Positions 1-48,870 of a stretch of 48,870 nt of DNA are shown in pieces. Numbering within the stretch: position 1 is the first letter of the stretch; each line of letters opens with the position of its first letter. The notes under the pieces were generated by a model. The model searched no databases. It had not been told where the DNA came from and saw only the letters and a list, made by a program, of their open reading frames with translations. Both the position numbers and the translations under genes were made by a program. Source of the stretch: Lachnospiraceae bacterium (GTDB lineage: Bacteria > Bacillota > Clostridia > Lachnospirales > Lachnospiraceae); assembly GCA_024699645.1 (NCBI GenBank), contig JAILPE010000051.1, forward strand, positions 1-48,870, read 5' to 3'.

Positions 1-62
1 TGATCAAATTCAGCAAATTATCGGTAAATTTATTTATTTTTGCGTAAATGTCTACGTAGTTA

Positions 63-91
63 TTGCTAAATCATACTTTTTTTAGTATAAT
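63..91 (+). promoter_or_regulatory. Putative sigma-A-type promoter of the fapA-like gene: TTGCTA - 17 bp - TATAAT
   Basis: TTGCTA at 63-68, 17-bp spacer, perfect TATAAT at 86-91; followed by AAGGAGG at about 128-134 and ATG at 143. Confidence 0.6.
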
Positions 92-142
92 AAAATTAAT
101 AAATAATGCATTTATTAATAATTATTCAAGGAGGGTGTAGAT

Positions 143-1552
143 ATGGCTTATGATATATCAAAATGTATCAATGTATCCATCAGCGAAGATCAAATGCAAG
201 CCTATATCTACATTTCGTCTCAGCCTGATGAAGAAGGAAATGTTATCGCCGACTCGATAACACCCGAATCGCTTCGTGATTTTCTTACATCTCATGGTAT
301 AAAAGCCGGTATCGACAAAGAGCTTATACAACAGATAGTTATCAATAAACTCTATGACCGTCGTCATCTCATAGCTGAAGGTAAACCGGCAGTCAACGGA
401 ACAGACGGTAGCTTTAAGCTTCTCTTTAAAACAGAAATAGACAATAAACCTAAGGTTCTTGAAGACGGTTCGGTTGACTACCATAACATAGATCTTTACG
501 AGCCCGTTCATAAAGGAATGAAGATAGCCGAATACACTCCTTCAACACCCGGTCATTTCGGATATAACATAACGGGAGCCGTTCTCAACTGTAATAACGG
601 ACGAGAACTTTCTCCTCTTAAAGGCACCGGATTTACTATCTCCGATGATAAAAAATCCTATTACGCTTCTTTGGACGGTAAGATCGAATTTAAAAACGAT
701 ACCATTACAGTCACAAATGTACTTGATATATCCGGAGATATAGATCTGACAACAGGTGATGTTGTTTTTAACGGTGACGTTATCGTGCACGGAAACGTTT
801 ATATGGGCGCCGTAATTAAATCAAAAAACAATATAACGATTATGGGTAACGTCGAAGGTGCCATGCTCTATGCCGGAGGAGATGTTCAGCTTAAATCGGG
901 TATGCAAGGCGGCGGCAAAGGATATGTCGAAGCCCGGGGAGATATAAGCGGAAAGTTTTTTGAACAGACCAAGATCCGTTGCGACGGTAACCTGAATGTT
1001 AACTCCATGATGAACTGTGATGTGTTCTGTTGCGGTGATATCACTATTTCGGGACGTCACGGCATTATCGTCGGCGGAACTACGATGACTCAGGGAAATA
1101 TCAATGCTACTGTTATCGGAAATATGGCCGAAGTTAAAACTGTTGTTGCTGCCGGAGTTAACGAAAAGCTTGTCAAAGAGATCAACGAACTTGAAAATGA
1201 AATAAAAACGATCAAAGAAGCCCATGCAAAGCATGAAAGGATCCTCGACATGCTTAAGACGATAAAGAATCCTTCAGAGCAAAATAAGATCAACAAAATG
1301 CTCGACCAGGTTATCCAGTCCATGCAGGAGCTTGATCATAAGTTATCCGGCCTTAACAGTGAACTTGAAGCCAAATTATTCCAGACGCAAAATTATTCAA
1401 AATCCAAGATCACTGTACAAAAGTACTTATATCCCAATGTTCATGTAACACTCAACGGTCTTCACTACTTGACGAAAGACACTTTTACAAATGTTTATCT
1501 GACTGAATCAGCGGGTCAGATAGCCGTAATAAACGATATACATAACAAATAA
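143..1552 (+). CDS. FapA / DUF342 family protein
   Basis: 469-aa ORF with strong RBS; beta-helical repeat region (GDVVFNGDVIVHGNVYMGAVIKSKNNITIMGNVEGAMLYAGGDV...) then coiled coil, typical of FapA/DUF342. Confidence 0.85.
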   Translation: MAYDISKCINVSISEDQMQAYIYISSQPDEEGNVIADSITPESLRDFLTSHGIKAGIDKELIQQIVINKLYDRRHLIAEGKPAVNGTDGSFKLLFKTEIDNKPKVLEDGSVDYHNIDLYEPVHKGMKIAEYTPSTPGHFGYNITGAVLNCNNGRELSPLKGTGFTISDDKKSYYASLDGKIEFKNDTITVTNVLDISGDIDLTTGDVVFNGDVIVHGNVYMGAVIKSKNNITIMGNVEGAMLYAGGDVQLKSGMQGGGKGYVEARGDISGKFFEQTKIRCDGNLNVNSMMNCDVFCCGDITISGRHGIIVGGTTMTQGNINATVIGNMAEVKTVVAAGVNEKLVKEINELENEIKTIKEAHAKHERILDMLKTIKNPSEQNKINKMLDQVIQSMQELDHKLSGLNSELEAKLFQTQNYSKSKITVQKYLYPNVHVTLNGLHYLTKDTFTNVYLTESAGQIAVINDIHNK

Positions 1553-1577
1553 GAGCAGTCGTGATGACTGCTCTTAT
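1549..1577 (+). terminator. Hairpin overlapping the fapA stop codon
   Basis: Perfect 12-bp stem ATAAGAGCAGTC-gtgat-GACTGCTCTTAT; the TAA stop lies inside the left arm; only a weak T-tract follows. Confidence 0.6.
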
Positions 1578-1715
1578 CATATAACCCTTATATATCATAG
1601 TCCAATGTCTTCTGCTCTTCTTTACGTAACTTATATCTTCTGCTGTTCTTAAAATTCCTTTATCTTCCGTTATAATTAAATTTTCTATATCTTCTTCAGT
1701 TATTAACAAGGTTTT

Positions 1716-2195
1716 TTACTGTTCTTCTTTTACACAAATATATATATTTACATACTCCTCATCATTGATAACAACGGGGATCGACAATGCAGGGATATCC
1801 GACTGAAGCTTCATCTTCTTACCGTGCATACATAAAGGAGGCGTAATATCAAATATTATATTCATAGTTGAAAACAGGGTTGCGGTATTACCGAGTATCA
1901 TATTCCCGAGTTCACCGAGAGCCGAGCATGCCATGGGATCAAGCGATTCAACGGGCATTCCCATCATCATGACGCTGGCGATGTTCATTGCCTTAGCATC
2001 ATTCATCTTAAAGAATACCTGTCCTTTCATAGCTCCGGTAACACCAACCTGAATAAGAAAAGTATCTTCGGGAAAATCAAGGTCCGCAAGCGAAGGCTTA
2101 CCTACTTTACCGCCGGCAAGTCCAAGAGTTTCAAAAATAGTAAGTGTAGCCTTAAGAAACGGATTGATATATTTGATATCAAGTGCTTGACCCAT
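1716..2195 (-). CDS. CheX-like chemotaxis phosphatase family protein
   Basis: 159 aa, with ALGELGNMILGNTATLFS resembling the CheC/CheX/FliY E-x2-N motif; RBS AAAGGAGAA upstream. Confidence 0.8.
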   Translation of the reverse strand: MGQALDIKYINPFLKATLTIFETLGLAGGKVGKPSLADLDFPEDTFLIQVGVTGAMKGQVFFKMNDAKAMNIASVMMMGMPVESLDPMACSALGELGNMILGNTATLFSTMNIIFDITPPLCMHGKKMKLQSDIPALSIPVVINDEEYVNIYICVKEEQ

Positions 2196-2259
2196 ATGCT
2201 ATTCTCCTTTATATTACAATTCGCAAAAATTATTTCACGTTTTGTAATATATTAGCACA

Positions 2260-4167
2260 TCATTGCAAAAATAGCAAGTAAAAAAGGAACAAAATTGTCA
2301 AACACAAACCAATACTGATAAAAAACAAGTTTGCCGATATCGATGATGCTATTACCTCATCTTTTTCCTGCATATTCTTTATTTTGCTATGAACTTTATC
2401 AATATAAGGATGCTTTTTATCAGTAATATCTTTAAACGCTATCTTTCTGATAAATACAACAGTCGAATCAAACATTCCTCCGAAAAATCCTGCAATAGCT
2501 TTGGCAGCTCTTAAAACAATGCGTGCGATTGCATTGGGTAATATCTGAGCGATAAATCTGCATATCGATCCAAAAACGGCCGGCAGAATCTTAAGTAAAA
2601 GCGGTCTGTATATCACTTCTTCAATATCAAGCCATAAAGGCCATTTCTGTAGATATACTCTTCCTCTCACCTCGTCTTTTTTTGTAAGATACAGCCTTAT
2701 AAAGAATATGTATATAAGAGCACCGAATGACAGCGATATTAACGAGCCTTTCAGATTCTCGAGAGAGAAAATACTGATATTTTCAAGTATTTCTTCACCC
2801 TCGCCCTCTATCGTGAAATTATTGAAGCCGCTCATAAACACGCCAAGCTTCCTCATAAATATGTTTGGTAACAATCCAAAGAAAAGTATCACGCAAGCCG
2901 GTATCAATGCGCTTAAATAGCTGGCAAATCCGATCTTGGAATCTGTTTTATTTTCCTGAGGCTCCGAAGGTTTTTCAACAAATATGGCAATAAACAGCTT
3001 GGTCATATACGCTGCTGTCATTCCTCCGCAGATAAGGAATAACCATTCGCTGATCTGTAAGAAAGTATGTCCGTTTGAAGCGACATGAATGTATTCCACA
3101 AGTCCTTCATGTATAAGCGTTTTGCTGACATAACCGCTGAAAAGAGGAACTCCGCTTATTCCGAGTGCCCCGATAAGGAATATTATCTTAAGAAATATTT
3201 TGTCTCTTCCGAATCCTCGAAGCTTGTTAAGGTCAAGACTGTGTGTCTTCATGTATATGATACCTGCCGAAAGGAACAGACAGAGCTTAAACATTGAGTG
3301 GTTTACCATATACAATAATGTTCCCGTAGCGGCAAGGGTACACTCTTCTCCGAGAAGCAAAGTTAGCGATGCTCCGACAATGATGAATCCGATCTGAGAA
3401 ACCGACGAACATGCAAGCGTTTTCTTTAGATCTGTAGAGAACAGCGCCGGTAATGCACCGGCAAACATCGTAATAAAGCCGAATATATAGAGAACGGTAC
3501 CAAATCCGTTATTACCGGCCATAATTTCCAAGACGATTATAAGTATTCCGAATATACCGCACTTTGTGAGAACACCCGACAAAAGTGCACTCGCCGGAGC
3601 AGGCGCAACCGGATGTGCTTTCGGTAACCATACATGAAGCGGAAACATACCGGCTTTAGCGGCAAATCCAAACAGGATGAGTACTGCCGACCATGTAAGT
3701 CTGTTTTGCTCCGATGACGAACCCGAGCCGAGTATTCCGGAGCATAAAGGACCCAGATCAACTATCCTTAGTGTCCCGACAAGATCATACAGCATAAAGA
3801 GTCCCATAAGCATTACAAGACCGCCTATAACGGCAACGGCAAGATAAGTTGAACCCGCTCTTACGGCATCTTCTTTTTTTGTATGAACAACAAGTATGTA
3901 AGAAGTGAACGACATTATCTCAAAGAAAATAAACGTGGTATAAAGGTCTGCGGAAAGGAATACCCCCAGTGTTGCAAACATTGTCAAAAAGCTGAATATA
4001 TGATAGCGAGTCTTTCCTTTACTCTTTCCGAAATACTCGGGAGTAAGCATAGTACTGCAAAGCCACATCACCAATGTGACTATTCCGTATACAATCCTGA
4101 ATCCGTCCAAACGAATCGACATCCCGAGTCCCACAAGACCATCAAAACTCACTTCAAAAGGAAGCAT
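2260..4167 (-). CDS. NuoL/M/N-type proton/cation antiporter subunit (Mrp/Mbh antiporter-like), long form
   Basis: 635 aa polytopic; conserved FFEIMS (TM5 Glu), KAGMFPLHVWLPKAHPVAPAPASALLSG and NHSMFK motifs; C-terminal extension. Confidence 0.9.
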   Translation of the reverse strand: MLPFEVSFDGLVGLGMSIRLDGFRIVYGIVTLVMWLCSTMLTPEYFGKSKGKTRYHIFSFLTMFATLGVFLSADLYTTFIFFEIMSFTSYILVVHTKKEDAVRAGSTYLAVAVIGGLVMLMGLFMLYDLVGTLRIVDLGPLCSGILGSGSSSEQNRLTWSAVLILFGFAAKAGMFPLHVWLPKAHPVAPAPASALLSGVLTKCGIFGILIIVLEIMAGNNGFGTVLYIFGFITMFAGALPALFSTDLKKTLACSSVSQIGFIIVGASLTLLLGEECTLAATGTLLYMVNHSMFKLCLFLSAGIIYMKTHSLDLNKLRGFGRDKIFLKIIFLIGALGISGVPLFSGYVSKTLIHEGLVEYIHVASNGHTFLQISEWLFLICGGMTAAYMTKLFIAIFVEKPSEPQENKTDSKIGFASYLSALIPACVILFFGLLPNIFMRKLGVFMSGFNNFTIEGEGEEILENISIFSLENLKGSLISLSFGALIYIFFIRLYLTKKDEVRGRVYLQKWPLWLDIEEVIYRPLLLKILPAVFGSICRFIAQILPNAIARIVLRAAKAIAGFFGGMFDSTVVFIRKIAFKDITDKKHPYIDKVHSKIKNMQEKDEVIASSISANLFFISIGLCLTILFLFYLLFLQ

Positions 4168-4181
4168 TTATATTTCCTCCG

Positions 4182-5639
4182 TCAATAAATAAGAAATCCT
4201 TCAATATGACCCCACATAAGTCCAAGGATAAAAATAACCGTTGAAAACAGAACGATCGGAGTTTTCATCCTTATACCCGGATCCTTTGCATTTTCCAAAT
4301 CTTTCGAGACGACTCCGCTCTCCGGGAAATAAGCTTTTATCACAACAGTCATCAGGTAGATCGCCGTCAGTATTGCCGATACGATTATTGCCCCGGCACC
4401 GATATAAGAAGCTGCACTTCCCTCATCGATGGCGGCCTCTATCAGATTATATTTGCTCATAAATCCCGAAAAAGGCGGGATTCCTATAAGACACAGCGAG
4501 CAGACAAGGAAACATGAAAAGATCACCTTCATCTTCCGGCCGAGGCCTCCGATCTCACTTATCAGAGTTTTGCCGGTAACATGCATAACTGCGCCTATGC
4601 AGAAGAAAAGAGCTATCTTTGTAAGGGCGTGGACAAGGAAATGGGACAACGAACCGTAAAGACCCATCGGCGTCATAATACATGCTCCGAAAACAACATA
4701 CGATAAGTTGCTTATAGTCGAATAAGCGAGTCTTTTCTTTATATGCGGCATTCTGACGGCCATGTAAGATCCGTACAAAATGGTTAAAATACAGAATCCC
4801 ATTGCCGCATATTGCGCATATGTTCCACTTAAAACCTCGGTTCCGAATGAATAGTATATAAGCCTTATTACCGCAAACGCACCTGCTTTAACCACTGCTA
4901 CGGCATGCAGTAATGCTGTAACCGGTGTAGGAGCAACGGCGGCATGAATAAGCCACTTTCCGAAAGGCATTATAGCTGCTTTAACACCGAAGCCAAGGAA
5001 CATCACAAGGAATATAAACGGGAGCAATTGTCCGTATTCACCTGCGATTGCTGACAAGAAACCGCCTTCCGTAAACACTACCGTTCCGGAAATATTAAGT
5101 ATCACGATCAGGCCCATAAGCGCAAATCCCGCGCCACCGAGCATATAGACAAGATAGTTTCTGCCTGCCGCTACTGCTTCTTTTGTTCTTTCATGCATAA
5201 CAAGAGGAAACGTAAACAAAGTGATGAGCTCATAAAATATATACATAGTAAAGAGATCACCTGCGAACGAGACGCCAAGTACCGCTCCGAGTGTCATCAT
5301 AAAGAACGCAAAAAATGAATTCTTGTTTTCTTCTCCTTCCATATACTCATATGCATAAAGTAAACTGAAAGGCCATAAAACAGATACGATCAGTCCGAAA
5401 AATCTCGTCATAAAGTCGATCCCGAAAGTGATCTTGAGAGAAAATCCGGTGTCATAAAGGACAAAACTCTCACCATAGCCCATACAAACAGCCGAAATAA
5501 CAAGGATCAGGTTTATTACGGATATGACAAAAGTGATCGTATTTCTTACTTTATCGTTCCTGAGCTTCAGGAAAAGTATCGCGCATCCGCTCAAAATCGG
5601 CAACATCACAGCTGCAAGAAGCAATACTTTGTATAGCAT
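4182..5639 (-). CDS. NuoL/M/N-type antiporter subunit (MrpD-like)
   Basis: 485 aa polytopic; FYELIT and KAAIMPFGKWLIHAAVAPTPVTALLHAV, VHALTK motifs. Confidence 0.9.
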   Translation of the reverse strand: MLYKVLLLAAVMLPILSGCAILFLKLRNDKVRNTITFVISVINLILVISAVCMGYGESFVLYDTGFSLKITFGIDFMTRFFGLIVSVLWPFSLLYAYEYMEGEENKNSFFAFFMMTLGAVLGVSFAGDLFTMYIFYELITLFTFPLVMHERTKEAVAAGRNYLVYMLGGAGFALMGLIVILNISGTVVFTEGGFLSAIAGEYGQLLPFIFLVMFLGFGVKAAIMPFGKWLIHAAVAPTPVTALLHAVAVVKAGAFAVIRLIYYSFGTEVLSGTYAQYAAMGFCILTILYGSYMAVRMPHIKKRLAYSTISNLSYVVFGACIMTPMGLYGSLSHFLVHALTKIALFFCIGAVMHVTGKTLISEIGGLGRKMKVIFSCFLVCSLCLIGIPPFSGFMSKYNLIEAAIDEGSAASYIGAGAIIVSAILTAIYLMTVVIKAYFPESGVVSKDLENAKDPGIRMKTPIVLFSTVIFILGLMWGHIEGFLIY

Positions 5640-5705
5640 AATCTAAAATCTCCCTTAAAAACGATATTCAACAATGCTTATTCTTAAACCGGCATAACCA
5701 ATCGA

Positions 5706-7205
5706 TCAGGGCATCATCGAACCGGCGATCTCCTGAAGGATTCCTGTTACAGTACCGGGGAATATACCAAAAAAGAGAGCGAGCGTTGCCAATAATACTA
5801 TAGGAACCAAAGAAAGCGGCTTTGCTTCATGTGAGAACGACTTTTCTTCTTCATCTTTTCCTTTGAAGAAACCGTCTATCATGACAGGAAGCAGATAACC
5901 GGCTGTCAGTAAAGCACTGACAAGAAGTATTGCAGGTCCTATATAAGCCAAAGGTCCGATATCTGATGTAAGTGCTCCTTCTGCAAGAAACCATTTACTG
6001 ATAAATCCACTCGCTGGAGGGATACCTATCAGCGCGATAGACGAGACAGTAAAGCTTATTATCGATATAGGCATCTTCTTTCCTATACCGTTTAGTCCAT
6101 CGCATGTCGTAACGCCTGTATTATGAATGATCGATCCCGAAACAAGGAACAGATCGTCTTTTATTATCGAGTGGAAAATAACATGTAATAAAGCGCCGAG
6201 AATAGCAACAGGATTCATTACCGAAAGTCCGAAAAGAACGTAAGATACCTGGCTTACCGTTGAAAATGCAAGACGTTTCTTAAGCCCGTTCTCACGGAAA
6301 GCAAGCATCGATCCCATGAATACAGTTATAAGAGCCAGTATCATCCAGGCATATTGTACCCATGTTCCTTTTATAAAATCTGCACCGACACTGTAAAAAA
6401 CAACTCTAATGATCGCAAGTACACCGGATTTTGTAATTATACCGGAAAGTAATGCACTTGCGGGCGCCGGAGCAATTGGATGGGCAACCGGTAACCAATC
6501 GTGCATAGGGAAGAGACCTGCTTTACACCCAAATCCGATGATTGCGAGGAAAACAAATACAAGCAACAACCCTTCTTTACCGCTAACCATTGAAGAGTCG
6601 ATAAATCCACCGGCAGTAAACTCATGCACGTCACTCATCGAGTATATGACGAATATGGCCATGAGGGATAAAAGTGCCCCTCCGATCGAATAAAACAGAT
6701 ATTTAAATCCGGCACTGATCGCTTCTTTCGTCAAGCTGTGAAGGACAAGAGGAAGTGAAAAAAGTGTCATCATCTCATAGAACAGATATAACGAAACAAG
6801 ATCCGATGCATAGTACATTCCCGAAAGAATTCCCATCAGACACATATAAAACAAATAAAATCTTTTCGTATTCTCTTCGTGCTTCATGTAATCAAACGAA
6901 TAAAATCCGACCGTTATGAACATTAAAGACATAAGCAGTGCAAAAACGATCGAGAGATTATCCGCTTTAAACGACAGCGAAACCGAATCGGTAATCTTTA
7001 CAAGAACAAATTTTAATTCTTCGCTCGCCGAAAAAACGGCAATAAGAACATTAAGGATCCCGCTGACAATCATTACTACTGCCGTATACAGACATACTCC
7101 GAAATGTGTGCCGATCTTATTGCGTACAGCAATAAAGATGCCCGCGCACAAAAGCGGGAAAAATACTGATAAAGGAATCAAAAAGCTCATAAAAAGATAC
7201 CTCAC
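5706..7205 (-). CDS. NuoL/M/N-type antiporter subunit (MrpD-like)
   Basis: 499 aa; FYEMMT, KAGLFPMHDWLPVAHPIAPAPASALLSG, FHSIIK motifs. Confidence 0.9.
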   Translation of the reverse strand: MRYLFMSFLIPLSVFFPLLCAGIFIAVRNKIGTHFGVCLYTAVVMIVSGILNVLIAVFSASEELKFVLVKITDSVSLSFKADNLSIVFALLMSLMFITVGFYSFDYMKHEENTKRFYLFYMCLMGILSGMYYASDLVSLYLFYEMMTLFSLPLVLHSLTKEAISAGFKYLFYSIGGALLSLMAIFVIYSMSDVHEFTAGGFIDSSMVSGKEGLLLVFVFLAIIGFGCKAGLFPMHDWLPVAHPIAPAPASALLSGIITKSGVLAIIRVVFYSVGADFIKGTWVQYAWMILALITVFMGSMLAFRENGLKKRLAFSTVSQVSYVLFGLSVMNPVAILGALLHVIFHSIIKDDLFLVSGSIIHNTGVTTCDGLNGIGKKMPISIISFTVSSIALIGIPPASGFISKWFLAEGALTSDIGPLAYIGPAILLVSALLTAGYLLPVMIDGFFKGKDEEEKSFSHEAKPLSLVPIVLLATLALFFGIFPGTVTGILQEIAGSMMP

Positions 7206-8735
7206 TTAATCAAAAACATTAAGTCCTTTCGTTATTATGTCGCTTAAAAGCTTAGGTGCCACGCCTATGCATATATTTAAAACCGCAAGAGCAGAAATGC
7301 TCACTGCGTGTATTGCCCTTTCATAACCGGTGACAATAAGAGTATCGGACTTCAGATCCAAAGTGCCGTTATTTTCGTCTTTACCGTCAAATCCGCCATA
7401 GGCATAAAGATTAATAATACATCTGAAGAAATAAACAACATTTAAAATCGTACTAACGGCAATCGCCGATATTGCAGCGTACATCTTCCACCCTTCCGTA
7501 AATGATGCATTGGCCAAAAGCATTTTTGCAACAAATCCGGCAAAAAGCGGAAATCCGACGATGGAAAGTGCAGCAGCTGTAAATGTGGCCGCCGACAACG
7601 GATATTTATGCCCCATTCCTTTAAGATCGCTTATCTTTATATCTTCTTTTTTACCGGTAAAAGAACTTGCGGCCAGGAAAAGAAGCGATTTTGTAAGTCC
7701 GTGGGTGATAATATGGAATATCGCCGCTACAGCTCCCGCATCATTGGCTATACCTATCCCCATAAAAATATACCCTATCTGAGATACAGAAGAATAAGCC
7801 GTCATTCTCCGCAGGTACTTTGATCTTATCGCAGATACCGACCCCATGATCATAGCCGCAATGCCGGCTATAAAAATAATGTTGAATACACCCGATGCTT
7901 TGTATACATCAAAACCGATAACCCTGTATATTATCTTTATCAGCAGGAAAATATATCCCTTTGACACCATTCCCGATAACATTGAGGATGACGGAGCGAC
8001 AGATCTCGAATAAGCGTCGGGAATCCAGAGATGGAACGGAAAAAGACCCGATTTTATCGAAAGCCCGACAGTCATCAACGCGGTTATAACCGTCAAAGTG
8101 ACATCGTAACTTCCGTCAGCGACAAGTCCCATAACCGATTCATGTATGTTTTCCATCAAAAGATGCCCCGTAACTGAATACATAAGCGTTGTGCCTATCA
8201 GGAACAGACCCGAACCCACAAGGCTCACAACCATATACCTTATGGCCGATGCGATCGCCCTTCCTGAGTTCTTGATCATGATCAGACCGCAGCCGGCTAT
8301 AGTATTAATTTCTATAAATACATATCCGGTAAAAATATCATTTGTATATATAAGCGCCAAAAGAGACGCTTCCATGAGACATGTTATAAGATAATAAAGG
8401 TTTTGCTTTGATTCGTCTATCTCATTTCGGATCGAAGCACTTCCGGCAGTGAGTGACAGCAGCGATATAACACACGTAAACACGGCCATTATTCCCTCAA
8501 GCTCTCCGGCTCTGATCTCGTTTCCCCACGGAGCGGGGAAATGTCCCATCATATATACAAAGCTTTCACCGCATTCATGCAGATATACAGTAAGAACGAT
8601 CGAAAGTATAAGCGTTATAAAAACAGCTGCTTTGGCGACGACTGCCGCTGCTCTTTTCCCGAGCATAAACGTTGAAAGTGCCGCAAGCATACAGATCATT
8701 ATTGAAAAGAAAGGAAAATTAAGAACAAAATCCAT
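7206..8735 (-). CDS. NuoL/M/N-type antiporter subunit (MrpD-like)
   Basis: 509 aa; FIEINT, KSGLFPFHLWIPDAYSRSVAPSSSMLSG, THGLTK motifs. Confidence 0.9.
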   Translation of the reverse strand: MDFVLNFPFFSIMICMLAALSTFMLGKRAAAVVAKAAVFITLILSIVLTVYLHECGESFVYMMGHFPAPWGNEIRAGELEGIMAVFTCVISLLSLTAGSASIRNEIDESKQNLYYLITCLMEASLLALIYTNDIFTGYVFIEINTIAGCGLIMIKNSGRAIASAIRYMVVSLVGSGLFLIGTTLMYSVTGHLLMENIHESVMGLVADGSYDVTLTVITALMTVGLSIKSGLFPFHLWIPDAYSRSVAPSSSMLSGMVSKGYIFLLIKIIYRVIGFDVYKASGVFNIIFIAGIAAMIMGSVSAIRSKYLRRMTAYSSVSQIGYIFMGIGIANDAGAVAAIFHIITHGLTKSLLFLAASSFTGKKEDIKISDLKGMGHKYPLSAATFTAAALSIVGFPLFAGFVAKMLLANASFTEGWKMYAAISAIAVSTILNVVYFFRCIINLYAYGGFDGKDENNGTLDLKSDTLIVTGYERAIHAVSISALAVLNICIGVAPKLLSDIITKGLNVFD

Positions 8736-9181
8736 TATTTTACACCCTCTCTTTCCTGTCCGTCCTTATCGTCCGATATTTTAACGATCGTGTCGGAACT
8801 GTCTTCTACTTTTGATTCTTCAGAAACCTTCATAAGGATCTCATCAAGATCGAGTGTTTTGTATTTACGATATAACCTGATCGTCATAGACAACATAAGC
8901 GCTGTAACACTGACAGAAACAACGATTCCCGTGAGTACAAGTCCGCTTGGTATCGGATTGATATAAGTTGCGGCATTCTCACTTCCGTCGGTAAGTATCG
9001 GTGCAAGTCTTCCGCTTATATATCCCTGCGAAGCAAGTAAGAGGAATATCGCAACATCCATAATATTAAGGCCGATTATCTTTTTGATAAGGTTTTTCTG
9101 AAAAAGCAGATTTGAAAAGCCTATCACAAAAAGGATCGCGGCAATTATATCATTGAAATGATCATAAATCTGTTCAAACAT
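8735..9181 (-). CDS. MrpC/NuoK-like subunit
   Basis: 148 aa, three predicted TM segments, IGFSNLLFQKNLIKKIIGLNIMDVAIFLLL typical of MnhC/MrpC; shares an end coordinate with the next gene (8735). Confidence 0.85.
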   Translation of the reverse strand: MFEQIYDHFNDIIAAILFVIGFSNLLFQKNLIKKIIGLNIMDVAIFLLLASQGYISGRLAPILTDGSENAATYINPIPSGLVLTGIVVSVSVTALMLSMTIRLYRKYKTLDLDEILMKVSEESKVEDSSDTIVKISDDKDGQEREGVK

Positions 9182-9306
9182 ATTTCTCTCCGATATTTTT
9201 GTTTGCTGTATTTGCAGTCAAAATATAAAGGCTGCATCCTGTTTCAGCACTTCGTTTTATGTCGCTCTCGCGATACTTGGTGCGTTTTGTTAGCATAAAC
9301 TGCAGA

Positions 9307-10131
9307 TCAGATCTTTCCTCTGCGCAAAAGACTGAAAAACGAATACATCGTACATGCTACGACAAGACCTACGCAAATATTCAGGATCAGGATAAGACCA
9401 CTGCTGAGGATATTACCGGGTGTCCCGAGCGGAATACCCGATTCAAGATGATTTGCACCCGTAAAGAATGAATAACTCTTTGCAAGGCAATATATCAGCA
9501 ATGAAACAAAAGTAATGATCCCTGCACTCTTTTTGTTAAGAAAAATCTCCATCCTTTCAAAACCGAAAGCTACCGATGAAAGGATAAAACCACTGCCGAC
9601 TATCGCTCCTCCCGAAAATCCTCCACCGGGTGAAAGATGTCCGTTCAGGATAACATATATTCCAAAGATTAGAATAAAAGGAATCGCAAATTTGGCGACA
9701 GTTTTAAGAATAACATCATTTCTTGCAATAAGAGGCTCGATCTCTTCGATTTCAGTTGTTTCACTTACAACATCTTCCGCCGTATCCGTATCTTTTCGAC
9801 ATCTTTCTTTGCCATTGGAAGGCTTTTGTGAAAGAAGGAGTACCATAACGCATATAGTAGCGGCGAACAAAACATTCGATTCACCGAATGTATCAAAAGC
9901 TCTGTAATCAAGGATCATTCCTGCAACAAAGTTTACAGCACCGGTTTCTTCGATACCGTTTTCGATATAGCGCTCCGCAACTACATTTTCTCCGGGATGA
10001 TCTGCCGAAAACAGTCCCGGAAGGTCAAACATACAAAAAATAAGGGATGCGGCAAGAATCAATACAAGAAGAGCTCCCGCTATCCTGTAAACCGTATAAT
10101 ACCTTTTCTTATCTTTACCGTTAAGACTCAT
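9307..10131 (-). CDS. MbhE + MrpB (MbhF)-like fusion subunit
   Basis: 274 aa; N-terminal part ETGAVNFVAGMILDYRAFDTFGE (MbhE-like) and C-terminal HLSPGGGFSGGAIVGSGFIL (MnhB/MrpB). Confidence 0.85.
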   Translation of the reverse strand: MSLNGKDKKRYYTVYRIAGALLVLILAASLIFCMFDLPGLFSADHPGENVVAERYIENGIEETGAVNFVAGMILDYRAFDTFGESNVLFAATICVMVLLLSQKPSNGKERCRKDTDTAEDVVSETTEIEEIEPLIARNDVILKTVAKFAIPFILIFGIYVILNGHLSPGGGFSGGAIVGSGFILSSVAFGFERMEIFLNKKSAGIITFVSLLIYCLAKSYSFFTGANHLESGIPLGTPGNILSSGLILILNICVGLVVACTMYSFFSLLRRGKI

Positions 10132-10226
10132 AAACTATCACCCTTTTCTACAGCCTTCATTATCGATCATAATGCTTCATTGGTACATCCCATGCTTACG
10201 ATCATGATTTTTCTTTGGTACATTCG

Positions 10227-10496
10227 TTAATTGTCACTCTCTTTGTAATTTTCATCGGCATCTTTGATACGTCCGATCTTCTTCAGAGTTGCATAAAACA
10301 AAAGTCCCGTAACTCCTGCTCCGACAGCTGCTTCCGTTATCGCAAGGTCAGGTGACTCAAGAATCATCCAGATCACAGCAACAATAAGACTGAACGATCC
10401 GTAAACAATAACGGAAGCGGTCAGACTCTTTATAAAGCTTACAACAACGGCGCAAACAACCAGCAGCACCAAAAGTATAATCATGAGAATATCCAT
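10227..10496 (-). CDS. DUF4040 / MbhD-like subunit
   Basis: 89 aa; ESPDLAITEAAVGAGVTGLLFYATLKKIG typical of MbhD / MrpA C-terminal DUF4040. Confidence 0.85.
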   Translation of the reverse strand: MDILMIILLVLLVVCAVVVSFIKSLTASVIVYGSFSLIVAVIWMILESPDLAITEAAVGAGVTGLLFYATLKKIGRIKDADENYKESDN

Positions 10497-10521
10497 ATTG
10501 AAAAACCTCTGTCAATTTCAA

Positions 10522-10574
10522 GTCTCGCTTATAATCCCCCACATACGTAAGTGTGGGGCTTATCTTACCGAGAC
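10522..10574 (-). promoter_or_regulatory. Imperfect long hairpin in the 5' leader of the Mrp/Mbh-like operon
   Basis: Nested arms GTCTCG (10522-10527)/CGAGAC (10569-10574), ATAA/TTAT, CCCCACA (10537-10543)/TGTGGGG (10552-10558), immediately upstream of the first operon gene. Confidence 0.5.
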
Positions 10575-10768
10575 AGTGATCATGTCAAACTTTTTACGGA
10601 ACAAAAACATTTTACAGCATTTTGCAAAAAAGTAAAGAAGCTAAGTGTCTAACCGTAACTTTAGTGATATAATCGATATATACAAAACTACTATATATTG
10701 ATGCCGTGTTTATCGAAAAAAATAATACCTGATATCAAAAAACTTATACAGACAAAAAGGGGACGATC

Positions 10769-12574
10769 ATGAACAAAAACGAGATAAAACTCCGCCTTAC
10801 CTCTCTGCGCAATACTATGTTAAAATCCGATGTTGACATCTATATATGCACCGTTGGCGATCATCATATGTCTGAATATGTGTGCAACCATTTTAAGATC
10901 CTTGAATTTTTCAGCGGTTTTTCCGGCTCCCGCGCCACCCTCGCAGTCACTGCCGACGAAGCATTTCTTTTTACGGACGGACGTTATTTTCTCGAAGCCG
11001 AAGAGGTTCTTTCCGGAACAGGTATAACGCTTATGCGGGAAGGAGTTAAAGGTGTTCCTTCATTAAACGAACTTCTCACCGAAAAACTTCAACAAGGTGA
11101 CTGTCTCGCTCTTGATTCCAGATATTTCAGCATAAGCTTTGTAAAAGAAATCCTTTCGGTGTGTTCCGAATGCGGAGCAACCTTTTTGAGCAGATACAAT
11201 AATCCCGAAAAGATTTTTTTTCAGAGAAAACCCCTTCCTTCAGAAAAGCTTTATATACTTGAAGACAAATACTCAGGCTCTCCCGCTGTTCAAAAAATCG
11301 AGAAGATAAAAGCCGCTATGAAAGACGACAATTGCGATACCCATATTATATGCAGTCTTACCGATATCGCATACATTCTTAATCTCAGAGGTTCGGATAT
11401 ACCTTTTAATCCTCTTTTTCTGTCATATCTTGTGATAACCATGGATGATGCCGGTCTGTTCGTTTCAACCAAAAGTTTGACAGAGGAAGTTAAAGATTAT
11501 CTTTCCGGCATAGGCGTTAAAATATATCCGTACGAAGATTTTTATACTTATATCGAAGCTATTTCATCAAAAAACATACTTCTTGACGAATCACTCGTTA
11601 ATTATGCAACCTTTGAGATCGTAGGTAAGAATAACGAGATTTATTCCCGTACAAACCCCTCGTCTTATTTGAAGGCCGTGAAAAACGAGACAGAACAGGC
11701 AAATCTTCGAAAAGTTAATCTTATTGACGCTATAGCCTATATAAAATTTTTGTACGAATTCGAAAAACGTCGCGATTCAGGCGAAATTTTTACCGAAAAC
11801 GATTGTGCAGTACTGCTCAGAGATAAGCGCGCAATATCAAAATCATTTATTAGCGAAAGCTTCTCTCCGATCATCGCCACGGGCAAAAATGCTGCCGTGA
11901 TCCACTATGAACATCAGGGTAACGGCTGCCGTATAAGTGATGAAGACGCATTTCTTCTTACCGATACCGGAGGCCACTATCTTCTCGGAACTACAGATGT
12001 GACAAGGACGATAGTTATTGGAACCCCTTCAGATGAACAGAAACACATGTATACCATCGTGCTGAAAGCTAACATGGCCGTTTCTGAAGCGGTATTTAAA
12101 AAGGGAACTCCCGGCGCGGTACTTGATATACTTGCAAGAAACGAGCTTTGGAAAGAGGGTCTTGATTATAGACACGGAACCGGACACGGGATCGGATATC
12201 TGCTCAGCGTCCATGAGGGTCCTTTTTCTCTCAGCTATAACAGCAAGATTCCGTCGAACCTTATCGCCCTTGTCCCCGGAATGCTTTTGTCCGACGAACC
12301 CGGATACTACAAAGACGGCGAATACGGTATCAGAACAGAAAACGATCTCCTTGTTGTTCCTTACAAAGAGACCGCTTACGGTGAATTCTATAAATTTGAA
12401 GTATTAACGCTAATTCCGTTTGATCCTAAGGGGATTGATTTTTCAATGCTCAATAAAAATGAATATGAATGTCTGAAAAATTATCACGACAGGATCCTTA
12501 ATTCGCTCTCACCCTATATTTCAGAGGAAGAATCTGCATGGTTTATCGCAAGATTCATATCTCCGTTGTTATAA
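10769..12574 (+). CDS. Xaa-Pro aminopeptidase (aminopeptidase P family, M24)
   Basis: 601 aa; creatinase-like N-terminus, M24 motifs (DTGGHYLLGTTDVTRT, RHGTGHGIGYLLSVHEGP, SDEPGYYKDGEYGIRTEND) and typical C-terminal tail. Confidence 0.92.
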   Translation: MNKNEIKLRLTSLRNTMLKSDVDIYICTVGDHHMSEYVCNHFKILEFFSGFSGSRATLAVTADEAFLFTDGRYFLEAEEVLSGTGITLMREGVKGVPSLNELLTEKLQQGDCLALDSRYFSISFVKEILSVCSECGATFLSRYNNPEKIFFQRKPLPSEKLYILEDKYSGSPAVQKIEKIKAAMKDDNCDTHIICSLTDIAYILNLRGSDIPFNPLFLSYLVITMDDAGLFVSTKSLTEEVKDYLSGIGVKIYPYEDFYTYIEAISSKNILLDESLVNYATFEIVGKNNEIYSRTNPSSYLKAVKNETEQANLRKVNLIDAIAYIKFLYEFEKRRDSGEIFTENDCAVLLRDKRAISKSFISESFSPIIATGKNAAVIHYEHQGNGCRISDEDAFLLTDTGGHYLLGTTDVTRTIVIGTPSDEQKHMYTIVLKANMAVSEAVFKKGTPGAVLDILARNELWKEGLDYRHGTGHGIGYLLSVHEGPFSLSYNSKIPSNLIALVPGMLLSDEPGYYKDGEYGIRTENDLLVVPYKETAYGEFYKFEVLTLIPFDPKGIDFSMLNKNEYECLKNYHDRILNSLSPYISEEESAWFIARFISPLL

Positions 12575-13125
12575 ACGGTTCCGAGCTTGCATTCAAGAAA
12601 TCTGTCATACGCCACATCAACATTATCAAGTGAGATATTTCCTATTCCGACCTGCGCAACAAGTCTTGCGCAGGGAATATCTTTCATACGGAACGCGCCG
12701 CATCCTATCTCTGCGTAAATAAGCTGTAAATACGTGTCTTCAGGTACGTATACGGTTACTTTTCCGTCACAAGGATTAAATATCTTTGAAGCCGGTGACA
12801 TATTAAATCCCATAACTTCGATATCATCACAATATCCGCCGGTGATCTTTAAAATCCCGTCTTCTATAACAACTTCGGACTTCAATGAATAATTACCTTC
12901 CAAGAGGACATAAAATTCATCACCCTTCTCGACAGATACGTTGTAATAAGACGAATTAATATCAAGCCCGATCACGTCTCCATTGACCAAAACCTTATGA
13001 CTTGATTCGATCTCGGAAGGAATGTTGTCGGAATAAAAAATAAAGTAAGAAGTAAGCATTATCCCGGCGCCCAGCACTGTGAGAACGAAGGCAACTATTG
13101 TAAGAGTTTTAATAAACTTTTTCAT
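12514..13125 (-). CDS. Membrane-anchored beta-rich protein, DUF4097-like
   Basis: 203 aa, N-terminal TM, repeated short beta-strand pattern (IEVMGFNMSP, AQVGIGNISLDNVDV); RBS GAAAGGAAGG upstream. Confidence 0.5.
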   Translation of the reverse strand: MKKFIKTLTIVAFVLTVLGAGIMLTSYFIFYSDNIPSEIESSHKVLVNGDVIGLDINSSYYNVSVEKGDEFYVLLEGNYSLKSEVVIEDGILKITGGYCDDIEVMGFNMSPASKIFNPCDGKVTVYVPEDTYLQLIYAEIGCGAFRMKDIPCARLVAQVGIGNISLDNVDVAYDRFLECKLGTVYNNGDMNLAINHADSSSEI

Positions 13126-13759
13126 ATGTCCTTCCTTTCACAAAAAATAATTTTAAGAATCTGACGGGATAAACATAACAGTTTATCAAACCCAAAATCA
13201 CATATTTAAATACCAGTCTTGAAAGTAACGATAACAATATTCCGACTCCCGTACCTAAAATACCGGATCCTATCAGAAGTATCGAAGGTGCAAGCATGAT
13301 ATGAACCTCGGAGATACCGAGAAGCACCAGTGCAAGAGCTGTAAGTATCAAACAGGCACTGATAATGACAAGTGATCCGAACAAAACACAAACAACACAG
13401 ACCAAAGCACTCAGGCAGATGATCATGAGTAAAAAGAGCGGTATTCCAAAAGGTACTCCCAGGAAAACAGCTTTACATATTCTTTTCTTTTTATTGCCTG
13501 GCCTTTCAGGCATTACATCGTCTTCTTCGGGTAAGATTCCGGTACCGGCAGCAGAAATATTTTCATCACCGATAGGCATAGCGATATCATTTGAAGAAAT
13601 CACCTCATTACTTACGGGATTGACCGCTTCACCTGTGGGATTTACCGCTTCACTCTCAGTAACAGCTGTTACATTTTCTTCCGTAACAGCCGGTGTTTGG
13701 TCAACTTCCGGTAACTCTTCCCTCGCTTTGGAAGCCCAATAATCAAAATCCATGCTCAT
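13109..13759 (-). CDS. Hypothetical membrane protein, possibly DUF1700/HAAS-related
   Basis: The ORF track starts at 13807, but an RBS-like AAAGGATC precedes MSMDFDYWASKA (13759). Disordered acidic N-terminus then several TM segments. Confidence 0.5.
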   Translation of the reverse strand: MSMDFDYWASKAREELPEVDQTPAVTEENVTAVTESEAVNPTGEAVNPVSNEVISSNDIAMPIGDENISAAGTGILPEEDDVMPERPGNKKKRICKAVFLGVPFGIPLFLLMIICLSALVCVVCVLFGSLVIISACLILTALALVLLGISEVHIMLAPSILLIGSGILGTGVGILLSLLSRLVFKYVILGLINCYVYPVRFLKLFFVKGRTYEKVY

Positions 13760-13933
13760 CTGCAAAAGATCCTTTCTGTTTGAACATCTCTTTGCCTGAC
13801 TTATCAATAACAGTTGGATTTATTTTATTATATGGTATAAAATAAATCAAGCAATGCTAAAAACGCATTGACAATACATTAAATCACGGATGTTAAAAAA
13901 CAGACCGAAAAGACAAACTGAAAGGAAACAATA

Positions 13934-14455
13934 ATGAAAAAGAATCCTATCGTAACCATTGAAATGCAGGACGGCAAAACAATCAAAGCAGAGCTTTATC
14001 CCGAAATCGCTCCAAATACCGTCAATAATTTTATCTCTCTCATCAAAAAAGGATTTTATGACGGTATAATTTTCCACCGAGTGATCAACGGATTTATGAT
14101 CCAGGGCGGAGATCCTACCGGTACAGGAATGGGCGGCCCCGGATATTCAATAAAAGGTGAATTCAGCTATAACGGTTTTAAGAATGATCTGAAGCACAGC
14201 AAAGGAGTTCTTTCTATGGCACGTTCTATGGATCCCGATTCTGCAGGATCACAGTTTTTTATTATGCATGAAGATGCACCTCATCTTGACGGCCAGTATG
14301 CTTCGTTCGGAAAAGTAACGGAAGGTCTTGATGTCGTTGATTCAATTGCAACAACCAAGACCGATTACAGTGACAGACCTCGTGAAGATCAGGTAATGAA
14401 AAAAGTTACCGTTGAATTATATGGCGAAGAATATCCCGAACCCGAAACTGTATAA
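13934..14455 (+). CDS. Cyclophilin-type peptidyl-prolyl cis-trans isomerase
   Basis: 173 aa; FHRVINGFMIQGGDPTGTGMGGPGY and SAGSQFFIMHEDAPHLDGQYASFGKV motifs. Confidence 0.95.
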   Translation: MKKNPIVTIEMQDGKTIKAELYPEIAPNTVNNFISLIKKGFYDGIIFHRVINGFMIQGGDPTGTGMGGPGYSIKGEFSYNGFKNDLKHSKGVLSMARSMDPDSAGSQFFIMHEDAPHLDGQYASFGKVTEGLDVVDSIATTKTDYSDRPREDQVMKKVTVELYGEEYPEPETV

Positions 14456-14491
14456 ATCATAATCATTTCATGTAAATAATTAAAAAAATAC

Positions 14492-14545
14492 CCCCACTTT
14501 ATTGATATGTGTCCGAAATACCGGGTATATATCAATAAAGTGGGG
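14492..14545. terminator. Strong hairpin between convergent ppiase and the FliD-like gene; T-tract on the minus side
   Basis: Perfect 17-bp arms CCCCACTTTATTGATAT / ATATCAATAAAGTGGGG; on the minus strand it is followed by TATTTTTTTAATT. Confidence 0.75.
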
Positions 14546-14649
14546 TTTCATAATATACGATTATATCAAATCATATTCGATCACTTTCAAATACTTTCCT
14601 GTTAAAACGGTTTACCGAACATATCGGGTCGATCGGTTGGTCGGATCGA

Positions 14650-15372
14650 TCAGGTCAATCTGTTTATCAAAGCAGAGGGATTGATCTCTCCGTATCTCAT
14701 GCCGTCTCTTGAATAAACCGACCCGGTCATGTTTTGATTAACGGCTGCGGTTGCTTCTCTCGAGACTGTTAAAGCACGAGTCATTATTCGTCCAAAGAAC
14801 GAATCTTTGCCTTTTGTGAGTGTTGCAACATCTGAAAGGGATGCATTATCAAATTTTTCTTCATTAAACGAAAGCTTATTGCCTTCACCTATCGTAATGC
14901 CTATATCGGCCAATAATCCGGAGTTCTCTCCCGTTCCTCTTGTCATCCATAAAACATTACGTAAAACAGACGTATTATCGACTTCACTGCCCGAATCGAT
15001 AAGCTTGTTATACTTTTCTACGACACTCTTGAAAGAACTTTTAAGTCCCTCTCTGTTTTCGTCGGTTAATGCATTGGAAGAAAGATCGGCAACCGCAGTG
15101 GCCAGAGCTTTCGAATCCGAATTAGCCGAAACGAGATTGACTTTTTCCTTTTTGTCCTCGGATAAAGTATCGGTATTATCTTTGATCGTCTTGCTTCTTG
15201 TAGCATTGCCGTAATAGGAATTAAGAAGCTTTTTATACGCTCCGCTCTTTATGAGATTATAATCCGATACATTAGGAAAAGTAGCACCCGAACTTGAAGA
15301 AGTGCTTTTTGAAGAAAATATCCAGTTCATTCCGGATTGACCCGAATAACCACCGATAGAATTAAACGACAT
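14650..15372 (-). CDS. Hypothetical protein resembling an isolated FliD C-terminal region (flagellar cap/hook-associated-like)
   Basis: GLLADIGITIGEGNKLSFNEEKFDNASLSDVATLTKG resembles FliD_C; no FliD N-terminal domain. Start placed at MSFNSIGG (about 15372), preceded by AAGGAGGTCTG. Confidence 0.5.
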   Translation of the reverse strand: MSFNSIGGYSGQSGMNWIFSSKSTSSSSGATFPNVSDYNLIKSGAYKKLLNSYYGNATRSKTIKDNTDTLSEDKKEKVNLVSANSDSKALATAVADLSSNALTDENREGLKSSFKSVVEKYNKLIDSGSEVDNTSVLRNVLWMTRGTGENSGLLADIGITIGEGNKLSFNEEKFDNASLSDVATLTKGKDSFFGRIMTRALTVSREATAAVNQNMTGSVYSRDGMRYGEINPSALINRLT

Positions 15373-15426
15373 AACAGACCTCCTTGTCTCATTACAGTGC
15401 AAATGTTAATGATTGTAAGAGAAAAA

Positions 15427-16257
15427 CTACTGTGTCATCGCAAGATTGATCGAATATGACATCTGATAATTATACGCCTCCATAGCCTGTCTTATAACAG
15501 GATTATTATCGGGACGTGCATCTTCTCTGACCTGTTCTTGCGTTTCCTGTTCCTCAACAGTAGGTTGAAGCAATCTGTCAGCTCCCGGTTCAACTTCTTC
15601 ATATGCGGGAACTTCAAACGCTTCCTCGGTATTCAATTCGATCTCACTTTCACCAAGTACATTTACACTACCGGGTTCTTCGACAACTTCATTTTCGAGA
15701 ATCCCCTCGGTTTCTTCGAAAAGATCACCGTTCTCGATATCAGATACAACGTTATCGTAGATTGTCTGAAGTGAATCATCTTCTGCCGGTTCGTAAATTT
15801 CCTCCTGAATACGAGTATCAAGATCGTTTACCGGAGTCAAGACATTTTGACCTATACCTGTGGTACCGTTTACAGCTTCGTTTTGAACTACTGTTGCGTC
15901 TGCGCCTTCCTCATTAACCGTCTCATCCGTGATCCGGTCTCCCTGTGTCTGCTCAGCCGAAACTTTATCCTCACTGATATTATTTGTATAATCAGCGGCC
16001 ATCTGATCATAATATGAATCAAAGTTTTTCGACAACTCAACCATCGACTGAAGGGCTGCTTTTCCAAGGCTCGAGATACTGATATTGTATGCGGGTGTAT
16101 TCTCGGCAACAAAGGAAGTTTCTGCTTCTCTGACGACGCTTCTATTATCTGAAACTTTTCCGGGAGCCTCTACTTTATTCACGGGGTTAGCATGACTGAT
16201 AGGATAATCATGTCTGTCATTACTGAACAAACCACGTTCTGAAATATATATATTCAT
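15427..16257 (-). CDS. Hypothetical acidic low-complexity protein
   Basis: 276 aa; RBS AAGGAGGCTCTGCAT; Glu/Asp-rich centre, conserved-looking ends (NISISSLGKAALQ; RQAMEAYNYQMSYSINLAM). Confidence 0.6.
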   Translation of the reverse strand: MNIYISERGLFSNDRHDYPISHANPVNKVEAPGKVSDNRSVVREAETSFVAENTPAYNISISSLGKAALQSMVELSKNFDSYYDQMAADYTNNISEDKVSAEQTQGDRITDETVNEEGADATVVQNEAVNGTTGIGQNVLTPVNDLDTRIQEEIYEPAEDDSLQTIYDNVVSDIENGDLFEETEGILENEVVEEPGSVNVLGESEIELNTEEAFEVPAYEEVEPGADRLLQPTVEEQETQEQVREDARPDNNPVIRQAMEAYNYQMSYSINLAMTQ

Positions 16258-16403
16258 ATGCAGAGCCTCCTTTCTTATTTTTTTACATAATACCGCATTC
16301 TTTTATACTTAATTTCTCTATACACTAAAATTGTGTCAAAACTATGTCATTTTGTACTTGTAAATATTTTTTTTTTGTTGTATAACTTTTATATATAAAA
16401 AAA

Positions 16404-16438
16404 GAAAAATGATTTTGCATATCACAAAATCATTTTTC
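16404..16438. terminator. AT-rich perfect hairpin with T-tract on the minus side, in the leader of the 68-aa ORF
   Basis: 14-bp perfect arms GAAAAATGATTTTG / CAAAATCATTTTTC with a 7-nt loop; on the minus strand followed by TTTTTTTATATA. Confidence 0.6.
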
Positions 16439-16482
16439 GAAATTCATTTTTATGAAAACAGATCGTTAAGGAGGATTATTAT

Positions 16483-16689
16483 ATGTCATATACAGATGCA
16501 AGATTTGCCCCGGTCCTTCCTTACGACAGCACAGGGTTTGATAATTTCATGATATATACCCCAACTGCTTATTCCAGAGATCTTTCGATCGCCGAGGATG
16601 ATAATCCCCTAAAGATACATAACCCCAACATGATCAAATATTTCAGATGTGAATCAAGTGAACCCGTAAAGATCGGCGGAGACAAATGA
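16483..16689 (+). CDS. Small hypothetical protein (68 aa)
   Basis: AAGGAGGATTATTAT then ATG; ends inside a terminator hairpin; no family recognised. Confidence 0.6.
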   Translation: MSYTDARFAPVLPYDSTGFDNFMIYTPTAYSRDLSIAEDDNPLKIHNPNMIKYFRCESSEPVKIGGDK

Positions 16690-16710
16690 TCCGTTCCGAT
16701 CTTTATTTTT
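16668..16710 (+). terminator. Rho-independent terminator for the 68-aa ORF, overlapping both convergent stop codons
   Basis: AAAGATCGG-CGGA ... TCCG-tt-CCGATCTTT followed by ATTTTT; the small ORF stop lies in the loop and the methyltransferase stop at the right arm. Confidence 0.75.
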
Positions 16711-17902
16711 CTTCATATACCTGGAAGATCAAAAATTTCAAATAAGACGATTCATCCATTCCGATAACTATCGGATGATCCGGTGCCTGTGCTCTCGACT
16801 CAACAAGCCTCAGTCTCTTATGAGCGTCTTTTGCAGCTTTCGATACAGTATCAAGGAACAGATCGCTGTCCATAAAATGAGAGCATGTACAAGTACAAAG
16901 ATACCCTTTGTCACGAACAAGCTTCATTCCTCTGAGGTTTATCTCTTTATAACCTTTTATTGCATTTTTGATCGATTCCCTCGATTTGGTAAACGCAGGC
17001 GGATCAAGAATAACAACATCAAACTTCTCTCCCGCCTCGATCAGCCTCGGAAGCTCTTCAAACACATCGGTACAATTAAAAGATATTCTGTCTTCTAAAC
17101 CGTTAAGTTCTGCATTTCGTTTAGCCGTATCGATTGCAAATTGAGAAATGTCCAGTCCGATCACGCTTTTTGCTCCGCCTTTAGCAGCGTTTAAGGCAAA
17201 AGAGCCGGTATGTGTAAAACAATCAAGGACCTTTGCATCTTTACAAAGCTTTCCTGCAGCAAGCCTGTTATATTTCTGGTCGAGGAAGAATCCGGTCTTC
17301 TGTCCGTCCATTATATCAACAATATAATTGACACCGTTTTCGGTGATCATAACCTCGTTATCAAATTCCTCACCGATAAAACCCTTATAAGGCTTCATTC
17401 CTTCAAGACGTCTGAGACCCGACTCACTTCTTTCATAAACACCTCTGACGCTTATGCCGTCATTTTTTAGTATTTCCTTTAGCGCATCTATCACTTTGTT
17501 TTTTAAATGATCGATCCCAAGTGCAAGTGATTCAACAACAAGAACATCTTCAAATTTATCTATCACAAGGCCGGGCAGATAATCGGCTTCCGCATATATT
17601 ACCCTGCAAGAGCCGATATCAACTACTTTTTTCCTGTGTTCCCATGCATCTCTAACACGTTCAAAAATAAGATTATCTATATTATCGATTTTGGTTCTTC
17701 GTGTAAGCATTCTTATCATTATCTTAGATGCCCGATTAATAAAACCCATACCGAGAAAATAGCCGTCGAAATCATTAACTTCAATGATTTCACCGTCCGA
17801 AACATCTCCTTCGATCTTTGCTATTTCGTTATCATAGATCCAGAGACCGCCTTTTTTGAGGTATCTTCCTTCTCCCTTTTTCAGTACTGCTTTCTTTTCC
17901 AT
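16703..17902 (-). CDS. Class I SAM-dependent rRNA (cytosine) methyltransferase, RlmI-like
   Basis: 399 aa; PUA-like N-terminus (KKGGLWIYDNEI), VLDCFTHTGSFALNAAKGGA, VILDPPAFTKS motifs. Confidence 0.9.
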   Translation of the reverse strand: MEKKAVLKKGEGRYLKKGGLWIYDNEIAKIEGDVSDGEIIEVNDFDGYFLGMGFINRASKIMIRMLTRRTKIDNIDNLIFERVRDAWEHRKKVVDIGSCRVIYAEADYLPGLVIDKFEDVLVVESLALGIDHLKNKVIDALKEILKNDGISVRGVYERSESGLRRLEGMKPYKGFIGEEFDNEVMITENGVNYIVDIMDGQKTGFFLDQKYNRLAAGKLCKDAKVLDCFTHTGSFALNAAKGGAKSVIGLDISQFAIDTAKRNAELNGLEDRISFNCTDVFEELPRLIEAGEKFDVVILDPPAFTKSRESIKNAIKGYKEINLRGMKLVRDKGYLCTCTCSHFMDSDLFLDTVSKAAKDAHKRLRLVESRAQAPDHPIVIGMDESSYLKFLIFQVYEEK

Positions 17903-17979
17903 ATAAAACTCCTAATCATCGTAAATTTTTTCTTCTCTTTGCAATCATATAATCAGCGCCTTTTTTTTCATGCATACCT

Positions 17980-18417
17980 TTAATCCAAGCCGGATTTTTT
18001 CTTTTTAAATACAATAAACTTCGAGATTATATAATTCAGTATGATCACAACAAAAGATATTATAACCTTGATCAACCAGAAATCATTTTCAAGCTTTGTA
18101 ACAAATATAAAAGTTGCGGCAAGTTCAACCACAAGTGTAAATACCCTGCCGAGTGCGAAAAGAAGGAATCTCTTTATCGACGACATATTTTTCCCGATCT
18201 CTTTATCTGAGGTCTTAAAAACAAAAATATGAGCAGAAAAAAACGCAAATAAAATTGCAGCTATCCATGCAACCGCATTGGTGATATTTTCATTTACACC
18301 GCATATGTTATAGAGAAGATAAGAAGTAATAAAATTAACTGCGGTCGTAAGTACTCCGGAAATAATATACAGTATAGTCTCAATGACGGTAGGTGATAGT
18401 TTTAATTTGTTTTTCAT
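17980..18417 (-). CDS. GtrA family membrane protein
   Basis: 145 aa, four TM; YIISGVLTTAVNFITSYLLY and NYIISKFIVFKKK typical of GtrA. Confidence 0.85.
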   Translation of the reverse strand: MKNKLKLSPTVIETILYIISGVLTTAVNFITSYLLYNICGVNENITNAVAWIAAILFAFFSAHIFVFKTSDKEIGKNMSSIKRFLLFALGRVFTLVVELAATFIFVTKLENDFWLIKVIISFVVIILNYIISKFIVFKKKKSGLD

Positions 18418-18487
18418 AAGGATTTTCTCCTTGTAGATTTTTTATGTATATTTTATAATTTACATATCAATTTTAACGGAGGCAGTC

Positions 18488-18757
18488 ATGGCAGTAACAA
18501 TTCGTAATCTCATGGAAGATATAGTAGCACAAAAACTTGATAAAATGATCGACAAACTCGGTGTTTGTACATGTGACATCTGCAAGACTGACATCATGTG
18601 TTATACGCTCAACAGACTTCATCCAAAGTATGTTGCTACAAATAACGGCGAACTTCTTTCAAAGATCGACTCTTTGAGCAATACTTTCGACATCGCGATC
18701 ATAACCGAGATAACCAATGCCGCTATGATCGTTAAGAACCACCCCAGACATAATTAA
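18488..18757 (+). CDS. Late competence development ComFB-like protein
   Basis: 89 aa; C-x2-C plus ALNRLHPKYV-like motif (CDICKTDIMCYTLNRLHPKYV). Confidence 0.8.
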   Translation: MAVTIRNLMEDIVAQKLDKMIDKLGVCTCDICKTDIMCYTLNRLHPKYVATNNGELLSKIDSLSNTFDIAIITEITNAAMIVKNHPRHN

Positions 18758-18772
18758 TCTGCTTATTACTTT

Positions 18773-18808
18773 ACAAAGACCGGTTGGTGATAGCCAACCG
18801 GTCTTTGT
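18773..18808. terminator. Bidirectional hairpin terminator between convergent comFB-like and NUDIX genes
   Basis: Perfect 15-bp stem ACAAAGACCGGTTGG-tgatag-CCAACCGGTCTTTGT. Confidence 0.7.
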
Positions 18809-19254
18809 CATGTCATTTTACCCCAAAGGTGACTTTTTCTGAGTCTCTGATATTCATTGTAAGCCTTTTGAAGTATTTCTCTCTCATTTACAAATTTAAG
18901 TAAATGAACGGCCTCATGAAATTTGTAATATCCGGAATCGAAAAAATACTCCTCTTTCTGAGGTTTGCTGTAATAGCTGTCAGCTATCATAAGATACCAG
19001 TGAACTTCTTTTGAAATAACCGAATCGGACGCGTTAAAAGTATATCTGCTCGTATCAATAAATGACACTATCTGAGCGTCAACACCGGTTTCCTCTTTTA
19101 CTTCCCGAAGTGCCGTCTGTTCATGTTCTTCACCGGGTTCTACTGTTCCTTTAGGTAAGACCCAACCGTCATACTTATTCTTATAATTCTTGTATAACAG
19201 CAATATCCTGCCTCGAAATATGACTACACCACCACAGCTCGTTGCATCAACCAT
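18808..19254 (-). CDS. NUDIX hydrolase
   Basis: 148 aa; Nudix box GTVEPGEEHEQTALREVKEETGV. Confidence 0.92.
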   Translation of the reverse strand: MVDATSCGGVVIFRGRILLLYKNYKNKYDGWVLPKGTVEPGEEHEQTALREVKEETGVDAQIVSFIDTSRYTFNASDSVISKEVHWYLMIADSYYSKPQKEEYFFDSGYYKFHEAVHLLKFVNEREILQKAYNEYQRLRKSHLWGKMT

Positions 19255-19312
19255 TGCCGAGATCCTCCGTTATAGGTGTAACAAAACTGTTTTGTAGTAT
19301 ATCAATTATTGC

Positions 19313-19402
19313 TCTGTTTTGCAAGCGTATCGGAACCCCTGTTTTCCAAGCGAAACGAAACACCTGTTTTCCAAGCGTTCCGGAAAACCTATTTCGGAAC
19401 GG
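19313..19402. repeat. 25-bp tandem repeat array, 3 full units plus a degenerate fourth
   Basis: TCTGTTTTGCAAGCGTATCGGAACC / CCTGTTTTCCAAGCGAAACGAAACA / CCTGTTTTCCAAGCGTTCCGGAAAA / CCTATTTCGGAACGG; exact 25-bp period. Confidence 0.8.
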
Positions 19403-19446
19403 ATATATCTCATATAAAGATTGCCCTTTTTACAGAGGGATAATGA

Positions 19447-21936
19447 TCACATAACGCCTCTTTTGAAATGTCCGAAAGTATACTCGTTCTCGTCCTCTCT
19501 GAATCCTTTAAGTACATTGTCGATCTCCTGCGGAGATTCTGTTGTAAAATCAAACCTGACAGAACCCGGCCGGATCTCCTCTATTTCGCTGTTCAAATCC
19601 CTAAGATCAAGTATCGAGCCGTTCAAAATGATATTTGTACAGGTATCACATCTTCTTATTACAGGAAACTTATATCCTTTACTGTCTTTTAAAGTCAAAA
19701 AGCTTTCATCAAGAGTTCCATTATGACATGCTTTTAAACACTTCTGTCCTTCATTTACATAAACGCAATGTGCTGTCTGCATAAGCGGTAATCTTCCGTA
19801 GATCAACAGCTCTCCTGCGCCTTTCATCCCGAACGAAAGAAGTTCTTCTCTGTTCAGTTCGGGGCTGTATGTAAATTCTCTTCCGTAGCACCTTACAGCA
19901 GTTTTATTAAAGAGATGCATCGTATGGTCAAGGATCATCCTTTTTGTGTTATCGATGAGAAGGCTGAGTTCTTCATTGTTTCGTACAAGGAATCCGCAAC
20001 AGCCCGATAAGTTTTCTATGATCCCCGACTCTTTAAGTTCCTTTAATGTCGCTTCCCTGCATATATAAGGTAAGGCAACATATAGTTCACGTCCGGAGTA
20101 TTCAAGCTGTTTTGAAAGCAATTTAAACCGTTTAATTACAGAATCCGGATCTTTAAGTGATCCGACAGGTAAATAAATCCTTTTTATGCTTTGATCGTCT
20201 AAAACAGGCTTTAATGATTCTTCAAAATAAACCAAAGCATGTTTTTCTATTGTTTTGTCAAGATTGTTTAAAACTCTGTCTTTAACGCTTATGTTCACGT
20301 CTTTTTCGTTTACAACTCTGTCTTGTATACTTATGTCTGTTTCTCTTATATCTATTATGTCGGGGTCCGGTTCTGTACTGTCAGACAAATCTCTCTTTGA
20401 TCTGTTAATGAGTTTTATCTCAAGTTCTTCCAAAGCTTCTCTTCTGATCGTATTTACGGCACCGACCGGGATAAAGAGACCTTCATCAATATCAATATCC
20501 GACTCAACAACCTCAAACAACGATTCCCCCGTTTTGGTAAGATGCTTTCTTATGTTCTCGGTGTCTGCCCACGCAGTCTTTGCAATATCGGGACATGCTC
20601 CGCATACCGTTACAATATTATTGCTGTCGGAAAGATCAAAAAATGCGCCGTTATTAATGAGATACACACTGAGTTTGAGCGGCATCCCTTTTTTGGCTTT
20701 AAATCGCAATCCGATCTTTCTCTTTAAACATTTATCAACGTAACGATCGGTTATATCATCGATAACCGTGGTGTTTTTTACTCTGAAAACACGTTGCCCG
20801 ATCGTGGCTTTTTGACCTTTGGAAACAAGTATCTTATACTCGCTTCCTTTTCTGTAATGATTACCGGATGTAAACTCGTAAAGCGATGACCCGTCATTTT
20901 TTCTTATTTCGAGAACGTCTTTGGGATTTACTTCATTTTCAAAAACGATCCTGGCCTCTCTTCCCGATACTCCCTCAACAGTTCCCACAAAAACTCCGTT
21001 ATGTGATGCTTTATCGGAACATATCAGATTTTTTTCACCCAACATGAAACCCGTGCAGAATCCACCCCTGTTATATATCTCACGAAGTTTATCTATATCC
21101 TTCTCAAGCTCTGACGCATGGCTTTCAAGATAATACTCGTATTCATCGCCTTTTTCATAAGCAATGTCCATGTATTTTCTGTAAGCCTCAACCGTTGCCG
21201 CAACATAAACGGGTGATTTCATTCTTCCTTCTATCTTGAAAGAGTCTACTCCTGCACGTATCAGTCTTCCGATAGCCGGAATAGTACACATATCCTTACA
21301 TGACAAGATAAAAGAATCATTGATCCCTGAATCATAATTCTTTCGACACGGTTGTGCACATCTTCCCCGGTTGCCGCTTCGTCCGCCCACGAGCGAGCTC
21401 ATAAGGCATTGTCCCGAATAGCATACGCACATAGCTCCGTGAACAAACACTTCAAGCTCAAGATCTGTTTTTTTCTTAAAGCTTTCTATTTCTTCGATCG
21501 ATAATTCTCTGGCAGGTACAACTCTCGTGATCCCTTTTACGGTACGTGAAATAACATCGGCGCCCTCGGCCGAAGTGATCGAAGCCTGTGTGCTGATATG
21601 TATAGGAAGTTTGGGAAACCATTTTGAAACAGCAGCCATTACTCCGATATCCGAAACAATAACGCCATCAAGACCCTCCTGATAATAGGGTCTGAGAAAG
21701 TTATACAGATTTTCTGTCAATTCATCATTTTTGAGAAGTGTATTGACTGTAAGATATATTTTTTTATTGAATACATGACAATGATCAATGGCACCAAGAA
21801 GTTCGTCAACGTCGGGATTATTGGCATATGCACGTGCACCGAACATTTTCCCACCGATATAGACTGCGTCACAACCTGCATTGACGGCACTGTGCAATGC
21901 CTCAACGGATCCAGCCGGAGCAAGTAATTCAGTCAT
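19447..21936 (-). CDS. Peptidase U32 family protein (with DUF3656-like region)
   Basis: 829 aa; ELLAPAGS N-terminus, EVFVHGAMCVCYSGQCLMSSLVGGRSGNRGRCAQPCR signature. Confidence 0.92.
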   Translation of the reverse strand: MTELLAPAGSVEALHSAVNAGCDAVYIGGKMFGARAYANNPDVDELLGAIDHCHVFNKKIYLTVNTLLKNDELTENLYNFLRPYYQEGLDGVIVSDIGVMAAVSKWFPKLPIHISTQASITSAEGADVISRTVKGITRVVPARELSIEEIESFKKKTDLELEVFVHGAMCVCYSGQCLMSSLVGGRSGNRGRCAQPCRKNYDSGINDSFILSCKDMCTIPAIGRLIRAGVDSFKIEGRMKSPVYVAATVEAYRKYMDIAYEKGDEYEYYLESHASELEKDIDKLREIYNRGGFCTGFMLGEKNLICSDKASHNGVFVGTVEGVSGREARIVFENEVNPKDVLEIRKNDGSSLYEFTSGNHYRKGSEYKILVSKGQKATIGQRVFRVKNTTVIDDITDRYVDKCLKRKIGLRFKAKKGMPLKLSVYLINNGAFFDLSDSNNIVTVCGACPDIAKTAWADTENIRKHLTKTGESLFEVVESDIDIDEGLFIPVGAVNTIRREALEELEIKLINRSKRDLSDSTEPDPDIIDIRETDISIQDRVVNEKDVNISVKDRVLNNLDKTIEKHALVYFEESLKPVLDDQSIKRIYLPVGSLKDPDSVIKRFKLLSKQLEYSGRELYVALPYICREATLKELKESGIIENLSGCCGFLVRNNEELSLLIDNTKRMILDHTMHLFNKTAVRCYGREFTYSPELNREELLSFGMKGAGELLIYGRLPLMQTAHCVYVNEGQKCLKACHNGTLDESFLTLKDSKGYKFPVIRRCDTCTNIILNGSILDLRDLNSEIEEIRPGSVRFDFTTESPQEIDNVLKGFREDENEYTFGHFKRGVM

Positions 21937-21957
21937 TTTGTACCCCTTACCAATAAA

Positions 21958-22383
21958 CTATAGACCGGTTTTTTTATTCTTTTTTTCGGCAGCAAGCTCG
22001 GTCTCAAGCTTAACTATCTTTTTCTGTTCTTCAACAATCTTTTCTTTAAGCAGATCATGCTCTTTAGCGGCACCTTCAAGCTTTGATCTGAATTCAAGGA
22101 TCTCACGTCTTAATGATCCGATCTCATCAGCCTGTCTTTCGAGGTCAGCTTTAAGCTCATCGTTCCTTAATTTGATCTTACAATACTCGTCGGCAAGATT
22201 TATGCATAAAAGGGCATGTTTAGTATCCAAGTCCATAGTATGATAAAATTCCTGCTTTTTTACTTCGTCGTAGGTGCTGTTAATGAAATAAGCGATACGT
22301 TGAAGATATTCATCACTTTCAAATCCTGATAAGGTGTAAGGCTTATTAAGTATAATTACCTGTGCGTCATTTTTTTTATTCAT
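21958..22383 (-). CDS. Cell division protein ZapA-like
   Basis: 141 aa; N-terminal ZapA-like domain (YTLSGFESDEYLQRIAYFINSTYDEV) and C-terminal coiled coil. Confidence 0.8.
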   Translation of the reverse strand: MNKKNDAQVIILNKPYTLSGFESDEYLQRIAYFINSTYDEVKKQEFYHTMDLDTKHALLCINLADEYCKIKLRNDELKADLERQADEIGSLRREILEFRSKLEGAAKEHDLLKEKIVEEQKKIVKLETELAAEKKNKKTGL

Positions 22384-22427
22384 ACGCTCCCCCTAATCCG
22401 GCAACTGTGCTAAATCTGAGAAAACAA

Positions 22428-23804
22428 TCATTTTGAAAGATAATCTTTGTATGCAAGGATCACTTTCTTCATTGCTTCAGGTCCGGGCGCTCCTTGTGTA
22501 CAACGTTTCATAACGCAAGTCTTCATTGAGATTGCTTCGTATATATCCTGTTCTATTACAGGTGAATACTTTTTTAACTCATCCAAAGACAGATCATCGA
22601 GAGCACATCCCTTCTCTATACAAAGAAGAACAAGTTCTCCGACGATCCTGTGTGCATCTCTGAACGGAATATTTTTAAGTACAAGATAATCGGCAACATC
22701 GGTCGCATTTGTAAAACCGTTCTTTGCGCTTTCTTCCATGATCTTTTTATTAAATGTTATGGTGGAAAGCATTCCGTTAAAAAGGACAACGCAGTTAAGA
22801 ACGGTATCAGCCGCATCAAAGAACATTTCTTTGTCTTCCTGCATATCTTTATTATATGCAAGAGGAGTTCCCTTGAGAGTTGTAAGCATAGACATCAATG
22901 CTCCGTATACACGTCCCGTCTTACCGCGGACAAGCTCGGCTATGTCCGGATTCTTTTTCTGTGGCATAATGCTGCTTCCGGTAGAATATGCATCGGATAT
23001 TTCAACAAATCTGTATTCATTGCTGTTCCAGATTATGATCTCTTCCGAAAACCTCGAAAGATGCATCATGATCGTTGAAAGTGCAGCCAAAAGCTCAACT
23101 ATATGATCTCTGTCCGAAACCGAATCCATACTGTTTACGGTCGGACCGTCAAAACCGAGTTCCTTTGCCACATAATCTCTGTCAAGCGGATAAGTTGTTC
23201 CGGCCAAAGCACCCGAACCGAGCGGACAAAGATTCATTCTTTTTCTGATATCAAAGAGCCTGCTCCTGTCACGCTTAAACATTTCGAAATAAGCGCTCAT
23301 ATGATGCGCCAAAGTCACCGGCTGTGCTTTTTGCATATGTGTAAAACCGGGCATAAACGTTTCAAGATTGTTTTCGATTATCGAACAAAGTGTATTTTGC
23401 AGCTCTTTGATCTTTTTATCAAGTTCATCGATATAATCACGGATATAAAGCTTTATATCAAGAGCAACCTGATCGTTACGGCTTCTGCCTGTATGAAGCT
23501 TCTTACCGGCATCTCCGATCCTTGAGGTAAGCTCCGATTCGACAAAACTATGGATATCTTCCATAGACTCGTCAATAACCAACTTCCCCGACTCAAGATC
23601 GGAAAGAATACCCTTAAGGCCTTTAACTATGGCATCACTGTCTTCCTGTGGGATAATCCCGCATTTACCGAGCATACCCGCATGTACTATGCTTCCTTTG
23701 ATATCCTGACGATACATCCTTTTATCAAAAGAAATCGAAGCATTAAAATCATACACAAGACTGTCGATCTCGCCGGTAAATCTGCCGCCCCAAAGCTTGC
23801 TCAT
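22428..23804 (-). CDS. argH: Argininosuccinate lyase
   Basis: 458 aa; [10 protein letters not shown]-terminus and [12 protein letters not shown] signature. Confidence 0.97.
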
Positions 23805-23819
23805 TCTATGTTACTCCAA

Positions 23820-25016
23820 TCAATAATTTCTGTTATTCTGATTATTTACTCTTCTTCTGCGTCTTCTTGCAATCGATTGATCTTCGTCATCAAAAACAAC
23901 GAGTTCTCTCTTGTTGACAAGCTGATCTTTCTTAAGGAAACGCATATCATTTCCGAATCTGACTTCAAGAAGTTTTACGTCCGAATTATCGTATACTTCA
24001 CCTTCACCGTATACAACGTGTCTGACAAGATCATGCTCCTGAAGATGTTCGATCTTCTCACGAAGAAGCTTTTTATCCTCATTATCCTGTTCCATATCGG
24101 ACTGATTGATGGGAACTCCGTTATCCGCGATAGGTTCCCTGCGTTTAACATAAACTTCTCTTCTGGGTTCCGAAGGAGCATGAGGTCTTTGACCCGTCTG
24201 GCGGATCTGAGGAACACGTCTTCCGGCATCCTTGTTTTGCATGTTCATCTGCTTAAATCTTTCAACTTTACGAGAAGGAGAAGGTGACTGACCTTCTTTT
24301 TTGTTCTTGATGTATTTTAGAACAAGATAAAGCCCAAAGAATATGATCGTAACTATGACAAGGAGCCAAAATACGGTCCATCCCATGCTGCTGCTTTCTT
24401 CTTCCTCTTTGTTTTCCGAATCAGTCGTTTTATCTTCTTTTTCAAAGGCGTCCGGTCTGACGTTTTCATTTTCGGCCTTATTATCGGGAGTAACCTCATT
24501 AGCAGGAGTATCGACAACTTCATCCTCTACAGGCACCGGAGTGGGTGTAGGCGGAGGCGTGATCACTCTGTCATCATCTTTTGCAAGATACGAACTTGTC
24601 GAAAAACCGATATATTCAACGCCTTTTTGAGTAAAAGCAATATGATACCATACGATACCGTCATCTGCCTTCTTTTCGTCAAGAATCTCAACCTCGTCGC
24701 CGGTAGAAAGCTGTATATTCTTGCCGGATGCATCAGTAACCTGATCAAAAGCAACACCCGCTCCCTCACGGACATTTACAGTTGCGGTTGCAACGCCGAC
24801 ATAATGAGGATATTCATAATCCTCTACTCCTGCCTTGGCATTGATCGTGTATATAAGGCAAATTCCTATAAATACAAGTATTATCTTAAATAAACCATTT
24901 AACGATCTCTTCATCTTTTTCCCCACATTTCGTATCTGATTTGTTTTTACATCAAACGTGTCACAACTCAATGCTGCAGATACGTTTCTCCGTGCTCCGT
25001 TAAAAATATCATTCAT
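23820..25016 (-). CDS. SH3b-domain membrane protein with C-terminal Tudor/KOW-like segment
   Basis: The ORF track starts at 25091; RBS GAAGGAGTGG precedes ATG at 25016. SH3b region (VGVATATVNVREGAGVAFDQVT), Pro/Thr linker, TM, C-terminal HDLVRHVVYGEGEVYDNSDVKLLEVRFGNDMRFLKKDQLV. Confidence 0.75.
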   Translation of the reverse strand: MNDIFNGARRNVSAALSCDTFDVKTNQIRNVGKKMKRSLNGLFKIILVFIGICLIYTINAKAGVEDYEYPHYVGVATATVNVREGAGVAFDQVTDASGKNIQLSTGDEVEILDEKKADDGIVWYHIAFTQKGVEYIGFSTSSYLAKDDDRVITPPPTPTPVPVEDEVVDTPANEVTPDNKAENENVRPDAFEKEDKTTDSENKEEEESSSMGWTVFWLLVIVTIIFFGLYLVLKYIKNKKEGQSPSPSRKVERFKQMNMQNKDAGRRVPQIRQTGQRPHAPSEPRREVYVKRREPIADNGVPINQSDMEQDNEDKKLLREKIEHLQEHDLVRHVVYGEGEVYDNSDVKLLEVRFGNDMRFLKKDQLVNKRELVVFDDEDQSIARRRRRRVNNQNNRNY

Positions 25017-25092
25017 TTTTAACACCACTCCTTCCTCACAAAAGAAAGCCCTAAGTATTTTAACAATGATACCAACAAGTGTCAATCGCACT

Positions 25093-26406
25093 TCAAAAAT
25101 CCTTTAAAGAAGCGATGATCAATTCTCCCGAATCCGCTATTTCTTCAATGCTGCTGTCAAATCCGTTTTTTGAGAACAGGCAATAGCTGCATTTTTTGAT
25201 ACCTGCCTGCTGTGCAAGAGCCTTAAGTTCGGCGAGAGCTTCTATTGAAGCGATCTCATCGTTAAAACTGCAAAGGCCGCAGATCATATTCCCCTTACCG
25301 TCAACTCCGACAATGTCGATCGTACCTTTCTTACCATACCATGTCTGCCACTGCGAATAATTATGATCGAGTTTATCGTATTGAGACATCAGATCGAGAT
25401 ACTCTCTGCATACATCGGCAAAAAACGGTCTGAGGTATGTATTTAACACCGGTCCTATACATTCATCATAAATACTGCTGCCTTCTCCAAGCTCGATGCG
25501 CGTAATGTTCGGATAAACAAAAGCGTAATAGAAACTCAAAAGTGAATCGCTTATCCTGTAAAGGCCTTTCATAGTATTCTCGGCATTTTTTACATTCGCA
25601 GAGAACATTTTCTCAACAACATCGATCTCTATCAGGTTTTTAATATAAACGCTTATCTTGGCTCTCGAATATCCTGTCGCAAGGAACAGATCGTTAAGCT
25701 TTATAAGTCCTTTGCCGAGAGAAATCATAATCGTGTTGTACGAGCTAAGCTCTCTGAGTTCTTTTCGCAGTACGGCTTCAGGTTCTTCGAGCAAAGGTGA
25801 CTGGCGGGTCAGAAAAAGGTTGATGATATTGTCCCTGATGCTTTTAGACTTATCCCAAAGTGAAAGGTATTTAGGTACACCTCCAAGGACTGACCTTATG
25901 ATAATGCACTCTTCAACCGATTTATTCGGGAACCATTCGACCATCTGTGCAAACGAGATCGGCTGAATCTTTACAATCCCGGTTATAGATGAAGCAAAGT
26001 CCTTGTCAAGATCGATCATGCTGTTTTCAACGAAATTAATTGAAGAGGATAACATAAGTATCATGAACCTGCCGCATTGATCTGCATTAGAAAGGATATA
26101 AACAATATCGGACAGTATCTTTTTCGACTCTATATAATGGAATTCATCAAATATGACTACTGTTTTCTCTTCCTGTTTATAATTACCTTTTTTTATGTCA
26201 TCAAGCAATTCACTGACAAGCAGTTCGTGTTCTATGTCACCGGCCGGAAGGAACCTTTTGTATATCATTTTTTTGTTTCGGGCAAACTGAAGAGCAAGAG
26301 CAGTCTTACCTATTCCCTCTTTACCGTAGAGAACAAGCAGATTACTCCTGTCGGTAGCATATACCGATTCAAGGCTCTTTCGCTCTTCTTTCCTTCCAAC
26401 AAACAT
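25093..26406 (-). CDS. Archaeal-type AAA ATPase with DUF234-like C-terminus
   Basis: 437 aa; FVGRKEER, LYGKEGIGKTAL (Walker A), VVIFDEFHYI (Walker B), C-terminal TIDIVGVDGKGNMICGLCSF. Confidence 0.85.
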   Translation of the reverse strand: MFVGRKEERKSLESVYATDRSNLLVLYGKEGIGKTALALQFARNKKMIYKRFLPAGDIEHELLVSELLDDIKKGNYKQEEKTVVIFDEFHYIESKKILSDIVYILSNADQCGRFMILMLSSSINFVENSMIDLDKDFASSITGIVKIQPISFAQMVEWFPNKSVEECIIIRSVLGGVPKYLSLWDKSKSIRDNIINLFLTRQSPLLEEPEAVLRKELRELSSYNTIMISLGKGLIKLNDLFLATGYSRAKISVYIKNLIEIDVVEKMFSANVKNAENTMKGLYRISDSLLSFYYAFVYPNITRIELGEGSSIYDECIGPVLNTYLRPFFADVCREYLDLMSQYDKLDHNYSQWQTWYGKKGTIDIVGVDGKGNMICGLCSFNDEIASIEALAELKALAQQAGIKKCSYCLFSKNGFDSSIEEIADSGELIIASLKDF

Positions 26407-26469
26407 TTTTTTGTAAACCCCTCTTCACCTTATCATCGTTAACCCGGCAAAAAATATTTTTCTTTAATG

Positions 26470-28236
26470 TCACATTCTGTCCGGAACTTTGATTCCAAGC
26501 ATATCAACACATTTTTCGACAACCTCAAGTACGATCTTAAGCAATGCGATCCATCTGTTTTTGATGTCAACATTTTCCTGTGTCACAATCCTGTTGTCAT
26601 GGTAAAAGCTGTTAAACAGATCGGATATCTCGTAGATATATGTACATATCTTATGAGGCGCTATTTCATCGGCCGCCTTTCTTATAGCTTCATGGAAACC
26701 GGCAACCGCAAGCCAAAGCTTCTTTTCCGAATCCGTGATATTCTCCGAACACTTAAGTGCGGATACAGAATCGAAATCATCTTTAACCGACAACTTTGAA
26801 AGAAGTGATTTGATCCTTACAAGTGTATAAAGAATATAAGGACCCGTATTGCCGTCAAACGATGTGAATCTGTCTATATCAAAGACGTAATCCTTTGTTG
26901 CCTGGTTTGAAAGATCGCCGTATTTTATTGCTGCGAGACCAACCATATCGCAGATCGATCTTTTTTCCGATTCGGGTATATCAGAATCCGCCATTCTTTC
27001 GGACACTTTATCAACGATACTGTTAATGAGATATTCAAGTCTGAGGACATCTCCGTCTCTTGTCTTGAAAGGCTTTCCGTCCGGTCCGTTCATTGTTCCG
27101 TTCCCAAGAAAAGTAAGCTTGGTGGAATCATCGACTATGCCGCCTTTTTTACATGTTCTGAACACCTGGTCAAAATGCAGTTCCTGTCTTTTGTCAACAA
27201 CATAAATGATCCAATAAGGGTCAAACAACTTTTTACGTTCATAAATAGTTGCTACATCGGTCGATGCATAAAGGAAAGCACCGTCTGACTTCTGTAATAT
27301 GCAGGGAGGCATTTCTTTCTGATCCGTATCTTCCTTAACATCAACAACCAAAGCCCCTTCGTCGATCCTTGCAAGTCCTTTGGCTTTGAAATCATCTATG
27401 ATCTCGGGTATATAGACATTTGCATCGCTCTCTTTTTTCCACAACTCAAAATGAACATTGAGATTATCGTAGTTCTTTTTAAGATCATTGATCGAAACAT
27501 CGAGTATATGCTGCCAAATCGCTCTGTATCCTCTGTGACCGTCCTGAAGCATCTTTGTTGCGTGTTTTGCCTCTTCTCTGTATGCATCATCGGTTTTTGA
27601 ATATTTACTTGCATACGGATATATCTCTTCGAGATCTGAGATAGTAAACGGCGCTTCTTTCGGATATTCTCCCGAAAACGAGTCGTCATAATAAGGAAGG
27701 TCGGGCTGTCTGCGTTTAAGCTCAGTAATAATAAGTCCAATCTGAAGTCCCCAGTCGCCGAGATGAACATCTCCGATCGCATCGTATCCGTCAAATGTAA
27801 GGATGCGTTTTACACTCTCTCCTATGATCGCGGGACGAAGATGTCCGACATGAAGAGGTTTTGCCACATTGGCACCACCGTAGTCAATTATAACTTTCCT
27901 ATTATTACCCTGAGCTTCGAAACCGAATTTTTCGTCTTCGAACATTCCTTTCACATGACCGAGAAGTGCTTCTGCTCCGATCTTAAGATTAATAAAGCCG
28001 GGAGCGGCAACATCTATCTTTTCAAAAAAACCGTTTTCAATCTTTTCCGCTACTTCACCGGCAATGGCAATCGGTGCTTTATGGTATTGTTTAGCGGCCA
28101 TCAGCGCACCGTTGCACTGGAATTCACAAAGATCGGGTCTGTTAGAAACGGTAACCACACCGAATTTTTCATCATATCCGGCATCCGTAAAGGCCTTTTT
28201 TATGATTTCTGAAATTGATTGTACAAGGGTTAACAT
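26470..28236 (-). CDS. argS: Arginyl-tRNA synthetase
   Basis: 588 aa; ANVAKPLHVGHLRPAIIGESVKRIL class I signature and C-terminal anticodon-binding region. Confidence 0.96.
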   Translation of the reverse strand: MLTLVQSISEIIKKAFTDAGYDEKFGVVTVSNRPDLCEFQCNGALMAAKQYHKAPIAIAGEVAEKIENGFFEKIDVAAPGFINLKIGAEALLGHVKGMFEDEKFGFEAQGNNRKVIIDYGGANVAKPLHVGHLRPAIIGESVKRILTFDGYDAIGDVHLGDWGLQIGLIITELKRRQPDLPYYDDSFSGEYPKEAPFTISDLEEIYPYASKYSKTDDAYREEAKHATKMLQDGHRGYRAIWQHILDVSINDLKKNYDNLNVHFELWKKESDANVYIPEIIDDFKAKGLARIDEGALVVDVKEDTDQKEMPPCILQKSDGAFLYASTDVATIYERKKLFDPYWIIYVVDKRQELHFDQVFRTCKKGGIVDDSTKLTFLGNGTMNGPDGKPFKTRDGDVLRLEYLINSIVDKVSERMADSDIPESEKRSICDMVGLAAIKYGDLSNQATKDYVFDIDRFTSFDGNTGPYILYTLVRIKSLLSKLSVKDDFDSVSALKCSENITDSEKKLWLAVAGFHEAIRKAADEIAPHKICTYIYEISDLFNSFYHDNRIVTQENVDIKNRWIALLKIVLEVVEKCVDMLGIKVPDRM

Positions 28237-28277
28237 GTATTCCTCCTATTTTTAAGCAAACATCGCTTCGTTAACGC

Positions 28278-29618
28278 CTATGCATTAAGGCCAAGCATGA
28301 ATGTCGCAAAATTAAAATATATTACAAGCGAAAGTGCATCGACGATCGTTGTGATGAACGGGCTCGCCATTACGGCAGGGTCAAAACCGATCTTCTTGGC
28401 GATCATAGGCAAAGAGCATCCTACAAGTTTTGCAACAAATACCGTAACAACAAGTGTAAGACATACGACAAGAGCGATCATAAAAGAAACCCGGTCTACA
28501 ACAATCAGTTTCACAAAATTCGTAACCGCAAGAGTCGCACCGACGAGGAACGACACTCTTACCTCTTTCCACATGGTTTTGGGCAGATCATGAAATTCGA
28601 TCTCTTCAAGGGAAAGTGCACGAATGATTGAAACGGAGGCCTGGCTTCCCGCATTACCGCCGGTATCCATAAGCATCGGTATAAACGACGTGAGTACTAT
28701 CATCTGACCGAGCGCTTCTTCGAAATAACTTATTATCATTCCCGTAAATGTTGCGGAAATCATCAGAAGCAGCAACCACGGAATACGTTTTTTATACGTT
28801 TCAAAAACGCCTGTTTTTATGTAAGGCATATCCGTAGGACGGATAGCTGCCATTTTTTCGATATCCTCTGTTGCCTCTTGCTGCATGATGTCGACGATAT
28901 CATCGACCGTGATGATTCCGACAAGTCTTCCTTCGCTGTCAACAACAGGCATTGCAGAGAAATCATAATGCTGGAAATCTCTTGCAACATCCTCCTGGTC
29001 GTCAAGCGTATTGACCGAGATCACATGTTCCGTCATTATATCTCCGACCAGTGTATCGGGATCGGCAAGCAACAGACTTCTCAGAGTAACGGTTCCTTTA
29101 AGCTTTCTTGCCGCATCAAGGACATAACATACGTTGATCGTTTCTTTATCAATACCGTCATTCCGGATCTTTTCGATCGCCTGTGAAACCTTCATGCCTT
29201 CCTTAAGTCCCTCATACTCCGTCGTCATGAGGCTTCCTGCGGAGCTGTCTGGGTATTTAAGAAGTGCATTAATTGTACTTCGGGTTTGCGGACTCGTATT
29301 TGCGAGCAATCTTGTTACAACATTCGCAGGCATCTCATCCATAAGGTCGGCAGCATCATCGAACGAAAGGTTTTCGATGATACCGGCAGCCTCGCCGAGA
29401 GTAAACGTTACGATCATATGTTGCTGAACGTCGATCGGCAGATATGCAAACACATCGGCTGCTTTATCCTTAGGTAGAATCCTGAAGAAAGTAAGAAGCT
29501 CGTTCTCAGGCATTTCCTCGAGAACAGAAGCAATATCGGCTTCATTTTCCTCGACCGCGTATTCACGAAATTCCTTATAGGCTTTTCTTGAAACCAGTTC
29601 TTTCAGTTCTTCGATCAT
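28278..29618 (-). CDS. mgtE: Magnesium transporter MgtE
   Basis: 446 aa; MgtE N domain, CBS pair, TM domain with DTGGNAGSQAS. Confidence 0.96.
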   Translation of the reverse strand: MIEELKELVSRKAYKEFREYAVEENEADIASVLEEMPENELLTFFRILPKDKAADVFAYLPIDVQQHMIVTFTLGEAAGIIENLSFDDAADLMDEMPANVVTRLLANTSPQTRSTINALLKYPDSSAGSLMTTEYEGLKEGMKVSQAIEKIRNDGIDKETINVCYVLDAARKLKGTVTLRSLLLADPDTLVGDIMTEHVISVNTLDDQEDVARDFQHYDFSAMPVVDSEGRLVGIITVDDIVDIMQQEATEDIEKMAAIRPTDMPYIKTGVFETYKKRIPWLLLLMISATFTGMIISYFEEALGQMIVLTSFIPMLMDTGGNAGSQASVSIIRALSLEEIEFHDLPKTMWKEVRVSFLVGATLAVTNFVKLIVVDRVSFMIALVVCLTLVVTVFVAKLVGCSLPMIAKKIGFDPAVMASPFITTIVDALSLVIYFNFATFMLGLNA

Positions 29619-29742
29619 GCGCCGTCACCTTCTCTCTTACCAAATCAGACATATTTTATCATTGTTTTCTTTTTTATTCAACATAAAATTAAATAAAGGT
29701 TTAACAGATTACCTTTTTCCGCTACCGATTTACACGTCAAAA

Positions 29743-29781
29743 AACCCCTTTGCCTTACCTATGAAAGTAAGCAAAGGGGTT
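29743..29781 (-). terminator. Rho-independent terminator of the CNNM-type gene
   Basis: AACCCCTTTGC...GCAAAGGGGTT, 11-bp stem plus inner TTAC/GTAA; T-tract on the minus strand. Confidence 0.8.
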
Positions 29782-29800
29782 CAGTCAAGTCCTGTATATC

Positions 29801-29872
29801 TTATTCTTTTTCTATAGCCTTATTCGGAGTGAGACTTTATTCTTTTTCTTCAACTTTATTCGGAGTGAAATT
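29801..29872 (-). repeat. 36-bp (12-codon) tandem duplication of the C-terminal tail and stop codon of the CNNM-type gene
   Basis: 29801-29836 and 29837-29872 are 30/36 identical by hand alignment; encode SLTPNKAIEKE* and NFTPNKVEEKE*. Confidence 0.85.
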
Positions 29873-31129
29873 ATCCGGCAACTCTATCATTATCTTTTCA
29901 ACGGTGTTCTTTTCAAGAACAAGTACCGTATAAACAACACCGTCTTCATCTACGATCGATTCGCCCTCCGATTCGGGAATATCCTTCATCAAATGGATAA
30001 CATGACCCGCAATAGAATCATAATCATCAGATTTGATTGACAGTCCAACCACCTCGTTGATCTTGTCAAAATCGGTCTTTCCTTCAACGATATACACTCT
30101 GTCGGAAATCTTTTCGATCGGATCGAGCTCATCCGTGTCCGTTTCATCCCTGATCTCACCCACGATCTCCTCAATGAGATCTTCAATGGTTATAAGACCT
30201 GCCGTAGATCCGTATTCATCAAGAACGATCGCCATGGACTTGTATTCTTCTCTCATGTCAGCCATAAGTTCGCGTGTATTCTTAAATTCATACGTAAAAT
30301 ATGCTTCACGCATATACTTGGTAATATCAAACGGAGTATTTGGATCATACTTAACAAGTATATCTTTGGCCCATACAACACCTGTGATATTATCAATCGT
30401 CTCATGATAAACGGGCATTCTGGAATACATATGTTCACGTATTACTTCCAAAAGACCTTCGTAAGTAACATCATCCGGAACACACACCATATCGCCTGAT
30501 GTAACCATGATATCTTTAGCCGAAGTATCCCCAAAATCAACCACGTTGTTGATCATTTCACGTTCATCGTTTTCAAGGACGCCTTCTTCGCTGCTGACAT
30601 CAACTATCGAAAGAAGCTCATCTTCCGTGATTGCCTTTTCCTGTCTGTTCTTATCAATTCTGAAAATAAAGAAGAAAAAGTCAGATATCTTTTCAACAAC
30701 AAGAGTTATCGGGTAAAGCACCACCATTAAAAACTTAATGATAGGGGCATAATACCGGCATATCTTTTCGGCTTTGTTAGCTGCTATGGTTTTCGGCATA
30801 ACCTCACCAAAGATCAATATAACAAGAGTAAGAATTCCGGCTCCCAATCCGATATACTTTGAGTCGAACTGTACCGATACAAAAACAGTTGTCAAAGACG
30901 AAGCAGCAATATTAACAATATTGTTGCCTACAAGAACGGTACTGAGAAATCTCGAGGGGTCTTCGATCATACCGTAAATAAGCTTCGCACGTTTAGAACC
31001 GTCCTCAGCCTGGCTTCTGATCCTCAACTTGTTAAGCGAAGTAAATGCTGTTTCTGCCGATGAGAAAAATCCGGACAGAATAAGTAAAATAACTAATGCT
31101 ATCAGCTGACCCGCGACGTCAGGATCCAA
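29837..31129 (-). CDS. CNNM/HlyC-CorC family protein (DUF21 + CBS + transporter-associated domain)
   Basis: 430 aa; LILSGFFSSAETAFTSLNKLRIR, EEGVLENDEREMINNV, DEYGSTAGLITIEDLIEEIVGEI; TTG start after GGAGTG. Confidence 0.93.
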   Translation of the reverse strand: MDPDVAGQLIALVILLILSGFFSSAETAFTSLNKLRIRSQAEDGSKRAKLIYGMIEDPSRFLSTVLVGNNIVNIAASSLTTVFVSVQFDSKYIGLGAGILTLVILIFGEVMPKTIAANKAEKICRYYAPIIKFLMVVLYPITLVVEKISDFFFFIFRIDKNRQEKAITEDELLSIVDVSSEEGVLENDEREMINNVVDFGDTSAKDIMVTSGDMVCVPDDVTYEGLLEVIREHMYSRMPVYHETIDNITGVVWAKDILVKYDPNTPFDITKYMREAYFTYEFKNTRELMADMREEYKSMAIVLDEYGSTAGLITIEDLIEEIVGEIRDETDTDELDPIEKISDRVYIVEGKTDFDKINEVVGLSIKSDDYDSIAGHVIHLMKDIPESEGESIVDEDGVVYTVLVLEKNTVEKIMIELPDNFTPNKVEEKE

Positions 31130-31164
31130 TCAGATCACACTCCTTTTATCATGTAATGTTCGAA

Positions 31165-31193
31165 ATTATATAAGTTTTATACTACTTTGTCAA
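31165..31193 (-). promoter_or_regulatory. Consensus sigma-A promoter for the CNNM-type gene: TTGACA - 17 bp - TATAAT
   Basis: Reverse-strand TTGACA at 31188-31193, TATAAT at 31165-31170, exact 17-bp spacer. Confidence 0.85.
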
Positions 31194-31209
31194 ATTATCG
31201 ACGTATTAG

Positions 31210-33189
31210 TCACATACGTTTCTTCTTTTTGTGTTTATCTCTTTTCGGAGAATCATCTATCTCCTCCTCAACCTTACGATTGGAGAAGTAAACAAAATCG
31301 TCGATGGAATTCAAAATATCTTCAAAATCGCTCCTCGGTGCTTCCTCGATATACCTTTCAAGGATCTTGTTTTCGTTTTCGCCTTTATATTTACCGTAGA
31401 ATATATCAAAAAGATTATGACCTCTTACATATATCTTTATCTTTTCGAGATTTCTCTTTATATCTTCCTTCGACTTGATGGTAATGCCGGTTATCTCCTT
31501 CATCCTTTTAACGCTTGAGAGTTTATATAAATATGCCCTGAATTTTTCCTGCAATATATTATAGAATTCCTCTTCGTTTTTAATAACGCCTATCTTAGCC
31601 ATTACCTTCGGATTAAGGAAGTAGTTTTCAAACGAATAATACTTGAGTACAAGTACGTTTTTTGGCTGAACTCTCGGAATGTTTCCAGAATCCTCCTGAT
31701 ATCTCGAATAATAATATGAGCAAAGCTGTTTAACGAGAGTTTCAGGCTTTTTACCGTCACTGTCTCTGATCATCAAAAATTGATCCTTAAGGTAAATCTG
31801 GTTGATATACTTAAGATTTGCGTATGTTTTGATGTTTGTACAGCTGTTTGTTGTAATGATCGATACACGCTGCAACCTTCCGTCTTCATCGTAAATCTCG
31901 GAGTAATACTTTTTAAGCAAGAGCGGCAATCTGTTGCTATCCTGCTTACCCTCGACAATAAAGACGAAGTTAACGTTCATGAGATCGTTCGCAGAGTATC
32001 CGAGATCATCAAGGATAACGTCTATATCGGGATCTTCGATCGCTGTTGTATAGTAATTGTCATCAAGTACTACCTGTTTTAACTGTTTAGACGTAAAGTT
32101 AAAAATCAGATTCGGTGAATGAGTCGAAAAGATAACCTGATTTTTCTTTGACAGCCTGTAAAGTATCTCACTCGCAACCTTCTGAAGCTGAGGATGAAGA
32201 TATATCTCGGGATCTTCGATCATAATGATACACGGCATAGTCCTTGAATCATCGAGATATGCTTCAAGCATTGAAAGAATGTATATGCTCTTTCCGCCGG
32301 CGCTTAAATGCTCGACCGAATCGGTTCCGTAACGATCTGATTTTATAACTGCGGTTCCGAGACTGAACAGCTCCGTCGGATTGATATTAAGCACAAATCT
32401 GAAATTCTGCTGCTTGCCGCTGTTACGCGTATAATACTTGTTGAGATTATACATAAACTCATCAAGATTAACGTTCATAAGTTTATATTCAAGCAGCTTG
32501 AAGGTCTGGGCTATCGTCATAGACTCGGGTTCTTTTGAAAGTATCTCGGGTATACAGTTAAAGCAGTTGGTACAAGGACACGAAGGATCAAGTATACACG
32601 ATCCGTGCTTGAGAGAACTCAACATATCCGATGTTTGAGCCGAAAAGATTTCGTTCTGTATCCCTTTTACATCTCTTGAAACATCGATAAAATGAACCTT
32701 GGGTATGATCTCGACGATCCTTTCGTTATTTTTGCTGAAACCGTCATAATAACGGACATTAAGATCTCTTTCGACAACATAAACGAATTTGACTATTCCG
32801 CCGTAATCTACCGGTTGGGTGATTTTTGTATAGTTCTCATATTCATCGGAAACTTCTTTTTTCAACTTTTCGAATGAAGGAAGTTCTTTTCTGAACTCTT
32901 CATACCACTTTTCGAAATTCTTATATTTGCTGATGACACCTGTTTTGTGAAACATTAATATATCATCGTTCGATAATTCAAGGTCGACAGCTATCTCAAT
33001 ATTCCTTTCACAGTCATTAAAGTCACCCGGCTTTACTTCATATTCTCCGGCCATCGCTCTGATCGCGTGCAGAATCGTAGTTTTACCTGTACTGTTTTTA
33101 CCGACGACGATCATCGCATTTTCAATGTTTTCGAGGACAAGCTCTTTTATGGTTTTGAAATTTTTGATGAATAACGACGTGATCTTCAT
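31210..33189 (-). CDS. OLD-family ATP-dependent endonuclease (ABC-type ATPase + TOPRIM)
   Basis: IVVGKNSTGKTTILHAI Walker A, IIMIEDPEIYLHPQLQ Walker B, FIVEGKQDSNRL and MIRDSDGKK TOPRIM-like motifs. ATG at 33189 is preceded by AAGGAGG; the ORF track uses a TTG at 33198. Confidence 0.85.
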   Translation of the reverse strand: MKITSLFIKNFKTIKELVLENIENAMIVVGKNSTGKTTILHAIRAMAGEYEVKPGDFNDCERNIEIAVDLELSNDDILMFHKTGVISKYKNFEKWYEEFRKELPSFEKLKKEVSDEYENYTKITQPVDYGGIVKFVYVVERDLNVRYYDGFSKNNERIVEIIPKVHFIDVSRDVKGIQNEIFSAQTSDMLSSLKHGSCILDPSCPCTNCFNCIPEILSKEPESMTIAQTFKLLEYKLMNVNLDEFMYNLNKYYTRNSGKQQNFRFVLNINPTELFSLGTAVIKSDRYGTDSVEHLSAGGKSIYILSMLEAYLDDSRTMPCIIMIEDPEIYLHPQLQKVASEILYRLSKKNQVIFSTHSPNLIFNFTSKQLKQVVLDDNYYTTAIEDPDIDVILDDLGYSANDLMNVNFVFIVEGKQDSNRLPLLLKKYYSEIYDEDGRLQRVSIITTNSCTNIKTYANLKYINQIYLKDQFLMIRDSDGKKPETLVKQLCSYYYSRYQEDSGNIPRVQPKNVLVLKYYSFENYFLNPKVMAKIGVIKNEEEFYNILQEKFRAYLYKLSSVKRMKEITGITIKSKEDIKRNLEKIKIYVRGHNLFDIFYGKYKGENENKILERYIEEAPRSDFEDILNSIDDFVYFSNRKVEEEIDDSPKRDKHKKKKRM

Positions 33190-33228
33190 GAATGACAATT
33201 ACCTCCTTGATGATCGATCAATGATAAC

Positions 33229-36200
33229 TTACCTGATCGCTATATCAATTTTATCGATAAAATCTCCGTAATCCTTTAGTACTTCTTCGTATTTTTTATC
33301 AATAAATTCAGTATCACCGTTTTTTCCGGCCATTTCAAGCTCAAGAGCCTTCTCAGAAAGCTCTTTGATCCCGATTCCTCTTGTAAGGCTTTTAACCGCA
33401 TGTATCTGCGTTGTAAATTCTTTATAATCCTGTTTAGTGACCAGATCCTTCATGAGTCCTATCTTTTCTCTTCCGTCGCTCACAAAGATCTGAAGCACTT
33501 CCATAAGCATATCTACATCACCGCCGGCGTACTCTATCGCGATATCTGTATCAAGACCTGCTTCTTTCAGCCTGTCAACGATCTTTTTATCATTGTCTTC
33601 TTCAATAAGCTTATCTTCCTCTTCACCATCCCGGACCAATGTACCGAAAACGATCTTATCCTTAGGGATATAATCGAGCAGCATCTGTTCAAGCCTTGAT
33701 ATCTCAATAGGCTTAGAAAGGAAATCTACAAATCCTTCATTTAAGAACATCTCCTTCATCCCTGATACAGCATTGGCCGTAAACGCGATAAAAGGTGTCT
33801 TCCTGTTGAGATTATCTTCGGACGCAAGAATCTCTCTGATTGTATCGATACCGTCCTTATGAGGCATCATATGATCAAGGAACACTATGTCATATACGTT
33901 GCGTTTTGTATATTCAATACAAGCATCCCCGCTTTCGACAGCATCGATCATAAATCCGTGCGGTTCACAAAGGCTCTTAAAGATTTTAAGATTGACCGCA
34001 TTATCATCGACAACAAGTATCCTTGCCGAAGGAGCACAATACTTTTTATTCTCTATATAATTGTTAACCGGTGAGAGTGGTGAACCGTTGATAAACGCAC
34101 CGAGGTTCAACGAGGAAACAGGTGTTTTAAACAATCTGCCACTGTAATTATCTACCTTTTCAGCGTATTTATGAATGCATACAAGCCGTTTGTCGAGTAT
34201 TATCCTGCTGCCTGCAACAAACAAATCCTGATAGACCTTATTGTTTACAAAGATCATTGAAACCGAAGGATCGTCACATATAAGATCAAGTTCATTTTTA
34301 TCGTTTAAACATTTATGATCCATACATAATGATTCACATGCATCCTTCATATCATCCTCAAGTGAAAGATCCTCAAAACAATATACGATCTTTTCATGAA
34401 TATTGCTGTTTATAACAACAGACGGCGTTTGGTCCTCTATATCCTGAGGCAAAGATACCGTAAAAGTGCTTCCGATCCCATATTCACTCTCAACGCTTAC
34501 AGAACCACCCATAAGCTCAACGAGCTGTCTTACGATGGCAAGTCCGAGCCCTGTGCCTTCGATTGATTTGTTTATATCGGGATCAAATCTTTCAAATCTC
34601 TCGAATATCCTCGCAAGATTCTCCTTGCGAATACCGATACCCGTGTCTGTGACCGATATATTTAATATATATTTTGATTCTTCCCGTCTTCCGCCTATCT
34701 CAAAAAATATCTGACCTTTTTGGGTATATTTGCACGCATTTGTCAAAAGATTAAAGATCAACTGTTTTACTCTTATTTCATCTCCCACAAGGTATAGCGG
34801 CAGGTTCGGGTCAAATCTTAAACGCAGATTAAGATTCTTGTCATGAACCCGCTGCAGCATACTTACAACAAGATCATACACTACCGAAGTAATCATGTAC
34901 TTATCATTTACAATTGAAAGCTTTCCCGATTCAATCTTTGAGAAATCCAGAATATCATTGATTATCCCCATAAGTATCTTTCCGGAATTGAGGATTGAGT
35001 TGGCATGGCTTAATACAGTCTTGTCTTTGGAATCACGTAACAACAATTCTGTCATTCCAAGGATTGCCGTCATGGGAGTTCTTATCTCATGAGACATCTG
35101 AGCAAGAAATATGCTTTTCGAGCGCTCGGCACTGACTGCCTTGTTCATTTTATCTTCGGTTTCCAAATACTGCTTTTCAAGCTGTTCCTGTTTTTTCTCA
35201 AGCGAATTGATCCTTCTCTCTTTTTCGCCGAGAATATCAACGATATGCATAATCTCACCGTGATTATCGGATGATGTTCTGACACCTTCCGTGATCAGAT
35301 CAAATGCCTGATTGATCTGGTCCACTTCTTTGGGAAAATTGATTATCGCGATACCGGGTATGAGATAAAATTCTTTTTCTCTTATCTTCCAGAGATTGCT
35401 GAATCTTTCCAAAATACGAGATATCGTATCGTCAAGTTCCGTTTCTTCAACCGTAACAAGATAAACATTTGTCTCTATACAGAAGGTATTATTGAACCCA
35501 AATTCATGATAAAGGAATCTCGTGAGTGCATATGCAAAAGAATCTGTATAAGCGTTAAGATCCGAATCGTGTACATTCTGGTCTTTAAACTGTTGATCGA
35601 ATACCCCCACACCTATAAGCGAGCATTCACGGCCCGCCGTACGTATGTCTTTTAAGCTCTCAAGTGCAGTCCTTCTGTTATAAATGTCCGTTCTCAGATC
35701 GGTCAGATCGTTGTAATTATGGTTTGACAAATAAAGGACAAGGGTGCCGAGCGCTTCGGCAAGTCCGTATAAGAGTACATCCTTAAGAAACCACTGAAGT
35801 AAACATGCTGCGAGCATAAATACAACAAAACAATAAAAGGGGAGTCTCTTTCTCAGGGATATATTATCGCTGTAGAATGTGATCCTGATAAAACTGAACA
35901 ACAGATAGGCGATCACAAGTACGAGCATAAGGAACATAAAAGGTCCCTGAACATATGTATTGTCATCTTCAAGATAAAAGAAAATGCCGGTAAATGGCGT
36001 TGACAATACCATGATAGCATAAAGCGCATACGGTATCATGAGAACCGTAAGCTTACCGATAAGATTTTTAATTATTGAATCCGTTCTTGATTGAATAAGC
36101 GAATACGCACAGAACAGTGCGGACAGCAGCCCCGTCACAAGGAAATAAAGGATCGCAGCGCCGTATATAACGATTGGATGAAAAAGATCTTTATATTTGA

Positions 36201-36369
36201 TCGTATATGCCGAAAACACATCGAGGACAATACTGCAAGAAGCGATAATGGCAAGAGAGATGAACATTCTGTTTCGCATACTTTGAAATCTTCGTCTTGA
36301 AAAATAATAAACGAAGAACATAATCATGATGACTATCGCACAATAATCAAAATCAAGATTATAATTCAT
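33229..36369 (-). CDS. Hybrid histidine kinase: multi-TM sensor, degenerate GGDEF-like, HisKA-HATPase, pseudo-REC, REC, Hpt
   Basis: MSHEIRTPMTAILG H-box, GTGLGLAIVRQLVELMGG, REC IVFLDHMMPHKDG, Hpt IHAVKSLTRGIG. AGGAGG precedes ATG at 36369; the ORF track starts at 36396. Confidence 0.9.
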   Translation of the reverse strand: MNYNLDFDYCAIVIMIMFFVYYFSRRRFQSMRNRMFISLAIIASCSIVLDVFSAYTIKYKDLFHPIVIYGAAILYFLVTGLLSALFCAYSLIQSRTDSIIKNLIGKLTVLMIPYALYAIMVLSTPFTGIFFYLEDDNTYVQGPFMFLMLVLVIAYLLFSFIRITFYSDNISLRKRLPFYCFVVFMLAACLLQWFLKDVLLYGLAEALGTLVLYLSNHNYNDLTDLRTDIYNRRTALESLKDIRTAGRECSLIGVGVFDQQFKDQNVHDSDLNAYTDSFAYALTRFLYHEFGFNNTFCIETNVYLVTVEETELDDTISRILERFSNLWKIREKEFYLIPGIAIINFPKEVDQINQAFDLITEGVRTSSDNHGEIMHIVDILGEKERRINSLEKKQEQLEKQYLETEDKMNKAVSAERSKSIFLAQMSHEIRTPMTAILGMTELLLRDSKDKTVLSHANSILNSGKILMGIINDILDFSKIESGKLSIVNDKYMITSVVYDLVVSMLQRVHDKNLNLRLRFDPNLPLYLVGDEIRVKQLIFNLLTNACKYTQKGQIFFEIGGRREESKYILNISVTDTGIGIRKENLARIFERFERFDPDINKSIEGTGLGLAIVRQLVELMGGSVSVESEYGIGSTFTVSLPQDIEDQTPSVVINSNIHEKIVYCFEDLSLEDDMKDACESLCMDHKCLNDKNELDLICDDPSVSMIFVNNKVYQDLFVAGSRIILDKRLVCIHKYAEKVDNYSGRLFKTPVSSLNLGAFINGSPLSPVNNYIENKKYCAPSARILVVDDNAVNLKIFKSLCEPHGFMIDAVESGDACIEYTKRNVYDIVFLDHMMPHKDGIDTIREILASEDNLNRKTPFIAFTANAVSGMKEMFLNEGFVDFLSKPIEISRLEQMLLDYIPKDKIVFGTLVRDGEEEDKLIEEDNDKKIVDRLKEAGLDTDIAIEYAGGDVDMLMEVLQIFVSDGREKIGLMKDLVTKQDYKEFTTQIHAVKSLTRGIGIKELSEKALELEMAGKNGDTEFIDKKYEEVLKDYGDFIDKIDIAIR

Positions 36370-36392
36370 ATTTCCTCCTGACCTAAACACCG

Positions 36393-37652
36393 TCAAAAAG
36401 TAATGATATCGACACCTTTCGGACTGTTAATCTCGATCTGTTGCTCTATCGAGCCTTCCTCAAATCCTTTTTCGGAATAAGGTACTTCTACTATGAGTTC
36501 ATATACAGTGTTAAAAAAGATTCCGTATTCCGTTTCATTCGGAACACTCAATCCGGTTTTTCTTGACATAAAGCGTATCTTATTGAGAGAAGTACAATAG
36601 CAAAATGCTCCTTCGTATATATTCTTGATCTTATCTCCGATAACCATCCGGGTGATCCTTTTGTTCCCGGCAAATGCATACTTGCCTATCTTTGTTACGG
36701 TTGACGGGATCTGTATCCCGTTTTCTGCGGCAGATGCACTGATCAGCTTTTTTCCCGATTTTGTCAGAAGGAGATTCTTTGAAGCTTTATAATTATCGTT
36801 CAATTTAGCGACCTTTATCTCTTCCAGGCGATCGCAAAAAGAAAACGGATTTTCCGTAATTTTACTTGTACTTTCAGGAATTTTTATGCTTTTGAGACCG
36901 CTTTTCGAAAAAGCATTCTTACCGATGGTCTCAACAGCTTTTAATTTAACTCCCGACAGATTTGTACAATTATAAAACGAATAGCCGGATATCGATATGA
37001 CGCTCATCGGGAATGTAACAAAAGTCAGATTTTCGTTGTATGCGAACGCATATTCACCAACTGCTGTAACCCCGTCTTGAATTAAGTATTTACCGGAAAT
37101 CCCCGGCGCGGCAATCAAAGTCTTCCCGTCTTTTGAATAAACAACGCCATCGGCAGAAGAAAAAAGTTTGTTTTCCTCGCTTATGATAATGTTTTTTAAG
37201 GCCGAACACTTAAAAAAAGCTGTGGAAGGCATTGTTTTTACAGTCGACGGGATGATCAGTTTTTTGAGATCGGAGCAATTACAGAAAGCACCGGTACCGA
37301 TTTCGGTAATGCCTTCTTCAATCGTTATCGATGATATCCCGGTAACGGATTCAAACGCAAGATTATCAATTTTTACAACCGTATAATTGATCTGATTTTT
37401 TCGCAGCTCAAAAGGGATCTTTAAATTTTTGATCAAATCCTTATCAGCCTTCTCGTCTATCCCCGATACTGCAACGGTTCCATAGTTTCGCCCTTTTTCT
37501 TTACTCAAAACCATGTAATGTACGCCGTTCTTTGTGAAATCGGTCACTATCTCGGCTCCCTGAGCTTTATAATCCCCGGTTCCGAATATCGCACCTGTTG
37601 CAATAAACAGGATAGTAATAATGCACAGGCATATTCTCCCAACATTTTTCAT
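36393..37652 (-). CDS. BspA-type leucine-rich-repeat (LRR_5) secreted protein
   Basis: 419 aa; signal peptide; repeats such as ITIEEGITEIGTGAFCNCSDLKKLIIPSTVKTM; start overlaps the upstream stop (TAATG). Confidence 0.9.
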   Translation of the reverse strand: MKNVGRICLCIITILFIATGAIFGTGDYKAQGAEIVTDFTKNGVHYMVLSKEKGRNYGTVAVSGIDEKADKDLIKNLKIPFELRKNQINYTVVKIDNLAFESVTGISSITIEEGITEIGTGAFCNCSDLKKLIIPSTVKTMPSTAFFKCSALKNIIISEENKLFSSADGVVYSKDGKTLIAAPGISGKYLIQDGVTAVGEYAFAYNENLTFVTFPMSVISISGYSFYNCTNLSGVKLKAVETIGKNAFSKSGLKSIKIPESTSKITENPFSFCDRLEEIKVAKLNDNYKASKNLLLTKSGKKLISASAAENGIQIPSTVTKIGKYAFAGNKRITRMVIGDKIKNIYEGAFCYCTSLNKIRFMSRKTGLSVPNETEYGIFFNTVYELIVEVPYSEKGFEEGSIEQQIEINSPKGVDIITF

Positions 37653-39859
37653 TAACTGTTCTCCATAAAAGTACTCTCGATAAGATTTTTGATCTCATCG
37701 TATTTAAACAAAGTTATCATGTCACCGGCATTCTCGACAGCCTTTGTTTTTTCATAGTCAAGATTGGTATTGGAAAGCTTTTTAAGACAAGCCTCCGCAT
37801 CGTCGGCATTAAATTCATCAAGGCTCGCGATAAGATCTTTAACTATTGACATGATCTCTTCTTCACTCAGATCGATTTTGGGTTTGTTAAAACCTCGTAC
37901 CATCATTTCGTCTTCTCTGGCAAGAAGCATATCGATCTTGCGAAGGAATTCATCAAATTTTTCGATAAATTCATCAATATTATGCTTGATATATTCTGAA
38001 TCGCCGTCCTTCGCATGCATTTCGAGATTGCGACACATCCCGGAAAGATCAACAGCGCCTACGGAAGCGGTAACACTCTTTAAAGCATGGATCGTAACCC
38101 TGAAATCATTCAGATCGATCTTCTCTTTAAACCTGTTAAGCTTTGCTATCTGAGTATAACTGTCGTTATAGATCACTCTGAGCAGATTCATATACGACGA
38201 ATAGTCATTATTCGAATACATCAATCCCTGTTTGATGTCGACACCGGTAAGGATGCTGTTGATACGCTTATACCAGAGTTTTTCTTCTATCGGCTCCTCA
38301 TCAACTTCCTCGGCAACGTTTTTGTGAACTATATACTTGTCGGGGAGAAGTCTTAAAAGCTGTTCTTCAAGGTCATGAACATTGATCGGTTTAGACAGAT
38401 AACCCTGGAAACCTTCATCTATATACATTTTAGAGCCACCGTTTGTAACCATTGCAGTGAGTGCAACAACAGGTATCTTCCTTGCAAATTCATTCTCACG
38501 TTTTCTGAGTTTTACAAGAGTTTCATGACCATCCATATCCGGCATTACGTAATCCATAAATATAAGGTCGTAATAATTGTTATTGACAAGAGCCAAACAT
38601 TCGGCACCGCTCCCGGCCGTTGTAACATCAATATCATAATTAAGCAGTAATTCTTTTGAGACGAAAAGGTTTACTACGTTGTCATCGACAACGAGTACTC
38701 TGGCCATGGGCGCAGAGAACATATAATGCTTCTTGGACTCTTTATGGATGAGCGAAAGATTTCCGATAGGTGTGTCGACAGCAATTTTCTGTTCAACTTC
38801 TATCGTTACCGATGTTCCCGAGCCTTCCTCACTTCTGAAATATATATTTCCGCCCATCTTTTCTACTATTGTGCGTGTGATTATAAGACCGAGTCCTATG
38901 CCCTTGTTATCTTCTTCACCTGAGGCACCGAGACTGCTTGTTCCCTTAAGCTCTCCGCTACTGGGATCACGGATCAATTCATCGTTCGAATAACCCATGA
39001 ATCTGTCGCGTTGACCCTTGTTCATCCCTATTCCGGTATCTTCTATGACGAAGGTAAGCTTTGCTGTTCCCCGCTCTTTAATGCACATGATCCTGAAAGT
39101 GATAACTCCCACATGTGTATACTTACTCGCATTTGATATTATATTGGCGATGGCCTGACAGAGCCTTACCTCATCACCTATCATTCTTACGGGCAACGAA
39201 ACGTCTATATCGGTCAAAAATTCCACCTGCGATCCCTTAAGCATATTGCCCGCACGATGAATGATCTCGTCGATAAAACCTCTTGTATTGTATTCGGATT
39301 CGATTATCTCTATCTGTCCGGATTCAACTTTTGTGAAATCGATAAGGTTGTTCACTACTCCGAGTAAAAGGCTGCTTGCAACAGAAATATTATCGATATC
39401 CTCTCGTACGTCATCGGGTATATCTTCCCTTCGAAGGATAACTTCCGAAAGTCCGATAATTGAGTTCATCGGAGTTCTGATCTCGTGAGAAACACTAACC
39501 ATAAGACGATTTCTCGTATCACGAAGCGCATTACCCCTGTTAAACATAACATCGATCCCTTTTTTCTGAAGTCCTCTTATCAAAAGGAGGAACCAAATCG
39601 TAGAGGATGCAATAAATAGAGCGATCGAAGTAACAATATCTATTTCTACAATATCGATAAACCATAAGACAAATAAAACAATCATCAAAACAAAAAACAA
39701 AACCGTAAGAGCATAGCAAATGTCTGTAACAAGCAAAAATCTCCTGCCACCGAAAGCCATACTTTCACGGTATTTAATATTTGTTCGTGTCATTATAACC
39801 AAGACATATCCTGTAACAAACAAAGACAGAATCAAAAAAATATCGATTACAATATTCAT
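37652..39859 (-). CDS. Hybrid histidine kinase: TM, HisKA-HATPase, REC, Hpt
   Basis: 735 aa; VSHEIRTPMNSIIG, GIGLGLIITRTIVEKMGG, REC LIFMDYVMPDMDG, Hpt IHALKSVTASVG. Confidence 0.93.
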   Translation of the reverse strand: MNIVIDIFLILSLFVTGYVLVIMTRTNIKYRESMAFGGRRFLLVTDICYALTVLFFVLMIVLFVLWFIDIVEIDIVTSIALFIASSTIWFLLLIRGLQKKGIDVMFNRGNALRDTRNRLMVSVSHEIRTPMNSIIGLSEVILRREDIPDDVREDIDNISVASSLLLGVVNNLIDFTKVESGQIEIIESEYNTRGFIDEIIHRAGNMLKGSQVEFLTDIDVSLPVRMIGDEVRLCQAIANIISNASKYTHVGVITFRIMCIKERGTAKLTFVIEDTGIGMNKGQRDRFMGYSNDELIRDPSSGELKGTSSLGASGEEDNKGIGLGLIITRTIVEKMGGNIYFRSEEGSGTSVTIEVEQKIAVDTPIGNLSLIHKESKKHYMFSAPMARVLVVDDNVVNLFVSKELLLNYDIDVTTAGSGAECLALVNNNYYDLIFMDYVMPDMDGHETLVKLRKRENEFARKIPVVALTAMVTNGGSKMYIDEGFQGYLSKPINVHDLEEQLLRLLPDKYIVHKNVAEEVDEEPIEEKLWYKRINSILTGVDIKQGLMYSNNDYSSYMNLLRVIYNDSYTQIAKLNRFKEKIDLNDFRVTIHALKSVTASVGAVDLSGMCRNLEMHAKDGDSEYIKHNIDEFIEKFDEFLRKIDMLLAREDEMMVRGFNKPKIDLSEEEIMSIVKDLIASLDEFNADDAEACLKKLSNTNLDYEKTKAVENAGDMITLFKYDEIKNLIESTFMENS

Positions 39860-40019
39860 ATTGCTATCCTTTCAATTATGTTTCTATATTTTACCATAAA
39901 CCACATCATAAGGAAAGTTGTTTTACAAGAAAAAACAAGATTATCAGCATACTATTTCACGTCTTTCAACAATGATCAGAATTATACACAATAAGTGTAC
40001 AGTCGGGTATGTCATTAAC

Positions 40020-40048
40020 TTTACAATAAATCCTATAAATGCTATACT
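40020..40048 (+). promoter_or_regulatory. Putative sigma-A promoter of the rluF-like gene: TTTACA - 17 bp - TATACT
   Basis: TTTACA 40020-40025, TATACT 40043-40048, 17-bp spacer. Confidence 0.6.
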
Positions 40049-40098
40049 CTCTAACTGTTAAAAGTGTTTATAAAACCTGAAAATACGGGGATCGTTTA

Positions 40099-40908
40099 AT
40101 GAAAATAAATAAAGAAATATTTAAAACAACCGAACCTGAAGGCGGTGTCAGGATCAATAAATATCTTGCGGACAGCGGGATTTGTTCAAGGCGTGAAGCT
40201 GACGCGATCATAGAAAAAGGACGCATAAGCGTTGACGGTGTAAAAGCTACTCTCGGTACAAGAGTTCTTCCGGGTCAGGTTGTTCTTTTTGACGATAATC
40301 CGGTCGAAAAAATGAACAAACTGATTCTTATCGCATTTAATAAACCTATCGGTATCATCAGCACAACAGACAGACGTGAACCCGACAATATAATAGATTA
40401 CATAAACCACAAGGAAAGGATATTCCCGATAGGCAGGCTCGATAAAGACTCAAGCGGACTAATCCTTTTGACAAACGACGGTGATATCGTTAACAAGATT
40501 TTACGCTGCGGAAACAAACACGAAAAAGAGTATGAGGTCGAAGTAAACAAAAAAATAACCAAAGAATTTCTAAAAGCCATGTCGGACGGCGTTCCTATTC
40601 TCGATACCGTCACACTCCCCTGTACGATACGGCAGACCGGTGATAAATCTTTTACAATAGTACTCACTCAAGGGCTCAACAGACAGATCAGACGCATGTG
40701 TGAGGCACTCGGCTACAGAGTTCTTTCGCTCAAAAGAGTCAGGATAATGAACATCAGGCTCGGACGTTTGAAGGAAGGGTCATATAGGGCACTCGCCCCC
40801 GGAGAGCTTGACGAACTTAAAAAACTACTTGAAGATTCCGTCAATGCACCCCGTATGCCGGGTCAGATAAAAAAATGCCAAAACCATCCGCAAAGAAACC
40901 GGAAATAA
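40099..40908 (+). CDS. 23S rRNA pseudouridine synthase, RluF/RsuA-like
   Basis: 269 aa; S4 domain (RINKYLADSGICSRREADAIIEKGRISVDG), GRLDKDSSGLILLTNDG catalytic motif. Confidence 0.9.
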   Translation: MKINKEIFKTTEPEGGVRINKYLADSGICSRREADAIIEKGRISVDGVKATLGTRVLPGQVVLFDDNPVEKMNKLILIAFNKPIGIISTTDRREPDNIIDYINHKERIFPIGRLDKDSSGLILLTNDGDIVNKILRCGNKHEKEYEVEVNKKITKEFLKAMSDGVPILDTVTLPCTIRQTGDKSFTIVLTQGLNRQIRRMCEALGYRVLSLKRVRIMNIRLGRLKEGSYRALAPGELDELKKLLEDSVNAPRMPGQIKKCQNHPQRNRK

Positions 40909-40994
40909 CTCAAAAAGCGGAATACAACACGAAATATCCGAAAACCACAAAAAAGGTAATAACACAAAATACAGGCAATAACACAAAAATATAG
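40869..40994 (+). other. Candidate -1 frameshift site (A_AAA_AAA) and -1 frame extension of the rluF-like ORF
   Basis: Zero frame ATA AAA AAA TGC; -1 frame reads ATG CCA AAA ... to TAG at 40992-40994, giving a Lys-rich 39-aa tail. Confidence 0.4.
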
Positions 40995-41033
40995 ACATTA
41001 CAGCTTATGAATACATAAAAAACAGGAGTTCCC

Positions 41034-43067
41034 ATGGACTATACCGAATATACAACTCTCCAAAAAACGATAGATCATCATATGAAGCGTTACTACGATC
41101 AGGATGATCCTGAGATCAGTGACTTTGAATATGATATGCTTATGCAAAAATTAAAGGCAGCCGAGAAAGAACATCCCGAATGGATCACTCCCGACTCTCC
41201 TTCTCAACGGGTCGGAGGTACATATAAAAGAACAGCCGGTAAAAAAGTTGTCCACAATGTCCCCATGCTTTCGATCGAGGACGTTTTCAGTCTTGATGAT
41301 GTGTCGTCATGGATAGACAAAGTACACGCAATCCATCCGGATGCCCTTATGTGCGTTGAAGCTAAAATTGACGGTCTGAGCATGACTGTTCGATACGCTA
41401 AAAGTGACGACGGAACTCTTCGTCTGACACTCGCCGAAACAAGAGGTGACGGTTCTACCGGAGAAGATGTTACCGCAAATGCCGTTTTTGTTGACGGTGT
41501 ACTTCAAACGATCAATAATATGGATGCCGATTCTTTGGAGCTTCGCGGTGAGGTTTACATGCCCCGTGAAGCATTTTATAAATATAACGACGAACAACGT
41601 GACAACGGCGGTAAGCTTGCCGCAAATCCCAGAAATCTTGCAGCAGGGACACTTCGTGGACTTGACAGTTCTGTTGTTAAAAGCCGAGGTTTGGCTTTTA
41701 AAGTTTTCAATGTTCAAAGCGGTCCAAAATCGCTCACCGAAAGTCATTTTGGAGGACTTGAAAAATTGTCGTCATTCGGTTGTCCGACCGTCACGGGTTT
41801 TTTGTGTAAAAACACCCAAGAGGTTTTGAATGCAATAAAAAAGATAGATGAAATGCGTCAACAATTCGATCATGATATTGACGGAGCTGTTATCAAACTT
41901 GACAATACGGGATACAGAAATGATTTCCCCGCCGGCAGCAAATATCAGTCCGGCCATATTGCATATAAATACCCTCCTGAAGTCAGAACTGTTGTCATGG
42001 ACGAGATAATCGTTGATATAGGAAGAACCGGTAAACTTACTTACACCGGAGTTTTTCATGACAAGGAAACAGGCGGACCCGCTATACTCTGCGGTACAAG
42101 CGTTCAAAGAGCCACGCTTCATAACCAGGATTATATAGATGAGCTTTCCATCGGTATAGGCGGTTCTTATTCACTATACAAAAGCGGTGAGATAATCCCG
42201 CGTATCAGTGCCTGCATAGAAAAGCCCAAGGAAGTATTCAGATCTCCCCTAACCTGTCCTAAATGCGGAAGTTTACTTGTCAAAGACGAGGGTACTGCCG
42301 ATATACGCTGCGAGAATCCCAACTGTCCCGCCCAGCTTTCCAGAACGATCGCTTATTATTGTTCCATAAGCGCAATGAATATAATGGGCATGGGCGACGT
42401 TATCGTCAACAGCCTTATCGAAAACGGTTACATAAAAGATATATCCGACATCTACACATTAAAAGACAAAGAAGATGAATTGATAAGTTCAGGGATCATA
42501 GGCAGAGAAAAGAACATATCAAAGCTTCTTGCGTCGATCGAATCATCCAAAAACGCCGGACCTTCGAGTGTACTTACCGGTCTTTCGATCAGAAATGTCG
42601 GGAAAAACACCGCTAAACTTTTGATGAATGAGTTTCATTCGATAGATGCACTTGCCGCCGCTTCCCGTGAAGTGCTTACATCGGTTCCCGAAATAGGCGA
42701 AACAACTGCTGATTGTATCATCTCCTACTTCAAAAATGAAGCCAATACCAAGATCATAGAAAAACTTCGTTCATACGGCGTTGTTATGAGTGAAGAAGCA
42801 CGTACTTCATCGGGAGATGCTCTGATTGGTCTTACATTTGTTATCACCGGTTCTTTTGACGGGATAGGCAGAAACGAGTTGACAGCACTGATAGAGGCAA
42901 ACGGCGGTAAAGTTACCGGGTCGGTAAGCAAAAAAACGGACTATCTTATTGCCGGGGAAGCTGCCGGAAGTAAGCTCGACAAAGCAAAGACTTTAAATAT
43001 ACCTGTTTTATCCCTTGAAGGCCTTGAAACAACATTTTCGGGATTTGACAAAACATTAAACAGGTGA
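41034..43067 (+). CDS. ligA: NAD-dependent DNA ligase
   Basis: 677 aa; EAKIDGLSMTVRY active site, Cys4 zinc finger, HhH repeats, BRCT C-terminus. Confidence 0.96.
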   Translation: MDYTEYTTLQKTIDHHMKRYYDQDDPEISDFEYDMLMQKLKAAEKEHPEWITPDSPSQRVGGTYKRTAGKKVVHNVPMLSIEDVFSLDDVSSWIDKVHAIHPDALMCVEAKIDGLSMTVRYAKSDDGTLRLTLAETRGDGSTGEDVTANAVFVDGVLQTINNMDADSLELRGEVYMPREAFYKYNDEQRDNGGKLAANPRNLAAGTLRGLDSSVVKSRGLAFKVFNVQSGPKSLTESHFGGLEKLSSFGCPTVTGFLCKNTQEVLNAIKKIDEMRQQFDHDIDGAVIKLDNTGYRNDFPAGSKYQSGHIAYKYPPEVRTVVMDEIIVDIGRTGKLTYTGVFHDKETGGPAILCGTSVQRATLHNQDYIDELSIGIGGSYSLYKSGEIIPRISACIEKPKEVFRSPLTCPKCGSLLVKDEGTADIRCENPNCPAQLSRTIAYYCSISAMNIMGMGDVIVNSLIENGYIKDISDIYTLKDKEDELISSGIIGREKNISKLLASIESSKNAGPSSVLTGLSIRNVGKNTAKLLMNEFHSIDALAAASREVLTSVPEIGETTADCIISYFKNEANTKIIEKLRSYGVVMSEEARTSSGDALIGLTFVITGSFDGIGRNELTALIEANGGKVTGSVSKKTDYLIAGEAAGSKLDKAKTLNIPVLSLEGLETTFSGFDKTLNR

Positions 43068-43105
43068 CATAATCACATAATATATTTCAGAAATGAGGGA
43101 TTGAA

Positions 43106-44041
43106 ATGCCAATTAAAGTATCCGCAGATCTTCCTGCAAAAAAAATAATGGAAGAAGAAAATATATTCATGATGGATGACACGAGGGCTATGACTCAGGA
43201 TATCCGCCCCCTCGAGATTGCTATTCTCAATCTTATGCCTCTTAAAGAAGCAACCGAGGTACAGATGTTACGTTCCCTCTCAAATTCTCCCATACAGGTG
43301 AATATGACGTTTCTTACCACATCATCATACATAGGCAAGAACACTGCCAAAAGTCATCTTGATCAGTTTTATCTTACTTTTGATGATATTAAGGATAAGA
43401 AATTCGATGGACTTATAATCACGGGTGCCCCCGTAGAAAACCTTGAGTTTACGGAAGTTGCATATTGGGACGAACTCTGTTCAATAATGGAATGGTCAAA
43501 AAAGAATGTTACTTCTACACTTCATATATGCTGGGGAGCTCAGGCCGGAATATATTATCATTACGGCATAAACAAGCATAAGCTTACTTCAAAGATGTCC
43601 GGAATATTCGAGCACAAAGTCCATAAGCGTAAGGAACCTTTTGTCAGAGGTTTCGATGATGTTTTCCTTATGCCCCACTCTCGTTATACAGCAGTATCTC
43701 CCGAGGAGGTATATGCGAACAAAGAACTTACGGTTCTTGCCGATTCGGAGAAAGCCGGCATTTGTATAGCGCTTGCCCATAACGGAAAACAGATATTTGT
43801 TTTCGGTCACCCTGAGTATGACAGAATGACTCTTGACGAAGAATATAAGCGAGATACGGCCAAAGGTCTTGATATTGCCATTCCCGAAAACTATTATCCA
43901 AACAATGATCCGAACAACAAACCTCTTTTGACATGGAGAGCTCATTGTAACATTATGTATTCGAATTGGCTCAATTACTATGTATATCAGGTTACACCTT
44001 ATGATGTTCAATCGATCGGTAATGAAGATAGCGGAAATTGA
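43106..44041 (+). CDS. metA: Homoserine O-succinyl/acetyltransferase
   Basis: 311 aa; LMPLKEATEVQMLRSLSNSPIQV, HICWGAQAGIYYHYGI, GHPEYDRMTL. Confidence 0.96.
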   Translation: MPIKVSADLPAKKIMEEENIFMMDDTRAMTQDIRPLEIAILNLMPLKEATEVQMLRSLSNSPIQVNMTFLTTSSYIGKNTAKSHLDQFYLTFDDIKDKKFDGLIITGAPVENLEFTEVAYWDELCSIMEWSKKNVTSTLHICWGAQAGIYYHYGINKHKLTSKMSGIFEHKVHKRKEPFVRGFDDVFLMPHSRYTAVSPEEVYANKELTVLADSEKAGICIALAHNGKQIFVFGHPEYDRMTLDEEYKRDTAKGLDIAIPENYYPNNDPNNKPLLTWRAHCNIMYSNWLNYYVYQVTPYDVQSIGNEDSGN

Positions 44042-44079
44042 TCGCTGTCTTCCGTCAGTTAAATTTGGGAGAAAATGAT

Positions 44080-44679
44080 TTGAGATTTAAGATCAAAGAG
44101 ATTGAATGGGACGCTCCCATTGTAAAAGATTCGCCTTTCATGGATCTGCTTGGTGCCGATCGTAAAGAAAAAGTCGAAAGACTTGCAAATCTTCGCCTCA
44201 AAAACATGCATATCAACAGCGAGATCATAATTAAAGAAGAAGCTGCAAAAGATCTCTCACTGTCACCTCGTGATATCGAGATTAAGAGGACATTACTTGG
44301 AAAACCTTTCATTGCGGGATATGATAATTACTATTTTTCTCTCTCCCACTGCGACAACCTTATATTGTTTGCAAGCGACAACACTCCTATCGGTGTTGAT
44401 ATAGAAAAGTCAAGGTCCTCTTATCTGAAGATCGCAGAGCGATTTTTTACAATTAACGAAATAAACAAAATAAAGGATTCAAAGAATCCTAAAGAAGAAT
44501 TTTTGCTTGTTTGGACAAGGAAAGAAGCATATGTAAAACTAACGGGAAAAGGACTGTCAACAAGACTCGATTCGTTTGATGTACATGACACGTCCGTTAC
44601 CCGATATACAACAAATGATTACATATCCATGACAGACGGGAAAAACTATGTTTACTCAATTGCACAGTCCGTCTTATGA
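44080..44679 (+). CDS. 4'-phosphopantetheinyl transferase
   Basis: PIGVDIEKSRSSYLKIAERFFTINEI and WTRKEAYVKLTGKGL motifs. TTG start at 44080 with GGGAGA upstream preferred over TTG at 44038. Confidence 0.85.
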   Translation: MRFKIKEIEWDAPIVKDSPFMDLLGADRKEKVERLANLRLKNMHINSEIIIKEEAAKDLSLSPRDIEIKRTLLGKPFIAGYDNYYFSLSHCDNLILFASDNTPIGVDIEKSRSSYLKIAERFFTINEINKIKDSKNPKEEFLLVWTRKEAYVKLTGKGLSTRLDSFDVHDTSVTRYTTNDYISMTDGKNYVYSIAQSVL

Positions 44680-44684
44680 CAAAC

Positions 44685-44720
44685 AGCCGTTCCGGCATTA
44701 TTGCGGGCGGCTTATTTTTT
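44685..44720 (+). terminator. Rho-independent terminator after the PPTase gene
   Basis: AGCCGTTC...GGGCGGCT (8 pairs including two G-U) followed by TATTTTTT. Confidence 0.6.
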
Positions 44721-45353
44721 ATAGATCGTCGCAGCTATATTTTTTTCATTCATATCTTTAACAAAAGAGGAGCTGTTTTCTTCCAACGTTCTGCTGATAT
44801 CTCCGGGATAATATTTGAACAGACCGCAATTCGATTGCCCGTAGGCCCAGAAATCCTTCTTTTTGTTTCCGAGGAGAAATGTTATCAATCCTGCATTTAA
44901 AGCACCGTGAGCTACGATCAGAACATTTTTCTTTTCATCCATGAGTTTTATTAATACATCATTATAAAAATCTTCCACTCTGTTTAATAATTCATCGAAG
45001 GATTCAGCTCCATTCGAAGCCTTATAATTTTCGGGATCAAAGAAAAAATTACGGAGCGGGTGATCCTGTTTGCCGTATACACCGTTACATCCTTCATTTT
45101 CACCGAATGAAATCTCAGTAAGTCTGTCGTCAACGATCACGTCGATATCTGACCCTTCAGTAACTATTTCAGCGGTTTGACGCGCTCTTTTTAAAGGTGA
45201 GACATAACATACATCAAAATTACAGTCCAATATCTTTTTTCTTACATCCTGAGCAGATCTTATTCCTTCACTGTTTAACTCTATATCGGTCCTGCCCTGG
45301 ATCTTGTGCAAAACATTCCAGTCAGTTTTACCGTGTCTTAATATACCGATCAT
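44712..45353 (-). CDS. Histidine phosphatase family protein (phosphoglycerate mutase-like)
   Basis: 213 aa; ILRHGKTDWN RHG motif and VAHGALNAGL. Confidence 0.9.
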   Translation of the reverse strand: MIGILRHGKTDWNVLHKIQGRTDIELNSEGIRSAQDVRKKILDCNFDVCYVSPLKRARQTAEIVTEGSDIDVIVDDRLTEISFGENEGCNGVYGKQDHPLRNFFFDPENYKASNGAESFDELLNRVEDFYNDVLIKLMDEKKNVLIVAHGALNAGLITFLLGNKKKDFWAYGQSNCGLFKYYPGDISRTLEENSSSFVKDMNEKNIAATIYKK

Positions 45354-45368
45354 AACAAATATTTCCGA

Positions 45369-47090
45369 TCATTTTAATTTTTTTACCCACATAACGGGTC
45401 TGACAAGAAACGGAGTATTTGCCGCCGCACCGTCAAGATTCATGTTTCCTTCTTTATCGACATAGGCAATATTCCCGTCTCTGTTTCCGGGGGTTCTAAG
45501 CCACCAGTTCAAACCGAAAGGAGTGGTTTCATATCGTTTTGCATTGACATTTTTTGCAGTCTGTTCATCCACGAGTCTCGAAAACTCGTCACAACTCAAA
45601 AGGAACAACGAGCTAATACTGTCACTTCCGGGGTTTGTACCGTAAGAAGGATTAGGAGAAGCTTTTACATTTCTCTCAAGGACAAGCTCCCTTTCATTTG
45701 CGTTAAACATTTCATTAAGGTATGAAAGATTAAGGATCTTTCTGACTGTCGATTCTGTCCAATTGACATTCTGATTCTGTCCTGTAAAAGCAATACAATC
45801 AATGACAGATTCAGACAAAAGAAGATATGCATCTTCGTCTTCGTCTATGACCTTCCAGTTTATTTTTTCTTTCCCATTTTCAAGATTTCCGTCCGTTTCA
45901 CATTTACCGAACTCAATTATATCACCAATGCTTCTTTTCAAGAATTTAAGAGAAGCTGATACATTAGTGATCGAATCTCTCTTCGCTTCGCTACCCACAT
46001 AAGAATTTGAAGTCAGCAATATGTACGCTTCATCATAGCCCGCGTTTTCGATCAGTGAGGAAGCTTTATTAAATCTTTGTTCCGAAAGACTTGTATATGA
46101 ATATTTACCAAGGAGATCAAGCGATTCGGAATACTTTCCTTCCGAAACCATCTCAGAAACTCTGCTTAGGATACTATCAACAATCTTATTCTCTTCACCG
46201 GTCTCTTCAAGTAAAATATATGCATCATCATATTTTTTATTTTCAATGAGCTTATCTGCCCTGGTTTTTTTATCATCCAAGATCTCATCTTCCCGGCCGA
46301 GTTCGGTAAGGATAGCATATCCTTCAACATAATTTCCCGATTCGATCATTTCGATAGCATTATCATACTTAAGCATGGGTGCAATAACAAGGAAATAGGC
46401 AAGTACAAGTGCGCCTATCAGAACAACACCGACAACCAAAGCTATGATCAACGAACTGATCTTTTTCTTTTTCTTTGATCTATTAAAAGCATCACCGTTT
46501 TTTTCTCGATTCTGCTTTGTTTTCGAATTTAAATTATTATGTACATCGTTTAGGAACATCTGATCGGTTGGATTTTTAACTCTTGTGTTTACAGTTTCAC
46601 CCGATTTTCTGTCTTTTTTTACGAATCCGCTGTTTGACCTGCTGTATATCACATCAGACTTTGAATCATTATCTTTTCCTGCTAATGCTTCAAGTCTCAT
46701 CTTGCAAATAGCGAGCTGTTCATCGGCATCCTTCCATCCCGAAATAGATTCAAGCAAATGGCATGCAAAAGACAAGCCTGCTCGATCGCCTTTCATCATT
46801 TCGGTCTTTGCCCTTAAAAAAGTGGCATCTTTGAAACAGATATCAGCCTGCTCCAAACAGTTATCACGATAAATGTCAGCATCTCGAAAGCCTTCTATGA
46901 GAGAAAAAGCTTCTGCCGCAGCTCTGTAAGAAACTTCATTACCTGCAGTAGCCATGATCTCAGAAGCATAATCATATATCTGTTCACTGCAATCGTTTTC
47001 TACCTCACAGTTTGGACAGATCACTATTCCCTTATTTGCCTTTTTAATATTTATAATCGTTCCGCAATTTTTGCAAGTTATATCAGCCAT
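45369..47090 (-). CDS. Zinc-ribbon / TM / short-repeat protein with DUF6273-like C-terminus
   Basis: CKNCGTIINI...CPNCE N-terminus, one TM, repeated YDEAYILL units, C-terminal GLNWWLRTPGNRDGNIAYVDKEG...VRPVMWVK. Start at 47090 after GGAGAAAG; the ORF track starts at 47141. Confidence 0.75.
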   Translation of the reverse strand: MADITCKNCGTIINIKKANKGIVICPNCEVENDCSEQIYDYASEIMATAGNEVSYRAAAEAFSLIEGFRDADIYRDNCLEQADICFKDATFLRAKTEMMKGDRAGLSFACHLLESISGWKDADEQLAICKMRLEALAGKDNDSKSDVIYSRSNSGFVKKDRKSGETVNTRVKNPTDQMFLNDVHNNLNSKTKQNREKNGDAFNRSKKKKKISSLIIALVVGVVLIGALVLAYFLVIAPMLKYDNAIEMIESGNYVEGYAILTELGREDEILDDKKTRADKLIENKKYDDAYILLEETGEENKIVDSILSRVSEMVSEGKYSESLDLLGKYSYTSLSEQRFNKASSLIENAGYDEAYILLTSNSYVGSEAKRDSITNVSASLKFLKRSIGDIIEFGKCETDGNLENGKEKINWKVIDEDEDAYLLLSESVIDCIAFTGQNQNVNWTESTVRKILNLSYLNEMFNANERELVLERNVKASPNPSYGTNPGSDSISSLFLLSCDEFSRLVDEQTAKNVNAKRYETTPFGLNWWLRTPGNRDGNIAYVDKEGNMNLDGAAANTPFLVRPVMWVKKLK

Positions 47091-47147
47091 AACTTTCTCC
47101 TTTGTCGAGGGAAAAGAAATAACGCATCTAATGTGGAGCAATACTAT

Positions 47148-47178
47148 ATCCCCGGGCGGTCAGAAACCTCCCGGGGAT
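47148..47178 (-). terminator. GC-rich hairpin downstream of the pyruvate:ferredoxin oxidoreductase gene
   Basis: ATCCCCGGG-c-GGT-cagaa-ACC-t-CCCGGGGAT; no clear T-tract. Confidence 0.55.
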
Positions 47179-47208
47179 CAGTACTATAATAATTGTTGGA
47201 TTTAACTA

Positions 47209-48870
47209 TTATTTGTAGAGTTCAACAAGTTTCTGTAAGTGCTCGAAACGAGCCTTTGCAGCCTTTTCGGACTCATCGAAGAGCTTCTCTGCTCTCTCAG
47301 GGAACTTAACCTTAAGTGAAGTGTAACGTGTCTCATTGTTAAGGAAGTCCTGATATGTTCCGTCGCCGTCCTTAGATGTAAGGGTGAAGGGATTCTTGCC
47401 CTCAGCCTTAAGAGCGGGATTGTATGAGAAGAGGTTCCAGTAACCGGCAGCAACTGCCTTCTTCATCTCATCCTGGCAATGGTTCATGCCACCCTTAACT
47501 CCGTGGAGTTCGCAAGGTGCGTAACCGATGATGAGTGAAGGTCCGTTGTATGCCTCAGCCTCTGTAAGTACCTTAACTGCCTGAGCAGGGTTAGCACCGA
47601 GAGCGATCTGAGCAACGTAAACGTAACCATAGCTCATAGCGATCTCTGCAAGTGACTTCTTGCCGATTTCCTTACCTGCTGCAGCGAACTGACAAACCTC
47701 ACCGATGTTGGAAGCCTTAGATGCCTGTCCACCTGTATTTGAGTACATCTCCGTATCGAATACCATAACGTTAACGTTCTCACCGGATGCAAGTACGTGA
47801 TCAAGACCACCGAATCCGATATCGTATGCCCATCCGTCACCACCGAGGATCCAAACGGACTTCTTGCTTAAGTACTGCTTCTTTTCAAGAACAGCCTTGC
47901 AATCGGGACATCCTGCTGCTGCACCCTTTTCAAGCTCTGCAACAAGTGCTGCTGCAGCTGCGGGGTTCTCTTTTGTACTGTCCTTAGTCTCAATAAACTT
48001 AGCGATAGCAGCCTTTGTGCTTTCAGGAGTATCTGCACCTGCAGCGATTTCATTAAGTTTAGCTATAGCCTGGTCACGAAGAACCTTCTGGCCAAGATAC
48101 ATACCAAAGCCATGCTCTGCGTTATCCTCAAAGAGCGAGTTAGCCCAAGCGGGTCCACGAAGTGAATCTTTGTTAACTGTGAAAGGTGATGTAGCTGCGG
48201 GACCACCCCAGATTGATGAACATCCTGTTGCATTCGAGATGTACATCTGCTCACCGAAGAGCTGGGTAATAAGTCTTGCATAGCTTGTCTCTGCACAACC
48301 TGCACATGATCCTGAGAACTCAAGAAGAGGCTGGTTGAACTGTGAACCCTTAACGGTGTTCTCAGCGGGAGCTTCTGCCTTACGTCCAACGTTAGCAACA
48401 AGGTAATCAAATACAGGCTGCTGTTCGCTCTGTGTTTCCTGAGGAACCATCTTGATAGCCTTAACCTTATCGGGACAAACAGTAACGCACTCGCCGCAAC
48501 CCATACAGTCAAGAGGTGAAATGCTCATTGTAAACTTGTACTGTGAAGCCTTGGGCTTTGTATCTGCAAGTTTAATCTGTGCGGGAGCTGCCTTAACTTC
48601 TTCTTCAGAAAGCATGTAAGGACGGATCGTAGCATGTGAGCAAACAAATGCACAGTTGTTACACTGAATACATTTCTCAGGATCCCATTCAGGAACCATA
48701 ACTGCTGTACCACGCTTCTCATATGCTGCAGCACCGATCTCAAACTGACCGTCTGCAATATCCTTGAATGCCGATACGGGAAGGCTGTCACCATCCATAA
48801 GAGCGATAGGATTCATGAGGTTTTCAACCATCTTAACAGTCTCGGGACGTCCTGTAAGCTTCTTAGGTGC
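47209..48870 (-). CDS. nifJ: Pyruvate:ferredoxin (flavodoxin) oxidoreductase, C-terminal part; 5' end outside the window
   Basis: Ferredoxin Cys motifs (CIQCNNCAFVC, CMGCGECVTVCP), TPP region (GGDGWAYDIGFGGLDHVLASGENVNVMVFDTEMYSNTGGQ); the frame stays open to the window edge. Confidence 0.95.
   Translation of the reverse strand, partial: APKKLTGRPETVKMVENLMNPIALMDGDSLPVSAFKDIADGQFEIGAAAYEKRGTAVMVPEWDPEKCIQCNNCAFVCSHATIRPYMLSEEEVKAAPAQIKLADTKPKASQYKFTMSISPLDCMGCGECVTVCPDKVKAIKMVPQETQSEQQPVFDYLVANVGRKAEAPAENTVKGSQFNQPLLEFSGSCAGCAETSYARLITQLFGEQMYISNATGCSSIWGGPAATSPFTVNKDSLRGPAWANSLFEDNAEHGFGMYLGQKVLRDQAIAKLNEIAAGADTPESTKAAIAKFIETKDSTKENPAAAAALVAELEKGAAAGCPDCKAVLEKKQYLSKKSVWILGGDGWAYDIGFGGLDHVLASGENVNVMVFDTEMYSNTGGQASKASNIGEVCQFAAAGKEIGKKSLAEIAMSYGYVYVAQIALGANPAQAVKVLTEAEAYNGPSLIIGYAPCELHGVKGGMNHCQDEMKKAVAAGYWNLFSYNPALKAEGKNPFTLTSKDGDGTYQDFLNNETRYTSLKVKFPERAEKLFDESEKAAKARFEHLQKLVELYK

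Follow-up and report, generated by a model that had tools for sequence, protein, structure and literature searches.

The closest described relatives of the locus reported here are the Mrp (CPA3) monovalent cation/proton antiporters of groups 1 and 2, represented by Bacillus mrpABCDEFG and by the Anoxybacillus, Dietzia, and B. pseudofirmus structures. These contain exactly two antiporter-like subunits (APLS) and a single-chain MrpA of about 800–950 aa, whose C-terminal part holds the MbhD and MbhE domains, and have no redox module. The residues essential for antiport are the TM5 Glu and TM7 Lys of MrpA and MrpD, an Asp of MrpF, a Thr-Pro of MrpE, and a Pro of MrpG (PMC5703873). Cryo-EM work on Mrp places the passage of cations in the small-subunit half and attributes one proton to each APLS, hence two per cation, and it describes the two-APLS unit as extendable to three or four in complex I–like enzymes (PMC7419157). 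One proton per antiporter-like subunit per cycle is a leading mechanism proposed for both Mrp and complex I (PMC7419157).

Cyanobacterial group 3 Mrp (Aphanothece mrpCD1D2EFGAB) has an extra APLS, is redox-free, and shows an irregular gene order (PMC5703873). Three-APLS Mrp operons without redox genes occur in Peptoclostridium acidaminophilum (EAL2_RS12435–RS12475), on a Rhodobacteraceae SC52 plasmid, on a Halomontanus rarus plasmid, and in many Clostridia, with the order E-F-G-D-(E)-B-C-D1-D2-D3 and with MrpA split; no name for it was encountered in the literature searched. In Pyrococcus, MBH and MBS join an Mrp-like membrane part, in which there are one or two APLS, to a hydrogenase or sulfur-reductase module. 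A complex I with four APLS is known (Chadwick et al. 2018, as cited in PMC7419157). Such a complex is redox-driven, with NuoH and a catalytic arm and no MrpE, MrpF, or MrpG. No description of an Mrp with four APLS was found in the open-access literature searched.

The window analyzed here, a stretch of 48,870 nucleotides, is one whole contig of a Lachnospiraceae genome (2.13 Mb in 123 contigs, 93% complete, 4.5% contamination). It carries seven Mrp-related genes, four of which encode APLS. Judging from sequence, we think it quite probable that these genes and an unlinked mrpE-F-G block together specify a single, complete Mrp-type antiporter for monovalent cations and protons, redox-free and built of ten polypeptides, with four APLS in a row. 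Four APLS are known in complex I; four in Mrp is, within the literature searched, what is new here.

The Seven-Gene Locus

Seven intact open reading frames lie on the minus strand between positions 2260 and 10496 and were assigned to families with Pfam and NCBIfam models. A preliminary sequence-only reading had listed the same seven genes in this order, with these lengths for the four antiporter-type proteins, and the Pfam families agree with it. In the order of transcription, with the neighboring features, they are as follows.

10227..10496, minus strand: mbhD (DUF4040), corresponding to part of the MrpA C-terminal domain; 89 aa; PF13244, 1e-18
9307..10131, minus strand: mbhE-mrpB fusion (MbhE plus MnhB); 274 aa; PF20501, 3.5e-9, and PF04039, 1e-27
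8735..9181, minus strand: mrpC (NuoK-like); 148 aa; PF00420 (Oxidored_q2), 2e-20; best NCBIfam models are antiporter subunit C
7206..8735, minus strand: H1, antiporter-like subunit 1; 509 aa; PF00361; MrpD/MbsH-like, ortholog of the first APLS of three-APLS Mrp
5706..7205, minus strand: H2, antiporter-like subunit 2; 499 aa; PF00361; one copy of the duplicated middle APLS
4182..5639, minus strand: H3, antiporter-like subunit 3; 485 aa; PF00361; second copy of the duplicated middle APLS
2260..4167, minus strand: H4, antiporter-like subunit 4; 635 aa; PF00361; MrpA-N/NuoL-like distal subunit with a long C-terminal helix, without TM1-2
1716..2195, minus strand: CheX-like gene; 159 aa; PF13690, 4e-16
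1548..1578, minus strand: terminator-like hairpin of 13 pairs after the CheX-like gene, from a pattern scan

H1 to H4 each match Proton_antipo_M at 1e-50 or better, and a search of the whole genome returned these four proteins as its only members of PF00361. Alignment shows that the SPDLAITEAAVGAG motif of MbhD is kept in relatives and in the Peptoclostridium three-APLS Mrp. MbhE and MrpB form one fused gene in Lachnospiraceae relatives and are separate genes in most three-APLS operons. With intergenic gaps of only −1 to 125 bp, the seven genes look like one transcription unit, and the CheX-like gene, 64 bp behind H4, is probably cotranscribed with it; we list it as a neighbor and make no claim that its product is a subunit. 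The leader of the cluster gave no Rfam match for a regulatory RNA and shows a weak hairpin only. Terminator-like sites found by the pattern scan numbered 11 against 7.5 expected, an excess that is not significant.

Alignment located the five proton-path residues (TM5 Glu, TM7 Lys, TM8 Lys, TM11 His, and TM12 Lys) in all four APLS: E142, K228, K259, H345, and K404 in H1; E144, K228, K259, H345, and K404 in H2; E137, K220, K251, H337, and K396 in H3; and E83, K171, K202, H290, and K349 in H4. The TM5 Glu and the Lys and His motifs that had been noticed from the sequence alone in each of the four are thus borne out, and none of the four genes, with intact frames and key residues in place, looks like a pseudogene. 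Across 22–24 sequences per subunit the five residues are kept, the sole exception being an Asn at TM8 in one H3.

mrpE, mrpF, and mrpG Behind ftsZ

The locus lacks mrpE, mrpF, and mrpG, as the sequence-only reading had stated; the genome does not. A search for unlinked copies located mrpE on another contig (C75, 6656–7204), followed by mrpF and mrpG, with profile matches to MrpE (PF01899, 9e-31), MrpF (PF04066, 2e-13), and MrpG (PF03334, 7e-17). The mrpE gene adjoins ftsZ, directly behind it on the same strand at a gap of ~75 bp. All of the Mrp building blocks are therefore encoded in the genome, and the idea of a complex without MrpE, MrpF, and MrpG proved wrong: their genes are unlinked here and linked in most relatives. 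In alignments, the MrpF Asp, the MrpE Thr-Pro, the MrpG Pro, and the TM5 Glu and TM7 Lys of the APLS are all conserved.

A genome of the same genus (G134; 99% complete, 1% contamination) is split in the same way and again has ftsZ-mrpE-F-G in this order. The recurrence of that order in G134 and in seven further genomes ruled out that the C75 genes stem from contamination. A pseudogene or assembly artefact was likewise ruled out: the frames are intact, and the same arrangement is present in the 99%-complete G134 and in seven further named loci.

Gene Order and Distribution

A match to the MbhE-MrpB fusion was found in 29 of 150 genomes of the family, and every one of the 29 also has an mrpE gene; in one further family genome, a short contig breaks off after MrpE-F-G-MbhD. 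The carriers make up about one in six genera of these gut and rumen Lachnospiraceae. Their usual order is contiguous, mrpE-F-G-mbhD-mbhE/mrpB-mrpC-H1-H2-H3-H4, and exactly this ten-gene order occurs in 55 of the 80 named loci of the genome collection. Seven of the 80, the closest to the window, have D to H4 only, and all seven genomes have mrpE-F-G behind ftsZ elsewhere. Most of the other named loci stop at, or close to, the edge of a contig or deviate through a frame that is fragmented. Comparison across relatives thus identifies the seven-gene layout as a widespread ten-gene operon in broken form and not as an oddity of one genome.

Two linked operons, L051 (a contig that another collection lists as L094) and L142, have the ten genes downstream of ftsZ and CheX behind H4. 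CheX follows H4 directly, on the strand of H4, in L044, L072–L076, L051, L094, L132, and L142, and on the opposite strand in L077. In the clade of the window, E-F-G stayed at ftsZ, and D to H4 plus CheX are elsewhere; in genome G039 the break lies one gene later, with E-F-G-D near ftsZ and the rest on another contig. The present gene order is consistent with an ancestral operon close to ftsZ that was broken at two different places.

In other sampled families of Clostridia (f43, f50, f24, f25, f81, f10, and others), the three-APLS operon is the usual form. Four APLS are found in the window's family and in f3, f38, f17, and f78. An additional middle-type subunit in f26 branches apart, on a long branch with weak placement, and is perhaps a separate gain.

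Redox Subunits

Redox-driven relatives of Mrp have homologues of NuoH, NuoD, and NuoB. The sequence-only reading had left two options, a standalone complex with four potential ion channels or a membrane arm whose catalytic module has its genes in another part of the genome. Under the second, the seven products would belong to a redox-driven pump like Ech, Mbh, Mbs, or complex I; MbhD, MbhE, MrpB, and MrpC are indeed similar to the membrane part of MBH, the tree places H1 with MbsH, and one family member, G137, has a NuoH homologue about 2.5 kb from Mrp-type genes. The APLS of G137 are, however, of a different type and mark a different system. Profile searches detected no NuoH/EchB/MbhM (PF00146) in the genome, in its 99%-complete congener G134, or in 27 of the 29 carriers, and no NuoD/EchE (PF00346) or NuoB/EchC (PF01058) in 23 of the 24 carriers tested, the window's genome included, or in G134. 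The single carrier of redox genes among the 24, G010, has all three families clustered on one contig (C12) and its Mrp operon on a different one (C65). Because the redox relatives share these subunits and none was found, a hidden catalytic partner is very unlikely, and we hold the membrane-arm option to be highly improbable. The absence of the three families from the genome and from G134 supports the standalone complex.

The same profiles thus disclosed no Ech or Mbh partner. A search for Rnf partners did return two Rnf-Nqr family proteins in the window's genome, and an Rnf pump and the four-APLS antiporter may work together.

Origin of the Four Antiporter-Like Subunits

The placement of each APLS was addressed in a broad tree with Mrp, MBH, MBS, complex I, and hydrogenase-4 references, made by a quick method and containing several long branches, with structure references entered as aligned parts only. 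H1 falls in the MrpD/NuoN/MbsH part, with PEPACID_D1 (100) and then HALO_D1, RHODOB_D1, and MbsH. H2 and H3 jointly group (100) with the second APLS from the operons of Peptoclostridium, the haloarchaeon, and the Alphaproteobacteria, and H4 with the third APLS of Peptoclostridium (84) and the long-branched third APLS of the Rhodobacteraceae plasmid. A more careful tree of the middle subunits recovers an H2 clade (100/100) and an H3 clade (100/99) as sisters (94/100). Cyanobacterial group 3 Mrp, which has two MrpD plus an MrpA in another gene order, is compared here by gene content and order. A Rhizobium Pop5 locus that contains a D2-type subunit looks like a four-APLS complex I.

By this comparison, H1 and H4 match the first and third subunits of the three-APLS Mrp common in other Clostridia, and H2 and H3 go back to a duplication of its middle APLS. 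D1 and D2 of that form are orthologous to their counterparts here; the difference is one middle subunit in place of two.

A duplicated middle subunit could also serve two alternative antiporters that share all other subunits, H1 and H4 combining with either H2 or H3 into complexes of three APLS each, in which H2 and H3 would be isoforms for different cations or pH. Their descent from one ancestral middle subunit agrees with this, as does the wide occurrence of three-APLS Mrp without duplication in other Clostridia. Yet complete loci keep H2 and H3 adjacent and in constant order, every other gene being present once; the two have diverged strongly, and each retains the proton-path residues. We consider a pair of alternative antiporters unlikely and favor a single complex that contains all four.

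The Probable Distal Subunit

H4 lacks the first two transmembrane helices of its homologues, so that its TM5 Glu is residue 83 and not at about 137–144. The short form is found in 31 of 89 H4 genes; many of these lie in complete operons, which marks the shortening as a recurrent feature and not as decay. Animal ND2 is a precedent for the loss of N-terminal helices in an APLS. If the gene set were partly decaying and the complex without function here, the missing TM1-2 and the separation of E-F-G would both be accounted for; against this stand the intact frames, the full complement of key residues, the same short H4 in other loci, and a split common to the whole clade. We give decay next to no probability.

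An AlphaFold2 model of H4 (pLDDT 85.7, pTM 0.82) has a 63-residue helix at 515–577 and a last long helix at 587–634, with low confidence around 560–600. Its best PDB match is 7qru_A, MrpA of B. pseudofirmus (620 columns, TMq 0.74), and the matches that follow are mostly chains of MrpA or NuoL type, in which the lateral helix is present. Since these are its best fold matches, H4 most likely takes the distal place.

A row of four subunits might be expected to need a longer H4 tail, but no clear excess of length over three-APLS complexes was seen. From the start of the helix to the C-terminus the median is 128 residues in the four-APLS form and 122 in the three-APLS form, with overlapping ranges, and a lengthened lateral helix was therefore rejected as a feature of the four-APLS form. 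The overlap speaks neither for nor against a single row of four.

A Putative Ten-Polypeptide Antiporter

The gene set has the features of Mrp (CPA3): homologues of MrpB, MrpC, and MrpD (PF04039, PF00420, and PF00361), MrpE, MrpF, and MrpG, an MrpA-type APLS with a lateral helix, MbhD and MbhE as separate genes, and no NuoH or redox subunits. It shares with groups 1 and 2 the MrpD-like H1 and the MrpA-N/NuoL-like H4, as well as the B, C, E, F, G, MbhD, and MbhE domains. It differs in that the single-chain MrpA is split into H4, MbhD, and MbhE-MrpB, in the unlinked E-F-G of the window's clade, and in having four APLS, which places it outside both groups. The NuoH, NuoD, and NuoB of MBH, MBS, and Ech (the group 4 hydrogenase family) are lacking, as are the catalytic arm and NuoH of respiratory complex I.

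By analogy with Mrp structures, MrpC would have H1 as its neighbor, with H2 and H3 as the inner pair of the row; H4 would take the distal end and brace the row with its long helix. Cations would pass through the half formed by MbhD, MbhE, B, C, E, F, and G, and protons through H1 to H4, where the Glu-Lys-Lys-His-Lys chain would hand charge on between neighboring APLS. If one proton moves per APLS per cation, up to four protons would enter for each cation that leaves (near 4H+/Na+), and exchange would be strongly electrogenic. Such an exchanger could extrude Na+ (or K+) from a small proton motive force or run in reverse as a proton pump; on thermodynamic reasoning, the sodium motive force could reach up to four times the proton motive force at equilibrium.

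We tentatively suggest, as a possibility that we rate below even chances, that the ratio is geared by channel number: two-, three-, and four-APLS Mrp would form a series with about 2, 3, and 4 protons per cation, the middle subunit having been duplicated at least once, perhaps twice, in Clostridia.

Significance

We know of no firm measurement of the proton/cation ratio of Mrp. A redox-free antiporter that exists in two-, three-, and four-APLS forms separates the question of this ratio from electron transfer; if the rule of one proton per subunit is right, adding channels to an unchanged set of small subunits should shift the ratio measurably. For annotators, the seven-gene cluster and the mrpEFG block behind ftsZ belong together, and neither should be called incomplete. 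Four-fold gearing, if the rule holds, would be helpful where the proton motive force is small, as in fermenting gut bacteria, and it bears on the Lachnospiraceae of gut and rumen, in which Rnf-Nqr proteins are present in 133 of 150 family genomes and the exchanger in about one-sixth of the genera.

Distal Subunit and Operon Leader

The distal, MrpA-N/NuoL-like antiporter-like subunit (APLS) gene of the Mrp-type locus, H4, has a conserved neighbor on its own strand:

1716-2195, minus strand: CheX-like gene, just 3' of H4
2260-4167, minus strand: H4, lacking TM1-2

This adjacency is kept in split operons, in which mrpE-F-G is unlinked, as well as in linked ones. TM1-2 are missing from 31 of 89 H4 genes, complete operons included, and it looks as though these N-terminal helices have been lost repeatedly. 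The leader between mbhD and the divergent M24 peptidase gene contains a GC-rich hairpin (CCCCACA...TGTGGGG, 10537-10558), for which no Rfam match was found.

Related Clusters

Operons with four APLS also occur outside the family. Two loci from another Clostridia family (L204 and L205, f26) encode four, the second middle-type subunit lying on a separate long branch and perhaps having been gained independently. A complex I-type operon on a plasmid of Rhizobium sp. Pop5 (L069) likewise has four, one of which falls in the D2 clade (second APLS of three-APLS Mrp operons) that holds the duplicated middle subunits H2 and H3.

Within the family, genome G137 carries a NuoH homologue approximately 2.5 kb from MbhE/MrpB genes (L039, contig C31), a locus that probably encodes an MBH-like complex. 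Mrp-like clusters in G087 (L041) and G084 (L042) have a single APLS gene matched 3' of E-F-G-(D/E/B)-C.

Elsewhere in the window, an AAA_15 ATPase and a hybrid histidine kinase, the latter containing receiver and Hpt-like domains, adjoin on one strand (31210-36396), and a partial pyruvate:ferredoxin oxidoreductase gene (47209-48831; EKR, Fer4, and TPP domains) is probably truncated by the contig end.

Linkage of mrpE-F-G to ftsZ

On another contig of the same genome (C75, 5949-8518; L035), ftsZ is followed directly by mrpE-F-G on one strand, an arrangement shared by eight related genomes (L064, L155-L158, L160, L162, and L163). Co-transcription of these antiporter subunit genes with the cell-division gene is possible.
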